From contig NZ_SRSG01000058.1 of NCBI RefSeq assembly GCF_005543295.1, positions 62,001 through 126,000 on the forward strand: a DNA stretch of 64,000 nt. The letters run 5' to 3'. Source of the DNA: Halalkalirubrum salinum (GTDB lineage Archaea; Halobacteriota; Halobacteria; Halobacteriales; Haloferacaceae). The position numbers and the translations under genes were made by a program. Shown piece after piece: positions 1-64,000 of this stretch. Below the pieces are notes generated by a model that was not told the DNA's origin, ran no database searches, and worked only from the letters and a program-made list of their open reading frames with translations. Every line of letters starts with the position of its first letter. Position 1 is the first letter of the stretch.

Positions 1-1013
1 TACTTGCACGCGCGCTCGAACCTGCCGGCAGTGACGTGGACAACCGCGACTTGGCCGCGCTCGCCGTTGTCGGTGCAGTCGGCGACATGCAGAGTGGCAC
101 CGATGGATTAACTGGCGCGAATGAGTCGATCGTGACCGAGGGTGTCGAAGCGGGTGTCATCACGGTCAGCACCGACCTGACGCTGTACGGCAAACAGACC
201 AGACCGCTGCCGAAACTCCTCGAATACGCTAGTGAGGCACGCATTCCCGGTATTTCGAACGACCAGCACGGATCGGTTGAATTCCTCTCAGGGCTCGACA
301 TTCCGTTAAAAAGCGACGGTGAGTGGCGACGGTGGGTTGATCTCTCGGACGACGAACGCCGGACGGTCGTTAACGCGCTCTTGCGCCGGGCAGTCGCAAG
401 CGGCGTTCCGGCCGATCGAATCGACGACCTCGTCGGGACAACATATCAACTCACACGTGAGGAACACGGAACCGAGCTCCGCGACGTCAGCGAATTCTCT
501 ACCTTGCTGAACGCCACTGCCCGCTACGAACGGGCGGATGTTGGACTGGGAGTGTGTCTCGGCGATCGTGAAGACGGACTCATGGAGGCTAGACAGCTGC
601 TTCGGAACCACCGTCGAAACCTCTCAGAGGGGTTGCAGTGGGTCACAAGCGAGGGTGTTACAATCGAGGATAACGTCCAGTGGTTCGATGCCGGGACGCG
701 GATACGCGAGACGATCGTTGGCATTGTTGCCGGGATGGCTGTCGGTGCCAATGGCGTTCGCCACGATCTGCCGATCATCGCCTTTGCCGAGAAATCACCG
801 GATGAAATCAAGGTTTCCGCTCGCGGGAGCGGCTTTCTTGTCGGTCGCGGGCTTGACCTTTCTGTTGTGATGCGTGAGGCTGCTCGTGCAGTCGGTGGAG
901 ACGGTGGCGGGCATACGATCGCAGCTGGGGCGACGATTCCGTCGGGTACACAGCGGTCATTCGTTGACGAAGCCGGACGAATCGTTAATGAACAACTTTC
1001 AAAACGATCTTGA
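1..1013 (+). CDS. RecJ-like DHH/DHHA1 phosphoesterase, 5' end outside window
   Basis: The reading frame is open from base 3, so the gene begins upstream of the window; the GTG at 36 is internal. The visible 336 residues are the C-terminal part of a DHH-family phosphoesterase. Close to the end is the DHHA1 signature GGDGGGHTIAAGATIP, the glycine/His motif that binds single-stranded nucleic acid in RecJ and related exonucleases. The N-terminal catalytic DHH motifs lie outside the window. By family this should be a cytoplasmic single-strand nuclease acting in repair or replication. Its specificity (RecJ-like or oligonucleotide-specific) cannot be told from this part. Confidence 0.8.
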   Translation, partial: LARALEPAGSDVDNRDLAALAVVGAVGDMQSGTDGLTGANESIVTEGVEAGVITVSTDLTLYGKQTRPLPKLLEYASEARIPGISNDQHGSVEFLSGLDIPLKSDGEWRRWVDLSDDERRTVVNALLRRAVASGVPADRIDDLVGTTYQLTREEHGTELRDVSEFSTLLNATARYERADVGLGVCLGDREDGLMEARQLLRNHRRNLSEGLQWVTSEGVTIEDNVQWFDAGTRIRETIVGIVAGMAVGANGVRHDLPIIAFAEKSPDEIKVSARGSGFLVGRGLDLSVVMREAARAVGGDGGGHTIAAGATIPSGTQRSFVDEAGRIVNEQLSKRS

Positions 1014-1041
1014 CTCGTCTGGTTTACGAGGTGTGGGCGGC

Positions 1042-1623
1042 TCACTCACCTGCCTTCCCGAGATCACGAAAGACGACTCGGTAGTCCTCGGACGTAAGAT
1101 CTTCGGTCAGCTCAGTGAACTCTTTGTCCAAATCCTCAATCTGCTCGAGTAGATCTGTGTATTCCTCGCTTGCGGTGAGTTCACTTCGGGACTTCTCAGA
1201 CTCGAGTAGAGCACGCTTTGATGCCAGCGCTGTCGCGTCTTGGAGCAACGCATCGTACTCTGATCGGATAAATAATGTCTCGACGGCTTCACGAAGGTCA
1301 TTTCGGTTGACTGGTTTGACAATGTACAGATCAAATCCCATGTTGACGATGTCAAAATCCGGTTCGACGCCAGTGACCATTCCGACCCGGCAGTCCAGTC
1401 CGTTTTTATTTATGGCGTCGAGCACGTCTGAGCCTGGACCATCTGGTAACCGTCGATCGAGTAATACGATATCGATAGCCGAGGCGTCGTCACGTTGGAC
1501 CCGATCGATCGCGTCTGCGGCAGTGTGGACGGTCTCTACGGTGTATGATTTTTCAAGAAACCGCTTGTATAGCCCGGCGATTGATTCATCATCCTCAACG
1601 ACAAGGATATAGCGGTCACCCAT
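1042..1623 (-). CDS. HalX-domain response regulator
   Basis: A receiver domain covers residues 4-120, with acidic pair D11/D12, phospho-acceptor D56 in VLLDRRLP, T84 and K103 in IVKP. It is followed by a helical, charged C-terminal region of about 70 residues of the HalX type found in haloarchaeal response regulators. I take the ATG at 1623 (MGDRYILVVEDDE); an in-frame ATG at 1680 would add 19 non-conserved residues and overlap an AT-rich TATA-like tract at 1681-1692. No histidine kinase is adjacent. The output domain is not a DNA-binding fold I recognise, so the target is unknown. The neighbouring motility cluster makes a sensory role plausible. Confidence 0.85.
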   Translation of the reverse strand: MGDRYILVVEDDESIAGLYKRFLEKSYTVETVHTAADAIDRVQRDDASAIDIVLLDRRLPDGPGSDVLDAINKNGLDCRVGMVTGVEPDFDIVNMGFDLYIVKPVNRNDLREAVETLFIRSEYDALLQDATALASKRALLESEKSRSELTASEEYTDLLEQIEDLDKEFTELTEDLTSEDYRVVFRDLGKAGE

Positions 1624-1951
1624 CAGCTGATCACCCGCAGACGACCCGTCACAATCCAGGTCTTCCCGTTTGCCCGGCACATATATATTAAGGTGCTCAT
1701 TTCCGACGATATAAACCTAACTGAATACTTGGTTATAGTAGTGTTTGCAATTTTATTCCGGCTGTTGTTCGGGGAGCGTGGGCGCAACCGCTCTCGAAGC
1801 AAATACCAAATAAGCTGTTGGGAGGCCTTGTAAACGCTCGTATAATCCAGTTGGTTCACTGGTTTCGTCGGACAACCTATCTCGGTACTTATGTCGACGT
1901 CGATAGCCGGTGGTATCTTTTAGGAGGGGTTCGTAGGACACATAACTACAC

Positions 1952-2680
1952 ATGTCGGACATTATCAAAACCGGCGTCGAAGGTCTCGATTCGATTCTCG
2001 ACGGTGGTATTGTTCCACGATCAACGGTCCTCGTTAGCGGCAACCCTGGCACTGGAAAAAGCATCTTTGGCATCCAGTACCTCTATACGGGTGCGATCGA
2101 CGAGGATGAACGCGGTATCTACATCTCCTTCGAAGAGAACCGAGACGACATTCGCCGTGCCGCCGAGAGTGTCGGTATGGACCGTTGGGGCGAACTCGTC
2201 GAAGCGGGGCAAATAAAAGTCTACGACAAGCGCCAAATGCTCAAAGAAGGTGATTTCACCGCGACAATGGATCTCCTTCTGACGGACTTCGCTGAAGAGG
2301 AGTACGATCGGCTCGTGCTCGACTCGTTGACGATGTTTCAGTTGTTCTTCGATGACGAACAAGAAAAGCGCACGTACTTGTTGAAGTTCTCGGACATTCT
2401 CAAACAGAATGGGCTTACCTCGCTTTTGATCAACGAACAAGGAGCGGTATTTCCCGAAACCGAGATCGGCCTCGAGAATTTCCTCACTGATGGGAACATC
2501 TACTTCATTCAGACGCCGACAGACTCGGGCGTGAACCGTTACGTCTGGGTCGCGAAGATGCGCAAACAAAACATCAACACCGATATCTTCCCGATGGAAA
2601 TAGGCGAGGGAGGAATTACCGTCTTTGAGAAGGCCGGCGGCTTCTCAATGATGGGTGGCGATAGCGCGCCAGGGTTCTGA
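1952..2680 (+). CDS. KaiC-like RecA-superfamily ATPase
   Basis: A single-domain (242 aa) KaiC/RadA-type ATPase. It opens with TGVEGLDSILDGGI, has Walker A GNPGTGKS at residues 30-37, the KaiC-typical IYISFEEN segment, and a Walker B strand RLVLDSLTMF near residue 118. It is far shorter than double-domain KaiC, so a true circadian oscillator is unlikely; archaeal proteins of this family are signalling or regulatory ATPases, and ArlH is a relative. It lies between a response regulator and a winged-helix gene, just before the archaellins, so regulation of motility is a reasonable inference. The start is ATG at 1952; an AGGAGGGG run near 1922 is too far upstream to be a clear Shine-Dalgarno site. 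Confidence 0.8.
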   Translation: MSDIIKTGVEGLDSILDGGIVPRSTVLVSGNPGTGKSIFGIQYLYTGAIDEDERGIYISFEENRDDIRRAAESVGMDRWGELVEAGQIKVYDKRQMLKEGDFTATMDLLLTDFAEEEYDRLVLDSLTMFQLFFDDEQEKRTYLLKFSDILKQNGLTSLLINEQGAVFPETEIGLENFLTDGNIYFIQTPTDSGVNRYVWVAKMRKQNINTDIFPMEIGEGGITVFEKAGGFSMMGGDSAPGF

Positions 2681-2689
2681 CTGTCTGGA

Positions 2690-3025
2690 TTATGCGTCGG
2701 ACATCGTCCGCCAGACGTCGTCGAGTTTGTTCTTGACGGCCGATCGCTCCGAAATTTCGACGGTGACGCCACCGACAAAATTTATTTCGACTTCGTCGAC
2801 GTTGCGGCGGTAGACTTTGATACGGCGGTGTTCGTCAGAAAGCGGGCGATCGTGGAGCTCGAGCAGTTCGGTTTCGGTGAGCTCGTTGATCCGCCGGTAG
2901 CAGGTCGCAATTGGGACGTCAAGTTCGTCGCTGATCTCTTGGGCGGATTTTGGATCGCTTGTCGCCGCGAGAATCTCGGTGTTGTATTTGTTCCCAAGTA
3001 TCTCGATGAGCTCCTCCGATACCAT
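2690..3025 (-). CDS. winged helix-turn-helix transcriptional regulator
   Basis: A 111 aa protein with an ArsR-like winged helix over residues 1-75 (KSAQEISDELDVPIATCYRR is the turn and recognition helix), followed by a short beta-rich tail. It converges with the KaiC-like gene and its 5' end faces the archaellin promoter region. Small haloarchaeal regulators of this type often act on neighbouring genes. The palindromes at 3320-3337 and 3422-3433 between it and the first archaellin are candidate binding sites. No effector-binding cysteines are visible, so metal sensing is not suggested. It has no clear orthology to the methanogen archaellum regulator EarA that I can assert. Confidence 0.75.
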   Translation of the reverse strand: MVSEELIEILGNKYNTEILAATSDPKSAQEISDELDVPIATCYRRINELTETELLELHDRPLSDEHRRIKVYRRNVDEVEINFVGGVTVEISERSAVKNKLDDVWRTMSDA

Positions 3026-3319
3026 TCGGTGATAATTGCGCGGGTAAAGTAAAAAAGGGTGTCGGTGGCGATTTTGCTGGTTGCGTTCGGTCCGCTATCA
3101 AATTGGGTACTTGTTTCGGCTGATTGTCACCCGACCAGTTGTTGACAATTGGTCTCGTTGAGATCATAACTGTAGGTCATTTCAACGCTCGTTATGGCTG
3201 CGTCTGACTCGTTGGACTGCCCTGGCTCGGCCAGCTCATTGTGCTGTTGTAGCCGCAACGATCGATCCGAACTCCAGCGGAAATATGGAGATGCTGTCGG
3301 CGCTTACACTCGGGGTGTA

Positions 3320-3337
3320 GATATCAATACTGATATC
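3320..3337. promoter_or_regulatory. perfect inverted repeat, candidate operator
   Basis: GATATCA-ATAC-TGATATC: two 7-bp arms with a 4-bp spacer and no mismatch, about 100 bp upstream of the probable archaellin TATA box. The core CAATACTGATA (3325-3335) recurs inverted as TATCAGTATTG at 3422-3432, which suggests a paired binding site for a dimeric regulator. Confidence 0.5.
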
Positions 3338-3421
3338 TTGTCTTGATATTTGGCTCTTCACCACTCGTTCCAAATTTGCCCAAAACGCTGAATTCTGGTG
3401 TTAGAAGGTCTGAAAAGTTGT

Positions 3422-3443
3422 TATCAGTATTGGTATTTTAAAA
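3422..3443 (+). promoter_or_regulatory. second operator-like site overlapping archaellin TATA box
   Basis: TATCAGTATTGGTA (arms TATCA/TGGTA, one mismatch, 4-bp spacer) runs directly into TTTTAAAA at 3436-3443. A start of transcription about 25 bp further would lie near 3466 and give a leader of about 45 nt before the ATG at 3513. A protein bound here would compete with TBP, so the site fits a repressor. Confidence 0.45.
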
Positions 3444-3512
3444 CGTAGCTTTATGAGTATATCATGATTTCGTTGGGATAACGTCTGCTTACGACCGCAG
3501 GCGAGAGAGACA

Positions 3513-4106
3513 ATGTTTGGAAGCAATACAACGTCGGAGGATCGAGGTCAAGTGGGGATTGGCACGCTCATCGTATTCATTGCGATGGTACTCGTCGCGG
3601 CGATCGCGGCTGGCGTGCTGATCAACACGGCCGGCTTCCTCCAGAGTCAGGCAGAGGCAACGGGTGAAGAAAGTAGCGCACAGGTCAGCGATCGCGTGCA
3701 GGTTATCAGTACGATCGGTACCGCCGACACTAGCGGTGACTATTTGGAGAAAGTAAATCTAACCGTGTCGAAGGCACCGGGTTCGGACGATCTCGCGCTC
3801 AATGACACGATTATCGAACTCACTGGTCCTGATGATTTTGCGACAGTCACGCCGGACGATGATGCGGTCGAGCTACACACCATTGTTGGCTCGGACAACG
3901 ACATCCTCGAGAACACGAGCGATCGTATGGCGATCGAGATTGGTGAAACTAGCCTTCTCGACAATATAGACGGCTCAGATACCGATGTCGCTCCCGCTGA
4001 GGGCGAGCGTCTAACGATCAAGATCACGACCGCCTCAGGCGCGACGACGACCGAAGAGATCCGCGCACCGGAGACGCTTGACGACGGAGAAACCGTCTCG
4101 CTGTAA
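3513..4106 (+). CDS. archaellin (type IV-pilin-like flagellin) 1
   Basis: A 197 aa archaellum filament subunit. The N-terminus is a class III signal peptide: short charged leader ending DRG, then mature [20 protein letters not shown], the long hydrophobic helix that packs in the filament core. Cleavage by a prepilin peptidase (PibD/ArlK, not in this window) would fall after the glycine. The conserved motif [20 protein letters not shown] follows, then a variable surface region, then a conserved end ([15 protein letters not shown]). Several NxT/NxS sequons (for example NLT and NTS) could be N-glycosylated, as known for haloarchaeal archaellins. It is the first of five paralogues in tandem and lies behind the probable main promoter. 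Confidence 0.95.
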
Positions 4107-4153
4107 CGACTGCTGAACACACCCACGAGAATTCAAATTTCACGATCCACATA

Positions 4154-4732
4154 ATGTTCACTGACAATACCACAGACAGAGGTCAGGTGGGGATCGGCAC
4201 GCTCATCGTGTTCATCGCGATGGTACTCGTCGCGGCGATCGCGGCTGGCGTGCTGATCAACACGGCCGGCTTCCTCCAGAGTCAGGCAGAGGCAACCGGC
4301 GAAGAAAGTAGCGCACAGGTCAGCGATCGGATACAGGTCATCAGTGTCGTCGGCACTGCTGACCCGAATGGAGACTTCCTGAACCAGACCGAACTTACGG
4401 TGTCGAAGGCTCCTGGTGCTGACGACATTAACGTGAGCCAGTCGATCATTGAGGTAACCGGTCCCGACAACTTCGAGACGGTGACGAGCGACGACGATGT
4501 CACGTTCGATACGCTGGTCGGCACCGACAACAACATCCTTGAGAACTCGAGCGATCGGATGGTTATCAAACTCGGCGAAGACGACGGACTCGAGAGTCTC
4601 GGATCCAGCGGGGTGACCGCAAATGAAGGCGAACGGTTGAGCATCAAGATCACGACCGCTGCGGGCGCGACGACGACCGAAGAGGTCCGCGTGCCGGAGA
4701 CGCTTGATGACGATGAGACGGTCTCGCTGTAA
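4154..4732 (+). CDS. archaellin 2
   Basis: A 192 aa paralogue of archaellin 1 with the same leader (DRG, then QVGIGTLIV), hydrophobic helix and C-terminal [15 protein letters not shown] block; the middle (residues about 65-160) differs. It starts 47 nt after archaellin 1 and probably shares its transcript. Its first 150 coding bases are almost the same as in archaellin 1, including synonymous positions, which points to recent gene conversion instead of amino-acid selection alone. NQT and NSS sequons are present. Confidence 0.95.
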
Positions 4733-4762
4733 CTGATACACAACAACTACCAATTATATACA

Positions 4763-5344
4763 ATGTTCAGCAAATCAAATTCGGATAGAGGTCAGGTGGG
4801 GATCGGCACGCTGATCGTGTTCATCGCGATGGTTTTGGTCGCCGCAATTGCGGCCGGCGTGCTGATCAACACAGCTGGCTTCTTGCAGAGCCAAGCAGAG
4901 GCAACGGGCGAAGAAAGCAGCGCACAGGTCAGCGATCGCGTGCAGGTTATCAGTGCGATCGGGACCGCTGATTCCAATGGGAATAACCTCTCTGAGGTTA
5001 ACCTGACTGTCTCAAAGGCCCCTGGTGCCGATGATATCAATGTGGATAACGTGATCATTGAACTCACTGGGCCAGACAACTTCGAGACTGTCACCACTGA
5101 CGATACCGAGGTCAGCTTATTCACTATTGTGGGCGCAGATAACGATATCCTTGAGAACACGAGCGACCGGATGGCAATCGAGATCGGTGGTGACAGCGGG
5201 CTTAGTAGTGCTGGCAGTAACGGGGTTAACCCAAGCGAGGGCGATGGGCTAACAATCAAAATTACGACTGCATCAGGCGCAACGACGACTGAAGAGATCC
5301 GCGTCCCAGAGACGCTTGATAGCGATGAGACGGTGTCGCTGTAA
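4763..5344 (+). CDS. archaellin 3
   Basis: A 193 aa paralogue 30 nt after archaellin 2. The start [10 protein letters not shown] and the leader cleavage region match archaellin 4. Its 5' sequence is a mosaic: the first bases equal archaellins 4 and 5, a middle stretch (about 4829-4876) carries distinct synonymous codons, and the following stretch matches 4 and 5 again. The variable domain resembles archaellin 1 ([21 protein letters not shown]). Family role: subunit of the rotating archaellum. Confidence 0.95.
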
Positions 5345-5380
5345 CTGACGCACAACTACTCACTATACAATACTCATACC

Positions 5381-5950
5381 ATGTTCAACAAATCAAATTC
5401 GGATAGAGGTCAGGTGGGGATCGGCACGCTGATCGTGTTCATCGCGATGGTGCTCGTCGCGGCGATCGCGGCTGGCGTGTTGATCAACACGGCCGGCTTC
5501 TTGCAGAGCCAAGCAGAGGCAACGGGCGAAGAAAGCAGCGCACAGGTCAGCGATCGCATTCAAGTGATTAGCACTGTCGGGACCGCAAGCAACGACGGCA
5601 GCAATCTGAGCGTTGTTAACCTCACGGTGTCGAAAGCACCTGGTGCGAACGACATCGCCCTGGAGGATGCGATCGTCGAGGTGACGTCGCCGGATACGTT
5701 CCAGACGCTAACGTACGACGATGACGAGTTCACGCTCGATGCGCTGGTCGATCCGGCCGGCAACAACGTACTGGAGAACTCCAGTGACCGCTACGACCTC
5801 GGGATCGACCTCGAAGCACAGGGGACTGACCTGACGCCCGACGAGGGAGAGTCGCTGACGATCAAGATCACGACCGCATCGGGTGCGACGGCGACCGAAG
5901 AGATCCGCGTGCCGGAGACGCTGGATAACGACGAAAACGTCGCACTCTAA
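5381..5950 (+). CDS. archaellin 4
   Basis: A 189 aa paralogue, 36 nt after archaellin 3. It has the canonical class III leader and hydrophobic N-helix; the variable domain (residues 65-155) is clearly different from the others, with fewer conserved segments. Bases 5402-5547 are identical to 6171-6316 of archaellin 5 over 146 nt. The end ([26 protein letters not shown]) keeps the shared C-terminal block. Confidence 0.95.
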
Positions 5951-6152
5951 CAACTCGTCGCATGATCGCCCACACCACACTGCTCGACGATCGCAGTTAC
6001 TGTCGAGCGTCTGGTGTCGCTGAACACGTCCTGACGTACTGTACGGAAACACACGGTCCTCGGATTTTGTTGGAGGTTTGTCGACCTGGGTCGTTTTGTG
6101 CCCTGCATCGATCGGCCCGTGGTTTCGGAACCGACTGCACAACAACTCAACT
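5951..6152. other. 202-nt spacer before archaellin 5
   Basis: No gene is supported here. It could hold a separate promoter for archaellin 5; no convincing TATA box at the usual distance stands out. Confidence 0.35.
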
Positions 6153-6719
6153 ATGACACAACAACAGACAGATAGAGGTCAGGTGGGGATCGGCACGCTG
6201 ATCGTGTTCATCGCGATGGTGCTCGTCGCGGCGATCGCGGCTGGCGTGTTGATCAACACGGCCGGCTTCTTGCAGAGCCAAGCAGAGGCAACGGGCGAAG
6301 AAAGCAGCGCACAGGTAACGGACCGCGTGCAGGTGATAACGACCCTCGGATCAGACTCGAACGACGATGGGGAACTTGATCATCTCAATCTCACTGTTAG
6401 CCGAGCCGCTGGCGCAAACGAGATCAATCTCGAACAAGCAATTGTTGAGATCACCGGTCCCGACGGATTCGATACGGTGGCTCACGATAGTGGCTTCACC
6501 ACGACCGCCGTGACCGACAGCAGCGATACGCGGCTGGACAACCGCAGTGATCGGATTCGACTCGACTTAGATCTCGACGCCGGCGAGATCGGCAATGTCG
6601 ATCCGGTCTCTGAGAGCGAGGAGTTGACAATCAAAATCACAACTGCCTCCGGTGCAACGACGACAGAGGTTGCCAGAGCGCCTGAGACGATCGACGACGG
6701 CGAAACAGTCGAGCTGTAA
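6153..6719 (+). CDS. archaellin 5
   Basis: A 188 aa archaellin. I start at ATG 6153 ([14 protein letters not shown]), not at the in-frame start at 6078, because class III leaders are short and the extra 25 residues are not conserved. It is set apart from the other four by 202 nt, enough for its own promoter, so it may be expressed separately. The hydrophobic helix and C-terminal block are conserved; the central domain is the most divergent of the five ([20 protein letters not shown]). Confidence 0.93.
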
Positions 6720-6728
6720 CCGTCGCTA

Positions 6729-6754
6729 CTTCGATCACTTCGATCGCTTCGATC
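6729..6754. repeat. three tandem 9-bp repeats
   Basis: CTTCGATC recurs with a period of 9 bp at 6729, 6738 and 6747, just behind the archaellin 5 stop and before the promoter of the next gene. Confidence 0.6.
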
Positions 6755-6797
6755 AACCACCATTTTATTGCCAAACGACACAACATACGATAGAGCC

Positions 6798-7472
6798 ATG
6801 CCACCCGACGACAACAAACAGCGCCGATCGGTTCTTGACCCTGATGAACTCGACATCTCCCGCCGCGAGGAGGTTGCCGAGATCGACGACGGTCGCTACG
6901 TCGTCTCGCCGGACGGGAGCAAACCGCGAGTGGATCCCGACTCGATCGAACGGCAGGATTGGCTTCAGCGCGATCGCGACGACGACGCGTCTCCAGCGTC
7001 TCGGAGTGCGCGATCAGCGTCCACCAACGCCACCGGGTCTGGATCCGGATCGCCTTCGACCCCACAATCGCCAGCAGGCCCGCGATCGACGGCCGATCCA
7101 GAAATCTCCGCACAGGACGTGAGCCGCTGGCTGGCCAGGTCATTCGCCCGAAACCGCGGGCAGTACGGCTTCGATCTGACCGTGGACATGGAAGGAAACG
7201 TAAAGCGCACGCGTGCCGCGTCGAACGACATCGGCGAGGCGCTCGAATCGATGCTGCGGTGGTACGCCGACCAGGCGACCGACGATCTCCCGCCAGAGCG
7301 CGTGGTCGGAATCCTCCTCGCGGCGACCGACATGGAGGTCCAATACCCTGTCCAAAGTGCGTACACGCTCGTCAAACGCCACGGGCTCACGCCCGAAGAC
7401 TCGATCGCGGATCTCCTTCAGGCGGTCCGATCGGAAGGGTACATGGCGGTCCCGCCGTCGAAAAACGACTAA
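6798..7472 (+). CDS. haloarchaeal protein of unknown function in the motility cluster
   Basis: 224 aa. The start is ATG 6798; a TTG at 6768 lies inside the probable TATA box (ATTTTATTG, 6762-6770), about 28 nt before the ATG, which predicts a leaderless transcript. Residues 10-50 hold a conserved-looking segment LDPDELDISRREEVAEIDDG, then a Ser/Pro/Thr-rich low-complexity linker (about 65-105), then a compact helical C-terminal domain from about residue 108 (SRWLARSFARNRGQYGFDL ... LTPEDSIADLLQAV). This may be the family Pfam calls DUF7500, from memory and not certain. It is not CheF, CheW or CheA. Its place between archaellins and cheY suggests a motility role. Confidence 0.75.
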   Translation: MPPDDNKQRRSVLDPDELDISRREEVAEIDDGRYVVSPDGSKPRVDPDSIERQDWLQRDRDDDASPASRSARSASTNATGSGSGSPSTPQSPAGPRSTADPEISAQDVSRWLARSFARNRGQYGFDLTVDMEGNVKRTRAASNDIGEALESMLRWYADQATDDLPPERVVGILLAATDMEVQYPVQSAYTLVKRHGLTPEDSIADLLQAVRSEGYMAVPPSKND

Positions 7473-7538
7473 CTCTCTTCTCAACGCTGATAATCGTAGG
7501 CGAGCGTTTAAGCGGGATCCATCGCCTCTGTAGAATAT

Positions 7539-7901
7539 ATGCCGAAGCGAGTGCTCATTGCAGACGACTCGGAGTTCATGCGCAACCTCCTCCGGGAGAT
7601 TCTCGCAGATGACTTCGAGATTGTCGGCGAGGCCGAAAACGGGGTCGAGGCCGTCAACCTTTACGAACAAGAACGACCCGACATTGTCATGATGGACATC
7701 GTGATGCCGATCCGAAGCGGTATCGAAGCAACTACGGAAATCACCCAGAGCGACCCCAACGCGAAGGTTATCATGTGTACGAGTGTTGGCCAGGAAGAAA
7801 AGATGAAAGAGGCGATCAAGGCCGGCGCGGATGGGTACATCACGAAGCCGTTCCAGAAGCCAAATGTCCTTGAGGCCATCAACGACGTGGTTCCCGCGTA
7901 G
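7539..7901 (+). CDS. cheY: chemotaxis response regulator CheY
   Basis: A 120 aa stand-alone receiver with the full set of catalytic residues: D9 and D10, phospho-acceptor D53 (IVMMDIVMP), T81, and K103 in YITKPF. Phosphorylated CheY switches the archaellum motor; in Archaea it acts through adaptor CheF and the ArlCDE proteins. CheA, CheW and CheF are not in this window. A TTTAAG element about 27-32 nt before the ATG fits a leaderless promoter. The stop codon directly precedes the cheC ATG, so both are cotranscribed. Confidence 0.95.
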   Translation: MPKRVLIADDSEFMRNLLREILADDFEIVGEAENGVEAVNLYEQERPDIVMMDIVMPIRSGIEATTEITQSDPNAKVIMCTSVGQEEKMKEAIKAGADGYITKPFQKPNVLEAINDVVPA

Positions 7902-9080
7902 ATGAGACTCGACATCCGGGAACTCGGCCAGTTCAACCGGCTTGCCTCAAACGGTGCCGAGCGTGCCGCCCGATCGCTCAGCCAGCTCACCGGCATCGAC
8001 ATTACCGTGGAGGTGACCGACGTGAGTCTCGTAACTGACGAGGTGTTAGCCGAGACGTTTAGCGGACAGGAGTTCGTTGGCGTGCAGGTTGGGCTTGCGG
8101 GTGGGCTCGCAGGCGAGACTATACTGGCCTTTGAGCGATCGAACGCAAACGTGCTACAGTCGTTGCTGTTGGATCGCTCTGGGGCGGACCGATCACTCGC
8201 TCAAAGCGGCGTTTCGGAGCTTGGAAACATCATGATCGGCGGCTTCATTGACGGCTGGGCCAACCACCTCGGGGAAGCGATCAACATGACACCGCCGACG
8301 TACCTCGAGGCGCAGGGAACCAGAATTCTCCCTCGTGAGACGATGCGGGCGGCCGGCGACAAGGGTGTCTTTTTGTTCGAGAGCCGCTTGGAAGCGCTGA
8401 ACGAAAATCTCGACTTCTCGATCTACATGCTTCCAGAATACGGCGAGTTCGTCGAGATGCTCTCGCGGAGCCCGACAGAGCCGACGATCCCGGCAAACAA
8501 GCTTCGAGCGTTCGACGGATTGGCAAAACGCGGGGCCCACCGTGCAGCCGAGCAAATCGGTATGATGACCGGAATAGACACTGACGTCAATGTCAGCCAG
8601 ATCCGCTTTGTCACCCTCTCGGATGTGCCTGCCACGGTGGGCAACGATCGATCGGTTGGTGTCGTATTCACGCTCTCTGGGATGCCGAGCGGCTATCTCG
8701 TTATTCTGTTCGACGAAGCCTCCGCTACCACCGTCGCCGAAGCGATGATGCCCGGCGGAATGGCCGAAGACGGAATTGGAACACTGACCGAAGGAGCAGT
8801 CAAAGAACTCGGCAACATTATGACAAGTGGCTTCATCGACGGCTGGGCGAACGTTTTGGGCACAAGTATCGAACACTCGCCGCCGAACTACATCTACGAC
8901 ATGAGCTCGTCGATCATGAGTCCCGTCGTCGCAAAACTTGGTCAAAGACAGGAGTACGCGTTCGTCATCGATTCGACGATCCAACTGGATGGCCGCACTG
9001 GCCAATGTGATATTTACGCGCTTCCAGACGAGCGCGAACTGGCAAAAACCCTCTCTGCGTTGCCGACTACCGCGGGGTAA
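7902..9080 (+). CDS. cheC: CheC-family CheY phosphatase, double domain
   Basis: 392 aa made of two CheC domains. Each carries the phosphatase-type helix: SELGNIMIGGFIDGWAN with E106/N109, and KELGNIMTSGFIDGWAN with E302/N305. CheC removes phosphate from CheY and is stimulated by CheD. Bacterial CheC is about 200 aa, so this is a tandem fusion with both E-x2-N active sites retained. It starts at the base after the cheY stop, and cheD follows after 2 nt: a tight cheY-cheC-cheD unit. Confidence 0.93.
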   Translation: MRLDIRELGQFNRLASNGAERAARSLSQLTGIDITVEVTDVSLVTDEVLAETFSGQEFVGVQVGLAGGLAGETILAFERSNANVLQSLLLDRSGADRSLAQSGVSELGNIMIGGFIDGWANHLGEAINMTPPTYLEAQGTRILPRETMRAAGDKGVFLFESRLEALNENLDFSIYMLPEYGEFVEMLSRSPTEPTIPANKLRAFDGLAKRGAHRAAEQIGMMTGIDTDVNVSQIRFVTLSDVPATVGNDRSVGVVFTLSGMPSGYLVILFDEASATTVAEAMMPGGMAEDGIGTLTEGAVKELGNIMTSGFIDGWANVLGTSIEHSPPNYIYDMSSSIMSPVVAKLGQRQEYAFVIDSTIQLDGRTGQCDIYALPDERELAKTLSALPTTAG

Positions 9081-9082
9081 CT

Positions 9083-9595
9083 GTGGCTACTGACCTGCTT
9101 GGCGCGGACAATCGACAGGCTTCGCGTAAAAAGGTTGGAATTGCTGATCTGGTCGTTGTCGACGACGACACACACCTCATCACCAGTGGCTTAGGATCGT
9201 GTCTAGCAATTGTACTTTTCGACCCACAACACGGTGTCTCGGGGCTGCTTCACGCGATGTTACCACACGCCGAAGCAGCCCGAGATTCGACACCAACGAA
9301 GTTCGTCGACACCGGAGTTGAGGCACTCATCTCACAGATCGAGGCTGCTGGTGGGGATCCACGGCGGCTGCAGGCGTGGCTCGTTGGCGGCAGCCAAATG
9401 CTCGAGTTCTCCGGCGGCGAGGACAGCATTGGTGCTCGCAATATCGATGCCGCGAAACAGATTCTTTCGTCTCGATCGATTCCGATCGTCGGTGTTGACG
9501 TTGGCGGCTCACACGGTCGGTCGATCGAATTTCGCCCGGCTGATGCGGCGCTGTCAGTCCGCACGGCAGACGGCACCGAACAGTCACTGTCGTAG
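9083..9595 (+). CDS. cheD: chemoreceptor glutamine deamidase CheD
   Basis: A 170 aa protein with the CheD fold and catalytic triad: C40 in SGLGSC, H57 in GLLHAM, and a threonine in the TPTKFVDTG segment (T70-T77). CheD deamidates glutamines of receptors and binds CheC to raise its phosphatase activity. The start is GTG 9083, 2 nt behind cheC; no ATG fits. It is the last che gene here; about 90 nt separate it from arlCE. Confidence 0.93.
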   Translation: MATDLLGADNRQASRKKVGIADLVVVDDDTHLITSGLGSCLAIVLFDPQHGVSGLLHAMLPHAEAARDSTPTKFVDTGVEALISQIEAAGGDPRRLQAWLVGGSQMLEFSGGEDSIGARNIDAAKQILSSRSIPIVGVDVGGSHGRSIEFRPADAALSVRTADGTEQSLS

Positions 9596-9670
9596 CGAAT
9601 ATCCCGTGGTGACTCAAGCGGGCAGAACTGCGTGACGCTCGCGGAAAATCTCAATCATGAAATTCGGAGA

Positions 9671-9676
9671 GGAGGT
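9671..9676 (+). promoter_or_regulatory. Shine-Dalgarno site of arlCE
   Basis: GGAGGT stands 7 nt before the ATG at 9684 and matches the archaeal 16S rRNA 3' end. It fixes the start of arlCE and shows internal, SD-led translation within the operon, unlike the leaderless genes nearby. Confidence 0.7.
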
Positions 9677-9683
9677 TTGAAGT

Positions 9684-11138
9684 ATGTACGTAGAGACGGT
9701 TGTACTAATGGGCCTCGGTATGTCGCTTGTGAGTACGCTCCCGGCGTTGTTTGGTGGAGGCCTGGGCGGTATCGAACAGATACTGCTTGGGCCGGCCGCG
9801 CTCGGTTCAGTTGGGATAGTTGGTGCCAGCATTCTTGAACGTATCCTGGATAACGACGATACCGACGGAGCCGACACCGAAGGCACCGACGGGGTCGACG
9901 CGTTGATGGGCGATGCGGGTGGCGGTGGCTTCGGTGACATGGATGGCGGGTTCGACGATTTCGACGACATGGGCGGGTTCGACGATGAGATGGGTGGCTT
10001 TGAGGGCGACGATGGCGGCGCCGCACTCGACGAACTTGAACACAAAGTTGACGAACTCGAAAATGAGGTCGGGAGTCTCTCTTCGACGGTCAACACCGTT
10101 CGAAGCGAAAACGAAGAGATCTCCGGTCGGGTCGAGGATGTCGAAGAGGACGTCCGAAACCTGCTGGACATCTACGAGATGGTCACTCGTGGGATTAATC
10201 CCTTCGTCGACGAGGCCAGCAGCGACTTCGATCTTGGGGGTGAGGGATCACTCGGGTTGTTTGACTCCGGCGAAGACGAGGAGGCAGCCGATTCCGAGGC
10301 GGTTGATGAATCAATTATGAGTGCTGATGCGGAGGGCTTCTTTGACGAGGAGCTCACCGAAGACGACGCCGACGACTTCGGCGACGAATTAGAATCAGAA
10401 GAGATGAGCGAACAAACTGACTCCGGCGGCAAGACGTTTAGTGAACTGAAAGAAGAGTACGACTCTGGGGAGGCCGAGTGGGCCGAAGATGGCGACGACT
10501 TCGATGCGATCGACGAAGCCATCGATGACGATGGGCTCGGTGATTTCGCCGAGGACGACTTCGAAGACGATGGCTTCGAAGACGATGGGTTTGGCGAGGA
10601 TTTCAGCGACCCGATAGAGAACGGTTCCTCGGCTGAGTCGACATCGATCGAGGCCGAGCTCGAGCCTGCAACGGCCGATCACGCTGGGGATGGGTTTGAG
10701 CCCGAGGACGCACGTGGGAAGGCAAGCGCCGCTGGCAGCTTCCAGTTCGTTAGTCCTGATCAGCTCTCAAGCGGTGGTGAAAAGCCATACCTCACCGAGC
10801 TTCCTGGTGACTACGTTGGTGACCTCGTGGTGATGGAGTGGCTTGAGTTCCTCGTCGGTAAATCAACAGTCACTGACGCTGCGCGTGCGGTAAACTACTA
10901 CGAGCGGATCGAGTGGATTGGTCCCGACGTGGCCGATCAGCTCCGATCGTTCCTTTCGGGCTTTGGCGACATCGATCGTAACAAAGTCGATAGACCCGGG
11001 ACCGAACACTTAGCGCGCGACCACCACATCAAGAGCCTCAAATACATCATGCAGCTCAACGGGACGACCGCGACGTCGGTTATCCTTGATCGGTGGGATA
11101 CGCTGTCGGGACAGACCGGAGACAACGGTGGGTTCTAA
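9684..11138 (+). CDS. arlCE: archaellum cytosolic protein ArlCE (FlaC/FlaE fusion)
   Basis: 484 aa. A hydrophobic N-terminus (1-50) precedes an acidic Gly/Asp-rich linker (50-115) and a coiled coil (about 115-155, ELEHKVDELENEVGSL). The ArlC domain follows (about 158-175, LLDIYEMVTRGINPFVDE), then a very acidic low-complexity stretch (about 180-340). The ArlD/E domain is at about 368-470 (YLTELPGDYVGDLVVMEWLEFLV). In Euryarchaeota ArlC/D/E form a cytosolic ring at the motor and receive the CheY signal. No separate arlD is present in this cluster. The GGAGGT at 9671 supports this start. Confidence 0.93.
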   Translation: MYVETVVLMGLGMSLVSTLPALFGGGLGGIEQILLGPAALGSVGIVGASILERILDNDDTDGADTEGTDGVDALMGDAGGGGFGDMDGGFDDFDDMGGFDDEMGGFEGDDGGAALDELEHKVDELENEVGSLSSTVNTVRSENEEISGRVEDVEEDVRNLLDIYEMVTRGINPFVDEASSDFDLGGEGSLGLFDSGEDEEAADSEAVDESIMSADAEGFFDEELTEDDADDFGDELESEEMSEQTDSGGKTFSELKEEYDSGEAEWAEDGDDFDAIDEAIDDDGLGDFAEDDFEDDGFEDDGFGEDFSDPIENGSSAESTSIEAELEPATADHAGDGFEPEDARGKASAAGSFQFVSPDQLSSGGEKPYLTELPGDYVGDLVVMEWLEFLVGKSTVTDAARAVNYYERIEWIGPDVADQLRSFLSGFGDIDRNKVDRPGTEHLARDHHIKSLKYIMQLNGTTATSVILDRWDTLSGQTGDNGGF

Positions 11139-11156
11139 CACGGGAACAGACAACAG

Positions 11157-11603
11157 ATGGGATTTAGCGTCAGTGCCTCGACCGGAATCATCATCGTGGG
11201 GTTATTCCTCGCGTTCGGGATGTTTTACCCGACGATGACCAACGGGCTTGAGGCGGTTTCGGGCGCTGAATCCGATCGAACCGAGCGATTTCTCGACCAG
11301 CAAAACACCGAAATCGAGCTCCAAAATGCGACGAAACAGGACGATGGTGACGAATGGACAGTCAGCGTCACCGTCGAAAACACTGGTGCCACGGCGCTAT
11401 CTGTCGAGACCGTAGACCTGCTTATCGATAACCAATACATGAATACAACAACGACGGCCGTAGATGGCAACGAGAGCACGGACCTGTGGCTGCCGAGTGA
11501 ATCGCTGGAAATCGAAGCGACCGTTGACACCGAACCAGCGCGAGTGACAATCGTCACCGATCATGGAATTCGTGTCTCCAGTACGATCGACGGAGGTGCC
11601 TGA
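11157..11603 (+). CDS. arlF: archaellum stator protein ArlF
   Basis: 148 aa: one N-terminal membrane helix (about 8-26, STGIIIVGLFLAFGMFYP) without a class III cleavage site, then a beta-rich outer domain with the ENTGA-type segment. ArlF binds S-layer protein and, with ArlG, anchors the motor in the pseudoperiplasm. It begins 18 nt after arlCE and ends 3 nt before arlG. Confidence 0.92.
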   Translation: MGFSVSASTGIIIVGLFLAFGMFYPTMTNGLEAVSGAESDRTERFLDQQNTEIELQNATKQDDGDEWTVSVTVENTGATALSVETVDLLIDNQYMNTTTTAVDGNESTDLWLPSESLEIEATVDTEPARVTIVTDHGIRVSSTIDGGA

Positions 11604-11606
11604 CCG

Positions 11607-12068
11607 ATGGCGAGCGTCTCGACGTCTCATCTCATCATCTTTGTTGCGAGTCTTGTCGTTGCCGCTGGTGTCGTCGGGACGTTGACTACCGGCGTCGATC
11701 GGGTGTCGAATGCAGTTCAAGACGGGAGTCTCGACGTGAGCCAACAGGTTCGCACGGACGTAACTGTCATTAGCGATCCAAAAAGCGACGTTCACAACGA
11801 ATCTGCAGCAACTGTCACTATTTACGTTCGCAACACCGGGTCACAGACCATCCCGGTACAGGAGTCTGCTGTCGATGTCCTATTAAACGGCGAGTACAAG
11901 ACCGGAAGCGATCTGAATATGGAACTCGTCTCAGACAGTGACAATCCTGACGTGTGGCGGCCTGAAGAGGTGGTCGCGATCACCGTCTCCGATACGGGAA
12001 TCGAAACGGACAATCGGCTGTTTCTCACCGTCAACGGTGATGAGGAGGTATTTGAGTTCAGATCATGA
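11607..12068 (+). CDS. arlG: archaellum stator protein ArlG
   Basis: 153 aa, similar in build to ArlF: membrane helix (about 7-29, [17 protein letters not shown]) and a beta-sandwich domain with [10 protein letters not shown]. ArlG forms filaments capped by ArlF around the motor. The last 4 bases overlap the arlH start (ATGA), showing translational coupling. Confidence 0.92.
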
Positions 12069-12820
12069 GCAGACACAACCTGATTTCGTTAGGACTGGAC
12101 GATCACGATCGACTGAACAAAGAGCTCGGTGGCGGGATTCCCCGCGGGAGTATCGTCCTCATGGAAGGCGACTACGGTGCGGGCAAAAGCGCGATCTCCC
12201 AACGCTTCAGTTACGGCTTTTGTCAAACCGGCGCGTCGGTCACAATGTTATCGACCGAGCTGACCGTCAGCGGTTTTATTGATCAGATGCATTCGTTGTC
12301 ATACGACGTCGTCAAGCCGCTTCTCAACGAGCAGCTGTTGTTCCTCCATGCCGATATCGACAGCACCGGAGCACTGACCGGATCCGACGAGGACGGGGAA
12401 CGAAAGAAGCTTCTCAAGCGCCTGATGGAGGCTGAAACGATGTGGGACCCGGACGTAATCATCATCGATACGTTCGATGCGATCCTCCGAAACGATCCGA
12501 CGTTCGAGGCGCTCGTCAGACAAAACGAGGAGCGCCAGGCGGCTCTGGAGATCATCTCATTTTTCAGAGATATTATTTCCTCGGGAAAAATCATCGTGCT
12601 TACCGTCGATCCATCTGCGGTTGACGACGAGGCGATCGGGCCGTTCCGCTCGATCGCCGATGTTTACCTCGAACTGCAGATGGTGGAGGTTGGCAACGAC
12701 ATCCGCCGGCAGGTCCAGGTCAAACGGTTCGCCGGGATGGGCGAACAAGTCGGGGACACAATCGGCTACTCGGTTCGATCTGGAACTGGCATCGTCATCG
12801 AGAGTAGAAGCGTCGCGTAG
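12065..12820 (+). CDS. arlH: archaellum ATP-binding regulator ArlH
   Basis: 251 aa, RecA/KaiC-like fold. Walker [10 protein letters not shown] ends at K41-S42; Walker [13 protein letters not shown] is near residue 135. ArlH binds ATP but hydrolyses little; its nucleotide-dependent contact with ArlI switches the machine between assembly and rotation. The start overlaps the arlG stop. The family length is about 230-250, so it is complete. Confidence 0.94.
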
Positions 12821-12841
12821 CCATCACCGACCAGAGTCATC

Positions 12842-14515
12842 ATGACTGATCAAGGCCAACCTCGCCCCTCAAACGAACTCAAACAGCTCGCGATGCGCCG
12901 GCCGCATCTCCGCGAGCACCTGCTGAAGTTCAAACAGATCACCGGGGAGTTCCCAATGCTGATTGAGGAGGCCGACGGCGAGTACGAGGCCGATCGGCCG
13001 AACGTGATCTACCCCGTCGGCGGGCCGATATTCACGCACGTCTACGGCGACGTTGGCCAGGATACGAAGTACTACGCGGTTGAGCCGACGATCTCAGAGG
13101 ACGAATCGGTTATCCTCGAACGCGTCAAGCGCAAGCTGCTCGCGATGAGCGGTCATCGAAGCGCCCCTGAAGACGAATCAGGCTACGATGACCTGATCGA
13201 AGAACTCCTCGAGGAGGTTACGTACATCAACGACGGCAATACGACGTTTTATGACCGAGTCAAGCAGCTGTGGAACTTCGGAAAGATCGAGGTGTCGCGG
13301 CCGACCTACGAGAGCATCCGGTATCGGCTCAACCGTGATATCGTTGGGCTCGGGCCGCTCGAACCGGTAATGCGGGACCCGGCTAACGAGGATATTCACG
13401 TTATCGGCCCCAAGGAGTGTCACGTCGACCACGGCGTCTACGGCATGTTAGAGACAACAGTCGACTTCGGGACGCCACAGGAGTTCGACAGTTGGCTTCG
13501 GAACATGGGCGAACGGATCGGCGATCCGGTCTCTGATTCGGATCCGATTGTCGACTCCACCCTGCCGGACGGCTCGCGTATCAATATTATTTATTCCGAC
13601 GATGTCTCGATCAAAGGTTCATCGCTCACGATCCGTCAAAGCGAGGGCGTGCCGCTGTCAATAAACCAGATTACGAACTGGGGGACGCTCAGTCCCGAGC
13701 TGGCGGCGTATTTGTGGCTGTGTCTGGAGAATGAACAGACCGTCTTCGTTGTCGGGGAGACTGCCTCAGGAAAAACGACGACGCTCAACGCGATTTTGTC
13801 GTACATCCCGAGCGATTCGAAGATCTACACCGCCGAAGACACCGCTGAGGTGTTGCCCCCACACGACACGTGGCAACAGCTTCTCACTCGCGAGGGCGGC
13901 GGCGAGGAGACGAGCGAGGTCGATATGTTCGACCTGGTCGCGGCGGCGCTTCGGTCCCGTCCGGATTATATCATTGTGGGGGAGGTTCGTGGTGCGGAGG
14001 GACGCATGGCATTCCAGGCCGCGCAGACGGGTCACCCGGTCATGTTGACCTTCCACGCGTCTGATATTGTCTCGATGATCCAGCGGTTTACGGGCGATCC
14101 GATCAACGTTCCCGAGACGTTCATGGACAACGCCGACGTGGCGCTGTTCCAAAACCGCGTCAAACAGGGCGATAAGGTTCTTCGTCGGGTGACGAGCGTC
14201 CAGGAGATCGAAGGCTACTCGAAAGAGATGGACGGTGTCGTCACCCGAGAGGTGTTTTCGTGGGATCCTGTCGAGGACGAGATAATTTTCCAGGGTATGA
14301 ACAACTCCTACGTGCTCGAAGAGCAGATTGCGACACTGCTCGGCTATGCGGATACTCGAGACATATACGATGATCTGCAGTTCCGTGCGGAACTCACAGA
14401 ACGGATGATCCAAGAGGGTATCTTGGGCTACCACGAAGTGAACGAAACGATCGACGCGTTCCAGCGCGACGGCGTCGAAGGACTGCCATTTTCAATGTCA
14501 CGCTCGCACTTCTAA
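12842..14515 (+). CDS. arlI: archaellum motor ATPase ArlI
   Basis: 557 aa, secretion ATPase of the GspE/VirB11 family. Walker A VVGETASGKTTT is near residues 303-314, the Asp box and Walker B lie in SRPDYIIVGEVRGAEG (about 375-390), and the His box is TGHPVMLTFHA (about 398-408). ArlI powers both assembly and rotation as a hexamer under ArlJ. It starts 21 nt after arlH and ends 15 nt before arlJ. Confidence 0.95.
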   Translation: MTDQGQPRPSNELKQLAMRRPHLREHLLKFKQITGEFPMLIEEADGEYEADRPNVIYPVGGPIFTHVYGDVGQDTKYYAVEPTISEDESVILERVKRKLLAMSGHRSAPEDESGYDDLIEELLEEVTYINDGNTTFYDRVKQLWNFGKIEVSRPTYESIRYRLNRDIVGLGPLEPVMRDPANEDIHVIGPKECHVDHGVYGMLETTVDFGTPQEFDSWLRNMGERIGDPVSDSDPIVDSTLPDGSRINIIYSDDVSIKGSSLTIRQSEGVPLSINQITNWGTLSPELAAYLWLCLENEQTVFVVGETASGKTTTLNAILSYIPSDSKIYTAEDTAEVLPPHDTWQQLLTREGGGEETSEVDMFDLVAAALRSRPDYIIVGEVRGAEGRMAFQAAQTGHPVMLTFHASDIVSMIQRFTGDPINVPETFMDNADVALFQNRVKQGDKVLRRVTSVQEIEGYSKEMDGVVTREVFSWDPVEDEIIFQGMNNSYVLEEQIATLLGYADTRDIYDDLQFRAELTERMIQEGILGYHEVNETIDAFQRDGVEGLPFSMSRSHF

Positions 14516-14530
14516 TATCTCTCATTCAAC

Positions 14531-16276
14531 ATGTCTACCTCTTCTGCCGAAAAGATCACCAGCCAACTCAATACGATCCTCTCGTTCATTGGGTCACTGC
14601 TTGCCTCCTACGACAAATTAGAGATCTCAAAGCGAAAGTACGTATTTCTCATTTTGCTGCCGTCGCTCGTGTTTGCGCTCATCTCGATTGGGCTTGCCGT
14701 CTGGCTGCCGCTGCCGCTGGCCGCTCGATTGCCGATTCCGCTGCTCGGGTTTTTGTTATTCATCACGGCGATCGTCTATCCAAAGATCTACGTCAGCCAA
14801 CGCCGGATTGCGATCGAAAACCAGTTTCACCTTGTTATGACCCACATGACGGTTCTTTCGACCACTAACATCGATCGGATGGCCGTTTTTCGCACCCTCG
14901 CACGGGAAAAAGAGTACGGTGTCCTCGCCGAGGAACTCGGCCGGGTCGTTCACCTCGTCGACACGTGGAATCAAAGCCTCGATGACGCGCTTCGGCGCCG
15001 CGCACAGGAGGTCCCAAGCAAGGCGTTAGCCGACTTCTTCGAGCGGCTGGGATACACAATCGGTGCCGGTCAGGAACTTCACGAGTTCCTGTTCAACGAA
15101 CAGGAGGTGATGATCGAAAACTACATCACGATCTACGAGGGCTCATTGCGGAACCTCGAGGTCATGAAGGATCTGTACATGTCGATGATTCTCTCGATGA
15201 CGTTCGCGCTCGTGTTCGCGATCGTCCTGCCGATCCTCACCGGTGTGAACCCGACGCTCACTGTTGCTGGCGTCATCGGCATGTTCATTTTTGTGCAAAC
15301 CGGGTTTTTCTTCGTTATTCGAACGATGGCCCCGTTCGATCCGGTGTGGTACTTTCCGGAAAACCGATTTTTTGACAACCGCGATCTGTGGGGCTCACTC
15401 GCGATCGGTGCATTCGGATCGATGGTCCTCATCGTTTTTATGGGCCTCGGCTTCATTGGGATCGGTCCTGGGCTACCTGGGTTGTTGTTTTTCCTCGACA
15501 GCCCACCGCTGCCATTATACATCGCGGTGCCGGTGACGCCACTTTTGATCACTGGTATTGTCATGCGTCGTGAGGAGAAGTTCATCCACGAACGTGACCA
15601 GCAGTTCCCGAGTTTTATTCGCGCGCTCGGGGCGGCTGAAACCGCAAAACAGAGCACCACCTCAAAGGTTCTCGAAACGCTGCGAACCAAAGATTTCGGT
15701 GGTCTCACGCCGGCAATCAATCGACTGTATCGACGGCTGAAACTTCGTCTCAGTCCGGATCAGGCGTGGAGCGAGTTCTCTACAGAGTGTAAGTCCTATC
15801 TGATGCAGAAGTTCAGCGAGATGTATCTCATCGGCCGACAGATGGGTGGCGATCCCCGCCAACTCGGCGAGCTGATTAGTAAGAACATGAACACGGTCAA
15901 CCAGCTTCGCGAACAGCGCCGACAGGCAGCAACGACACTCATCGGGTTGCTGTACGGGATCACTGCGGCGGCGACGTTCGCGTTTTTCATCGGTCTGGAG
16001 GTTGTGAACATCCTCGCAGAGCTGTCAGGCGATCTCACCGCCGAGCAGTTCGACTTCGGCCGGATCATCTACGCTGGCGTCTACGACATTCCAGTCATCG
16101 AGTACCTGTTATTGCTTGTCATTCTGTTCAACGCCGCGCTGTCTGCGCTCATGATCCGATCGATCGACGGCGGCAACAAAGCGACTGCGTACATCCACTT
16201 TGTTATGCTGACCTGGCTTGGGTGTCTCACTGCGATCGGGACGCGGATCGTCGTTAACGCAATCCTCTCGATTTGA
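14531..16276 (+). CDS. arlJ: archaellum membrane platform ArlJ
   Basis: 581 aa polytopic membrane protein of the GspF/TadC family. Hydrophobic segments lie at about 38-95, 215-265, 300-350, 475-495 and 520-580, with two cytosolic helical domains between them that dock on ArlI. It is the last gene of the arl operon. There is no prepilin peptidase gene behind it, so archaellins must be processed by an enzyme encoded elsewhere. Confidence 0.95.
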   Translation: MSTSSAEKITSQLNTILSFIGSLLASYDKLEISKRKYVFLILLPSLVFALISIGLAVWLPLPLAARLPIPLLGFLLFITAIVYPKIYVSQRRIAIENQFHLVMTHMTVLSTTNIDRMAVFRTLAREKEYGVLAEELGRVVHLVDTWNQSLDDALRRRAQEVPSKALADFFERLGYTIGAGQELHEFLFNEQEVMIENYITIYEGSLRNLEVMKDLYMSMILSMTFALVFAIVLPILTGVNPTLTVAGVIGMFIFVQTGFFFVIRTMAPFDPVWYFPENRFFDNRDLWGSLAIGAFGSMVLIVFMGLGFIGIGPGLPGLLFFLDSPPLPLYIAVPVTPLLITGIVMRREEKFIHERDQQFPSFIRALGAAETAKQSTTSKVLETLRTKDFGGLTPAINRLYRRLKLRLSPDQAWSEFSTECKSYLMQKFSEMYLIGRQMGGDPRQLGELISKNMNTVNQLREQRRQAATTLIGLLYGITAAATFAFFIGLEVVNILAELSGDLTAEQFDFGRIIYAGVYDIPVIEYLLLLVILFNAALSALMIRSIDGGNKATAYIHFVMLTWLGCLTAIGTRIVVNAILSI

Positions 16277-16342
16277 GCCCGCTCTCCTTTCAGATCGACC
16301 ACCATCCGCAGCCTTTACGCACTCGCCAGTAAATCCGCCACT

Positions 16343-17077
16343 ATGGGCACACACTTTCCACACTTCGAGGTAATCCCGGCCGTCGACGTTCAAGACGGCG
16401 AGGTCGTCCAACTCGTTGCCGGCGAGCGCGGGACCGAAACCCGCTACGGTGATCCTGTTGAGGCGGCGACAAACTGGGTCGACGCCGGCGCGGAGACACT
16501 TCACCTCGTTGACCTCGACGGCGCGTTCGAAGGCGAACGGGTCAACAAGGCCGCCTTCGAGGCAGTAATCGACGCGGTGTCCGTGCCGATCCAGATCGGC
16601 GGTGGGATTCGAACCCCTTCGGACGCGTTCGACCTGCTCTCGATCGGCGTCGATCGGGTCATCCTCGGGACCGCCGCCGTTGAGGAGCCACCGATCGTCG
16701 AAGTAATCTCTGCGGAGTATCCTCGATCGGTCATGGTGAGCCTCGATGCCAAAGACGGCGAGGTCGTCGTCTCCGGGTGGACAGAGCGGACAGGGCTCGA
16801 TCCCGCTGAAGCCGCGACGCGGTATGAGGATCTCGGTGCGGGCGCGATCCTCTTTACTGATGTTGACGTTGAGGGCCAACTCGAGGGTGTCAACACTGAA
16901 CTCGTCTCGCGGGTCTGTGCGGCCGTCGATATTCCGGTCGTCGCAAGCGGCGGGGTTGCGACGATCGACGATATCCGCTCGCTCAAAAACGCCGGTGCGG
17001 CCGCGGTCGTCGTCGGAACCGCGCTGTACGAAGGGTCGTTCACGCTCGAAGCGGCGCAGTCGGCTGTCGATCGGTGA
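16343..17077 (+). CDS. hisA: HisA, ProFAR isomerase of histidine synthesis
   Basis: A 244 aa TIM barrel. The N-terminal catalytic aspartate lies in IPAVDVQDG (D15), the first phosphate loop in GGGIR near residue 85, the second half-barrel aspartate in FTDVDVEG, and the second phosphate site in ASGGVAT. HisA isomerises ProFAR to PRFAR in the cytoplasm. hisB follows after 125 nt, a partial his cluster; no other his genes are adjacent. Confidence 0.95.
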   Translation: MGTHFPHFEVIPAVDVQDGEVVQLVAGERGTETRYGDPVEAATNWVDAGAETLHLVDLDGAFEGERVNKAAFEAVIDAVSVPIQIGGGIRTPSDAFDLLSIGVDRVILGTAAVEEPPIVEVISAEYPRSVMVSLDAKDGEVVVSGWTERTGLDPAEAATRYEDLGAGAILFTDVDVEGQLEGVNTELVSRVCAAVDIPVVASGGVATIDDIRSLKNAGAAAVVVGTALYEGSFTLEAAQSAVDR

Positions 17078-17151
17078 GACCTCTTCGACGGACAGTCGCT
17101 GTCGATCGCTGCGTGCGCTGTCCGCGACGGGCAGTCAGCTATTGATCGCTG
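17057..17151. repeat. degenerate copies of the hisA 3' end
   Basis: The last coding bases of hisA (17057-17076, CAGTCGGCTGTCGATCGGTG) return in similar form at 17093-17111 and 17132-17151 behind the stop codon. The copies have diverged. Confidence 0.45.
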
Positions 17152-17202
17152 CGCCCCGAACGCGACGGTAACCAATATACCTGTGGGCCACAGAATCGTA
17201 GT

Positions 17203-17790
17203 ATGGGCGATCGACACGCCGCAATCAGCCGCGAGACCGCCGAGACGACAATCGAGCTTGAGCTTTCGATCGATGGTGACGGCGAGTCGTCGATCGACAC
17301 CGGAATCGGCTTCTTCGACCACATGCTCGAAGCATTCGCCAAACACGGGCTCTTCGACCTTGAGGTGACCTGCGATGGCGATCTGTACATCGACGACCAC
17401 CACACCATCGAAGACGTCGCGATCGTCCTGGGAGAGGCATTCGCGGACGCGCTCGGCGACAAGCGCGGCATCGTCAGATACGCCGATCGACGCGTTCCCT
17501 TAGACGAGGCCGTCGGCTCAGTTGTTGTCGACGTAAGCGGCCGACCGTACTTCTGCTTCGAGGGGTCGTTCTCGCAGGCGTCGGTTGGTGATTTCACCAG
17601 CGACATGGCCCGACACTTCGTCGAATCGCTGGCGATGAACGGCGGGTTGACGATCCACGCCGCCGTGACCGGCAAAAACGCCCACCACGAAGTTGAAGCG
17701 CTGTTCAAGTCGCTGGCACGGGCGCTCGACGACGCAACGCGGATCGATGAGCGCCGATCGGACACCCCGAGTACGAAAGGATCGCTTTGA
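17203..17790 (+). CDS. hisB: HisB, imidazoleglycerol-phosphate dehydratase
   Basis: A 195 aa single-function IGPD, as in Archaea and plants (no phosphatase domain). Metal-binding His motifs are present: [25 protein letters not shown] and the [13 protein letters not shown] end. It converts IGP to imidazole acetol phosphate. It lies behind hisA and 52 nt before an ACT-domain regulator. Confidence 0.95.
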
Positions 17791-17842
17791 GCGGGGCGAT
17801 CCCCTACGGTTAAGCCGACTGGCCGTCGATCACGGACAAGCG

Positions 17843-18343
17843 ATGTTCGACGAGATCATGGAGAAGTTCGAGGGCAGCCCAAGCCAACAGGCGGTTATCC
17901 GGCTGTTACTCGAACGCGGGTTTTCGGTCAACAAGGATGGACGGGTCGTCTCCGGGGGAATCGAGATCCCCTACACTGGAATCGCCCGCGAGATCGGCGT
18001 CGATCGCCGTGTCGTCGATTCGACGACAGACGCAATCCTCTCGGATCCCGAGTTGGCCCGCATTTTCACGAATATCTCTTCGATCCCCAGCCTCATGGAC
18101 CTCGCGCCGGTGCTCGATCTGACGGTACTCACAATTGAGGTCGCTGCCGCCGACGAGGCGGGGATCGTCTCGACGGTGACGACGCTCATCGCCGACCATG
18201 ACATCTCGATCCGGCAGGTGATCAGCGAGGATCCAGAGTTCACTGACGAGCCGAAGCTGTACATTATCACCGACGAGGCGATTCCTGGCTCGCTGCTCGT
18301 GTCGATCCGCGAGCTTTCATTCGTCCGGCGCGTCGAATTTTGA
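17843..18343 (+). CDS. ACT-domain regulator with N-terminal HTH
   Basis: 166 aa. I start at ATG 17843 (MFDEIMEKFEGSPSQQAV); upstream in-frame starts overlap hisB and add unconserved residues, and a TTAAG box near 17808-17815 gives a leaderless start here. Residues 1-75 form a helix-turn-helix (TGIAREIGVDRRVVDSTTDA); residues 90-166 form an ACT domain (LTIEVAAADEAGIVSTVTTL), which usually binds an amino acid. The family matches COG2150, predicted regulators of amino-acid metabolism. Placement behind hisAB suggests histidine as a possible effector, an inference only. Confidence 0.8.
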   Translation: MFDEIMEKFEGSPSQQAVIRLLLERGFSVNKDGRVVSGGIEIPYTGIAREIGVDRRVVDSTTDAILSDPELARIFTNISSIPSLMDLAPVLDLTVLTIEVAAADEAGIVSTVTTLIADHDISIRQVISEDPEFTDEPKLYIITDEAIPGSLLVSIRELSFVRRVEF

Positions 18344-18344
18344 A

Positions 18345-18752
18345 ATGGCTGGCCCGTCCGAGCAACTGAGCGATCGCGTGCTCTGGCTTGTCGGAATTCA
18401 AGCGGCGCTTCTGAGTGCTGCAGCGCACCTCCTTTGGCTCCTGTCGTCGAGTGCTGGGGTGTCCGATATTCGGGTGCCGCTGTTTTCAGCCGCGATCGTC
18501 GTCCTCGTCGCCGGCTCAGCTGCCTTGTTTCGCGGCTACTCCCACCGACGGCTCTATTCGCTACTTATTGGAACGCTCGCAGCGCTGCTGGTCGGCTTTA
18601 TTATGTGGGAGGGAACCGCCACTGTGGCCGCGCTCGCGGCCGAACCACTCGCAGCGATCGCCTGGGTCGGCGAGATTGTCGGCATCGTTGCGTTCGGTGT
18701 GCTCTATCGACGCTCACATCCCGATCGAGCCGCCGACAACGGTCCCAGCTAA
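18345..18752 (+). CDS. small membrane protein, unknown function
   Basis: 135 aa with four predicted membrane helices (about 11-34, 44-62, 70-90, 97-120) and a charged tail. The ATG lies 1 nt after the stop of the ACT regulator, so the two are probably cotranscribed. No motif gives a function. Confidence 0.65.
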   Translation: MAGPSEQLSDRVLWLVGIQAALLSAAAHLLWLLSSSAGVSDIRVPLFSAAIVVLVAGSAALFRGYSHRRLYSLLIGTLAALLVGFIMWEGTATVAALAAEPLAAIAWVGEIVGIVAFGVLYRRSHPDRAADNGPS

Positions 18753-18819
18753 CTGCTGTCGCGAGGTGCTGGCCTGATCGATCGGTACCGATTAGCCGAG
18801 CGCTCCCGTACCGATCGTC

Positions 18820-19455
18820 GTGTCCGACCCACAACCGTTTCGCACAGTCGCTTCGCGTGCACGCGCAACGTTCGAGATCAGGAGATCGGAGTTCATTGGC
18901 TACATTGCGCCTGTCGAGACTGTTGAGGAGGCAGCGGCATTCGTCGACGAGGTCCGCAATCGCCACGCTGACGCGACACACAACGTCCCCGCCTATCGCG
19001 TGCCAGCTGGGGAGCCCTCGCGATCGCGACCCACTGGAGAGGCCATGCTTCGTGAGTACGCCAGCGACGACGGCGAACCGACTGGCTCGGCCGGTAAGCC
19101 CGCGTTGAACGTCCTCGTCCAACAAGATCTCAGAAATGTAGCGGCGGTCGTCACGCGGTACTACGGCGGCACGAACCTCGGCGTCGGCGGGTTGGCTCGC
19201 GCATACTCCCGTGGCGTCAAGGAGGCGATCGACGCCGCCGGCATCACCGAACGAGTTCCGCACGAGCAGTTTACCGCAACAGTCGAATACGACGACTCCG
19301 GCACTGTCAGGGGAATTCTCGAATCTGCAGGCGTCGAATTCGACGCAACCTACGAATCCGAGGTTTCATTTTCAGTTCGCGTCCCGATCGACGCCGCCGC
19401 AGCGCTTCGCGAACGGCTTAATGATGCGACGAGCGGCCGCGTTGCGATCGAGTAG
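18820..19455 (+). CDS. IMPACT/YigZ family protein
   Basis: 211 aa, UPF0029 family. The signature is intact: DDGEPTGSAGKP at about 88-99 and RYYGGTNLGVGGLARAY at about 113-129; a ferredoxin-like C-terminal domain follows. Bacterial and eukaryotic members touch translation control (IMPACT binds Gcn1); the archaeal role is unknown. The start is GTG 18820. Confidence 0.88.
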   Translation: MSDPQPFRTVASRARATFEIRRSEFIGYIAPVETVEEAAAFVDEVRNRHADATHNVPAYRVPAGEPSRSRPTGEAMLREYASDDGEPTGSAGKPALNVLVQQDLRNVAAVVTRYYGGTNLGVGGLARAYSRGVKEAIDAAGITERVPHEQFTATVEYDDSGTVRGILESAGVEFDATYESEVSFSVRVPIDAAAALRERLNDATSGRVAIE

Positions 19456-19685
19456 CCTCACCGCCATCTCTTGATTACTATTGTTGCGAACAGCCGGCAT
19501 TTCTCGTATACGAATCGGTTTGCCGGACACCCACCTCGACCGATCCGCGTCGACTTCTCAGGACACAGTCGCTGTGGATTCGTTATCGTATTTCAATCTG
19601 GACTCGCTCGTCCCTGCGGCTGTGTTGATCACGCCCGCTTTCCGCCTCCCGATCGTTTTTGCACTACGCCCTGCTCGGTAGGGGT

Positions 19686-21734
19686 ATGGATCGAATCTCC
19701 GCGACAGACTACTACGAAATCACAAAACCGAGCGAGCCAGCAGTGTCCCCAGACGGCGAGACTGTCGCATTCGTTCGATCGACTCCCGAAGACGACGAAT
19801 CGGTCGAAGCGACCATCTATCTCGTCGCTGCAGACGGAACCTCGGAACCGCAGCGATTTACGATCTCCGCAGGCGTCGACAGCGCCCCAACGTGGTCGCC
19901 GAGCGGCGATCGACTCGCATTCGTGTCCACGCGCGGCGACGACGACGATCGCACACAGCTGTGGGTAATACCCCGCGATGGTGGTGAGGCGACGCAGGTG
20001 ACGTCGGTTCCCGGCGGCGTTTCCAATCCGGTCTGGTCGCCGGACGGCTCACAGATCGCGTTCGTCGGGAAGACGACAGCTGACGAGCGAGCGGACGGGC
20101 TTGATCTCGACATCTCCGAGGAAGACGAGTACGAACGCGACACGCCCGATCCGCGGGTGATCGATCGGCTGATCTACCGGCAGGCCGCACAGTACACCGA
20201 CGGGACCCGCGGTCACGTCTACATCGTCAACGTCGAGACCGCGATCGACACCACGGACAATCACGGCGTCGAGCGACTTACCGACGGCGAGTACGACCAT
20301 GGCTCACCCGTCTGGAGCGACTCAGAGACACTGTATTACACCTCGAAACGTGAGGACGATCCCGACGACAACGTGATCGTCGATATCTTCGCGTACGCGC
20401 TCGATACCGACGACGAAACACACGTCCACCGGACGACCGGGTGGGCGGTCGATATCGCGGTCACGAGCGACGATCGAATCGCGTATCCCAGAACCCCTGA
20501 GGAGTCGGCGTCGATGCGACAGACCGACCTCGAGGTGTTCGATCGCGCAACCGACACCGAATTCGTGCTCACAGACGGGCTCGATCGAACCGTGACGCCG
20601 GAGGGCTTCGAGTGGACCGACGACGAAGCTCACGTGCTCTTCACCACGCCCGATGAGGGCCGAACCGTGCTTCGCTCGGTCGCGGGCGACGGCTCAACGG
20701 ACCCGAAAACGGTTGCCGATCGCGGCATGCTCACCGACTTCTCGGCGGCCAAAGAGAGGGTAGCGTATACAACGAGCGAGTGGAATCACCCTGGCGATCT
20801 CTTCGGCATCTCGATCGACGGCAGCCAGGATGTCCGGCTTACGCGGCTGAACGAGTCGTTGTTGGCCGATCGACACATCGGCGAACCTGAGGAACTGCGC
20901 TATACGAGTGCCGACGGGGCGGTTGAACTGCAGGGATGGCTGCTCACGCCGCCAGGGTTCGATCCGACCGAGACGTACCCGCTCGCGGTCGAGATCCACG
21001 GCGGCCCGCACGCGATGTGGTCGACGTCGGGGACGATGTGGCACGAGTTCCAGACGCTGGCTGCTCGCGGCTACTGCGTCTTCTGGTCGAATCCCCGCGG
21101 ATCGACGGGCTACGGCGAGGCGTTTGCGACGGCGATCGAGCGCGACTGGGGTGAGCTGACCATGGAGGACGTGATGGCGGGTGTCGAGTTGGTGAGCGAT
21201 CGCGAGTACGTCGACGAGACGAACGCCTTCGTCACCGGCGGCTCCTTCGGGGGATACATGACTGGGTGGATCGTCGGACACACCGACTTTTTCGACGGCG
21301 CAGTCGCCCAGCGCGGCGTCTACGACCTCTCATCGTTTTATGGGTCGACGGACGCGTTCAAACTGATCGAGTACGACTTCGACACGACGCCGTGGGAAGA
21401 ACCGGCATTCCTCTGGGAGTCCTCGCCGGTCGCCCACGTCGAGAACGTCGAAACGCCGACGCTCGTCATCCACTCTGACAACGACTTCCGAGTCCCGGTC
21501 AACAACGGCGAGATGTTCTACCTCTTTTTGAAGAAGCTCGGCGTCGACACGCGGTTAGTCCGGTATCCGCGAGAGGGCCACGAACTGTCTCGTTCGGGCG
21601 AACCCGGCCACGTCGTCGACAGGATCGAGCGGATCGCCCGCTGGTTCGACGGCTACTCCGAGTACCACGACGCACCACACGCGCTCGATCGTGGCGATGA
21701 CGGCCTCTCTTCGACCGACGAGACGGACGAGTAA
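19686..21734 (+). CDS. S9 family serine peptidase (acylaminoacyl-peptidase type)
   Basis: 682 aa from ATG 19686 (a start 27 nt earlier adds nothing conserved). An N-terminal beta-propeller (about 1-410, repeated WSPDG-like blades, for example SPDGETVAF) gates access. The C-terminal alpha/beta hydrolase carries the triad S520 (GGSFGGY), D600 (HSDNDFRVP; D598 is the alternative) and H632 (REGHELSR). The oxyanion region HGGPHAMW is present. No signal peptide is visible, so it is cytoplasmic, probably trimming small peptides. The 230 nt upstream hold no gene. Confidence 0.92.
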   Translation: MDRISATDYYEITKPSEPAVSPDGETVAFVRSTPEDDESVEATIYLVAADGTSEPQRFTISAGVDSAPTWSPSGDRLAFVSTRGDDDDRTQLWVIPRDGGEATQVTSVPGGVSNPVWSPDGSQIAFVGKTTADERADGLDLDISEEDEYERDTPDPRVIDRLIYRQAAQYTDGTRGHVYIVNVETAIDTTDNHGVERLTDGEYDHGSPVWSDSETLYYTSKREDDPDDNVIVDIFAYALDTDDETHVHRTTGWAVDIAVTSDDRIAYPRTPEESASMRQTDLEVFDRATDTEFVLTDGLDRTVTPEGFEWTDDEAHVLFTTPDEGRTVLRSVAGDGSTDPKTVADRGMLTDFSAAKERVAYTTSEWNHPGDLFGISIDGSQDVRLTRLNESLLADRHIGEPEELRYTSADGAVELQGWLLTPPGFDPTETYPLAVEIHGGPHAMWSTSGTMWHEFQTLAARGYCVFWSNPRGSTGYGEAFATAIERDWGELTMEDVMAGVELVSDREYVDETNAFVTGGSFGGYMTGWIVGHTDFFDGAVAQRGVYDLSSFYGSTDAFKLIEYDFDTTPWEEPAFLWESSPVAHVENVETPTLVIHSDNDFRVPVNNGEMFYLFLKKLGVDTRLVRYPREGHELSRSGEPGHVVDRIERIARWFDGYSEYHDAPHALDRGDDGLSSTDETDE

Positions 21735-21809
21735 GAGCGGCGTCAGACGCCCTCCCGCATCTCGTTTTTCCACTCGAAGACAAGGGGTTGTGATCGGTTC
21801 ATACCGTCG

Positions 21810-22487
21810 TCAGGTCGTTCGGAACGCCCGATCGCCGGCGTCACCCAGTCCGGGAACGATGAAGCCGTCCTCGTTGAGGTGATCGTCGATCGCGACTGTC
21901 AACAGATCCGCCTCTGGGAACGACTCCGATACCCGAAGGAGTCCATCGGGCGCAGACACCGCAGAGAGGACAAACAGGTTCTCGAAGTCTGCAGCCTCCG
22001 CGAGCACGTGTTCGAGGACGGTACACATTGTCGATCCCGTTGCGAGCATTGGATCGGCAACGATGACGGTGTCGTTTTCGGTTATTTCGGGGAGTTTCAC
22101 GTAGTCGATCGTGATCGGGAACTCGCCGTCCTCGTTCATGCCCGCCTCTTCGTCGCGACCTGCCGAAATCACGCCCTGCTTTGCTCGTGGGAACGCTTTC
22201 AACAAGCCTTCGACAAACGGGGTCGCTGCCCGGAGGACGTTGACGATCACGACGTCGTCGAGGCCTTTGACGCGCTCGCCAGTCGTTTCTTCGAGCGGCG
22301 TCGTGACGGGGACGTACTCGGTTTCCATCGCGCCGTCGATAATCTCGTAGCCGGCGATACGGCCGAGTTTGACGAGTCCCTTTCGGAACGCGACTTGCTC
22401 GGTCTCGACGTCTCTGAGCTTCGAGAGCGTGTCTTTGGCGAGCGCGTGCGTAATGAGATATGCGTTGTCGCGATCTTCGATCGGCAT
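21810..22487 (-). CDS. upp: uracil phosphoribosyltransferase
   Basis: 225 aa, complete. The PRPP loop is [14 protein letters not shown] (about 142-155) and the uracil-binding end is [24 protein letters not shown], cited as its core [13 protein letters not shown]. It salvages uracil to UMP. It converges with the peptidase gene and starts 86 nt before the divergent region at 22573. Confidence 0.95.
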
Positions 22488-22572
22488 TAGGCTAGAGGCG
22501 AACGGCTGAATAAATAAAGCCGATCATCTGCTGGCGCACCTTCGTACACCACCACTTGCTGTCTTTGCTAGC

Positions 22573-22785
22573 TCACGCATTACTCATCAGATACGCAAAC
22601 GAGAACAACACGATCGCCGTCGTTGCGACGTTCAAAAGCGACCAGGCAATGAAATCGAGGTACGAGAGTCCCCACACGATCGCTGCGGCAAACACCGTAG
22701 ACAGCAGCGCGTTGAGCGCAAGGAAAACGCGGATGTCTCCCTCCGAGCGGCTGACAGCGTCTCCGAACCCCTCTTTGTCGCCCAT
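22573..22785 (-). CDS. 70-aa membrane protein, unknown
   Basis: Start MGDKEGFGDAVSRSEGD at ATG 22785; the long in-frame extension upstream is out of keeping with haloarchaeal composition and overlaps the divergent gene. Two membrane helices cover about 18-40 and 44-66. It is divergent from the membrane gene at 22846, with 60 nt between them for both promoters. Function unknown. Confidence 0.7.
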   Translation of the reverse strand: MGDKEGFGDAVSRSEGDIRVFLALNALLSTVFAAAIVWGLSYLDFIAWSLLNVATTAIVLFSFAYLMSNA

Positions 22786-22845
22786 ATGTTGGTGTCGGGG
22801 TGGCCGCGCACTTAGCTTCTTTGTCATCGAATCCCAAGGTCGTGT

Positions 22846-23166
22846 ATGCCGGTCCGCAATCGTGACGGCGACCGCGTCGATCCGGTCCCGTTTTTCGTCG
22901 TCACGTCGCTGTCTGCGATGGTGCTCATCTCTTTTGGGCCGATCTACCTGAGCGCCTTCGGCCTCCCATTGGGGATCGGCCTCGCTGTTTCGGGGGCTGT
23001 GACGCTCGTGGCCGCGATCGTCAGCTACCACCAGTTGGTCTGGACGCACGATCCGGTTCGCATGGCGGCGATCCCGGCTGCAGACCGGTTTCGGCGCTTG
23101 CTGTACGCGATCGCGATCCTTGTCGGACTCGCGGTGCTGCTTTCGATCCCGCTGTTCGTCGTGTGA
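22846..23166 (+). CDS. 106-aa membrane protein, unknown
   Basis: Three predicted helices (about 13-33, 38-58, 84-105). The short N-terminus is basic and hydrophilic (MPVRNRDGDRVDP). It is a divergent partner of the 70-aa membrane protein. No motif indicates a function. Confidence 0.7.
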   Translation: MPVRNRDGDRVDPVPFFVVTSLSAMVLISFGPIYLSAFGLPLGIGLAVSGAVTLVAAIVSYHQLVWTHDPVRMAAIPAADRFRRLLYAIAILVGLAVLLSIPLFVV

Positions 23167-23279
23167 GCGCCCAATGTTGGGTCGCGATCGCCTGTCAGGG
23201 ATGGTCCTGGTCAAATCGCTTATGCGCCTACTGCACACAGCCGAGGTGCTATTTTGCGATCAAGCGCGTAGCATTACAT

Positions 23280-23495
23280 ATGAGTCTCGTTAGCACGCTC
23301 AAGCGCGCGCTCACGCAATCCGCAGCGAGCACAACCGAGGCGACAGACGAACAGCCCGCCGGGGCGTACTGGTGTGATGACTGCAACGAGCGGATTCTCG
23401 CTTCTGACGCGGCGAGCGACGAGCCAACGTGTCCGAGCTGTGGGGAGTCGATGCGGTTTGAGCGATCGACCGGAACAGCCGGCTGTGCGTGTTAA
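23280..23495 (+). CDS. small zinc-ribbon protein
   Basis: 71 aa from ATG 23280 (MSLVSTLKRALTQ). Two CxxC knuckles, WCDDC (about 35-38) and CPSCGE (about 57-60), form a zinc ribbon; an amphipathic N-terminal helix precedes it and a CAC end follows. A TATTTTGC element about 28 nt upstream supports a leaderless start. It converges, 12 nt apart, with the CobW metallochaperone. Haloarchaea have many such one-domain zinc proteins; partner unknown. Confidence 0.75.
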   Translation: MSLVSTLKRALTQSAASTTEATDEQPAGAYWCDDCNERILASDAASDEPTCPSCGESMRFERSTGTAGCAC

Positions 23496-23507
23496 TCTCC
23501 CTTTTGT

Positions 23508-24803
23508 TTAGGCGTCCGAAACTGCTGGCTCGGTGAGCGTTAGCGTCGTCTCCGTATCGGTTGGGAAGCCGATCGAATCCTCGGGTGTTGCCTCGACGTC
23601 TACGATCGCCGCCGCAAGTTGCTCGCGGAGAGTTGCTTCTTCAAGCGCTGTTCCGATGAACACCAGTTCTGTTCGCCGATCGCCGGTCGCCTCGTCCCAC
23701 TCGAGGTTCGGCCGGTTCGAGCGGTACAGATTCTGATCAATTTCCGGCAGCGAGGCGATCCACGGCCCCATCGCCTCGACGTACGCAGACGGCCCTGCCT
23801 GGCTGTATACGAGCTTCATGTCGTTGTTTGCCACCCAGAGCGTTCCCTTCGATCGGACGATCCCCTCCGGGAGCGAGGAAAGAATCTCGGCGATCTGTGC
23901 GGGATCAAACGGCTGCCGCGATCGGAACGTCATAGAGGTGACGCCGTACTCCTCGTCGGGATGGGCGTGGTCGTGGTCGCCGTGGCTGTGGCCGTCGTGT
24001 CCCTCCGCGTCTTTGGGATGATCCTCGTGGCCGTGTGCATCTTCTCCATCCTCTCCATGTCCGTCATGATCGTGTTCGTTGTCCTCGGCCGCGAGCAGCT
24101 GTTTCCAGCCCGCTAATTCGGCCATCGTTCCCTGCTCGAAATACCCCGTATCTAGCAGTTCGTCGGGATCGACGGCCGACTGTACTGTCTGCAGAATCGT
24201 CGCATCGGGCTGCAACGCCGTGACGAGCGCTCGCGCTTTTTTGAGTTCTGCGTCTGTGCACAGGTCGGCTTTGTTCAACAACACGACGTTCGAAAACTCG
24301 ATCTGCTCGATCAACAGATCAGAAAGCGGCTTCGCGTCTCCGCCGGCCGCGCCGCGGCGTTTCGGCACCTCGTCGCCGGCGAACGCGTCGTAGAACAGCC
24401 GCGTGTCGACGACAGTGACGACCGCGTCGACGTCGTACAACGCGGCAACCCGAGACTCAGTGGTGAATAGTCGGGCGATCGGCTCGGGCTCGCTAATCCC
24501 AGACGCCTCGACGACGAGGGCGTCGAAATCCCTGTTTCGCGCGAGCCGAACGACTGCCGCGTTGAGATCGTCTTGTAGCTCACAGCAAATACAGCCGTTT
24601 GACAGCTCCGTAACGCCGGCTTCTGGATCGACTTCGGCGGACTCGTCGATCAGCTCCGCGTCGATGTTCACCTCGCCCATGTCGTTTATTAACACCGCGA
24701 TGTCGTGATCACCGGCATTCGATAGCAGGTGATTCAACAGTGTCGTCTTCCCGGCTCCCAAGTTGCCGCTGAGAATCGTTACGGGAATCGTCTCGGCTGG
24801 CAT
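23508..24803 (-). CDS. CobW/COG0523 GTPase, metal chaperone
   Basis: 431 aa, start ATG 24803 (MPAETIPVTILSGNLGAGK). Walker A GNLGAGKTT is at 13-21, the family CxCC motif sits in NGCICCELQDD (about 74), and the guanine specificity motif is LLNKADLC. A His/Asp-rich insert of about 45 residues (for example HGHEDHPKDAEGHDGHSH) would bind zinc, cobalt or nickel. The CobW C-terminal domain follows (about 300-410). Such G3E GTPases load metal into client proteins or act under zinc limitation. Confidence 0.9.
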   Translation of the reverse strand: MPAETIPVTILSGNLGAGKTTLLNHLLSNAGDHDIAVLINDMGEVNIDAELIDESAEVDPEAGVTELSNGCICCELQDDLNAAVVRLARNRDFDALVVEASGISEPEPIARLFTTESRVAALYDVDAVVTVVDTRLFYDAFAGDEVPKRRGAAGGDAKPLSDLLIEQIEFSNVVLLNKADLCTDAELKKARALVTALQPDATILQTVQSAVDPDELLDTGYFEQGTMAELAGWKQLLAAEDNEHDHDGHGEDGEDAHGHEDHPKDAEGHDGHSHGDHDHAHPDEEYGVTSMTFRSRQPFDPAQIAEILSSLPEGIVRSKGTLWVANNDMKLVYSQAGPSAYVEAMGPWIASLPEIDQNLYRSNRPNLEWDEATGDRRTELVFIGTALEEATLREQLAAAIVDVEATPEDSIGFPTDTETTLTLTEPAVSDA

Positions 24804-24935
24804 GGTTACGCACAACAGGCCCACGCTCTTGAATGGCTCTGTCTTTGGCTTTGAGCGGCAGGAAATCCATCGTTATCGGCGGCTCGTCGCCGCGATGGCA
24901 CGCTTTTTATTCCTCGCGGTCGATCATGAGAGACG

Positions 24936-25232
24936 ATGACGCTCGCAGCACGGATCGAACGCACCAAGCTGATCCTCACCGAGTGGCTCAAAGGCCTGTA
25001 TCACGGGATGATCTCGCACCCGGCCTACGAGAAGATCGAAAAAGAGGCCGAAGACATCGAGGACACGTTCATGCTGGCGTGTTTTCCCGACGCGTTCGGT
25101 ATCCCCTCGCCGGTCTCCTACTACACGGCAGAGCTCTTGCCATTCCTCGAAAACGAGTTCGAAGCGTGGGAGCGGCGGATGTGGGATCGAGACACGCTCA
25201 TCGAGCGCAAAGGCCAGCAGTATCATTTCTAA
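24936..25232 (+). CDS. conserved small protein coupled to Get3-like ATPase
   Basis: 98 aa, soluble and helical (LILTEWLKGLYHGMISHPAY; SYYTAELLPFLENEFEAWER). It has one cysteine and no known motif. The stop is one base from the ATG of the ATPase gene, so translation is coupled, and the two proteins probably work together. ATG 24936 follows a short AT-rich patch near 24907 (CTTTTTATT), a possible leaderless promoter. Confidence 0.7.
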   Translation: MTLAARIERTKLILTEWLKGLYHGMISHPAYEKIEKEAEDIEDTFMLACFPDAFGIPSPVSYYTAELLPFLENEFEAWERRMWDRDTLIERKGQQYHF

Positions 25233-25233
25233 C

Positions 25234-26184
25234 ATGGAGCCGTTCGTCTTTTTTGGCGGCAAAGGCGGGGTCGGCAAGACCACCGTCTCCTGTGCGTACG
25301 CGCTCAAATGTGCACGCGCAGGACTGGATACGCTCGTGGTCTCGACGGATCCCGCACACAGCACGACTGACGTGTTCGACCAGCAATTCGATGACGAACC
25401 GCGCCGCGTCGAGGGGATCGATCGACTCTACGCGATGGAAATTGATCCCGACGAGGAGGTGACGAGACACCTCAACGAGATCCGCTCGGATCTGTCCTCA
25501 CAGGTCAGCGCCTCGATGGTCAACGAGATCAACCGACAGATCGAGATGGCCCACCAGACTCCCGGTGCGTACGAGTCTGCGCTGTTCGATCGGTTTATTG
25601 ACGTGATGCAATCGGCTGACGAGTACGATCGCGTGGTCTTTGACACCGCACCGACCGGTGGGACGCTTCGGTTGTTGGGCCTGCCGGAGTTTTTAGAGGG
25701 GTGGATCGATCGGCTGGTCCACAAGCGAAAACAGAGCATCGACCTGTTCGAGAAGGCCGCGATCGGCAACCTCGAACCTCGCCGCGTCATGGACGGCGAT
25801 CCGGTGTTACAGCGCCTCCAGGATAGAAAAGAATTCTTCGAGTATGCTGGGCAGACGCTCAAAAACGAGGCCGCGTTCTTTCTCGTGTTCAATCCCGATC
25901 AGCTGTCGGTAAACGAAACCAAACGGGCGATCGAGGGCATGACCGACCGCAATCTTTCGGTTCGCGGATTGGTTGCAAACAAACTTACCCCGGAGCCAGA
26001 TCCTGAAGAGAACGGCCGCGGCGCACGATTCCTTCGTGATCGCGTCGAGACCGAAACCGATCGACTCGAGCAGGTCCGATCGGGCTTTTCGGTCCCGCTC
26101 GTCGCCGAAATCAAAACCCGAACTGCCGAGGTCCGCGGCGATGTCCTCGAAGACGTCGCGGCTGAGCTTGCAATCGATCCCTGA
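25234..26184 (+). CDS. Get3/ArsA family ATPase
   Basis: 316 aa, single ArsA/Get3 domain. The deviant Walker A GGKGGVGKTT is at 8-17, switch I STDPAHSTTDVF, switch II VFDTAPTGGTLRLL, and the A-loop region LVANKLTP. ArsA of arsenite pumps has two fused domains and the arsenite cysteines; both are absent here. Eukaryotic Get3 delivers tail-anchored proteins; the archaeal role is less certain. No CxxC zinc dimer motif is seen, so dimerisation must differ. No arsB is nearby. Confidence 0.85.
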   Translation: MEPFVFFGGKGGVGKTTVSCAYALKCARAGLDTLVVSTDPAHSTTDVFDQQFDDEPRRVEGIDRLYAMEIDPDEEVTRHLNEIRSDLSSQVSASMVNEINRQIEMAHQTPGAYESALFDRFIDVMQSADEYDRVVFDTAPTGGTLRLLGLPEFLEGWIDRLVHKRKQSIDLFEKAAIGNLEPRRVMDGDPVLQRLQDRKEFFEYAGQTLKNEAAFFLVFNPDQLSVNETKRAIEGMTDRNLSVRGLVANKLTPEPDPEENGRGARFLRDRVETETDRLEQVRSGFSVPLVAEIKTRTAEVRGDVLEDVAAELAIDP

Positions 26185-26508
26185 TCGATCGCCGACCGGT
26201 CAAACATGATTCACCGATTACAGTGGTAGCGAGGCGAAAGCCCACGGCTTCGGCCGTGAGAGGATGTCAATTACACCCAGGTATCCGGCCACTCACAACG
26301 GGTTCACAGCCGATCTCTCCTATTGCATGCTCGCGGGCAAGCAGCGTACCGCGTTGATCCGCCCTGAGTCCGGCTGATCTTGCTTATATTTAGCGGCAAC
26401 GACTTCCGCCTCTCTGCGGTAAAACCGTTACTGTCCCGTCAGCAATCGATGTTTATCATCAAACTTTATGTAACATATGTCATCAACAGACGTGTGAGGT
26501 AGGGACAT
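26185..26508. other. 324-nt gap with IS-end remnant and cstA promoter
   Basis: No gene is seen. It contains the IS200/IS605-type end hairpin at 26220-26270, then unremarkable sequence, and AT-rich DNA from about 26450 (CAAACTTTATGTAAC) that probably holds the cstA promoter. Confidence 0.5.
26220..26270 (+). mobile_element. IS200/IS605-type right-end remnant (hairpin)
   Basis: ACAGTGGTAGCGAGGCGAAA leads into a hairpin CACGGC-TTCG-GCCGTG (26243-26258), then AGGATGTCAA. This is the pattern of haloarchaeal IS1341/IS605 right ends, which lie behind tnpB. The same lead occurs at 44374-44423. No tnpA or tnpB is present, so it is a relic or a non-autonomous end. Confidence 0.6.
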
Positions 26509-28386
26509 ATGACACAAGTAATTTGGCTCGTGCTTGCAGTGCTGGCAACATTCAGTGTCGGGTATCTCGGCTACTCGAGATACCTGTCGCAGTTCGTCGA
26601 ACTCGACGACGCAAACGAGACGCCAGCACACAAATACGAGGACGGACAGGAGTACGTACCGGCGAAAAAGCCGGTGCTATTGGGGCACCACTATTCGAGC
26701 ATTGCGGGCGGCGCGCCGATCGTCGGCCCGATTACTGCGGGGGCGATCTGGGGATGGCTTCCAGCGCTGCTTTGGATTGCGATCGGTAACCCGCTCATGG
26801 GCGCAGTCCACGACTTCGTGTCGCTGTCGGGCAGCCTGCGACATGAGGGCAAATCAGTCGGGTACATCGTCGGCGAGTACGTCGGTAAGCGCGGACAGAA
26901 CCTATTGCTTTGGTTCGCGTTCTTGACGATTATCCTCGTTGTGGCCGTGTTCGCGCTCGTCGTCGGGATCGTGTTCAACGCGTATCCGCAGGTGACGACC
27001 GCAAGCCTCGTGTACATCTTGTTGGCATTTGGGTTTGGGATCTACCTGTACCAGCTCAACGGACCGTTTATTCCTGGGACGATTTTGTTCGTTCTTGGGG
27101 TTTTCGCCGGTGTCTGGGTCGGTATCCAGTACCCGTTCGCGCTGTTCGAACCGGGTAACTTCGTCGAAGAGACGTTCATCCTCTCGGAAGCGCTCGGACT
27201 CGGCAGCGGTAATTACCTTCCGGGCGCCGCCCAACTCGGTTCGGCGAACACGGCTGCGTGGATTCCGGTAATCCTTCTGTACGCGGCGCTCGCGAGCGCG
27301 CTGCCGGTGTGGGTGCTCTTGCAGCCGCGAGATTACCTCTCGTCGTTCCTTCTGTACACGGGGGTCGGCGGCGGTATTCTCGCGATCATCGTCGGGACGA
27401 TCGTGGGTGGCGCGGACACGCTGACGATCGACTCGTCGATCGGAATGTTCCACGGTTTCTGGGGAAGTGATTCAGCAATCGAAATCCGAGGTATCACGCC
27501 GCTGTTCCCCATTTTGTTCATTACGATCGCCTGTGGAACGATAAGCGGCTTCCACTCGCTCGTTTCCTCGGGCACCACGTCGAAACAGCTCAACAAAGAA
27601 TCTGATGCGCGCCTCATCGGCTACGGCGGCATGCTCGGTGAGGGGCTTCTCGCTGCGCTCGCGCTGTCGACGCTTGCGGTGGCCGGCTTTTCGGCGGACG
27701 CCTCAGCCGGCGGGATCGGCGGCGCGCTGCCGAACTTCGCAACCGGTGGTGGCGTTATCCTCTCGACCGTCGGGCTTCCGGAGGCGATCGGCGCGCCGTT
27801 CATGGCGCTGGTGCTCGTGAGCTTCTTGCTTACCTCAACTGACACGGCCGCGCGGCTCGGCCGGTACATGATGGAAGAGATCGTCGGCACGCCAGCCGGC
27901 GTGACTGACACCGGCTTCTCAGGCGGTATCGGTTCGTTCGCTCGAGGTCGCTACACCAACCCGGGTATCCAGATCGTCCTCGCGTATCTCCTTGTCAGCT
28001 CAGGACAGTGGGTTACCCTGTGGGCGCTGTTCGGCGGGGCAAACCAGCTGCTTGCGGCGCTGGCGCTTTTGACCGCGACCGTCTGGCTTGCAAACTGGGA
28101 CGACTCCAAACAGCTCATCAGCACCGGAGTCCCGATGGCTATCATGGTCACGATCACCGTCCTCGGTCTCACGTGGCTGATCGTTTGGGACAACCTCTAT
28201 GATAACCTCATCCTCGGCAACGCTACGGGCACTGTCGCGATCGCCTCGAGCATCGTCCAGATCGTACTGGCGTCTACGCTTATTTACTTGGCGCTGTCGC
28301 TTGTTCGACTCGGCTACAGCAACATCCGAAAAGTCCGTGGTGGACGGGGTGCTGTTGCGACTGACGGGGGTGAAGCAGACGACTGA
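26509..28386 (+). CDS. cstA: CstA family carbon-starvation / peptide transporter
   Basis: 625 aa, about 16-18 membrane helices. Family blocks are clear: HHYSSIAGGAPIVGPITAG, NPLMGAVHDF and the GFHSLVSSGTTSKQL region. In E. coli CstA imports peptides or pyruvate when carbon is scarce. GAGGT at 26496-26500, 8 nt before the ATG, acts as a Shine-Dalgarno site. The C-terminal tail is hydrophilic and glycine-rich. It is monocistronic. Confidence 0.93.
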   Translation: MTQVIWLVLAVLATFSVGYLGYSRYLSQFVELDDANETPAHKYEDGQEYVPAKKPVLLGHHYSSIAGGAPIVGPITAGAIWGWLPALLWIAIGNPLMGAVHDFVSLSGSLRHEGKSVGYIVGEYVGKRGQNLLLWFAFLTIILVVAVFALVVGIVFNAYPQVTTASLVYILLAFGFGIYLYQLNGPFIPGTILFVLGVFAGVWVGIQYPFALFEPGNFVEETFILSEALGLGSGNYLPGAAQLGSANTAAWIPVILLYAALASALPVWVLLQPRDYLSSFLLYTGVGGGILAIIVGTIVGGADTLTIDSSIGMFHGFWGSDSAIEIRGITPLFPILFITIACGTISGFHSLVSSGTTSKQLNKESDARLIGYGGMLGEGLLAALALSTLAVAGFSADASAGGIGGALPNFATGGGVILSTVGLPEAIGAPFMALVLVSFLLTSTDTAARLGRYMMEEIVGTPAGVTDTGFSGGIGSFARGRYTNPGIQIVLAYLLVSSGQWVTLWALFGGANQLLAALALLTATVWLANWDDSKQLISTGVPMAIMVTITVLGLTWLIVWDNLYDNLILGNATGTVAIASSIVQIVLASTLIYLALSLVRLGYSNIRKVRGGRGAVATDGGEADD

Positions 28387-28421
28387 CACTGCGACGGCCG
28401 ACGTCTCTCACTCCTTTTTAT

Positions 28422-29105
28422 TTATCTCCAGAATTTGAGCGCTAGCCGCGTCCAAAATCCCTGTTTTTGTTCACTCACGGATTCCCAGAGGGTGACTGCC
28501 TCAAGCAAATCGGCGTTTTTGCTCCCAACTGCGTCCTCGCGATCGGGCGCGACGACGATCAGGTTTACTTCGTAGTGGCCGTAGTAGCCGAATTTGAGCA
28601 GTGTTCGGTCCGAGAACCCCGAAACGAACGATCGGACGTCGTCGGGGATCGAGTCGGTCACGACGACGAAGGTGTAATCGGTCCCGAAATGCTCCTCGTC
28701 GGCGACGATCCACTCGTCGGCCAAGTCGTGGCCGAACTCGACGAGTCGTTCGAGTTCCGCGACCCGGACCGTGTTCGTTCGCCGGGCGAACACGTACTCT
28801 TCGGTTTCGTGGTTTGCGTAGTTCAACGCCGGGTGGACGAACTGTTTTTGAATCTCCATGCGGAGTTCGCCGTACAGTTCGAAGCGCTCGCCCTCGATCG
28901 TGCGATCCTTCTCGAGATCGTAGTTGTACATGAGCCGATCGCTGACGCGATCAAAGTACTTGTCCTCCCACGTTGGGACGTTTTCGAGGATCTCGTCGGG
29001 AAGCTCCGTTGGCTCGACTCCTGTCGTCTCTTCAGCCGTTTCTGTAACCGTTTCTGCAGGAGTTTCTGCAGCCGTTTCTTCAGGCGCTGCGGTTCGATCG
29101 CTCAT
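28422..29105 (-). CDS. conserved haloarchaeal protein, unknown
   Basis: 227 aa. Residues 1-35 are a Thr/Glu-rich low-complexity leader (PAETVTETAEETTGVEP); the rest is a mixed soluble domain (WEDKYFDRVSDRLMYNYDLE ... VVVTDSIPDDVRSFVSGF). No cysteines or nucleotide motifs are seen, and no membrane helix. The ATG overlaps the stop of the cupin gene by 4 nt (ATGA), so both are one transcript. Function not recognised. Confidence 0.7.
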   Translation of the reverse strand: MSDRTAAPEETAAETPAETVTETAEETTGVEPTELPDEILENVPTWEDKYFDRVSDRLMYNYDLEKDRTIEGERFELYGELRMEIQKQFVHPALNYANHETEEYVFARRTNTVRVAELERLVEFGHDLADEWIVADEEHFGTDYTFVVVTDSIPDDVRSFVSGFSDRTLLKFGYYGHYEVNLIVVAPDREDAVGSKNADLLEAVTLWESVSEQKQGFWTRLALKFWR

Positions 29106-29473
29106 GATTCGTACGGTACTGCGTCTCCCGACACCGGCGGCGCACCGAGCGCCAGCACAGTGACAGGCTCTGTGGCGTCTGTCGGATTGTACGCTCTGTG
29201 GGGACTCTCTGGATCTGCGACGAACAGCTGTTCGGCCCCAACGGTCTTGGTTCCGTCCGGCGTTTCGACAGTGAGTGTCCCAGAGAGAACGTAAAACGCC
29301 TCCTGTTGTTCCTCGTGGAAGTGATACGTAAGTGGAATTTGCTCGCCGGGAGCGGCGACGAAGCGATTGATCGCCATCGTCTCGACGCCGCCGGCCTCGC
29401 CGAGCCGTCTGAGCTCGCAGGGCCGATCGTCGACTGGCTTGACGTCCGCTGGATCCACGGTCCGATATCCCAT
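29102..29473 (-). CDS. cupin-domain protein
   Basis: 123 aa with a single beta-barrel cupin. The first metal motif is in YHFHEEQQEAFYVLSG (H-x-H-x3-E-type) and the second in SPHRAYNP. It probably binds a metal and a small ligand, as an enzyme or sensor. I choose ATG 29473; ATGs at 29479 and 29527 are in frame, but the latter lies too close to the TATA-like TTAATAGTTA (about 29531-29541). It is the first gene of an operon with the 28422-29105 protein. Confidence 0.75.
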   Translation of the reverse strand: MGYRTVDPADVKPVDDRPCELRRLGEAGGVETMAINRFVAAPGEQIPLTYHFHEEQQEAFYVLSGTLTVETPDGTKTVGAEQLFVADPESPHRAYNPTDATEPVTVLALGAPPVSGDAVPYES

Positions 29474-29573
29474 GTGCATTGTTCTCAGGCCGGTCGGCAA
29501 AAGCCCGTCGACACCGAACTCGTGCATGGATAACTATTAACATTCCTCGTCCCGTATCGTTGAGCGAACAACC

Positions 29574-29798
29574 ATGGGTACGCAAAAAAGCGAGGCGTGC
29601 GGCCGCTGTTCGATGACAACAGTCGTCGACGCAGTCGGTGACGAAGAGCGCCGTGCGGAACGTGATCCGTTCGCTGGCGAGCGCATCGAGGTCGACGAGG
29701 ACGAGATGCGACAGGTCACTCCCGGTGCGTGGTTAGGCGGCATCACCGAGCGGCTCAACCGCGCTGCCACGAAGCTCACGTACGGCGACGATCGGTAA
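29574..29798 (+). CDS. 74-aa conserved small protein
   Basis: A soluble, acidic protein with one CGRC pair (CxxC at 9-12) and a C-terminal helix (GAWLGGITERLNRAATKLTY). A single CxxC could bind zinc only as a dimer. It is divergent from the cupin gene. Function not recognised. Confidence 0.6.
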   Translation: MGTQKSEACGRCSMTTVVDAVGDEERRAERDPFAGERIEVDEDEMRQVTPGAWLGGITERLNRAATKLTYGDDR

Positions 29799-29906
29799 CC
29801 GTTCTGCATAATTTGATCGCCTGTGACGCCGATAGCGCCTCGCATGCGTGTGTCGATCTCTCAGGGAGGCTTATATGACTGCCCGCCATAGCCTCGGCCA
29901 ACGGCA

Positions 29907-30608
29907 ATGGAAGAAAGCATCGCAGGGTTCAAAGAACGCGGGGACTGGGGCGACGTCGTCGAGCACGGCGAACGAATTACCCAGGCGCTCAGAGACGCTG
30001 GTGTCGACGGCGATGCGCTCGAAGAGTGGGACGAATGGCGACCGAAGCCCCACGAACGGTTACAAAAAGACGTTAATAAAAAGACCGCCGCACAAGCCAG
30101 CGTCGCCGAGGGTGAGGGCGAAAAGAAGGGCAAAGATGTCGGTGACGATCTCAAAAGCGCCGGCGAGAAGCTCAGCGAATCCTACGAAAAGGTTGAACAC
30201 GGCGACAACGACGGGGCGATCGAACGCTGGAGCGAGTCACTCGACTATGTCGCTCGCGCGGCGGATTCGGCGGGCCGCAAGGCTATCCGAACCGTCGAAA
30301 ATACGGTGTATCAGAACGTGATGACTCAGCTTGCGCCGTATTATTTCGACAACGAGCTCATCAGTGCGAACATTCAAAAGACGAGCCGCGGCAGCGACAG
30401 CGACGAACATACCTTCATCTTTGAGGTAAATGTTAACGATGATGACCTGAAAGCAGCGGTCTCTGAGCGGCTCGGCGAGTACGAGGACACGATCGATCGC
30501 TGGCACGTGACGACTGAAAAAGAGACTGCCAACGTCGAAGCCGCCGAAGGCGTCGAACCGCCCGCCGAGCCGACCGGCGACGAGCAGTCGCAATCGACGA
30601 AGAACTAA
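29907..30608 (+). CDS. haloarchaeal protein, probably DUF5828 family
   Basis: 233 aa. The N-terminus (MEESIAGFKERGDWGDVVEHGERI) is a helical, conserved-looking domain; a Lys/Glu/Gly-rich segment lies around 75-95; a second domain covers about 110-210 (TVYQNVMTQLAPYYFDNELI), and the tail is disordered. I believe this is the DUF5828 family but cannot check. It is soluble and its function is unknown. It is followed by a small gene 11 nt away. Confidence 0.7.
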   Translation: MEESIAGFKERGDWGDVVEHGERITQALRDAGVDGDALEEWDEWRPKPHERLQKDVNKKTAAQASVAEGEGEKKGKDVGDDLKSAGEKLSESYEKVEHGDNDGAIERWSESLDYVARAADSAGRKAIRTVENTVYQNVMTQLAPYYFDNELISANIQKTSRGSDSDEHTFIFEVNVNDDDLKAAVSERLGEYEDTIDRWHVTTEKETANVEAAEGVEPPAEPTGDEQSQSTKN

Positions 30609-30619
30609 GTAATTACTCA

Positions 30620-30862
30620 ATGCCCGAGCCACCACTCACCGTCGACGCTGGCGAATTGACCGCTGACGAGATCGTGTCCGCGCTCAACGAAGGCCGGCGC
30701 GTCCTCGTCACCGTCAACATGATGGGCACCGATCGAACGGTTACCCTCCGTTATGACGGCACGACCTACTACTGTGACACGCCGACTCGCCTATTGAAAC
30801 ACGAAACCGAACCCGAGATCCGCACGTGTATCCGTGATATGGGCTACGCTCGCGACGAGTGA
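30620..30862 (+). CDS. 80-aa conserved small protein
   Basis: A compact alpha/beta protein (LTADEIVSALNEGRRVLVTV, then YDGTTYYCDTPTRLLKH). Two cysteines are spaced too far apart for a zinc knuckle. It is probably cotranscribed with the gene ending at 30608. Many haloarchaea have a similar small protein; the role is unknown. Confidence 0.65.
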   Translation: MPEPPLTVDAGELTADEIVSALNEGRRVLVTVNMMGTDRTVTLRYDGTTYYCDTPTRLLKHETEPEIRTCIRDMGYARDE

Positions 30863-30941
30863 TGCGTGCATCGGCCGAGCTGTCTTGACTGTTGTTTTCC
30901 GAAGCCAGAGGTTTAACGACGCCCGCCGTCGTGGTAGCGGT

Positions 30942-31310
30942 ATGAGCGATACCCCGACAATGGACGACCTGATCGGCGATCCCGACCCCGAATTCCGCCA
31001 CGTGCTCGCGTGCGTGTTCGGGATCCAAGATCACGAAAGCCGGACGTACCTCGTGTTGCTCGAGTACCCGGGCAGTACGGTCGCCGAACTCGCCGAGACA
31101 CTCAATCGCGATCGCTCGAACGTCAACCGATCGCTCTCGACACTGCTCGAAAAGGGGCTTGTCGAGCGTGAGCGTCGGCTGCTCGATCCCGGCGGCTACG
31201 TATATCAGTACACCGCTGTTCCGCTTCCGGAGGCCAAAGAGATGCTGCACACTGCGCTCGATGAGTGGGTCGAGTCGGTACACACGGCGATCGACGAGTT
31301 TGGAACGTAG
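30942..31310 (+). CDS. MarR/TrmB-like winged-helix regulator
   Basis: 122 aa from ATG 30942 (MSDTPTMDDLIGDPDPEF). A TTTAAC box at about 30911-30917 gives a leaderless start. The winged helix covers about 25-95 (STVAELAETLNRDRSNVNRS is the DNA-reading part), with a helical C-terminus for dimerisation. It stands before thrC, but a separate promoter is likely there; a link to threonine synthesis is not shown. Confidence 0.8.
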   Translation: MSDTPTMDDLIGDPDPEFRHVLACVFGIQDHESRTYLVLLEYPGSTVAELAETLNRDRSNVNRSLSTLLEKGLVERERRLLDPGGYVYQYTAVPLPEAKEMLHTALDEWVESVHTAIDEFGT

Positions 31311-31384
31311 CTCGCCCCTGTACTGCCCGACAGTATCCGTCGACACCGACCGTCTTTTGGTCGTCCCCACCGACCTATCCAGTA

Positions 31385-32671
31385 ATGAGTCTTAGCCTTA
31401 CCGCGCCCGCGCAGACGGCACCGTCGTGTGCGGACGACGGCGTCTGGTTGGAGTGTATCGCCTGCGGCGAGCAGTTCGCGCCGTTCGAGGAGATCATGTA
31501 CACCTGTCGCGCGTGCGACGGTCTGCTTGAGGTTCGCTACGCGAACCCACCGACGTTTGAGGAGTATGGCTCCGACGGCCGTGTTCCGGACGCCCCCGAT
31601 CGTGGCGTCTGGCGGTACGCGGCCTCACTCCCGTTTGACGAGGGGGTTTCACTCCCCGAGGGGGACACGCCGCTACACAAAGCGCCGCGGCTGCGCGATT
31701 CGATCGGCGTGAACCGTTTGCGGATCAAACACGAGGGAATGAACCCGACCGGCGCGTTCAAAGACCGCGGGATGACCGTCGGCGTGCGGGTTGCGAAAGA
31801 ACTCGGCGTCGATCGGCTCGCCTGTGCGTCGACTGGCAACACGAGCGCCGCACTCGCCGCCTATGGCGCTCGCGGCGGGATGGAAACGCTCGTATTGCTC
31901 CCGAAAGGCAAAGTTGCCGCCGGGAAGATCGCCCAGGCCAGCCTCCACAACGCACGTATTCTTGAGGTCGACGGAAATTTCGATGCGTGTCTCGACATTG
32001 TCCAGGAGCTCGCCGCTCGGGGGGAGGTGTACCTGCTCAATTCCCTCAATCCCTTCCGGCTCGAGGGGCAGAAGACAATCGGATTTGAGATCCTTGAAGA
32101 ATTTCACGCCGACCACGGCCACTATCCCGATCGGATCGTCCTTCCCGTTGGCAACGCCGGAAACACGGCCGCGCTGTACAAGGCGTTTCGCGAGCTTATT
32201 CAGGCCGGTTCGCTCGCTCCCGAGGAGGTCCCAAAACTCACCGGGGTGCAGGCGGAGGGGGCGGCCCCGATGGTCGAGGCTGTCGAGAACGGTGCCGACG
32301 CGATTCGCCGCTGGGAGTCTGTCGAGACCCGTGCGACCGCGATTCGAATCGGCAACCCGGTCAACGCGCCGAAGGCGCTGCCGGGAATCCGAAACACCGG
32401 CGGGACCGCGGTTGCGGTCTCCGACGACGAGATCACGGCGGCACAGCGCGATCTGGCCGGCGAGGGTATCGGTGTCGAGCCCGCCTCCGCGGCGTCAGTC
32501 GCAGGGTTGCGGAAGCTTCGATCGAACGGGACGATCGGCGCGGACGAGGATGTTGTCTGTCTCACGACCGGACACCTTCTGAAAGATCCTGATGCGGCTT
32601 TCGCTGCTGGTGACGATCCAGAGCCGGTTCCGAACGACACAGAGGCGGTCATCGAGCATCTCGCGGAGTAA
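31385..32671 (+). CDS. thrC: threonine synthase
   Basis: 428 aa from ATG 31385. An N-terminal zinc ribbon (C24, C27, C41, C44) precedes a PLP fold-type II domain. The PLP lysine is K126 in NPTGAFKDRGM; the phosphate loop is PVGNAGNTAA and a serine/threonine loop lies in STGNTSAALAAYG. It forms threonine from O-phosphohomoserine in the cytoplasm. The ribbon is common in archaeal threonine synthases. Confidence 0.93.
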   Translation: MSLSLTAPAQTAPSCADDGVWLECIACGEQFAPFEEIMYTCRACDGLLEVRYANPPTFEEYGSDGRVPDAPDRGVWRYAASLPFDEGVSLPEGDTPLHKAPRLRDSIGVNRLRIKHEGMNPTGAFKDRGMTVGVRVAKELGVDRLACASTGNTSAALAAYGARGGMETLVLLPKGKVAAGKIAQASLHNARILEVDGNFDACLDIVQELAARGEVYLLNSLNPFRLEGQKTIGFEILEEFHADHGHYPDRIVLPVGNAGNTAALYKAFRELIQAGSLAPEEVPKLTGVQAEGAAPMVEAVENGADAIRRWESVETRATAIRIGNPVNAPKALPGIRNTGGTAVAVSDDEITAAQRDLAGEGIGVEPASAASVAGLRKLRSNGTIGADEDVVCLTTGHLLKDPDAAFAAGDDPEPVPNDTEAVIEHLAE

Positions 32672-32740
32672 TCGACGCTCGCGAGCTGCATGCCGGCTGT
32701 CTGACGCGGATTTTTGTGGCTGTGTTACTACCTCTCATGC

Positions 32741-33112
32741 ATGTGGTCCTCAAGCCTCCCGACCGGCACTGTCAGCACGGATCGATCTGGCGATCGAACG
32801 TATCCACTTGATCCGCCACCAACCGATGAGGCCGCCACACCGACGTACCCAACTCGGACGGAACTCGAAGCGGCCGCTCGGGACCGCGATCGAGCGGTCT
32901 CCGAGGCGAAACAGCTCCGCACACAGGTATCGATGCTCCGCACCGAACTCGATCGTGAACGGAGCGAGCGCGAACAGGTCGTCGAACGATACGAGTACCT
33001 GCTCGCGGATCTCCAGCGACTCGAAACAGAACGAACCGATGCTGGCACCTTTGAGCGAGTCGGTGCCCGTCTCGACGCGATGGTCGAAACGATGGTGGGA
33101 TACCTCCGATAA
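32741..33112 (+). CDS. coiled-coil protein, unknown
   Basis: 123 aa. After a Pro/Thr-rich start, residues about 45-105 form one long charged coiled coil (RTELDRERSEREQVVERYEY) and a short helix ends the protein (LDAMVETMVGYLR). I use ATG 32741; a TTG start at 32714 would add nine residues. It converges with serA, 21 nt apart. Function unknown. Confidence 0.6.
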   Translation: MWSSSLPTGTVSTDRSGDRTYPLDPPPTDEAATPTYPTRTELEAAARDRDRAVSEAKQLRTQVSMLRTELDRERSEREQVVERYEYLLADLQRLETERTDAGTFERVGARLDAMVETMVGYLR

Positions 33113-33133
33113 TCAAAAGGCCTTCCGAGCGGA

Positions 33134-34759
33134 TCAGTCCGCGCTGGTTGGCGTTTCCCGCTTTGTCAGCTCCTCTTGGCCGTCGAGGACGATCTCTTTG
33201 ACCTCGATAATCCGATCGTCGGAGAGCAGTTCCTCGATTACCACGTCGGGCACCGAGTGATCGAGGTTATAGACCGTAAGCGCCTCCCCGCCGTACGTTT
33301 CACGGGCATTGAACATCCCTGCGATGTTGACGTCGTTTTCGCCGAGGACGGTACCGATGAAGCCGATTACGCCCGGCTTGTCGTAGTTGCGCGCGACGAG
33401 CATGTGGCCGTAGGGAATCGCATCGACCCGAAAGCCGTCGATCCGAACAATTCGTGGATCCTCGCCGGCAAACAGCGTTCCACACACCGACAGCTCCTCG
33501 TCGCCGTTCCGGACCGTCACCGTCACGAGGCTCTGGAAGTCTGCGGCCTGTCTGGTCTTCGATTCGGTGACTTCGATGCCACGGTCTTTCGCAAGTTGCG
33601 GGGCGTTGACTGCGTTGACCTGCCACTCCAGCGGGGTGAACACGCCCTTCAGTGCGCTTGCAGTGATGAGCTCGACGTCCTCTTCGGCAACTTCACCCTC
33701 GTAGTGGACCTCGATCTCGGTAATTCGCTTCCCGAGTAGTTGTGCGGCGACCTTGCCGGCGGTTTCAGCCAGCGGGATGTACGGCTCGATTCGCGGGAAC
33801 GCCGTTTCGTCGACCGAAGGCGCGTTGAGCGCGTTCAACACCGGCTGTTCGTTGAATGCGGCAATTACCTGTTCGGCGGTATCGATCGCAACGCTCTCTT
33901 GGGCGGCCTCGGTCGAGGCACCCAGGTGCGGCGTCACGATCACGTCATCGACAGCCAAAAGCGGCGAGTCTGCCGGCAGCGGCTCCTCGGCAAAGACGTC
34001 AAGCGCTGCGCCGACTACCGTTCCATCGTCGACAGCCGCTGCGAGCGCGTCCTCGTCGATGATTCCGCCCCGAGCACAGTTGATGACGTAGCCGCCCTCC
34101 AGCAGTGCGAGTTCCTCAGTGCCGATCATGTTCTCGGTTTCAGGCAACAACGGCGTGTGGATCGTCACGAAGTCTGCCCGCCGCAAACACTCCTCAAGGT
34201 CTTCGATCAGCTCCGCGCCGAACTGCGCGGCGCGCTCTTCGGAAATGTACGGATCGTAGACAACGAGATTCATGCCGAGCGTGTCGAGCCGTTTTGCGAC
34301 CTCCTGGCCAACTCGGCCGAGCCCGATAATCCCGAGGGTCTTGTTGTTAATCTCGGTGCCAAGGTAGTCGGATTTGGCCCACTCGCCGTCTTTGAGTCGT
34401 GCGTGCGCCTGCGGAATCGATCGCGCGACCGCAAACGCCATGGCGACGGTGTGTTCGGCCGCTGCGCGGACGTTCCCCTCGGGCGCGTTCGCGACAATCA
34501 CGCCGTGGTCGGTCGCCGCTTCGATGTCGATGTTGTCGACGCCGATCCCGGCTCGTCCGACGATCACGAGGTCGGGCGCGGCCTCGAAAACCGCCCGTGA
34601 GACCTCTGTTCCGGAGCGAACGATGAGGGCGTTCGCGTCAGCGACCGCGTCCAGTAGCTCTTGGCCTTCGATATCGTAGTCAGTTCGAACGTCGTAACCT
34701 GCCTCACGTAACCGATCGAGACCAGCCTCTGCGATCGGATCCGTGACGAGTACGTTCAT
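33134..34759 (-). CDS. serA: D-3-phosphoglycerate dehydrogenase
   Basis: 541 aa from ATG 34759. The Rossmann motif GLGRVGQEV is near residue 148; catalytic Arg lies in NCARGGIIDE, the Glu downstream, and His in TPHLGAST. The C-terminal half carries the allosteric-substrate-binding domain and an ACT domain (PGVIGFIGTVLGENDVNIAG) that senses serine in other organisms. It catalyses the first step of serine synthesis. It is divergent from serB, so the 146 nt between them probably hold both promoters. Confidence 0.95.
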   Translation of the reverse strand: MNVLVTDPIAEAGLDRLREAGYDVRTDYDIEGQELLDAVADANALIVRSGTEVSRAVFEAAPDLVIVGRAGIGVDNIDIEAATDHGVIVANAPEGNVRAAAEHTVAMAFAVARSIPQAHARLKDGEWAKSDYLGTEINNKTLGIIGLGRVGQEVAKRLDTLGMNLVVYDPYISEERAAQFGAELIEDLEECLRRADFVTIHTPLLPETENMIGTEELALLEGGYVINCARGGIIDEDALAAAVDDGTVVGAALDVFAEEPLPADSPLLAVDDVIVTPHLGASTEAAQESVAIDTAEQVIAAFNEQPVLNALNAPSVDETAFPRIEPYIPLAETAGKVAAQLLGKRITEIEVHYEGEVAEEDVELITASALKGVFTPLEWQVNAVNAPQLAKDRGIEVTESKTRQAADFQSLVTVTVRNGDEELSVCGTLFAGEDPRIVRIDGFRVDAIPYGHMLVARNYDKPGVIGFIGTVLGENDVNIAGMFNARETYGGEALTVYNLDHSVPDVVIEELLSDDRIIEVKEIVLDGQEELTKRETPTSAD

Positions 34760-34905
34760 GCCTGTACGGATCGCCGGCTGGCTGTTAAGAGTTTCCACGT
34801 CGGCCGATTATGCATGCGAGAGATACTCACGCGGCCGATCTACGATTTAACCAACCGACGATCGAAACCGTCGCGTTTCAAATCCGTCGAGCCGAACAGA
34901 CAGCT

Positions 34906-35550
34906 ATGGCGCTTATTGCCTTCGACTTCGACGGGACGCTCTCGGACTCGGAGATGACGGTGTTGCTCGGCGAGCGGATGGACGTCGCCGAGGAAATGGC
35001 CGACATCACAGAGCGAGCAATGAACGACGAACTCAGCTACGCCGACAGCCTCCGTCGCCGTGCGGCACTCCTTGAGGGGCTGTCAGTCGAGCGCGCTGAC
35101 GAGGCCTACGAGTCCGTTCGGCTTCGCCCCGGCGCAGGCGACGTTATCGATCAGCTTCGCGAGCAGGGACACACCGTTGTGATCCTCACCGGTGGGTTCG
35201 ACGACGGTGTCGAGGCGGCCCTCGCGGCTGCGGACACCGAGGTCGATCGCATCGTCGCGAACCACCTGCCGGTCTCCGGCGGCCGGCTCCCCGGCGAGGT
35301 GACTGGGCCGCTCATCGAGGGTACAAAAGACGAACAGCTCTTGGCGCTCACCGACGAACTGGGAATCGATCCCGAGGCGACGATCGCTGTCGGCGACGGC
35401 GCGAACGATTTGCCGATGCTCGAGGTTGCGGGGATCGCGATCGGTTTCAGCCCCAAGCCGGCGGTCGAACCCGTCTGTGATCTCACTGTTTCTTCGATGG
35501 ACGACCTCGCCAAATCGCTCATCGATCACGGCGTGTTGACGCGGTCGTAG
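34906..35550 (+). CDS. serB: phosphoserine phosphatase
   Basis: 214 aa HAD phosphatase. I start at ATG 34906 (MALIAFDFDGTLSDSE); the 32-residue extension from 34810 is not conserved. HAD motif I is FDFDGT (D7, D9), motif II ILTGG, and motif IV VGDGANDLPML. With SerA next door it is most likely the last enzyme of the serine pathway; the aminotransferase is not nearby. Confidence 0.92.
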   Translation: MALIAFDFDGTLSDSEMTVLLGERMDVAEEMADITERAMNDELSYADSLRRRAALLEGLSVERADEAYESVRLRPGAGDVIDQLREQGHTVVILTGGFDDGVEAALAAADTEVDRIVANHLPVSGGRLPGEVTGPLIEGTKDEQLLALTDELGIDPEATIAVGDGANDLPMLEVAGIAIGFSPKPAVEPVCDLTVSSMDDLAKSLIDHGVLTRS

Positions 35551-35668
35551 CCGCCGAACCGACGCTGTCTGGCAGCGGCTTTATCTGACTGTCAATCGTA
35601 TCTCGACACATGGGTAGTCTAGGTTGGGTGTACGTTCGATCAATCGACTGCGGCGTCCGTCTCCGACC

Positions 35669-36496
35669 ATGATTCAACTGACCTATCTCCAGTTTCACCT
35701 CGTTTTCACGCTTCCCGTGTTAGCGCTGTTGCTGTATCTTGCCCCAAACTACGAGCCGGTGCGAAAGCGCCGATCGGCTGTGGGGATTGCGATTCTCGTC
35801 ACGATCGCGTTCGGCTACACCACGCCGTGGGGCAGCTACCTCATCCAGCGCGGCGCGTGGTGGTACGCCGACGGCGCAGTCGCCTTTCGGGCGCTGTCGA
35901 TCCCGCTCGGCGAGTACCTGTTTTTCATCATCAAAACGGTGATCGTCGGGCTGTATCTCTACTATCGGGGGTTCGATCCGACGTTCCGTTCGGGTGATTT
36001 CTCGTGGACCCCACGGCTTGCGGGAGTACTCGTCGGGGTCGCAATGACTGTTGGCGGCCTGTGGCTCGTGACACTGTCGGCGTCGTACCTGTACCTCGGC
36101 GCGCTCGTTGCGTGGACCGGCCCGGTGGTCGCCCTGCAGTGGGCCGTCGGCGGCGGCTACCTCATGCGGACTCCACGGGTGTGGCTCGAAGCAGCGCTCG
36201 TTCCGTCTGCGTACTTTTGGATCGCCGATCGGATTGCGATCGAGATGGGTACGTGGGTCATCTCGCCGACGTACACGACTGGAATCGCCGTCCTTGGACT
36301 GCCGATCGAAGAGATGCTGTTCTTTCTCTCGGCAGCGCTCATGACGATCCACGGCCTCACGCTGTTCGAGTGGGTGCTCGATTACTGGGATCAGACAGGG
36401 TGGCCCACACCAGTCGCCGCGATCGTTACCGCTGTTTCGTTCGAGCGGTCCAGCCCCGATCCAGCCGCCCCCGAGGAGCGTCCAGATAACAGATGA
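35669..36496 (+). CDS. crtY: lycopene beta-cyclase
   Basis: 275 aa, seven to eight membrane helices, made of two CrtYc/CrtYd-like halves: PLGEYLFFIIKT in the first and LPIEEMLFFLSAALMT in the second, the P-x-E(E) motifs of this cyclase type. The start is ATG 35669, without the 15-residue extension. It makes beta-carotene from lycopene, competing with bacterioruberin synthesis. Its stop overlaps blh by 4 nt. Confidence 0.93.
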   Translation: MIQLTYLQFHLVFTLPVLALLLYLAPNYEPVRKRRSAVGIAILVTIAFGYTTPWGSYLIQRGAWWYADGAVAFRALSIPLGEYLFFIIKTVIVGLYLYYRGFDPTFRSGDFSWTPRLAGVLVGVAMTVGGLWLVTLSASYLYLGALVAWTGPVVALQWAVGGGYLMRTPRVWLEAALVPSAYFWIADRIAIEMGTWVISPTYTTGIAVLGLPIEEMLFFLSAALMTIHGLTLFEWVLDYWDQTGWPTPVAAIVTAVSFERSSPDPAAPEERPDNR

Positions 36497-37548
36497 CGGC
36501 AGCCTCCGTGCGATCGTCGCTGCCCGTTTTAGCCCGCTCGACGCTCTCGCGGGCGACGCTTCGGTGGCCGGCGTACGTCCTCGCGGCGACGATTCTCGTG
36601 TGGCCGATCGTCTCACAACTTCCGACGCGAGTGCGCTACGCGCCATTCCTGGTGAGTGTTGTCGTCTTTGGGCTCCCCCATGGCGCTGTCGACCACCTCG
36701 TCCCTGCTCGACTCGCGGGCGTTCGCCGTCGTCGATCGTACGCCGTCGTCGGTGGCGTCTACGCGGTTTTGATGGCCGGCTACCTACTCGTCTGGCTGGT
36801 CGCTCCTGTTGTGGGGTTCGTGAGTTTCATCCTGCTCACGTGGTATCACTGGGGGCAGGGTGATGTGTACGCACTGGCGGCGATCGGCGGCGTCGGGTCG
36901 CTGTCGGGCCGGCTCGATCGCTGGCTGTCGATCATCGTCCGCGGCGGATTGCCGATGCTTGTCCCGCTGTTGTCGCATCCCGACGAGTATCGGGCAGTTG
37001 CGACGGCGATCGTTTCGCTATTCGCCGCTGATGCCAGCGGGACACTCGGCGTTGTTTTCACCCCCGACACTCGTCTCGTGGCTGCCATTGCGTTTGCCGG
37101 CGTGACGATCGCGTCACTCGCACTCGGGCTCTATCGGGTGAGACAGGACCGACTCAATGCGCGTGCCTGGCGGCGCGACGTGCTCGAGGTTGGACTGCTC
37201 TGGGCGTACTTTTGGGTGTTGCCGCCGATCTTTGCGATCGGGGTCTACTTTGCGGTATGGCACGCGGTCAGACACATCGGTCGGCTTGCGGCGATCGACG
37301 ATCGATCGCTCACCGCCCTTACGGCGGGTGAACTGCGTGCGCCGGTGGGGCGGTTCGCCCGCGATGCAGCGCCGTTGACCGCCGCCTCGCTTCTCGTCTT
37401 CGTCGGCCTGTTTGTCGGGCTCTCGGTCGGGATCGATCCCGACAGTTTGCTGGCCGTGTACCTCGTCGGGATTGCGCTTTTGACCCTGCCGCACGTGGCC
37501 GTCGTGACGTGGATGGATCGCCGTCAGCTCGGGACTGGGGCTGGCTGA
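36493..37548 (+). CDS. blh: Brp/Blh beta-carotene 15,15'-dioxygenase
   Basis: 351 aa membrane enzyme that cleaves beta-carotene to two retinals. The iron-binding histidines lie in GLPHGAVDHLV, TWYHWGQGD, WHAVRHIGRL and LPHVAVVTW. About eight membrane helices. It overlaps crtY (ATGA), so cyclisation and cleavage are coupled. This implies that the cell makes rhodopsins, although no opsin gene is in the window. Confidence 0.93.
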   Translation: MTAASVRSSLPVLARSTLSRATLRWPAYVLAATILVWPIVSQLPTRVRYAPFLVSVVVFGLPHGAVDHLVPARLAGVRRRRSYAVVGGVYAVLMAGYLLVWLVAPVVGFVSFILLTWYHWGQGDVYALAAIGGVGSLSGRLDRWLSIIVRGGLPMLVPLLSHPDEYRAVATAIVSLFAADASGTLGVVFTPDTRLVAAIAFAGVTIASLALGLYRVRQDRLNARAWRRDVLEVGLLWAYFWVLPPIFAIGVYFAVWHAVRHIGRLAAIDDRSLTALTAGELRAPVGRFARDAAPLTAASLLVFVGLFVGLSVGIDPDSLLAVYLVGIALLTLPHVAVVTWMDRRQLGTGAG

Positions 37549-37612
37549 GACGACATTTCACTTCCGCCGCGCTTGACGAACCCTTAACAACGGCGACGCC
37601 GTAGCGCACACA

Positions 37613-40291
37613 ATGGCGGTCTCCGACGACGTTGCCTACGTTGAGCACCCGATGCTGTCGCAGTCGTTCATCGAGCGGCGACTCTATCAGATCCAGTTGG
37701 CGGGGGCGGCCCGATCGGCCCACACCCTCGTCTGTCTGCCCACCGGGCTCGGCAAAACCACGGTGAGCCTGCTTGTGACCGCAACGCGGCTCGATGAAGT
37801 TGGTGGCAAGGCGCTGTTTCTCGCGCCGACAAAGCCGCTCGTCCAACAGCACGCGGAGTTCTACCGCGAGGCGCTGTCAATTCCCGACGAGGAGATCGTC
37901 GTGTTCACTGGTGACGTCCGCCCGGACGATCGTGCGGCGCTATGGGAGGACGCTCGTATTGTGATTGCGACCCCGCAGGTCGTCGAGAACGACCTCGTCG
38001 GCAATCGGATCAGTCTCCGCTCGGTGACACACCTCACCTTCGACGAGTGCCACCGCGGCACCGGCGAGTACGCGTACGTCTACATCGCCGAACGGTACCA
38101 CGCTGACGCCGCAGACCCGCTCGTGACTGGCATGAGCGCCTCGCCGGGCGGTGATAAAGAGGACATCCTGACGGTGTGTGCGAACCTCGGGCTCGATCGC
38201 GTCGAGGTCATGTCCGAAGAGGACGCTGACGTCGCCGAGTACACCCACGACACCGAGGTCGAGTGGAAACGGATCGACCTCCCCGAGGAACTGCTTGAGA
38301 TCCGCGATCTACTCAACGAGGTGATCAAAGACCGGTTGGGGTCGCTGAAGGAACTCGGCGTGACGAACCGCACGTCGCCGGATATCTCCCAAAAGCAGCT
38401 CAACACGATCGGCGGGAAACTCCGGCGGCTGATGGACAACGACAAATCCGAGGGATATCAGGGCATGTCGATCCACGCGGAGGTAATGAAGCTGCGGCGG
38501 GCGGTCGAACTGGTCGAAACCCAGAGTGTCGAATCTCTCCGACGGTACTTCGAGCGCCAGCGAAACGCCGCTCGCTCCTCGGGTGCCTCGAAGGCTAGCC
38601 AGCGGCTCGTCGCCGAGCCGAACGTTCGGAAGGCGATGCGGAAGGCCGACACCTACGACAAACTGCACCCGAAGTTCGCCCAGACTCGCATCCTGCTCGC
38701 GGAAACACTCGGGATCGACGGCGGCGATCGCGTCATCGTCTTCACCGAGTCCAGAGACACCGCCGAAGCGCTGACCGACTTCCTCGCCGAAAGCTTCCAC
38801 GTCCGGCGGTTTGTCGGGCAAGGAAACAAAGAGGGCTCGCCGGGTATGAGCCAAAAAGACCAACAGGAGACGCTTGATGCCTTCCGCGCCGGCGAGTTTG
38901 AGGTACTTGTCTCGACGTCGGTCGCCGAGGAGGGGTTGGACGTTCCGGAGGTCGATCTGGTGTTGTTCTACGAGCCGGTGCCGACAGCGATCCGATCGAT
39001 CCAGCGAAAGGGCCGGACTGGCCGTCAGGAGGAGGGTCGCGTGGTCGTGCTCATGGCCGAAGATACCCGCGACGAGGCGTACTTTTGGATCTCTCGCCGC
39101 AAAGAAAAGCAGATGGAGTCCGAGCTCCGCGAACTCAAATCGATCGCCGATGACGTCGAGGCGGAACTCGACGCTGGCGAGCAGTCGGGGCTCGATGCCT
39201 TCGAGGGCTCTGCTGGCGCTGGGACAGCCCGAAACGGCAGCGATCGCGGCGACGATCAGGCTGGTGACGATCGAGGCAACGATCCGGTTGGCGACGCTCA
39301 CGGCGACGATCGATCGTCGGCGTCGAACGGCCAGCACTCGGCTGCAGCAGACACCTCCCAGCCACCGGAATCAGAGAGCCGTCAACCGACAGAGTCAGCG
39401 AACCGCCAGCCGGGACTGACCGACTTTGGTACTCCGAGTGCAGATTCTGATTCTGCGGAGGCCGATCGCGATGGCCCTGATGAGAACGTTGGTGACGGCT
39501 CCGATCGAGGGGCTGGTGACGCTTCCACTGAAGAAGCCGGCGACAGTGCTGATGGAGACACTGCAGACGGAATCGTCGCAACTGCTCGCGCCGCCGACGG
39601 CGTCGAGATCGTGATCGACCAGCGCGAACTCGAGTCGACGATCGCCCGTGACCTCTCGACGCGCGAAGGCATCCTCACTCGACTGGAGACGCTTGCGGTC
39701 GGCGACTACGTCCTCTCGGACCGCGTTGCGGTCGAACGAAAATCGGTCGCAGACTTCCTCGACACGCTCACCGGCGGCGATCGCTCCATGTTCGAGCAGA
39801 TCGGCGACCTTTCGCGCAACTACGCGCGGCCGGTCGTAATCATCGAGGGTGAGGACCTCTACGGCGAGCGCAACGTCCACCCGAACGCGATCCGGGGGGC
39901 GATCGCGAGCCTCGCAGTCGACTACGGCGCGAGCGTCCTGCGAACGACCGATCAGGGAGATACCGCCGAACTGCTGGAGACGATCGCTCGCCGCGAGCAG
40001 GAAACCCGCGATCGATCGGTCCAGGTTCACGGCGAGAAGGCCGCAAAGACCCTCGCCGAACAACAGGAGTACGTCGTCTCCTCGATCGCCGACATCGGGC
40101 CGGTCACCGCTGAAGCACTCTTGACGGCGTTCCAGACGGTCGAGGCGGTGATGACCGCCCGCAAAGACGATCTACTCGAGGTGTCGGGGGTCGGTGAGGT
40201 GACCGCCGATCGAATCCGTGAGGTCGTCGGCTCCGAGTACGGGTCGACATCGGAGCATCCCGATCACGCTGACTCGGAGCGATCGGCGTAG
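37613..40291 (+). CDS. hef: Hef helicase-nuclease (XPF/FANCM homologue)
   Basis: 892 aa. An SF2 helicase covers about 1-500: Walker A PTGLGKTT near 47, DECH box at 143-146 and motif VI RSIQRKGRTGRQ. A disordered, Asp/Ser-rich linker follows (about 520-650), then an ERCC4 nuclease with VERKS at 706-710, and two helix-hairpin-helix motifs (about 825-880). Hef processes stalled forks and is vital in some haloarchaea lacking Hjc. It has the full architecture. Confidence 0.95.
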   Translation: MAVSDDVAYVEHPMLSQSFIERRLYQIQLAGAARSAHTLVCLPTGLGKTTVSLLVTATRLDEVGGKALFLAPTKPLVQQHAEFYREALSIPDEEIVVFTGDVRPDDRAALWEDARIVIATPQVVENDLVGNRISLRSVTHLTFDECHRGTGEYAYVYIAERYHADAADPLVTGMSASPGGDKEDILTVCANLGLDRVEVMSEEDADVAEYTHDTEVEWKRIDLPEELLEIRDLLNEVIKDRLGSLKELGVTNRTSPDISQKQLNTIGGKLRRLMDNDKSEGYQGMSIHAEVMKLRRAVELVETQSVESLRRYFERQRNAARSSGASKASQRLVAEPNVRKAMRKADTYDKLHPKFAQTRILLAETLGIDGGDRVIVFTESRDTAEALTDFLAESFHVRRFVGQGNKEGSPGMSQKDQQETLDAFRAGEFEVLVSTSVAEEGLDVPEVDLVLFYEPVPTAIRSIQRKGRTGRQEEGRVVVLMAEDTRDEAYFWISRRKEKQMESELRELKSIADDVEAELDAGEQSGLDAFEGSAGAGTARNGSDRGDDQAGDDRGNDPVGDAHGDDRSSASNGQHSAAADTSQPPESESRQPTESANRQPGLTDFGTPSADSDSAEADRDGPDENVGDGSDRGAGDASTEEAGDSADGDTADGIVATARAADGVEIVIDQRELESTIARDLSTREGILTRLETLAVGDYVLSDRVAVERKSVADFLDTLTGGDRSMFEQIGDLSRNYARPVVIIEGEDLYGERNVHPNAIRGAIASLAVDYGASVLRTTDQGDTAELLETIARREQETRDRSVQVHGEKAAKTLAEQQEYVVSSIADIGPVTAEALLTAFQTVEAVMTARKDDLLEVSGVGEVTADRIREVVGSEYGSTSEHPDHADSERSA

Positions 40292-40330
40292 GCTGACTCG
40301 GAGCGATCGGCGTAGGCTGACTCGGAGCGG
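40268..40330. repeat. 24-bp tandem repeat across the hef stop codon
   Basis: A 24-bp unit starting GCTGACTCGGAGCGATCGG occurs at 40268-40291 and 40292-40315, and 15 bases of it at 40316-40330. The first copy encodes the last residues of Hef (ADSERSA, stop); later copies follow the stop codon. Confidence 0.8.
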
Positions 40331-40442
40331 ACGAATTAATCTGACCCGTAGCGATCGATTCGTCTCGCCGATCGCGAAACAAGACTGCGCGGCCCACGCC
40401 GGACCGGATCGGCTTTTTGTCTGTTCGACCCCAATAGGGAGT

Positions 40443-40943
40443 ATGTCCGCTGATATCTCCGCCGAGTCGCTCGCCTTCCAACTCCCAAACGGCGGCCCCG
40501 GCCCCGACCCGCTCTCGCTGACCGATCTGGACGCCGACTTCGCCGTCTTGTTGTTCCAGCGCGATCACTTCTGTGGGAACTGCCGAAAGCAGGTCCAGGC
40601 GATCGCCGAGCAGTACGACGAGTTCGAAGCCCGAAACGCCGAGGTGCTCTCGATCCTCCCCGAAACGAAAGACCGGGCCGCAGAGTGGGCTGAGACGTAC
40701 GACCTCCCGTTTCCTGTTCTTGCTGACGAGGATACGTCTGTTTCGGATCGCTACGACCAGCCTGTCCGGTTCGGGATTCTCGGGAACCTCCACGACCTGA
40801 TCGGTCGAATGCCACAGGCGATCGTCGTCGACCTCCGCACGGCGCCGCGGGTCATCTACACCCACGTGGGGACCGCGCCGGCCGATCGGCCGAGCATCGA
40901 CGGGCTCCTCGCCGAAATCGACACTGCCCGCGGCGATCAATAA
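40443..40943 (+). CDS. peroxiredoxin/redoxin-domain protein
   Basis: 166 aa thioredoxin-fold protein. A CxxC (HFCGNCRKQV) sits at about 42-45, where AhpC/TSA enzymes have their peroxidatic Cys; the partner residues around LPETKDRAAEWAETYDLPFP fit the family. The start is ATG 40443. It is probably a thiol peroxidase or disulphide reductase in the cytoplasm; which one cannot be decided. A GNAT gene follows after 5 nt. Confidence 0.8.
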   Translation: MSADISAESLAFQLPNGGPGPDPLSLTDLDADFAVLLFQRDHFCGNCRKQVQAIAEQYDEFEARNAEVLSILPETKDRAAEWAETYDLPFPVLADEDTSVSDRYDQPVRFGILGNLHDLIGRMPQAIVVDLRTAPRVIYTHVGTAPADRPSIDGLLAEIDTARGDQ

Positions 40944-40948
40944 CGCCC

Positions 40949-41383
40949 GTGTCGCGACCCGTCTCCATCCGGCCGGCCGCCGAAGACGAAGCGATCGACG
41001 TGATCCGGCTGTTCGAGGGCGCGCTCTTGACGGTTGACTTCGACACCCTCCGGGATGCGATCGCCCACGGTGCGGTATTTGTTGCAGTCCGTGCCGAGCG
41101 CGTCGTCGGTGCAGTGTCTCTCGACCTCGACCGTGATCCGGCGCACGTCGAGGCGATCGCGGTCCACCCTTCACACCGCCGTGACGGGATCGGGAGTCAG
41201 CTCCTTGCGCATGCAGCGAGTCGCGACGGCGCGATCACTGCCGCGTTCGATTCTGAACTGCGGCCATTTTACGAGTCGATCGGATTTACGATCGAACCGC
41301 TACCGGGTGCGGCCAACACAGACGGCCCAGCCAATGCGGACGACGCGGACGATCGGCTGTTCGGCCGCCTCTCACGCCCGTAA
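40949..41383 (+). CDS. GNAT N-acetyltransferase
   Basis: 144 aa from GTG 40949. The acetyl-CoA loop is HPSHRRDGIGSQLL (R/Q-x2-G-x-G/A type) and the end has FYESIGF, typical of GNAT fold strand 6-7. Substrate unknown. Its stop is immediately followed by the last base of the convergent MBL gene. Confidence 0.85.
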   Translation: MSRPVSIRPAAEDEAIDVIRLFEGALLTVDFDTLRDAIAHGAVFVAVRAERVVGAVSLDLDRDPAHVEAIAVHPSHRRDGIGSQLLAHAASRDGAITAAFDSELRPFYESIGFTIEPLPGAANTDGPANADDADDRLFGRLSRP

Positions 41384-42529
41384 TCAGTCCACGGCAACTG
41401 CACAGTTGTTCGGTCCGAGTTCTACCTCAAAAGCGTCCTCGTCGGTCAGTGATTCTTGGCCGAGATTGGCCGCAACAATTCGTTCGTGGTTCGCTGGCGG
41501 CTCGCCGATCGAGTCGACAATCCGATTGACGAACGCGGTCCGTTCCTCCGAGAACGCCGCCAGTCGATCGCGGAGTTCGCCCAACGGTGCGGTGTACACG
41601 CCGTCGGCATCCGGCCGTCGTCCGGGCGGGACGTGCCCCGGCGCGACGACGGTGTCGTCGGGCAGGCTCGCGAGGCGATCGGTCAGGGTGTCGTATAGCT
41701 CGCCGGCCAGCTCTTCGGCTGCCGCTGTGCCGAACTGTAGGTCCGGTCGGGGGACGCCGTCCAAAAAGAGCGAATCACCCGAAAGCAGCGTCCCGTCGAC
41801 GACGAGTGATACAGCATCGGTCGTGTGTCCCGGCGTTGCGAGCACCTCGACGTCCGCGTCACCGATCGCGATCGTCTCTCTGTCTCCGATCGTGTCGGCC
41901 TCGAAGGCAAGCCCGCGGTCTGTCGCGCCAGCGGGGACGATCGGTGTCGCGTTGGTTGCGGCCGCCAGCTCTCGAACACCGCTCACGTGGTCTGCGTGGA
42001 CGTGGGTGTCGAGCACGTGAGTAATCTCTGCGTCGAGTGCCGCCACGTCCGCCGCGTAGCGATCGACGAACGCGCGCAGGGGATCGACAACGAGTGCATC
42101 TCCACCCGAAACCACGGCGTACGCGAGACAGCCACTTGCCGGCCGATGGTACTGGAGCACGGTCGGGTCCTCGGCGATCGTCGTCGAGAGGTAAACCCGC
42201 GCCCATCCCTCCATGCCGCCGGCGAGATTCTGGGCATCAATACCCGCCGCTCGGAGATCGGCTGTGACCTCGGCGCTTTCCTCACCGCGCGGACAGACGA
42301 CGACGTACGACTGCTCAGGATCGACCAGCGACGCTACCTCGTCGTTCACCCGCGCACTCAGAAACCGCATATACGGCACTTCAGTCGTCGACACGCGCTC
42401 GCCGTCGATCTGCCAGGCGTTGATCTCCTCGCGGTTCCGCACGTCGAGCAGTTCGACGGGCTCGCCAGCTTCGAGCCGCTCCCACAACGCCTCAGGTGTA
42501 ATCGCCTGGTCGTTCCCGTCCTGTGTCAT
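41384..42529 (-). CDS. rhodanese-MBL fusion hydrolase
   Basis: 381 aa from ATG 42529, led by a strong GGAGG (AGGAGGGT, about 42530-42537). Residues 10-115 are a rhodanese domain with Cys loop VVCPRGEES; from about 125 a metallo-beta-lactamase domain has THVHADHVSG, a later ATPGHT and SGDSLF. Such fusions act as persulphide dioxygenases or related sulphur enzymes (ETHE1-like), which oxidise glutathione-type persulphides; the low-molecular thiol in haloarchaea differs, so the substrate is inferred. Confidence 0.85.
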   Translation of the reverse strand: MTQDGNDQAITPEALWERLEAGEPVELLDVRNREEINAWQIDGERVSTTEVPYMRFLSARVNDEVASLVDPEQSYVVVCPRGEESAEVTADLRAAGIDAQNLAGGMEGWARVYLSTTIAEDPTVLQYHRPASGCLAYAVVSGGDALVVDPLRAFVDRYAADVAALDAEITHVLDTHVHADHVSGVRELAAATNATPIVPAGATDRGLAFEADTIGDRETIAIGDADVEVLATPGHTTDAVSLVVDGTLLSGDSLFLDGVPRPDLQFGTAAAEELAGELYDTLTDRLASLPDDTVVAPGHVPPGRRPDADGVYTAPLGELRDRLAAFSEERTAFVNRIVDSIGEPPANHERIVAANLGQESLTDEDAFEVELGPNNCAVAVD

Positions 42530-42684
42530 ACCCTCCTGTACGCGATCGACAGCCTTGAATTGCGGTCTCGATCGCGGTCGGTCCCGACCGGTCATTGATC
42601 GATCGTCGATCGCCGCACTCGCTGTTTTTGTGTTGACATCCAGATCGCCGGCACTGTTGAGTACGTCCCCCACAAAGTGGCAGT

Positions 42685-43305
42685 ATGGACGGCAGTGACC
42701 TCCTCGATCGGATTGAAACCGCCTACGCAACCGAACTCGATCGCCTCGGCTCCGAAAAGGCACTCATCGCGACGACGCACGCCGCGCTCGATCGCGACAC
42801 GGTGCTCGAAACCGCCGCGATGGCAGAGCGCCGCGCGGCGGACACCTTTGAGCAGTGGGCTGACGACGAATCGGTCGATCGCGTCGCGACGGCGTTTGCT
42901 GACGTCGCCGCACAGGAATGCAACCACTACGAGCGGATTGTGGAGTTGGGCTCTGTCGACGTCGACGATCCAGCGCCGGACGGGCTCCACGAGTACCTGC
43001 GATCGCTCGAGTCGACTGACGAGCGAATCGCTGCCGGCCTCCTCGCGCGGCCGCTTGCGTCGTCGCGATCGCTGCTGCAGGTCATCAATTTCTTCGTGAA
43101 CGAGGCCGATCGCGCTGGGGCAGCGACGTTCCGGGAACTGCGATCGGAGACCACTGAGCAGGTCGATCGCGGTGTTGAGCTGCTCGATTCGATCGAGGTT
43201 ACTGATGAAGCTGAGGCAGCCGCTGGTGAGGCGATCTCGATCGTCTACGGCGAATATGTTGCGGCGCTTGAGGGAATGGGGATCGATCCGAAGCCGGTGT
43301 GTTAA
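42685..43305 (+). CDS. ferritin-like (rubrerythrin-like) helical protein
   Basis: 206 aa, almost all helical. Glu-rich helices with metal-ligand-like spacing are seen: AMAERRAADTFEQWAD and VAAQECNHYERIVEL (E-x2-H), plus later ETTEQVDRG. This fits a four-helix ferritin-like bundle, though the C-terminal ligands are less clear. It could store or oxidise iron or handle peroxide. It is the last core-like gene before the island. Confidence 0.55.
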   Translation: MDGSDLLDRIETAYATELDRLGSEKALIATTHAALDRDTVLETAAMAERRAADTFEQWADDESVDRVATAFADVAAQECNHYERIVELGSVDVDDPAPDGLHEYLRSLESTDERIAAGLLARPLASSRSLLQVINFFVNEADRAGAATFRELRSETTEQVDRGVELLDSIEVTDEAEAAAGEAISIVYGEYVAALEGMGIDPKPVC

Positions 43306-43458
43306 CGGTTCAACGGATTTTCAACTGTCCTTGATATCGTCCCTCCTCGTAATTCAACAAGGCCGGTGGCCATCTCGCCGAACCGCAGGCGTGTCACGAT
43401 CCACTCATCTCGCATCTGGATACATCTTTTTCCTCGCAAAAAGATAGCTACCAATAAG

Positions 43459-43476
43459 ATCTAATATAATCTAATA
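43459..43476 (+). promoter_or_regulatory. direct repeats before the wHTH/MazF operon
   Basis: ATCTAATA occurs at 43459-43466 and 43469-43476, one helical turn apart, 15-32 nt before the ATG at 43491, in AT-rich DNA. They overlap where the TATA box must lie, so they could serve as autoregulatory operator. Confidence 0.45.
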
Positions 43477-43490
43477 CAAACTGATACACA

Positions 43491-43886
43491 ATGCCGATCA
43501 CAGAGGACGAGTTTCGGACGATCGATGAGAACACCTCCGTCATCGACCTCACATCCGACACGACGCAGGGGCGGATCTATCGGTTCCTCCTCGAGAATGC
43601 CGACAAGGCGTTCCGACAGCGCGAGATCGTCGACCACGTCGACGTGCCTCGGGGAAGCGTCGGGCCGACCCTCAAGCGCTTCGAACGACGCGGACTGGTC
43701 GAACACCGCGGCCACTACTGGAAGATTTCCGATGCTGAACACGCCACGGCCTCTGCCGGACTGCTCGGTGCCGCAACGGCAGACGAGATCGACGGCGGCT
43801 TTTCAGACGAACAGATCGACGAGTGGATGGAAACCGCGGTCGATCCGATCGATGGACGCGACGAGGACGGCGGTGGGGAAGCGTAG
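43491..43886 (+). CDS. winged-helix antitoxin-like regulator
   Basis: 131 aa. MarR-like winged helix at about 22-85 (FRQREIVDHVDVPRGSVGPT is the DNA-reading part), then an acidic tail (about 95-131) that could wrap the toxin. The MazF/PemK gene follows after 3 nt. Usual MazE antitoxins have an AbrB fold; here a winged helix takes this place, a known exchange in toxin-antitoxin pairs. Antitoxin role inferred from the order. Confidence 0.75.
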   Translation: MPITEDEFRTIDENTSVIDLTSDTTQGRIYRFLLENADKAFRQREIVDHVDVPRGSVGPTLKRFERRGLVEHRGHYWKISDAEHATASAGLLGAATADEIDGGFSDEQIDEWMETAVDPIDGRDEDGGGEA

Positions 43887-43889
43887 ACG

Positions 43890-44237
43890 ATGGCTGAGCG
43901 AGGCGCAGTTGTGTGGGCTCCCGACCCGTTCAAGTCGGGCGGCGGGAACCCACGACCGTGGGTGGTCGTGTCGACTGATCGACTTCCATATTCCGATGAA
44001 GAATCCATTGCGGTCGCGTTTACCACGCAGTCACATCATCAGGGAAGTTTTGCCGTACCGAGCGATGCGTGGATTCGGGGCGACCCCCGGACGCAAAGTT
44101 ATGTCCTACCGTGGTCGGTAGCGACACTGAAAGACGAAACCCACATCACGGGGATTCAGGGTGCGGTCACCGACGAGTTCGCGGGCCGTGTCACGACAGC
44201 TCTCCTTTCGTATCTTGATCCGTCTGCAGTCGAGTAG
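43890..44237 (+). CDS. PemK/MazF family toxin
   Basis: 115 aa of the MazF/CcdB fold. The start has GAVVWAPDPFKSGGGNPRPWVVVS, here only its signature NPRPWVVVS is decisive; the later SYVLPWSVATLKD strand and the GAVTDE end fit too. Such proteins cut mRNA at short sequences. It is coupled to the wHTH gene. Active-site Arg and Ser/Thr residues seem present, so it may be active. Confidence 0.82.
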   Translation: MAERGAVVWAPDPFKSGGGNPRPWVVVSTDRLPYSDEESIAVAFTTQSHHQGSFAVPSDAWIRGDPRTQSYVLPWSVATLKDETHITGIQGAVTDEFAGRVTTALLSYLDPSAVE

Positions 44238-44278
44238 TCGAACGCCAGATCAGCACCGAATACACCATGACACAAAGA

Positions 44279-44315
44279 TAGCAGAACCCCACGACTTCAG
44301 TCGTGGGAGAAAGTC
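44279..44315 (+). mobile_element. IS200/IS605-type end hairpin 1
   Basis: CCCACGAC-TTCA-GTCGTGGG (44288-44307) is a perfect 8-bp stem with a 4-nt loop, preceded by GCAGAAC and followed by AGAAAGTCACC. It is the classical haloarchaeal IS605-family end hairpin, without any transposase. Confidence 0.6.
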
Positions 44316-44373
44316 ACCGAGAAGTCGATCGTCGATACGAATTGTCGTGTCGGGTGAGACAAAGACCAATTTA

Positions 44374-44423
44374 ACAGTGGTAGCGAGGGGAAAGCCCACC
44401 GGCTTAAGCCGTGTGGTGAATGT
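44374..44423 (+). mobile_element. IS200/IS605-type end hairpin 2
   Basis: ACAGTGGTAGCGAGGGGAAA then an imperfect stem CCACCGGC-TTAA-GCCGTGTGG, ending at the vapC1 stop codon. The lead is the same as at 26220-26239 apart from one base, so both come from the same family of element. No tnpA/tnpB near. Confidence 0.6.
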
Positions 44424-44911
44424 TAGTTGCCAAACTCTCGGAGTTTCTTCTGGACCTGCGAGTAGACTTTCGGATGCAGGTTCATTCCCTCGTTCACGAG
44501 ATCGTACAGAAGGTTGGTGGCCGCATCTGCCGTCAGATCTCCTGCTTTGGTACAACTGAGCAATAGCGTTGTCACCCACCAGCACTCGACGCCGTGGCTC
44601 CGGGCGACCTCGATCAGCGCCTTGTCGTTGGCGAGGAGGATTTCCTCGTCGTCCGCCGCCAGGAGAATCACCGACGCGTCGGCTACTGCGATTCCCTCCA
44701 TTGACGCCACCTCGTCGGCACGGACTGGCGTGTCGTGAACAGCCACGTCCGTCAAAAACTCGTCGAGTGCGGCGGTACCACGCTTCCCCTCGGTGAGGAC
44801 TTCTTCCCGGACCTCCTCGGTCGTTCGAACGTCATCGAAGGCGGTCGAGATGAGGTCGAGTTGGCCGACCCACGCGAGTGGAATCAGCGCAGAGGAATCG
44901 ACGACAACCAT
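44423..44911 (-). CDS. vapC: VapC toxin, PIN-domain ribonuclease (copy 1)
   Basis: 162 aa PIN domain. Acidic residues: D5 (VVVDSSALIPLAW), E38/E39 (VREEVL), D79 region (VADASVILLA) and later EILLANDKALIEVA. The helical C-terminal extension (LTADAATNLLYDLVNEGMNL) is shared with copy 2. It cleaves RNA, often tRNA, if not held by VapB. About 19 of 162 residues differ from copy 2 (51354-51842). Its antitoxin gene overlaps by one base but has lost the normal start codon. Confidence 0.88.
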   Translation of the reverse strand: MVVVDSSALIPLAWVGQLDLISTAFDDVRTTEEVREEVLTEGKRGTAALDEFLTDVAVHDTPVRADEVASMEGIAVADASVILLAADDEEILLANDKALIEVARSHGVECWWVTTLLLSCTKAGDLTADAATNLLYDLVNEGMNLHPKVYSQVQKKLREFGN

Positions 44912-45138
44912 CAGATTCGATCGAGATCCCGTTCGAGATCGTCAGTTGTGTACCCCACGTCGATCCCTTCCGCAGCGGCGAGCGTCAGCATCTCGACGTA
45001 TGAGATCTCTGCCAACTCGGCCGCCTTCCGTACCGTCACAGCGTGATCCCGGAGTCGATCGAGTGCTCGCTCCTTGCGCCAATCTTCGAGCCCCTGTCGG
45101 ATGAGACGACGAAGGACTTCCGAGCGATCGGCGCTCAT
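44911..45138 (-). CDS. vapB: VapB antitoxin copy 1, start codon lost
   Basis: The homologue at 51842-52135 begins MKTVTTRIPEDDEEALAEL; here the same codons are present and in frame (up to 45201), but the ATG is ATA (45202-45204). The first usable ATG (45138) gives 75 aa and removes the beta strand of the ribbon-helix-helix. The rest, SEVLRRLIRQGLEDWRKE and the toxin-binding tail SYVEMLTLAAAEGIDVGYT, is intact. The truncated protein could bind VapC yet not DNA, or rare ATA initiation could occur. Confidence 0.75.
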   Translation of the reverse strand: MSADRSEVLRRLIRQGLEDWRKERALDRLRDHAVTVRKAAELAEISYVEMLTLAAAEGIDVGYTTDDLERDLDRI

Positions 45139-45201
45139 CTCCGCCTCAAGTTCGGCGAGCGCTTCCTCGTCGTCTTCTGGGATGCGCGTGGTGACTGTCT
45201 T

Positions 45202-45229
45202 TATCGTTACAATCTATTACGTTACGATA
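45202..45229. promoter_or_regulatory. palindromic operator before vapBC1
   Basis: Arms TATCGTTAC (45202-45210) and GTTACGATA (45221-45229) pair with one mismatch. The right arm is kept at vapBC2 (52152-52160) and the left partly (52133-52141). The left arm covers the mutated start codon of vapB1. Confidence 0.5.
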
Positions 45230-45475
45230 CGTGTTAGATGTAATGGATGGCCGAGACATCATGCGACATGGGATCTCCGGCCGAGTAACGCCAGTCCTAT
45301 CCGATGTCCCTTTCGGTTTCGACGGCATCTCTTCGCGTATGAACGGCTATTCGCGGGCAGTGAACGAACACGGATTATGTGCGATGATCGGTGACCCGGC
45401 AACTGAACGGCGTGGGCGAGGCCACTCACTGGCAGTGTCCCCACGGGCGATGTCACACAATTTGGAGACGCACAC

Positions 45476-45535
45476 ATGACACGACGCGATCACTACTACA
45501 ACTATTCGTCCCGATCTGTTGTGCCTACTAACTGA
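45476..45535 (+). repeat. short peptide repeat A, rlmE-like start
   Basis: ATG-initiated frame of 19 codons, peptide MTRRDHYYNYSSRSVVPTN. Bases 45485-45502 are identical to 58058-58075 in rlmE (codons for RDHYYN); the following 28 bases are shared, with two differences, with repeat C at 54717-54744. It looks like a junction scar and may not be a gene. Confidence 0.6.
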
Positions 45536-45614
45536 TACTGCCGGCTGTAAGTTCGCAAAGATATTCGCCACTCCGGGATGCCGAATTCTGTCTCACTGTT
45601 ACAGCCGGTAGTAT
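45535..45614. repeat. 80-bp inverted-repeat element
   Basis: Arms ATACTGCCGGCTGTAA (45535-45550) and TTACAGCCGGTAGTAT (45599-45614) are inverted copies with one mismatch, around a 48-nt centre. It could be a tiny MITE or a stem-loop terminator of the PIN-like gene ending at 45629. No clear target duplication is seen. Confidence 0.55.
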
Positions 45615-45628
45615 GAGCGCCGTCGAAC

Positions 45629-46237
45629 TTACGGGAGGAGATCGTCCGGGAGATACTGCGAGCAATCGACCGGAATCGCTTCCCATGCTGCTTGAACCGC
45701 TTGATACCCTGTCCAACCTTCTCCTCGAAGCATTTCACCACACGCCTTGCAGAACTCCTCCACGGTACACTCGTCTTTCTGTAACAAAAGATACAACAGA
45801 AATGGCGGGGCCACTGCCCTTCCATCACCGTCCTGTTCATCGAACACGCGATTGATCGAGTCTCGACCGTCACTATCCATCAAGATCGCGAACCGATACT
45901 CCTCAGAATTTTGCTCCACCTCTCGTCGAATAGATTCCTCTCCAGCATTGTCGCCATGCGGTCGCGGAACACAAGTGACCGAAGTAAACGATTCTTTTGA
46001 CTCCATATCGAACGGTTCCAACGCGTTCTCGCTTCCGTCGTGAACCCATTGTTCTCGTGTTCCCTCGGATGCATACTCGGATTTGTCTCGAACGTGCCGT
46101 CTCAGCTCGTGACAACATACGTTCGTTGTCGTGAGACTGAGATTTTCCTCAACTTGAGTCCAAAGGGACGTATTTGCAACCGCGATCAGTGCGTCTGTAT
46201 CAACAACAACGGGATGACGTACCTCATCGTCTGCCAT
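45629..46237 (-). CDS. PIN-like toxin candidate
   Basis: 202 aa. The start HPVVVDTDALIAVANTSLW fits the first PIN strand with Asp, then TNVCCHELRRHV fits the helix with Glu; later acids (for example AILMDSDGRDSI) fit the third site. The end (QAAWEAIPVDCSQYLPDD) is unlike VapC. It begins 6 nt after the ribbon-helix-helix-like gene, as in toxin-antitoxin pairs. The fold assignment is by pattern only. Confidence 0.6.
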   Translation of the reverse strand: MADDEVRHPVVVDTDALIAVANTSLWTQVEENLSLTTTNVCCHELRRHVRDKSEYASEGTREQWVHDGSENALEPFDMESKESFTSVTCVPRPHGDNAGEESIRREVEQNSEEYRFAILMDSDGRDSINRVFDEQDGDGRAVAPPFLLYLLLQKDECTVEEFCKACGEMLRGEGWTGYQAVQAAWEAIPVDCSQYLPDDLLP

Positions 46238-46243
46238 CGTCTC

Positions 46244-46552
46244 TCACTGCTGGAACACGCCGCTCGTGTCAAGCTCCATGGCGTCCTCGAACGCCTCACG
46301 TTCACGCTCGATTTCCTCTAAAGCGTCACCAATGAGGATTTGCGCGACCTCCTCGGAAATCTCTCCCTGCTTGTACCGCTGGTGGAGTTCCATTTTTTCC
46401 TCTTCAGACAACGTTTCACGAAGCATCTGCTGGAGGCCCTGTCGGGCGAGTTCACTGATATTGATCCCTCCAAGACGCATTTCATCGACGATTTGTGAGG
46501 CTTCCTTCTCCGTCTCCCCACGGAACTGGATTTTGTCGTTGTTTGCGGCCAT
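46244..46552 (-). CDS. ribbon-helix-helix-like antitoxin candidate
   Basis: 102 aa from ATG 46552 (MAANNDKIQFRGETEKE). The KIQFRG strand, then helices with LGGINISELARQGLQQML, is the order of an RHH DNA-binding domain; the acidic helical tail (EEIEREREAFEDAMEL) could bind the toxin. It is the first gene of the pair with 45629-46237. Confidence 0.65.
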   Translation of the reverse strand: MAANNDKIQFRGETEKEASQIVDEMRLGGINISELARQGLQQMLRETLSEEEKMELHQRYKQGEISEEVAQILIGDALEEIEREREAFEDAMELDTSGVFQQ

Positions 46553-46774
46553 CTTACTAGTACCACTGCCCCCACAGTAATAGACGTTGTGACGCGCCAT
46601 CCGTGTCAGTACATCTATTCGAATGGGATGCTAACGTCTCGCAGATCATCGCAGGCCAAACCACGGAGAGGACTGCCAACTGCGTACCTGAAGCGGTAGC
46701 GAGCAAACCCACCAATTCTGGATTCGACGATAGATTCATCAGCTATCATCTCGTTCGAGATAACTAGATGGACT

Positions 46775-47458
46775 ATGACGACGACCGAATTCATAAATCC
46801 CACCGCTGCGAAGATCGTCTTATCGGTCCAGCGTGGAGATTCTATCAACCGAATATCGAATAAGATCGGTACGTCGTATTCATGGGTCTACGACTGGATC
46901 AATCGATTAGACGACGCAGAAATCATCTCAAATACAGATAACGGCGTTCGAGTCCGTGACTACGAGATGCGACGGCGCTACGAGGAGATGATGGGCACGT
47001 TGTACACCCGCGACGACGTTCCACAGGAGGACGCGTACGTGATCCCCCACTTCGCCGGGATGGAGTTCGCCTACACGGAGATCGATGCCGCCTACGTCTG
47101 GACGAGCGGCGGATTCCAGATCGCTCGAAGTCACGACGATTATCCCGTGTTCATCGAGGTTCACGAGCGCGACGTCGATCGGTGGATCGAGTTTTTCGAG
47201 CGGTTCGGGGTCGACACGACCGTGGGTGAACGCCCGGACGCGGCCGATGTTGACGGGAGCGTCCACTACGTCTTGTTCCCGCAGGCAGAGGGCATCGACG
47301 TCGAGTGGGTCGACGGCAATCCCGTGATTCCGCTGGACGCCACGGTCAGTCAGATGATGGAGACCCGGGCAGCGTACGAACCGGCGTTGGAGATGATCGC
47401 CGACGAGCACGACGTGGACATCGACGCGAGTCATCACGACCAGATGACCGCTGACTGA
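46775..47458 (+). CDS. AbiEi-like antitoxin/regulator with N-terminal HTH
   Basis: 227 aa. The N-terminal helix-turn-helix is at about 10-65 (SINRISNKIGTSYSWVYDWI). The C-terminal domain (about 90-225) is mixed alpha/beta, with FAGMEFAYTEIDAAYVWTSG. The nucleotidyltransferase gene follows after 11 nt. This order, DNA-binding protein then nucleotidyltransferase, is that of type IV AbiE systems. I see no sequence strong enough to prove AbiEi, so the name rests on the partner. Confidence 0.65.
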   Translation: MTTTEFINPTAAKIVLSVQRGDSINRISNKIGTSYSWVYDWINRLDDAEIISNTDNGVRVRDYEMRRRYEEMMGTLYTRDDVPQEDAYVIPHFAGMEFAYTEIDAAYVWTSGGFQIARSHDDYPVFIEVHERDVDRWIEFFERFGVDTTVGERPDAADVDGSVHYVLFPQAEGIDVEWVDGNPVIPLDATVSQMMETRAAYEPALEMIADEHDVDIDASHHDQMTAD

Positions 47459-47469
47459 ACGAGCCACCA

Positions 47470-48156
47470 ATGAGCCTCCAAGAGCGTCAAGCCGAACTCA
47501 TCGACACACACCACGCCGTACAGGACGAAGACCTACCGTACGTACTCGTCGGAGGATGGGCAATCTCGGCGTTTCAGACTCGGTTCACTACTGATGTCGA
47601 TATGGTGGTCCCTGAAACAGAACTCGACGCGTACGATGCCTTCCTCGGCGAACTGGGGTACAGCAAAGCGTTCGATAACGACGTGGCAAACGTGTACGAG
47701 GGACGAATCGTCCGGTACGAAAAACCGGTTGGCGACAACGCGGTCGAATTTGACGCACTCGTCGACGCACTTCGCTGTCGCCAGACCGATGCGGAATGGT
47801 CGTACCGCTATCTCCACGAATACAGCACTGTCGAGTCTCTCGAGGTAGCAGAGGGGCTGACTGCTCGGATTCCCGAGCCGGCACTGTTGTTCGCGCTCAA
47901 GCTCCACAGCGGTCGGCTCGCAGATGCGCGAGATCTGGTGATCGTCGGTTCCGAGGCAGATCTCGACAGCATTGAACAACACATCCATCGCGGGAACCCG
48001 AACCAGTTAGCCGAGCAAATCGAACGCGTGATAGCGGAACTCGAAAGCGACGAGTTCGCGGACTCGTTCAAGGGTGTGTTCCAACAGAAGGAACTCCCAG
48101 AAGACAACATCGACGAACTAATCCAGTTCTTGCGAGCCCAACTCGATAGACGCTGA
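47470..48156 (+). CDS. AbiEii-like nucleotidyltransferase (toxin candidate)
   Basis: 228 aa with the core of the DNA polymerase-beta-like fold: LVGGWAISAF, then RFTTDVDMVVP (D-x-D), and the third acid in NAVEFDALVD. This is the AbiEii/MNT type. AbiEii in bacteria blocks growth by adding pyrimidines to tRNA ends and stops phage. The second half is helical (SIEQHIHRGNPNQLAEQIERV). Together with 46775-47458 it probably makes a defence or addiction module. Confidence 0.75.
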   Translation: MSLQERQAELIDTHHAVQDEDLPYVLVGGWAISAFQTRFTTDVDMVVPETELDAYDAFLGELGYSKAFDNDVANVYEGRIVRYEKPVGDNAVEFDALVDALRCRQTDAEWSYRYLHEYSTVESLEVAEGLTARIPEPALLFALKLHSGRLADARDLVIVGSEADLDSIEQHIHRGNPNQLAEQIERVIAELESDEFADSFKGVFQQKELPEDNIDELIQFLRAQLDRR

Positions 48157-48453
48157 TAGAAAGCAAGAACGCATTTCCTCCAGACACCTGTAGTCAGAGT
48201 ATGGCCCACGAGTGCGATGATTGCGGAGAGTCATTCGAGATTTCACTGAAGAGGAAGAAATTCCGCTCGTGACGCCCACGATCGCGAACGCCGTGGGACG
48301 GAATCTGATCCGCACACGGTCGACCGACAGTGTGTCGGCGATTCCAGTTGTGGCGCTCGAATACCTCGATGACATCGCAGTCTATGCCCCCGATACGGCC
48401 GATATCGCGCGGGAAGAAGTCCACGCGTACGGATGGGGCATCGGTCATCCCGA
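48157..48453. other. remnants between AbiE-like pair and aminopeptidase fragment
   Basis: A 23-codon frame at 48201-48272 encodes MAHECDDCGESFEISLKRKK..., the first half of a C2H2-like finger. Next, 48273-48453 reads on the + strand as a protein-like fragment (NAVGRNLIRTRSTDSVSAIP) without a family I know. Both look like truncated genes. Confidence 0.4.
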
Positions 48454-48837
48454 TCACTCGATCGTCGATCGCCGTTGCTGTACCTTGGATGGGACATGGC
48501 TGAGAATGTGAGTGTTCGTCCCGCCCCCGATGCCGATGAACACGTCTGATTCCTCGAAGAGTGCCTGAAAGTGGCGTGGCGTCTCGAACTCGCCGTCGTG
48601 GCTTGTGAGGAACTCGGCGGTGTGTTCGCCCGATGGGCCGACGGTCGTGTCCAGCGAGGCCATGACCGTCACCGGCTCTGCCCCGCGCTCCCCGATCTCC
48701 CCATGGAGTGCGGTGACCAGTTCCTTCGCGGGGGGCGGCGCCAAGATCGTGACCATGTCTCCGGACTGGACGTCGACGGCCCACTCCATCAGTAACTCCG
48801 CCTGCTCTCTCGTACGAGATTTTAGCATTCGTGACAT
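48454..48837 (-). pseudogene. 3'-truncated M29 aminopeptidase
   Basis: 127 codons match the first third of the full-length aminopeptidase at 53417-54514 (for example AKELVTALHGEIGERGAEPV against AKELVTALHAELGDRGAEPV). The frame ends after QQRRSTIE, and no metal-binding C-terminal half follows. It starts 9 nt behind the hydrolase gene, so in the ancestral form hydrolase and aminopeptidase made one operon. Confidence 0.8.
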
Positions 48838-48846
48838 TTTGAACGG

Positions 48847-49710
48847 TTACTCACCCTGTTCTGACAGAGTCGTAACCGTCTGCTCTCCTTTCTCGGACGT
48901 GTCATCGAGGAACTCGCGAAGTCGAGCGCAAATGAACTCCGGATTGTCCACCTGGGCATTGTGGCTCGCGTCCGGTATCTCGGCAGTACGGCACTCCTCG
49001 AGTTGTGTTTCTAGAAAGTCCGCGTGTGGTTCCATGAACGGCTCGTTCTCGCCGTACAGCATCAAGACAGGGATGCCAGACGACTGCCACGACCAACTCG
49101 ACGTGGAGTACTCTCGTACTGCATACAGAATTTTAGACCGCTCGCTCGGCGGGAGTTCCGGCGTATCACACCCGTGGGCCTCCCGGATTTGTTGTAATTC
49201 GTCGACGTCTACCGTCGATTCATCACCAAAGAACTTCTCCACAGCCCACATGACGGCGTTCAGCATCCGCTCGTTTCCCATGAGCGGCATTAGTACGCGA
49301 TCGTTCGCAGTCTTGAGGAGCCGCTCGCGTGTCGAAAACATCTCTGGTGTCCTTGCCCCGACTGTGATGAGCGCAGAGAGATTCCCAGGATGCTCGGCAG
49401 CGAACCTATAGCTAATCATCCCGCCCAGCGAGTGTCCGAGGACGACCGGCTGGCTCAGACCGATCGCGTCAATGAAGGCGGCAAGATCGTCTACATAGGT
49501 GTCGAGTGTGTATCGGTCAAGCTCTGACCCACCAGTCTTGCCGTGTCCCCGGAGGTCGTACAGGATGACTCGGTAGTCGTCGGTGAGCGGCTGCAACTGT
49601 TCGGCCCAGACCTGATGATCCGCGGTTGCCCCGTGAAGCACGACGATCGGCCGACCGTCGCCGTAGTCGTCGTAGTACGTCTGAATCCCGTTCGTTTCGA
49701 TCGTCGGCAT
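48847..49710 (-). CDS. alpha/beta hydrolase, copy 1
   Basis: 287 aa. Canonical alpha/beta hydrolase: oxyanion HGATADHQVW, nucleophile elbow GHSLGGM (Ser about 94), the acid position LYGENEPF (Glu in place of the more usual Asp) and His in ASHNAQVDNP. Nearest types are esterases or peroxidase-like hydrolases; substrate unknown. Copy 2 at 52314-53141 is clearly paralogous. It converges with nothing; upstream is the SnoaL-like gene, divergent, 151 nt apart. Confidence 0.85.
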   Translation of the reverse strand: MPTIETNGIQTYYDDYGDGRPIVVLHGATADHQVWAEQLQPLTDDYRVILYDLRGHGKTGGSELDRYTLDTYVDDLAAFIDAIGLSQPVVLGHSLGGMISYRFAAEHPGNLSALITVGARTPEMFSTRERLLKTANDRVLMPLMGNERMLNAVMWAVEKFFGDESTVDVDELQQIREAHGCDTPELPPSERSKILYAVREYSTSSWSWQSSGIPVLMLYGENEPFMEPHADFLETQLEECRTAEIPDASHNAQVDNPEFICARLREFLDDTSEKGEQTVTTLSEQGE

Positions 49711-49861
49711 ATGCCGAATGTTTGCGCTGTAGCTACTAACATTTGTGAAATATCGTGTATCTGTTAAATAGGATCAGTGTGGAAGAGTTAGGTTCCTGAT
49801 TACGAGGACTCGTGCCGGATTAACAACTAAAAGACATCCGCCACAACCAAGATGTGAAGAC

Positions 49862-50287
49862 ATGAGCGCAACGGTTGACCAACAGAAGGAACTCGTTCGG
49901 AACGCCATCGAAGCCATCAACGACCGCGACGCAGAGACGCTGCGAGAACTCGTCGCCGAGGACGTCGTGATACACGGGCAGGCCGGACAGGACATCAGCG
50001 GGGCGGAGACAGCCATCCCCGCGACCGTCGACAACGAAGCGTTCCCGGATTCGCGATTGGAGATCGAGGAGATGGTTGCCGAGGGTAGGACGGTAGCCGT
50101 CCGGATGATGTTCACCGGCACCCACGAGGGGGACATGCACGGTGTCCCGCCGACGGGCGAGGAAATCGAGATCCGAGTGATGGCGATGTACCGCATCGAG
50201 AACGGCCAACTCGCCGAAGGCTGGTTCGTGGAAGACGACGCAGATACGCTACTGCAACTCGGGCTCTGGCAAGAACTCACCGCGTGA
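49862..50287 (+). CDS. SnoaL-like ester cyclase-type protein
   Basis: 141 aa, NTF2-like fold. Characteristic: ELVRNAIEAINDRDAETL, then DVVIHGQ, then the end VMAMYRIENGQLAEGWFVED. Members include polyketide cyclases and many small-molecule enzymes; no substrate can be given. It is divergent from hydrolase 1 and may belong functionally with it. Confidence 0.8.
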   Translation: MSATVDQQKELVRNAIEAINDRDAETLRELVAEDVVIHGQAGQDISGAETAIPATVDNEAFPDSRLEIEEMVAEGRTVAVRMMFTGTHEGDMHGVPPTGEEIEIRVMAMYRIENGQLAEGWFVEDDADTLLQLGLWQELTA

Positions 50288-50372
50288 CGCGAACTGTACG
50301 AGCAACCTGACGCAATTCAGAAGGTGGAGAACGGGTGGTGGAGAAGCCAACGTTCGGCGAAGCGCGTATCGA

Positions 50373-51209
50373 TCACTCCGAGTCAAGCGGAGCTTCAGAA
50401 ACGTTCTTTGGATCGGCGAACGCGGGTTGGCGCACGAGACGCTCGTCCAACTCCCGTTCACCGCTGAGACGCTCCGCAACGCCGGCTAGATGGCCCTTTG
50501 CGACGATACCCAAGACATCGTCCTCTTCGGTGGCCAGCCAGCGGAGGTGCCCCGCCATATACGCGTCCCGCTGGTCTATGTGCGTTTCCATCAATCGCGG
50601 GAGCCACGCACGGATGACGTCGATGGCGGCCTCCGCGTCCTCCGGGCCAAATCGTTTCTTGGCGGCTTCGCGCTGCTCGGCGTCCAAGGGGTTGGTTGCA
50701 CCGTGGCTCTGAAGCGAGCGGATATACTCGACGTACGGACTTGCCCACTCACCGACCTTCCACACGTCGCGTTCGAGTAACTCCCGTCGATCGTTGGCGT
50801 CAATCCGGTCACGATGGATTGTGTATTCCTGCCGAAGTCCACGAAGCCAGCCGAGTACGTCGCCGGCGACTGCCCGCGAGAACTCGTCCATCGACACCGC
50901 AAACGGCCGATCGAGAAGAACGACTTCAGCTCCCACATCCGCAGCGACGCGCGCCGCGACAAACATCTCGTCGACCTGCCAGATGCCCCCATCGGTCGTC
51001 CGCCGTTTCAACAGCAGTCCGGGAACCGTGACTGGCTCCCGCGGGTCGAGGGCTGTCCTGATCGACCACTCCGGTTCGTCGTCGAAGACGTGCGGTGGCA
51101 GTTCGATGCCGACCACGTCAGGTTCGCGATCGCGGATCACCGTTTCGACCCGTTCGATGCTCTGGTCAGTGTTGTGTGTGGTGCCGATGAGTTCGACCGT
51201 CCCCGCCAT
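50373..51209 (-). CDS. TraB/PrgY-like family protein
   Basis: 278 aa from ATG 51209 (MAGTVELIGTTHNTDQSIER). Signature of the TraB family: GT-x-H near the start, VVGIELPPHVF, a further GAEVVLLDRPF, and near the end GIVAKGHLAGVAERL. The fold is shared with TIKI proteases and erythromycin esterases, probably metal-dependent. PrgY/TraB limit peptide pheromones in bacteria; the archaeal role is unknown. A decayed copy of its 3' end is at 53220-53350. Confidence 0.82.
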   Translation of the reverse strand: MAGTVELIGTTHNTDQSIERVETVIRDREPDVVGIELPPHVFDDEPEWSIRTALDPREPVTVPGLLLKRRTTDGGIWQVDEMFVAARVAADVGAEVVLLDRPFAVSMDEFSRAVAGDVLGWLRGLRQEYTIHRDRIDANDRRELLERDVWKVGEWASPYVEYIRSLQSHGATNPLDAEQREAAKKRFGPEDAEAAIDVIRAWLPRLMETHIDQRDAYMAGHLRWLATEEDDVLGIVAKGHLAGVAERLSGERELDERLVRQPAFADPKNVSEAPLDSE

Positions 51210-51286
51210 CCTTTCGCTTGGGATGTCTCTGTGGCTCAAAAATGATTGTGGTGAGTGATTCAGATGTCGCCATCGCTCGACGCGTT

Positions 51287-51321
51287 TCACAACTACTCGC
51301 CCCGGTCTGCTGTGGCTAGTA
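51287..51321 (+). repeat. repeat B, degenerate member of the junction repeat
   Basis: Sequence ACAACTACTCGCCCCGGTCT and on to TAGTA aligns with repeats A (45498-45530) and C (54712-54744). In the frame starting at 51264 it reads HNYSPRSAVAS against YNYSSRSVVPT in A. It lies between the TraB gene and vapC2. Confidence 0.5.
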
Positions 51322-51353
51322 CGCGAAAACGCCTCTCGGTCGAGGACTCCGAT

Positions 51354-51842
51354 TCAACTCCCCAGTTCTCGGAGTTTCTTCTGCACCTGCGAGTAGACCT
51401 TCGGATGCAGGTTCATTCCCTCGTTCACGAGGTCGTACAGGAGGTCAGTCGCCTCCTCGGCCGTCAAGTCACCTGCTTTAGTACAACTGAGCAACAACGT
51501 CGTCACCCACCAGCACTCCACGCCGTGGCTCCGGGCGACCTCGATCAGCCCCCTGTCGTTGGCGAGGAGGATCTCCTCGCCGTCCTCGGCCAGCAGAATC
51601 ACCGACGCGTCGGCCACCGCGACTCCCTCCATCGACGCCACCTTCTCGGCCCGGGTTGGCGTGTCGTGAATAGTCACGTCCGTTAGAAACTCGTCGAGCG
51701 CGACAGTACCACGCTTGCCCTCGGTGAGGACTTCCTCCCGAACCCCCTCGGTCGTCCGAACGTCGTCGAAGGCGATCGAGATGAGGTCGAGTCGCCCGAC
51801 CCACGCGAGCGGAATCAGCGCGGAAGAGTCGACGACGACCAT
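51354..51842 (-). CDS. vapC: VapC toxin, PIN-domain ribonuclease (copy 2)
   Basis: 162 aa, same length as copy 1 and about 88% identical, with the same acidic residues (D5, E-E in VREEVL, ADAS, ANDRGLIEV). The ATG overlaps the vapB2 stop (TAATG). The pair is complete and likely active. Confidence 0.9.
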   Translation of the reverse strand: MVVVDSSALIPLAWVGRLDLISIAFDDVRTTEGVREEVLTEGKRGTVALDEFLTDVTIHDTPTRAEKVASMEGVAVADASVILLAEDGEEILLANDRGLIEVARSHGVECWWVTTLLLSCTKAGDLTAEEATDLLYDLVNEGMNLHPKVYSQVQKKLRELGS

Positions 51843-52135
51843 TAGATGCGCTCGAGGTCGCGCTCGAGGTCGTCGGTCGTGTATCCGACGTCGATGCCTT
51901 CCTCGGCGGCGAGCGTCAGCATCTCGACGTACGAGACGTCCGCGAGCTCCGCCGCCTTCCGGAGCGTGATGCTGTGATCGCGGAGCTGGTCGAGTGCCCG
52001 TTCTGTGCGCCAATCGTCGAGGCCCTGCCGGATGAGGCGCCGAAGCACCTCCGACCGGTCGGCACTCATCTCCGACTCGAGTTCGGCGAGTGCCTCCTCG
52101 TCGTCTTCAGGGATGCGAGTGGTGACCGTCTTCAT
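51842..52135 (-). CDS. vapB: VapB antitoxin, ribbon-helix-helix (copy 2)
   Basis: 97 aa from ATG 52135 (a second ATG stands just before it). Residues 1-45 are the ribbon-helix-helix: KTVTTRIPEDDEEALAEL and SADRSEVLRRLIRQG; the rest binds toxin. The upstream AT-rich segment (TATTTATTC, about 52142-52150) and arm GTTACGATA form the promoter-operator. Confidence 0.88.
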   Translation of the reverse strand: MKTVTTRIPEDDEEALAELESEMSADRSEVLRRLIRQGLDDWRTERALDQLRDHSITLRKAAELADVSYVEMLTLAAEEGIDVGYTTDDLERDLERI

Positions 52136-52313
52136 CATTACGAATAAATACGTTACGATACGCAATAGACGTAACGGAGAGTTCCAGATTGCGCTCCCAC
52201 AGGTGATTATCTTCGATACGATTCACCGGTGTACTTCCTTTCTCAAACTCGTAACTTCGGGGGTCACGACATGCGAACAGCCACTCACTCTGTTCCGTGG
52301 GATTTGTAGCCTT

Positions 52314-53141
52314 CTACCCACTTTCGTCGACTGTTTCGAGGAACTCCCGAATCCGAGCGCGGATGAACTCCGGATTGTCGACGTGTGCGTTGTGACTCGC
52401 ACCCGGGATCTCCGCAGTCCGACAGTCCGCGAGTCGCGTCTCGAGATATTCCGCGTGTGATTCGATGAACGGTTCGTTCTCGCCGTACAGCAGCAGGACG
52501 GGGACACCGGACAACTGCCACGACCAACTCGACCTGAAGTACTCCCGTGTCGCGGACAGAATCTTCGAACGTTCGCTCGCCGGCAGTTCCGGCCTCTTGC
52601 ACCCGTGGGCCTCACGGATTTGTTGTAGCTCGTCGACGTCCACCGTCGAATCAGCCCCGAAGAGCTTCTGCTGAGCCCATACGGTGGCGTTAAAAATCCG
52701 CTCGTTCCCCATGAGTGGCAGTATCACTCGGGAATAGGCAGTCTTGAAGGCCCACTCGGGTGTCGAGAAATTCTCGGGAGTCATGGCTCCGACCGCGATG
52801 AGGTCGGACAGCCTCTCGGGATAGGAGTCGGCGAACGCGTAGCCGATCATCCCGCCGAGTGAGTGTCCGAGGACGGTCGGCCGGTTGACGTCGAGTGCCT
52901 CGATGAAGGCGGCCAGGTCGTCCACGTACGTGTCGACCGTGTATCGGTTGAGGGCTGACCCACCAGTCTTCCCGTGCCCGCGGAGGTCGTACAGGATGAC
53001 GCGGTAGTCGTCGGTGAGTGGTTGCAGTTGTTCGGCCCATACCTGATGATCCGCCGTTGCCCCGTGGAGCACCACGATCGGCTGGCCGTCACCGTCGTCC
53101 TCGTAGTAGGTCTGAATCCCGTTCGTCTCGACATACGACAT
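52314..53141 (-). CDS. alpha/beta hydrolase, copy 2
   Basis: 275 aa, closely related to copy 1: long shared stretches such as HGATADHQVWAEQLQPLTDD and STVDVDELQQIREAHGC, with changes spread through the cap domain. Ser in GHSLGGM, Glu in LYGENEP and His in ASHNAHVDNP are kept. The differences are enough for separate substrates. No aminopeptidase follows it; the intact aminopeptidase is on the other side of the TraB remnant, divergent. Confidence 0.85.
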   Translation of the reverse strand: MSYVETNGIQTYYEDDGDGQPIVVLHGATADHQVWAEQLQPLTDDYRVILYDLRGHGKTGGSALNRYTVDTYVDDLAAFIEALDVNRPTVLGHSLGGMIGYAFADSYPERLSDLIAVGAMTPENFSTPEWAFKTAYSRVILPLMGNERIFNATVWAQQKLFGADSTVDVDELQQIREAHGCKRPELPASERSKILSATREYFRSSWSWQLSGVPVLLLYGENEPFIESHAEYLETRLADCRTAEIPGASHNAHVDNPEFIRARIREFLETVDESG

Positions 53142-53219
53142 CTTTCATCGTGAAATCATCACCCGAATCTTCTTAACGGTTAGCGCCGGCAAATTTCTGA
53201 CATCCTGGGTATTCGTCTC

Positions 53220-53350
53220 ATCACCTGTCAAGGATGGTGGCTGGGTCGGCGTACGCAGGTGGCCCACGACACGCTCGTCCAACTCCCGTGTACCATGACG
53301 CCGCTCCGCCGAACCGGAGAGCTGACCCGTTGCGACGATACTCAAGACGC
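53220..53350 (-). pseudogene. TraB-family gene fragment (3' end)
   Basis: On the - strand this reads SIVATGQLSGSAERR then HGTRELDERVV, against GIVAKGHLAGVAERL then SGERELDERLV in the intact TraB gene at 50373-51209. Only the last part of the gene is left; there is no start. Confidence 0.75.
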
Positions 53351-53416
53351 CGTTCGAGATCGTCTTCGTTGGGAAAGAGTGATAATAACGGAATAAGAAC
53401 GTGTCTATCGAATACG

Positions 53417-54514
53417 ATGATCGACGACCGTGTACGCCAGCAAGCCACGAAACTTGTCGAGTGGTGTGTCGAAGTCGAACCCGGTGACACCGTCACCATC
53501 ATCGCGAACGAGGCCGCGAAAGAGCTAGTGACCGCACTCCACGCCGAACTCGGTGACCGTGGCGCTGAACCGGTGACAGTCTACGCAACGATGGACGTGA
53601 GCGTCGGACTGTCCGGCGAACCGATGCGAGCGTTTCTCCAGCACCACGACGACGAGTTCACGTCGCCAAGCCATCTCCTGGCTCTCCTCGAAGAGAGTGA
53701 CGCCGTCATCGGGATCAGGTCAGACACGAACACGAACGTACTCAGTGACGTGTCCGAGGAGACGAAACAGCGGCGGGCGGAGGCGATGGCACCGTTCATG
53801 GACGTGTTGACGGAGAAAGAACAGGTCTGTGGTACCCAGCATCCGACGCAAGCGTGGGCCCAGCGGGCCGGGATGTCACTGCCCGAGTACGAGGACTTCG
53901 TCTACGGCGCGATGCTCCGAGACTGGGCTGCCGTCGAGGAGAAACAAGAGTCACTCCGCGAGCGCCTCGAATCCGCGAGCGAAGCGCGCATCACCGGCCC
54001 GGAGACGGACATCACGATGAGCCTCGACGGAATGCACGCAGTTAGCGATATCGGAGAGCGGAACTTCCCCGGTGGCGAGGTCTTCACCGCGCCCGTCGTA
54101 GACTCGGTCGAGGGAGAGATCTGGTTCGACAAGCCATCGATGGTACAAGGGCACGAGGTCGAAGACGTCCGCCTCACGGTCAAGGACGGGACTATCGTGG
54201 AGTATTCTGCGGGGAAAAACGAGGAGACGCTCGAATCAGTGCTGTCCACAGACGAAGGGGCGAGTCGAATCGGTGAACTCGGGGTCGGGATGAACGAGGG
54301 TATCGACCGTTTCACCCGGAACATGCTCTTCGACGAGAAGATGGACGGCACCGTCCACCTCGCAATCGGTCGGGCATATCACTGGACGGTCGGCGAAGAT
54401 CGCGAGCAGAATCAGAGCGCAGTTCACGTAGACCTTCTCAAGGACATGAGCGAGGGTCGGATTGAACTCGACGGAGAAGTCGTCCAAGAGGATGGCGAGT
54501 TCGTCTGGGAGTAG
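53417..54514 (+). CDS. M29 family metallo-aminopeptidase
   Basis: 365 aa from ATG 53417 (MIDDRVRQQATKLVEWCVEV). The family's metal-binding block is present: FPGGEVFTAP, IGELGVGMNEGI, GTVHLAIGRAY and, near the end, AVHVDLLKDM. M29 enzymes (AmpS/AmpT) remove N-terminal residues with two metal ions. It is full length, in contrast to the fragment at 48454. The upstream extension from 53234 belongs to the TraB remnant. Confidence 0.88.
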   Translation: MIDDRVRQQATKLVEWCVEVEPGDTVTIIANEAAKELVTALHAELGDRGAEPVTVYATMDVSVGLSGEPMRAFLQHHDDEFTSPSHLLALLEESDAVIGIRSDTNTNVLSDVSEETKQRRAEAMAPFMDVLTEKEQVCGTQHPTQAWAQRAGMSLPEYEDFVYGAMLRDWAAVEEKQESLRERLESASEARITGPETDITMSLDGMHAVSDIGERNFPGGEVFTAPVVDSVEGEIWFDKPSMVQGHEVEDVRLTVKDGTIVEYSAGKNEETLESVLSTDEGASRIGELGVGMNEGIDRFTRNMLFDEKMDGTVHLAIGRAYHWTVGEDREQNQSAVHVDLLKDMSEGRIELDGEVVQEDGEFVWE

Positions 54515-54570
54515 GAACGATTCACGTGATGGTGTTCGAGTAGCATCACGCAGCACTGTCTCCCATTGGA

Positions 54571-54716
54571 ATCTCAGGGAGTAGTAGTCCGGCACACATT
54601 TGACCGCTGAACGCCTCCGTTCGAGGTATGCAACCGACATCGCGTTCCGAGTGCATCGAAGATATATCAGGAGATTTTGGCTAGTAATGGTCTCAAATCG
54701 CGACGAGTACTACAAC
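54571..54716 (+). pseudogene. degenerate copy of rlmE promoter and first ten codons
   Basis: It aligns with 57933-58075, which is the upstream region and start of rlmE. Shared blocks are GGTATGCAACCGA, ATATCAGGAGATTTT, GTAATGG and CTCAAATCGCGA. The frame from ATG 54687 reads MVSNRDEYYN (rlmE: MASNRDHYYN), then changes to HSSRSVVPTSF and stops at 54752. Confidence 0.8.
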
Positions 54717-54752
54717 CATTCGTCCCGGTCTGTTGTGCCTACTAGTTTCTAA
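54709..54752 (+). repeat. repeat C, junction repeat next to the rlmE copy
   Basis: The tail ATTCGTCCCGGTCTGTTGTG and CCTACTA (54718-54744) is the same as in repeat A with one difference. It encodes SSRSVVPT in both. Confidence 0.6.
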
Positions 54753-54866
54753 CAGCAGCAGTGTCGGTGACCACTATTGCGGGGGCGGGGATGATTGACC
54801 AGATGCAACTATCGGTTTTCTGAAACTTCGGACGGTATTTATGCTCGCTTTGCGAAGAGTTAGCAT

Positions 54867-55217
54867 ATGTCTTCAAATGATCAGATCCTCCGAGTACTCC
54901 TCATCATCGTCGCGATCGTCCTCCTTGTACCGTTCCTCTTGATGGCCGTAATGATGCCTGCTATGGGGATGTGGGGATGGGGACACATGGGTGACGTGGG
55001 AATGTGGAGCGGGGCTGGATGGATGTGGCTCTTGATGTGGTTGATCATCTTGATCGCCACTCTCGGAATCGGATACCTCCTGTACCGCGGAATTCGCCGA
55101 ACAGACGGTCGACATGAGGACGCGGCGCTCGAAGAACTCCGCGTCGCCTACGCCCGAGGCGAACTGTCCGACGAGGAGTTCGAAACGCGGCACGAGCGAC
55201 TACGACGGGAAGACTGA
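54867..55217 (+). CDS. SHOCT-domain membrane protein, Met/Trp-rich
   Basis: 116 aa. Membrane helix 1 covers about 8-28, then a Met/Trp/Gly loop ([20 protein letters not shown]), helix 2 about 50-72, then a C-terminal SHOCT motif ([20 protein letters not shown]). The Met/His loop would face outside and could bind copper(I) or silver. It precedes the CPH-type ATPase by 5 nt, so it is probably its partner. The TATA-like box about 27 nt upstream suggests a leaderless transcript. Confidence 0.85.
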
Positions 55218-55222
55218 CAGAT

Positions 55223-57412
55223 ATGTCTGACCATCACGACCACCGTGACGAACACGCGCCCCATCAGAAGCCGACCGATCGTGAGTGCCCGTGCTGTCGC
55301 GTCTGCGAGTGTTATCGAGCGGCATCCGACGAGGAGGCGGCACGCTCGTCTCACGAAGGCCACCACGGGGACGGTGGGCACGACCACGGCGGAATGGTCG
55401 ACCACTCCAGCCACGAGCAGATGTTCAAACGCCGATTCGTCGTCTGCTTCCTGCTCGCGTTGCCCGTCCTCTACTACAGTTCGATGCTGCAGGGCTGGTT
55501 CGGGTACACCGCCATCCAGTTCGCCGGCAGCGAGTTCGTCGGCCCTGTCCTCGGAGTAGTCATTTTCGCGTACGGCGGCATTCCTTTCCTTCGGATGGGC
55601 GCGGTCGAAGCCAGAAACCGCGAGCCCGGAATGATGTTGCTCATCTCGCTGGCGATCACCGTCGCCTTCGTCTACAGTCTCGCCGCAATCGTGTTTGAGA
55701 TCGGCGAACCGTTCTTTTGGGAGCTGGTCACGCTGGTCGTCATCTTTCTGCTGGGTCACTGGATCGAAATGCGGAGCGTACGGCGGGCCTCGGGGGCGCT
55801 TGACGAACTCGCCGACCTGATGCCTACCACCGCCGAGCGAATCGACGAATCTGGAGATACCGAGGAAGTCTCTGTCGACGATCTCTCCGAGGACGATCTG
55901 GTACTCGTCCGACCCGGGGCAAACGTCCCAGCCGACGGCGTCGTCAAGGAGGGCGAATCGAATGTCAACGAGGCGATGGTCACCGGCGAATCGAAACCGG
56001 TCGAAAAGACGCCCGGCGACGAGGTGATCGGTGGCACGACCAATCAAAGCGGCAGCCTCCGCGTTCGCGTTACCGCGACCGGAGAGGAGACGACACTGTC
56101 GGGGATTATGCGGTTAGTCGACGAAGCCCAACAGAGCAAGTCACGCACACAGGTACTCGCCGACCGTGCCGCGGGCTGGCTCTTCTACGCGGCGCTCGGC
56201 GCCGCAGTGGTGACCGCGATCGCGTGGGGCCTCGTCGAGGGATTCGGACTGTCTGTGGTCGAACGGGTCGTCACTGTGCTGGTGATTGCTTGCCCGCATG
56301 CGCTCGGACTCGCTGTCCCGCTGGTCGTCGCGATCAACACCTCGCTGGCCGCGCGCAACGGGATGCTCGTCCGCGATCGGATCGCGATGGAGGAGGCCCG
56401 CAACCTCGACACCATCGTCTTCGACAAAACGGGAACCCTCACAGAGGGTGAACAGGGCGTTGTCGACATCGCAACGACGGACGGCTGGAATGAGGACGAC
56501 GTGCTCACGCTCATGGCCGCCGCAGAGGGCGATTCGGAACATATGATTGCGACGGCGATTCGAGAGGAGGCACACGACCGTGGCCTGTCCGTTCCGTCCA
56601 CGCGAGCGTTCGAGGCCCTCGAGGGACGGGGTGTCGGTGCCACTGTCGAAACCGACATCTCGGTGGGAACTGGCGAGTCCAGCGCCGTGCAGCAGGGAAC
56701 AATGGTCTATGTTGGCGGGCCGAACCTCCTGCGGCATCTTGATATCGATCCCGGCGACAGTTTGACATCCTTCGCAGACAATGCGGGTTCCCGGGGGCAG
56801 GGAGTCGTGTACCTGCTGCAGGACGACGAGGCTGTAGGGGCAGTCACACTCGCGGATGTGATCCGCGACGAGAGTCGCGAGGCGATCGATGCACTCCACG
56901 CGATGGGGATCGAAGTTGCGATGTTGACCGGCGACTCCGAAGACGTCGCTCAGGCCGTGTCCGAAGAACTCGGCATCGACACGTACTTCGCCGAAGTTCT
57001 CCCGGAAGACAAAGACAAGAAAATCGTCGAGCTACAGGAGCAGGATCAACTGGTTGCGATGGTCGGTGACGGCGTGAACGACGCGCCCGCGCTGACGCGT
57101 GCGGACGTCGGCATCGCAATCGGGTCGGGAACCGACGTGGCTGTCGAGTCAGCGGACGTCGTCCTCGTCGAGAACGACCCTCGGGACGTCGTGAGTCTCG
57201 TCCGCCTCAGCCGGAAGAGCTACCGGAAGATGCAGGAGAATCTCGTGTGGGCCGCCGGCTACAACGTGTTCGCTCTCCCGCTCGCTGCCGGTATCCTCGC
57301 CCCGATTGGTATCTTACTCTCGCCCGCAGTGGGGGCCGTCCTCATGTCGGCGAGTACAGTCATCGTTGCGGTCAACGCGCAACTCCTGCGTCGGGCCGAT
57401 ATCACGGTGTAG
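55223..57412 (+). CDS. copB: CopB-type heavy-metal P1B-ATPase
   Basis: 729 aa. A His-rich N-terminus ([26 protein letters not shown]) with a cysteine patch CPCCRVCEC precedes eight membrane helices. The metal path motif is CPH (C357-H359), the phosphorylation site DKTGT (D401), the actuator TGES, and the hinge GDGVNDAPA. The ATP-binding His motif is SEHMIA instead of SEHPLA. CPH-type (P1B-3) pumps export copper or silver. There is no CxxC heavy-metal domain. Confidence 0.92.
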
Positions 57413-58045
57413 GTCGAGTCTCCCGTCCGAGAGCCCACATCACTGAAAATGGACGACTAGTCGCTGTCATGCTCGCCAAGCCGATCACGAACCGCCGATT
57501 CGATATCGCGGTCATCTTCGATTGCCGTGAGGAGTGCCCGGAGAAGACGATTGTACGCAGTTGAAGCCCGCATCTCACTCGCGCGCCCGTGTTTCAGCGT
57601 GTGGACTACCGTGATCCGGGTCAACCCCCTCAGTACGTCCCGCGATTCGTTTGACCTGCTGTCTGACGCTGTGGGTGAAGGTGGTTATGAGACTCGTCCT
57701 GTGACCTGATGCTACAAAAAAGCGCAGCTTCTTGATCATCTGGGGAGGGGGTGGTCGGCGATCCAACCGTCAATATACCCACGAGCGAACGTCACCGGCT
57801 TCGCGTTCTACTCAACTCCTTTGTCCCGTTCGATTTGTCCAGGATCGCTTCTCTTAGGCATTCTCTGCTCAGTAAAGAATTAGTCGCTTAAATGATTCTG
57901 CGTGGTATCTGTAACGCAGCGGTTTTTTTATGATCTCCGTGGAGCAGTCCGCCACACACTTGACCACTGGCCACCTCACTTTGGGTATGCAACCGATACC
58001 GATTTACGAGTGCACCGAGGAAATATCAGGAGATTTTGTATCGTA
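57413..58045. other. 633-nt gap before rlmE
   Basis: Up to about 57900 I find no convincing gene. On the - strand a 38-codon frame (57459-57575, MRASTAYNRLLRALLTAIED...) is preceded by an overlapping frame; together they may be a gene remnant. The last 110 bases are the rlmE upstream region, related to 54571-54716. Confidence 0.45.
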
Positions 58046-58825
58046 ATGGCCTCAAATCGCGATCACTACTACAACAAAGCCAAACAGGAGGGTTACCGCA
58101 GCCGCGCGGCGTACAAGCTCAAACAGCTCGACGAGGCAGCCGGCCTGTTCGGCCCCGGAAACACGGTCGTCGATTTGGGTGCGGCCCCCGGGGGCTGGCT
58201 CGAAGTCGCTGCCGAGGCAGTTGGCGATCACGGCAGGGTTGTCGGCGTTGACTTCCAGCGGATCGATGAGGTGGACTCCCACGTCGTCTCAACAATCCGC
58301 GGCGACATGACCGACGACGAGACGAAGGCGGCGGTTCGCGAGGCGATCGGCGAGGGGGGTGCGGATGTCGTACTCTCGGATATGGCTCCAAACATGACCG
58401 GCGAGTACAACCTCGATCACGCCCGATCGGTCCACCTCGCCCGCCAGGCGTTCGAGGTCGCACTCGACGTGCTCGACACCGGCGGCGATCTGGCCGTGAA
58501 GGTCTTCGAGGGACAGGATCTCGACGCGCTGGAAGCGGACATTGAGCGCGAGTTCCGCTACGTCCGCCGGATTAAACCCGACGCCTCGCGGGATTCGTCC
58601 TCAGAGCTGTACCTCGTCGGCAAACACCACCTCACCGCGCCCGTTCGATCGGGCGACGAGATCGACGTCGAAATTGTCGATGTCGGCAGCGAAGGCGACG
58701 GTATCGCGAAGGTCGAAGACTTCACCGTGTTCATCCCTGGTGCGGAGACTGGCGAGACTCACACCGTCCGGATCACGGACGTGAAACCGCGGTTCGCGTT
58801 CGCCGAAATCGTCGACGAAGACTGA
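58046..58825 (+). CDS. rlmE: 23S rRNA 2'-O-methyltransferase RlmE with TRAM domain
   Basis: 259 aa from ATG 58046 (MASNRDHYYNKAKQEGYRSR). FtsJ/RrmJ fold: SAM loop DLGAAPGGW (about 47-55), catalytic tetrad K (YKLKQLDE region), D in LSDMAPN, K in VKVFEG, E in SSELYLV. A C-terminal TRAM domain (about 200-259) binds RNA; it is common in haloarchaeal members. The enzyme methylates a uridine of the ribosomal A loop. Its first ten codons are copied in the island at 54687. Confidence 0.93.
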   Translation: MASNRDHYYNKAKQEGYRSRAAYKLKQLDEAAGLFGPGNTVVDLGAAPGGWLEVAAEAVGDHGRVVGVDFQRIDEVDSHVVSTIRGDMTDDETKAAVREAIGEGGADVVLSDMAPNMTGEYNLDHARSVHLARQAFEVALDVLDTGGDLAVKVFEGQDLDALEADIEREFRYVRRIKPDASRDSSSELYLVGKHHLTAPVRSGDEIDVEIVDVGSEGDGIAKVEDFTVFIPGAETGETHTVRITDVKPRFAFAEIVDED

Positions 58826-58831
58826 GTGTGG

Positions 58832-59557
58832 CTATTGGTTTCGTTCCCGATCGGGATCGAGTACAGCGACCACGGCGTAGACGAACGGGGTGTCCGCGAT
58901 TGCAATGAGCAACTTCAACAGGTACTGGCCGACGATCAGCGCCAGCACTTCCTCGAGGGGCAGTGCAAACCCAATACCGAACAACTGCGGCGCGAGGACG
59001 AATGCGACTGACACGAAAATGATCGTATCGATCGCCTGACTGGTTCCCGTCGAGACGATGTTGCGCAGCCACAGATACGAACCGTCAGTCACCTCCCGGA
59101 GGCGGTGAAAAACGAGCACGTCGTAGTTCTGGCTCACGACGTACGCTAGCAGGCTGCCTGCCACGATGTTACCCGCCGGCGCAAGTGCCGCCTCGAAGGT
59201 CGCAGCGAACTCGGGGTCAGCTGCCGGGGCGGCGATCGTCGACCACACGAGCGCGAGCACGACGAAGTTCATCACGAACGCTACGTTGACCACAATCTGT
59301 GCGGCTCGTCGGCCGTACAGCTCCGCGTAACAGTCTGAGGCAAAGAACGTCAGCGCGTACGCGAGCGCCGCACCGGGCAGGACGATCGCGCCGCCGACCC
59401 ACGGCAGTTCGACGGGCAGCGGCAGCGCAAGCAGCTTCGCGGCGGTGAGCTGTGCGGTGACGAGTGCGGTCACGAACAGCGCGATGAGGCCAACCTGCCC
59501 GGCTGCAAGCCGGGGTTCGGTTCGACTGTTCGCTGTGGCCGCAGCGTTACCGCTCAT
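58832..59557 (-). CDS. VUT/YhhQ family queuosine-precursor-type transporter
   Basis: 241 aa, six to seven membrane helices. Family motifs are present: TFFASDCYAELYGRR, VVSQNYDVLVFHRLR and the GTSQAIDTIIF helix. YhhQ imports preQ0/preQ1; in Archaea preQ0 feeds archaeosine in tRNA. Its 5' end overlaps the ribbon-helix-helix gene by 11 nt, which suggests coupled translation. Confidence 0.9.
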   Translation of the reverse strand: MSGNAAATANSRTEPRLAAGQVGLIALFVTALVTAQLTAAKLLALPLPVELPWVGGAIVLPGAALAYALTFFASDCYAELYGRRAAQIVVNVAFVMNFVVLALVWSTIAAPAADPEFAATFEAALAPAGNIVAGSLLAYVVSQNYDVLVFHRLREVTDGSYLWLRNIVSTGTSQAIDTIIFVSVAFVLAPQLFGIGFALPLEEVLALIVGQYLLKLLIAIADTPFVYAVVAVLDPDRERNQ

Positions 59558-59732
59558 CGTCGACCTCTTCCAGACGGCCGTGTCGTTCGTCGATCTCGTC
59601 GAGCAGATCGAGCGTCTTGCGGATCGAGGCCCGCACGGCCTCGCTTCGGTTCACGAACTTTCCGTCCTCGCCGACGTGGCGATCGAGATCTGTCAGCAGC
59701 TCTTCTGGAATCTCAACGCTTATCTTGGGCAT
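59547..59732 (-). CDS. ribbon-helix-helix DNA-binding protein
   Basis: 61 aa: strand KISVEIPEEL, helix A LTDLDRHVGE, turn, and helix B RSEAVRASIRKTLDLL, a CopG/NikR-type RHH without an effector domain. It overlaps the transporter gene and is its likely regulator. AT-rich DNA lies upstream (TAAGATATTCTC, about 59748-59760). Confidence 0.82.
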   Translation of the reverse strand: MPKISVEIPEELLTDLDRHVGEDGKFVNRSEAVRASIRKTLDLLDEIDERHGRLEEVDDER

Positions 59733-59830
59733 ATCCAGAGATTCTCGTGAGAATATCTTAACGGCAGTGATTTCCCCTGGGTTGCCGGGACACCTATCAC
59801 TATTAGCACGGCCGGACCGATTACTGCCCG

Positions 59831-61024
59831 ATGAGCTACTGGCGGGTCGTCTCGATGATTCTGGGCTGGCAGGTTGCCGCGAGTGTCATTTACTACTCGA
59901 TCTTCGCGGCGACGCCGTTTTTCCGCGACGAGTTCGGCCTCTCAGGATTTTACGTTGGCCTCGTCGTCACGTCGCTGACGCTCGGCTATGCGGTGTTTTT
60001 GCTTCCGCTTGGGGCAATCACCGATCGCTTCGGCGAGCGCCGAACGCTCTTTGTCGGCCTACTGGGATTGTCTGTCGGCGCGCTGCTCGTCTCGATGGCG
60101 TGGTCGTATCCAACGTTACTTCTGGCGGCGTTTCTGCTCGGATCGCTGTACGGTACGGCGATGCCCGGCACGAACAAAGCGATTTTCGACAACATCGAGG
60201 CTGGCCGACAGAACCTCGCGATCGGGATCAAGCAGGTCGGTGTCACCGCTGGATCGGGAATCAGTGCGTTGTTCATCACGTCGATCGCGGGTGTGTTATT
60301 CTGGCAGGCTGGCTTTTGGATCGCCGCGGGGGTTGGCGTCTTCGCTGCCGTGGTTTTCGTTGCGGGATACCGGACCGACAGCCAAAGCGGAACCGCGTCG
60401 TACCCGGACTTCCGGCGACTCGCGCAAAACAAACCCTACCGATCGCTGACGATCGCGGGGTTTTTTCTCGGCGCAGGGCTGTTCACGACAACCGGGTACA
60501 CCATCCTCTACATGGACGAGTCGGTCGGCTCGACAGTTGCCTACGGGGGCGTCGTGCTCGCGGCACTGCAGGTCTCAGGCAGCGTCGGTCGAGTGATCAC
60601 CGGCTGGCTCGCGGACGTATTGCCGGGTGAACCGCGACGATCGATCGGGACTATTCTGCTCGTCCAGACGATCGCTGGCGTCCTGTTGTTCATCGCCGTC
60701 GCGCTCGCTGATGGCGTCCTCCTCGCGACCGCCGCGCTCATCGGTCTCGGTTTCTTTGTGCTCGGGTTCACCGGCGTCTATTATTCGTGTATGGCGACGC
60801 TCGTCGCGCCCGAGGAGATGGGCGGCGCAACCGGCGGCGGCCAGCTCGCGCTGACCTCGGGAGCGCTACTCGCGCCGCCGACATTCGGTTACCTCGCGGA
60901 CGCGTTCGGCTACCGGGCCGCGTGGCTCCTGCTCGCGGGGCTTGGGTGTCTGTCGATCGCCTTTGTCATCCAGGTCATCCGGACCGAGCCGCCGGTTCAG
61001 CAGACTGCCGCTCGGGCCGAGTAG
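59831..61024 (+). CDS. MFS transporter
   Basis: 397 aa with 12 predicted helices. Loop 2-3 motif GAITDRFGERRTLF and the second-half equivalent TGWLADVLPGEPRRS fit the major facilitator family. The hydrophobic N-terminus SYWRVVSMILGWQVAASVIY resembles anion or sugar-acid type members, but the substrate cannot be told. It is monocistronic. Confidence 0.9.
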   Translation: MSYWRVVSMILGWQVAASVIYYSIFAATPFFRDEFGLSGFYVGLVVTSLTLGYAVFLLPLGAITDRFGERRTLFVGLLGLSVGALLVSMAWSYPTLLLAAFLLGSLYGTAMPGTNKAIFDNIEAGRQNLAIGIKQVGVTAGSGISALFITSIAGVLFWQAGFWIAAGVGVFAAVVFVAGYRTDSQSGTASYPDFRRLAQNKPYRSLTIAGFFLGAGLFTTTGYTILYMDESVGSTVAYGGVVLAALQVSGSVGRVITGWLADVLPGEPRRSIGTILLVQTIAGVLLFIAVALADGVLLATAALIGLGFFVLGFTGVYYSCMATLVAPEEMGGATGGGQLALTSGALLAPPTFGYLADAFGYRAAWLLLAGLGCLSIAFVIQVIRTEPPVQQTAARAE

Positions 61025-61129
61025 TTCGGCTCAGATCAGGTGTTTTGAACCTGTCGCTGCGATCGAGTACCCAGATCGATCGTTGCCGGCACCTGAAGGC
61101 TGATACATCCTGTCATACATCCTCTGGCC

Positions 61130-61501
61130 ATGCCGCTTCTCTCGCTCGATACGACCTATGAGCCGACGCCCGCCGAACGACGCGACTGTACGGAGACACT
61201 CACCGACGCGTACACCGAGGAGATGCAGACAACCGCCGGCCACGTCGCGGTCGTTGTTCGATCGCACCCACCCGACGCGATGGCGATCGGCCGTGCCGTC
61301 GACGGTCCGCTCGCGTTCCTCAACGCAGACATTCGGGAAGGCCGGCCCTTCGAGTTGAAGCGATCGTTCGCACTCCGTGCCATGGAGTACCTCACTGACG
61401 CGTGGGACATTCCGGAACCGAACCTCAAAGTGGCCTTTACAGAACACCCCGGCGAGCAACTGATGGGCGTCGATCGAGTCGGCGGCGAGTGGTCGCCCTG
61501 A
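61130..61501 (+). CDS. tautomerase-superfamily-like protein
   Basis: 123 aa. Begins MPLLSLDTTYEPT: Pro-2, which becomes the N-terminal catalytic proline after Met removal, and a beta-alpha-beta pattern of about 60 residues twice fit the MIF/4-OT superfamily. The second half has FELKRSFALRAMEYLTDAW. The substrate is unknown. No neighbours are linked. Confidence 0.6.
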   Translation: MPLLSLDTTYEPTPAERRDCTETLTDAYTEEMQTTAGHVAVVVRSHPPDAMAIGRAVDGPLAFLNADIREGRPFELKRSFALRAMEYLTDAWDIPEPNLKVAFTEHPGEQLMGVDRVGGEWSP

Positions 61502-61550
61502 CTGTGTCTCCCTCGGAGTATTGTTCCGGCGATCGCGACAGGAGGCCGCC

Positions 61551-61925
61551 TCAGCCAAGTTGCTGTACAAGTTCGACGACGTAGCCGTCGGGGTCTTCGA
61601 CGAATGCGATCCGTCGATTCATTGTCGACAGCGTTATCGGCGGTGTATGGACCGGCGGATCTTCGCGCTCACATAGTGTTTCGAATGCTTCGTCGGTGTT
61701 TTCGACGCCGATCGCAATATGATCAAATCCGCCGGCTGCACCCGTCTCGTAGTCCGCGTCAGGATCGTATTTGCACTGTATCTCGCCGTGTTCGCCGCCG
61801 ATATAGACGTACTGCACGCCGTCGTTGACGACCTCCCAGTTCACGTCGAGTTCGAGTCCCTCTGTGTAGAACTCGATCGTCCGCTCGATATTGTCGACCC
61901 ACACTGCGGTGTGTATCACGTCCAT
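61551..61925 (-). CDS. VOC-family (glyoxalase-like) protein
   Basis: 124 aa from ATG 61925 (MDVIHTAVWVDNIERTIEFY). Two beta-alpha-beta3 units with metal residues H5, E/Q in EIQCKY, H in GFDHIAIGV and E in VVELVQQLG. Glyoxalase I, dioxygenases and resistance proteins share this fold; the pattern YTEGLELDVNWEV is close to lactoylglutathione lyase-type proteins. Function not settled. Confidence 0.85.
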   Translation of the reverse strand: MDVIHTAVWVDNIERTIEFYTEGLELDVNWEVVNDGVQYVYIGGEHGEIQCKYDPDADYETGAAGGFDHIAIGVENTDEAFETLCEREDPPVHTPPITLSTMNRRIAFVEDPDGYVVELVQQLG

Positions 61926-62020
61926 GCCGGCCGCTCGCGCGTCTCGCGGTAAAACGCACCTGTTGGGAACGACTTCGCCGGGGACACATCTTTGATATAC
62001 GATCACGAACATTACGGGGT

Positions 62021-62455
62021 ATGTATCGAATTCTGCTCCCGGTTGACGCCGACCACGATCGAACCCGCCAACAGCTCGATGCGATTCAGCGCCTCCCGGG
62101 TGATGACGACATTGAGGTGACGGTCTTTCACGTTCACGAACCGATCGACGCGCCCGGTGCCGAAATCGGCGGCAGTATCATCGACGATATCAACGAGTCG
62201 ATCGACGAGCTTCAGGGCACGCCCGAATCAGTGACAGAAGCCTACGAGACGCTTGAGGATGCGGGCTTTCAAACGCGGGTTGGTGCGGTGACTGGTGACG
62301 CCGTCGAGAGTATCATTGCGGCTGCAGGCGACATCGACGCGGATCTGATCGTGCTTGCCGGCCGAAAGCGATCGCCCGTCGGCAAGGCGCTGTTCGGCAG
62401 CGTAACCCAGGGTGTGATTCTCGAAAGCGAGGTCCCTGTGTTGGTGCCGAACTGA
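62021..62455 (+). CDS. UspA-family universal stress protein
   Basis: 144 aa. ATP-binding motif G-x2-(R/K)-x-G-x8-G-S near the end: GRKRSPVGKALFGSVTQGV. Residues 1-10 (MYRILLPVDA) form the first strand. The stop shares its last base with the SDR start codon, so the genes are coupled. Confidence 0.88.
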   Translation: MYRILLPVDADHDRTRQQLDAIQRLPGDDDIEVTVFHVHEPIDAPGAEIGGSIIDDINESIDELQGTPESVTEAYETLEDAGFQTRVGAVTGDAVESIIAAAGDIDADLIVLAGRKRSPVGKALFGSVTQGVILESEVPVLVPN

Positions 62456-63252
62456 TGGCACCACCCCTCGACGACACGCAGTGTCTGCTCACTGCCGCAA
62501 GCAAGGGGCTCGCGCGAGCAGCCGCGAGCGCGCTCGTCGATGCTGGCGCGCGCGTGACGATCGCCTCTCGCTCTCCGGAGAACCTCGCGACGGCTCGCGA
62601 GGCGATTCTCGAAGAAACTGACGCCGCTTCAGACGCGGTCAGGACACAGGTCTGTGACCTCCGATCGCCCGAGGAGATCACACAGCTGGTCGACGATACC
62701 GTCGCCGCGTTCGGCGGGCTGGACGTACTCGTGACAAACCACGGGGGCCCCCCGGTGCAGTCGATCGCCGACACCACCGTCAAGGAGTTCGACGAAACCT
62801 ACGAACTGGTGCTTCGGAGCACGTTCGCAACGCTTCGGGCTGCGCTTCCGGCGCTCGCCGACGGCGGCGGCTCGATCGTCAACATCGTCTCTGCGACGGC
62901 GCCGGAGCCAACAGCCGGTGACGTCTTTCAGGCCGCGCTCCGGCCGGGGATCTACGGGCTTTCGAAGAGCCTCGCGAACGAGTACGGCCCTGAGGGCGTC
63001 CGCGTCAACTGTGTGTGTCCGCGGGGAATTACCACCGAACGACTTACCGAAAAGATCGACCACCTGGCCGAAACCGAGGGCGTGAGCCACGAGGAGGCCG
63101 AAGCGATGCGAGCCGCAGAACTGCCGCTTCGGCGGCTCGGTCGCCCCGAGGAACTGGCTGGGGCCGTCGCGTTCCTCGCCAGCGACGAGGCCTCCTACAT
63201 CACCGGCGAGACAATTGGGCTCGACGGCGGCTGGTCTCGGGGGGCGTTCTAA
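62455..63252 (+). CDS. SDR-family oxidoreductase
   Basis: 265 aa. The cofactor region is TAASKGLARAAASAL (in place of the usual TGxxxGIG) and NHGG follows. Catalytic Ser in IVNIVSATAPEP, then Y-x3-K in GIYGLSKSLANEYG, and PRGITTERL; the end SYITGETIGLDGGWSRG is standard. It is a dehydrogenase or reductase of 3-oxoacyl or related substrates. The gene before and after touch it. Confidence 0.9.
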   Translation: MAPPLDDTQCLLTAASKGLARAAASALVDAGARVTIASRSPENLATAREAILEETDAASDAVRTQVCDLRSPEEITQLVDDTVAAFGGLDVLVTNHGGPPVQSIADTTVKEFDETYELVLRSTFATLRAALPALADGGGSIVNIVSATAPEPTAGDVFQAALRPGIYGLSKSLANEYGPEGVRVNCVCPRGITTERLTEKIDHLAETEGVSHEEAEAMRAAELPLRRLGRPEELAGAVAFLASDEASYITGETIGLDGGWSRGAF

Positions 63253-64000
63253 TGACCACCGACGACTCCCTTGCCGATCGACTCGCACGATACGCACTGG
63301 AGACAGATCGATCGGCCCTTTCGGACTCTGTGGTTGACGCGGTCCGCAAGGCCACGCTGGATTGGACCGGTCTCGTTCTCGGCGGCGAGGCGATCGCCGA
63401 ATCGAGCGCGAGTGTTGCCCGTGGGGTCGCCGCACTTGCTGGCTCCGGAGACGACCCGACCGAATCTGGGCGAGCGACGATGCTTTCGACCGGCGAGTCG
63501 ATCGCACCCGATCGGGCTGCGCTAGTGAACGGCACCTATGCCCACAGCCTCGATTTCGACGACACACATCGATCGTCCTCGTCACATCCTGGCGCGCCAG
63601 TGATTGCTGCGGCGTTGGCAGCCGCAGAGGCGACAGGTGCGGCGGACGACGAACTGCTCGCGGCGATCGCGGTCGGCTACGACGTGACCTGTGGGTTCGG
63701 GCGGGCGGTCAACCCCGACGCCCACTACGGCCGCGGGTTTCACATCACGGCGACCTGCGGCACGTTCGGCGCGACCGCCGCGGCCGGGCGGCTGTGGGGT
63801 CTTTCGACCTCGGAGCTCTCGGCCGCGTTCGGCATCAATGGCAGCCAGGCGGCGGGCTCACTGCAGTTTCTCGACAACGGCGCGTGGAACAAGCGGCTCC
63901 ACCCGGGGCTTGCCGCATCCCGCGCGATCGAAGCGGTTGCACTCGCTGCGGCTGGCTTTCGGGGCGCGTCCCGGCCGTTCACTGGGACACACGGGTTCTT
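63252..64000 (+). CDS. MmgE/PrpD family protein, 3' end outside window
   Basis: The frame from ATG 63252 stays open to the window end, 249 codons. Typical family segments are KATLDWTGLVLGGEA, NGTYAHSLDFDDTH, SSSSHPGAPVIAAALA, and GSQAAGSLQFLDNGAWNKRL. MmgE/PrpD proteins are dehydratases (2-methylcitrate dehydratase) or related enzymes such as cis-aconitate decarboxylase. One base overlaps the SDR stop, so the SDR and this enzyme may act on the same route. The C-terminal domain is missing. Confidence 0.88.
   Translation, partial: MTTDDSLADRLARYALETDRSALSDSVVDAVRKATLDWTGLVLGGEAIAESSASVARGVAALAGSGDDPTESGRATMLSTGESIAPDRAALVNGTYAHSLDFDDTHRSSSSHPGAPVIAAALAAAEATGAADDELLAAIAVGYDVTCGFGRAVNPDAHYGRGFHITATCGTFGATAAAGRLWGLSTSELSAAFGINGSQAAGSLQFLDNGAWNKRLHPGLAASRAIEAVALAAAGFRGASRPFTGTHGF

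Follow-up and report, generated by a model that had tools for sequence, protein, structure and literature searches.

Archaellin genes of a haloarchaeal tandem array share a core-helix block and carry an outer-domain set of different history

The DNA analysed here (the window) is a 64,000-nt stretch of the 3.4-Mb genome of the haloarchaeon Halalkalirubrum salinum, which is assembled in 62 contigs (window: contig NZ_SRSG01000058.1, positions 62,001 to 126,000). Five archaellin genes lie head to tail in tandem at window positions 3513-6719, all on the plus strand, with four closely spaced and one past a gap: gene 1 (A1; 3513-4106), gene 2 (A2; 4154-4732), gene 3 (A3; 4763-5344), gene 4 (A4; 5381-5950) and gene 5 (A5; 6153-6719). 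For gene 5 the ATG at 6153 was taken as the start, in place of the TTG at 6078 given in the list of open reading frames. Each of the five matched PF01917 in Pfam (117.5, 118.1, 120.4, 117.9 and 124.5 bits for genes 1 to 5, against a gathering score of 29.5; E values from 7e-36 to 1e-33). A search of the genome gave seven PF01917 matches in total. Besides the five archaellins there are two at 11157-12068 of the window, and we read these from their position as putative ArlF and ArlG. The array is followed by a DUF7500 gene (Pfam PF24332; 6789-7472, plus strand), a CheY-like gene, a putative cheC, cheD and arlCE; the ArlC/DE and CheD domains were found by Pfam, and arlF-J were named from position. 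It is this neighbourhood that points to the predicted role of the five archaellins as subunits of a swimming filament.

Two genomes were used for comparison, those of a congener, halophilic archaeon SHRA6 (locus L015), and of a second relative, Natronocalculus amylovorans (locus L016). The DUF7500 protein, of unknown function, is kept between the archaellins and the CheY-like gene in both (87% amino acid identity in SHRA6 and 63% in Natronocalculus). Upstream of the array, a divergent gene on the minus strand (2690-3025) encodes a small helix-turn-helix protein that is 97% identical in SHRA6 and is a candidate regulator. The gap before gene 5 spans 202 nt (5951-6152), and gene coordinates place the last array gene past a gap in SHRA6 (162 nt) and Natronocalculus (311 nt) as well. 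A gap kept in three genomes suggests a separate promoter for gene 5. Its sequence showed no conservation between the window and either SHRA6 or Natronocalculus, and the idea of a second anchor at this point fails.

Within each gene, a block of about 147 nt (alignment codons 10-58) encodes the end of the leader and the whole N-terminal core helix. The blocks lie on the plus strand at 3540-3686, 4175-4321, 4784-4930, 5402-5547 and 6171-6316 in genes 1 to 5, respectively. The first-pass annotation had reported that 5402-5547 and 6171-6316 are identical at every position, silent sites included. Indeed, the match is exact and maximal at 146 nt, with no extension at either end, and genes 1 and 2 share 80 identical nt in the block. 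Where genes 4 and 5 encode the same amino acid, their codons differed at 1 of 48 positions in the block, compared with 30 of 45 in the middle of the gene and 14 of 24 at the C-terminus; the single block difference is the last codon, which lies only partly within the 146 nt. Across the ten gene pairs, silent difference was 0.02-0.40 in the block (0.17-0.40 for gene 1 against the other four), 0.52-0.71 in the middle and 0.27-0.60 in the C-terminal part. Random codon choice would give 0.58-0.61 for the window genes, a level that the middle reaches. The central domains differed strongly, and the result named beforehand as telling against conversion, equal silent divergence in the shared part and the middle, was not what we found. 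Low silent divergence at the C-terminus of some pairs (8 of 30 codons for genes 1 and 2, 8 of 28 for genes 1 and 4) makes exchange there possible too.

The blocks were compared among 96 archaellins from 40 loci, namely 37 fetched stretches plus the window, L015 and L016. Three of the 40 stretches fetched were dropped, one because it was the same locus as L016 (L021) and two because they held no gene with the core motif (L022 and L037); the sample is confined to archaellins inside the fetched stretches. Pairs with 20 or fewer shared codons were skipped in the nearest-block comparison, as were those with fewer than 30 in the between-genus statistics. For all 14 genes of the window, SHRA6 and Natronocalculus, the nearest block by silent sites was a copy in the same genome, and a FastTree phylogeny of the 96 blocks gave a clade per genome (support 0.93 for the window, 0.89 for SHRA6 and 0.65 for Natronocalculus). 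Outer domains of SHRA6 and Natronocalculus pair across species: L015_3 with L016_1 (76% amino acid identity, support 0.85) and L015_1 with L016_2 (70%, support 0.96). Forcing the outer-domain grouping on the blocks, with L015_2, 4 and 5 constrained to group with L016_3 and 4 and the window's five, was rejected (AU test; P = 2.7e-5). An unconstrained IQ-TREE analysis of the 14 blocks kept the window's five apart and did not resolve SHRA6 and Natronocalculus into two clean clades, since L016_4 and L015_5 fell outside. Homogenisation thus appears less complete in these two genomes, which slightly lowers the odds of our reading; paralogs are more alike than orthologs in the window, and more weakly so in SHRA6 and Natronocalculus in this tree.

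Block sharing is common in the family and recurs in several species. All genes were nearest to a paralog of their own at 16 of the 33 loci with two or more archaellins, none were at 10 and the remaining 7 were mixed, a count in which loci lacking a sampled congener pass more easily. As a negative control, the four blocks of an array in two species of another genus (L054 and L055) had a mean silent divergence of 0.52 within a genome and paired with their orthologs between species, so this array seems to escape conversion. The window's blocks were closer by silent distance to L024, from another genus (0.30), than to SHRA6 (0.38), a comparison made over a short block. The blocks of the window may thus be resident, or may have arrived together with the outer domains. 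In a survey of exact runs, made in the ungapped register of the core, 24 of the 92 within-genome pairs had a longest run of 60 nt or more, which in every case ended by mature codon 56. Two of these runs (197 and 196 nt) exceeded that of the window, which is not an extreme case.

A recombination test on the five genes had been proposed in the first-pass annotation, and we applied a run test to the 29 variable sites of codons 10-61, 24 of which are third positions. Uncorrected P values over the ten pairs were 0.0008 for genes 4 and 5, 0.0034 for genes 1 and 2, 0.0106 for genes 1 and 3, 0.0116 for genes 3 and 4 and 0.017 for genes 1 and 5, and were not below 0.05 for the other five. Two pairs, 4-5 and 1-2, remained significant after tenfold correction and the other eight did not. 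This also bears on gene 3, which had been described as a mosaic. It does share two blocks of 63 nt with gene 4 (alignment codons 5-26 and 41-61), separated by a differing stretch, but the run test for this pair fails correction and the mosaic remains suggestive.

At the protein level, 94 of the 96 archaellins have the same core stretch once I/V and F/L/M are treated as interchangeable at two places, and 52 have strictly the same one. As this near-invariance extends to loci with no sign of conversion, purifying selection already keeps the core uniform, and the earlier proposal that conversion is the cause of its uniformity is not supported. The block corresponds to residues 8-56 of A3 and A4. 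A structural model of A3 (mean pLDDT 82.8, pTM 0.63) has helices at residues 14-47 and 50-55 and strands from residue 60, and so shows the archaellin layout of a short leader, an N-terminal helix and a beta-rich outer domain. The sequence matches the Halobacterium salinarum archaellin 9EQ7 (E = 2.7e-34), and in the solved H. salinarum archaellin the helix is 45 residues long and the linker 3 residues (PMC11239922). The position of the block agrees with the predicted helices and with the 45-residue helix of 9EQ7.

Next to this conserved core, the array departs from that of its congener. The promoter region and leader of gene 1 (3382-3539, plus strand) have their orthologs at position 1 of the SHRA6 and Natronocalculus arrays. 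Local alignment with the block left out scored 165 for the window with SHRA6, 65 with Natronocalculus and 60 between the latter two, and none of 500 shuffles scored as high. In blastn, DNA homology to SHRA6 covers 3382-3697 and resumes at 6792, near the start of the DUF7500 gene. The stretch between (3698-6791, plus strand) has no SHRA6 homology, apart from the blocks, the leader codons close to them and a pair of short matches towards the end of gene 4, and the spacer at 3076-3381 is likewise unaligned. Flank alignments to SHRA6 show 79-87% DNA identity, and the 14 flanking genes compared have silent divergences of 0.25-0.44 and proteins 77-99% identical. A replacement-type genomic island is defined by conserved flanks that enclose unrelated content in closely related genomes, and the locus has this form. 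Archaellin blocks all resemble one another, so diagnostic value lies only in what precedes the block. The same gene 1 promoter and leader precede three different outer domains in the three genomes, which places the junction within or next to the block.

The window's five outer domains form one clade (FastTree support 0.97) and are about 45-72% identical to one another. Relative bit scores to the congener were 0.28-0.35 for the window genes and 0.19-0.33 for the SHRA6 genes, and fell below those to other genera for 10 of 10 genes. A congener score lower than that to other genera also occurs elsewhere, and the signal is the low absolute similarity: congeners in 12 other genera had relative bit scores of 0.34-0.88, the lowest, in genus g11, coming near. 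Two further loci, L038 and L044, also have congeners with weakly similar outer domains (relative bit scores 0.34-0.37), where another exchange is possible. A clade of window and SHRA6 outer domains was rejected (AU test; P = 2.9e-56; 32 sequences, including 18 chosen by hand). Between the window and SHRA6, outer domains share 32-40% amino acid identity among the best matches listed. The paired outer domains of SHRA6 and Natronocalculus (65-76%) change at a pace similar to that of ArlG (68%) and DUF7500 (63%), so that fast evolution alone hardly explains such low values. The earlier view that the outer domain is merely free to vary falls short, as the whole set differs from that of the congener, without one-to-one orthology. 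Virus evasion, which the first-pass annotation raised as a possible benefit of such variation, is no more than a hypothesis here. Within the window, silent divergence over the whole outer domain was 0.44-0.63 in the four pairs computed. As that in the middle lies at or above the range of the flanking genes, the outer-domain set probably predates the separation from SHRA6. The outer domains are old, with a history unlike that of the block.

Taken together, we consider it quite probable that the array recombines via the block, with conversion among copies and with exchange of the outer-domain set, probably by import. Import itself is likely. The main alternative is ancient paralogy with differential loss, in which an ancestor held both kinds of outer domain, one set survived in the window's lineage and the other in SHRA6 and Natronocalculus, and the blocks were converted as proposed here, with no import. 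The age of the window's outer domains suits this account, a clade uniting the outer domains of the window, SHRA6 and Natronocalculus was not rejected (AU test; P = 0.278), and the composition of the outer domains is not foreign-looking, although with a GC3 of 0.67 it is uninformative on origin. However, paralogy requires that the ancestor carried about nine or ten archaellins and that two lineages each lost some of them, and the window type was found in none of 170 genomes of the family. On balance we regard it as rather unlikely. The searches also yielded no donor for import: none in those 170 genomes, none in 391 genomes of the class that overlap them (E <= 1e-16, at most 10 candidates scored per genome), none among viral contigs, and one record only among plasmids, at 35% identity. 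That record, the sole plasmid match to the outer domain of gene 3, is an archaellin on a Halomicrococcus plasmid (NZ_CP100467.1, 156895-157272).

The different outer domains behind one position-1 promoter and leader in three genomes could also suggest programmed variation, whereby the array switches outer domains behind its first promoter to alter the filament surface. We find this very unlikely, because the differences lie between species and genera and not within one, and a search of the genome for extra archaellins or silent outer-domain cassettes found none, the outer-domain search returning just the array's five. Elsewhere in the sample, the four archaellins of L041 resemble a duplicated pair, genes 1 and 3 and genes 2 and 4 being nearly alike in the outer domain.

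Block identity might instead have arisen with no conversion, from codon choice or another constraint on highly expressed genes, and silent divergence in the 47-codon block is indeed lowish between genera too, with a mean of 0.47 against the 0.58-0.61 of random choice. Yet none of those 4314 between-genus pairs was at or below 0.10, a level reached by 8 of 92 within-genome pairs and 3 of 154 between-species pairs of one genus, and other arrays hold a silent divergence of 0.5 despite sharing the protein core. When position-specific codon frequencies were taken from the 86 archaellins that lie outside the genus, about 21 differences were expected in the 46 silent codons, and full identity had P of about 10^-14. 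Codon constraint as the sole cause was therefore rejected by the position-specific null, the between-genus pairs and the diverged arrays elsewhere, and we hold this explanation to be highly improbable. Hence, the copies are far more alike at silent sites in the block than elsewhere, beyond what codon use accounts for. An assembly artefact, with the 146-nt repeat collapsed or wrongly joined from short reads, is conceivable for a genome in 62 contigs with a repeat that could exceed the assembler's word length, but scarcely credible given that the SHRA6 and Natronocalculus assemblies carry arrays at the same place, that longer identical blocks (196 and 197 nt) occur in other genomes and that the partial sharing of genes 1-2 and 3-4 needs no single error.

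Silent sites, trees with AU tests, the codon null and the run test thus give good support to the first-pass idea of gene conversion, confined mainly to the part encoding the leader end and core helix. Conversion and crossover are both inferred from sequence here, and with one genome per species conversion is inseparable from repeated unequal crossover. In the recombination reading that we prefer, the core block looks like a hinge: the shared stretch of about 147 nt would provide homology for recombination between copies, and short conversion tracts would pass variants among them, most recently, it appears, between genes 4 and 5. This last event postdates the split from SHRA6, as the two genes show no differences in the 47-codon block while flanking genes have reached silent divergences of 0.25-0.44. 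Outer domains may also have been exchanged by crossovers at two places, the block and the downstream flank; in the window lineage this would have involved the whole set, which was probably gained by uptake of a foreign or long-separated array. The cause may be passive: selection on the helix would keep its DNA recombinable, and the outer domains would have diverged below that limit. More tentatively, and less likely than not, the archaellin core helix may be a general hinge, its conserved DNA allowing haloarchaea to swap the whole filament surface in a single step where helix and outer domain meet, with promoter, secretion signal and assembly core intact.

The array is a clear natural example of genes with two histories that split at a structural boundary, the core kept alike by copy exchange and the surface exchanged or replaced. 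This suggests a testable rule for the way in which archaeal filaments could alter their surface and still assemble, and it warns that whole-gene archaellin trees mix two signals. That filament genes undergo conversion and that archaellin operons are transferred was already known; we found no earlier account of conversion limited to the core block of archaellins from haloarchaea in the literature searched, which covered few subscription journals. What is new is the outer-domain set of the window: it stands behind a shared promoter and leader, forms its own clade and is no more similar to SHRA6 than it is to other genera.

In Haloferax volcanii, copies of the genome undergo efficient gene conversion with one another (PMC11276520). 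Concerted evolution of prokaryotic paralogs is described for bacterial fla in Alteromonadales, tuf and mtrA (PMC6053082). As in those cases, which include a filament subunit gene, copies within the window's genome are closer to each other than to orthologs of other species; unlike them, only the core-helix part is concerted, and archaellin is absent from the seven archaeal genes of Table 2 in that study. Recombination within archaellin genes is also described for flaB1 and flaB2 of Halorubrum lacusprofundi, where the signal peptide of one gene was put before the body of another (PMC7349177). That was one deletion in a two-gene operon, whereas the window's array holds five genes, shows conversion and carries another set of outer domains; the same paper proposes transfer of the archaellin operon between orders. 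Halobacterium salinarum likewise has five archaellins, whose distinguishing regions face the solution, but with almost 80% identity together (PMC11239922) and in two operons (PMC7349177), in contrast to the lower outer-domain identities and single array of the window. Finally, archaellin content differs between close relatives on a conserved replicon in Antarctic haloarchaea, for which virus pressure was suggested (PMC6011602). There, one gene is present or absent, whereas here all five outer domains differ, and they do so between species.
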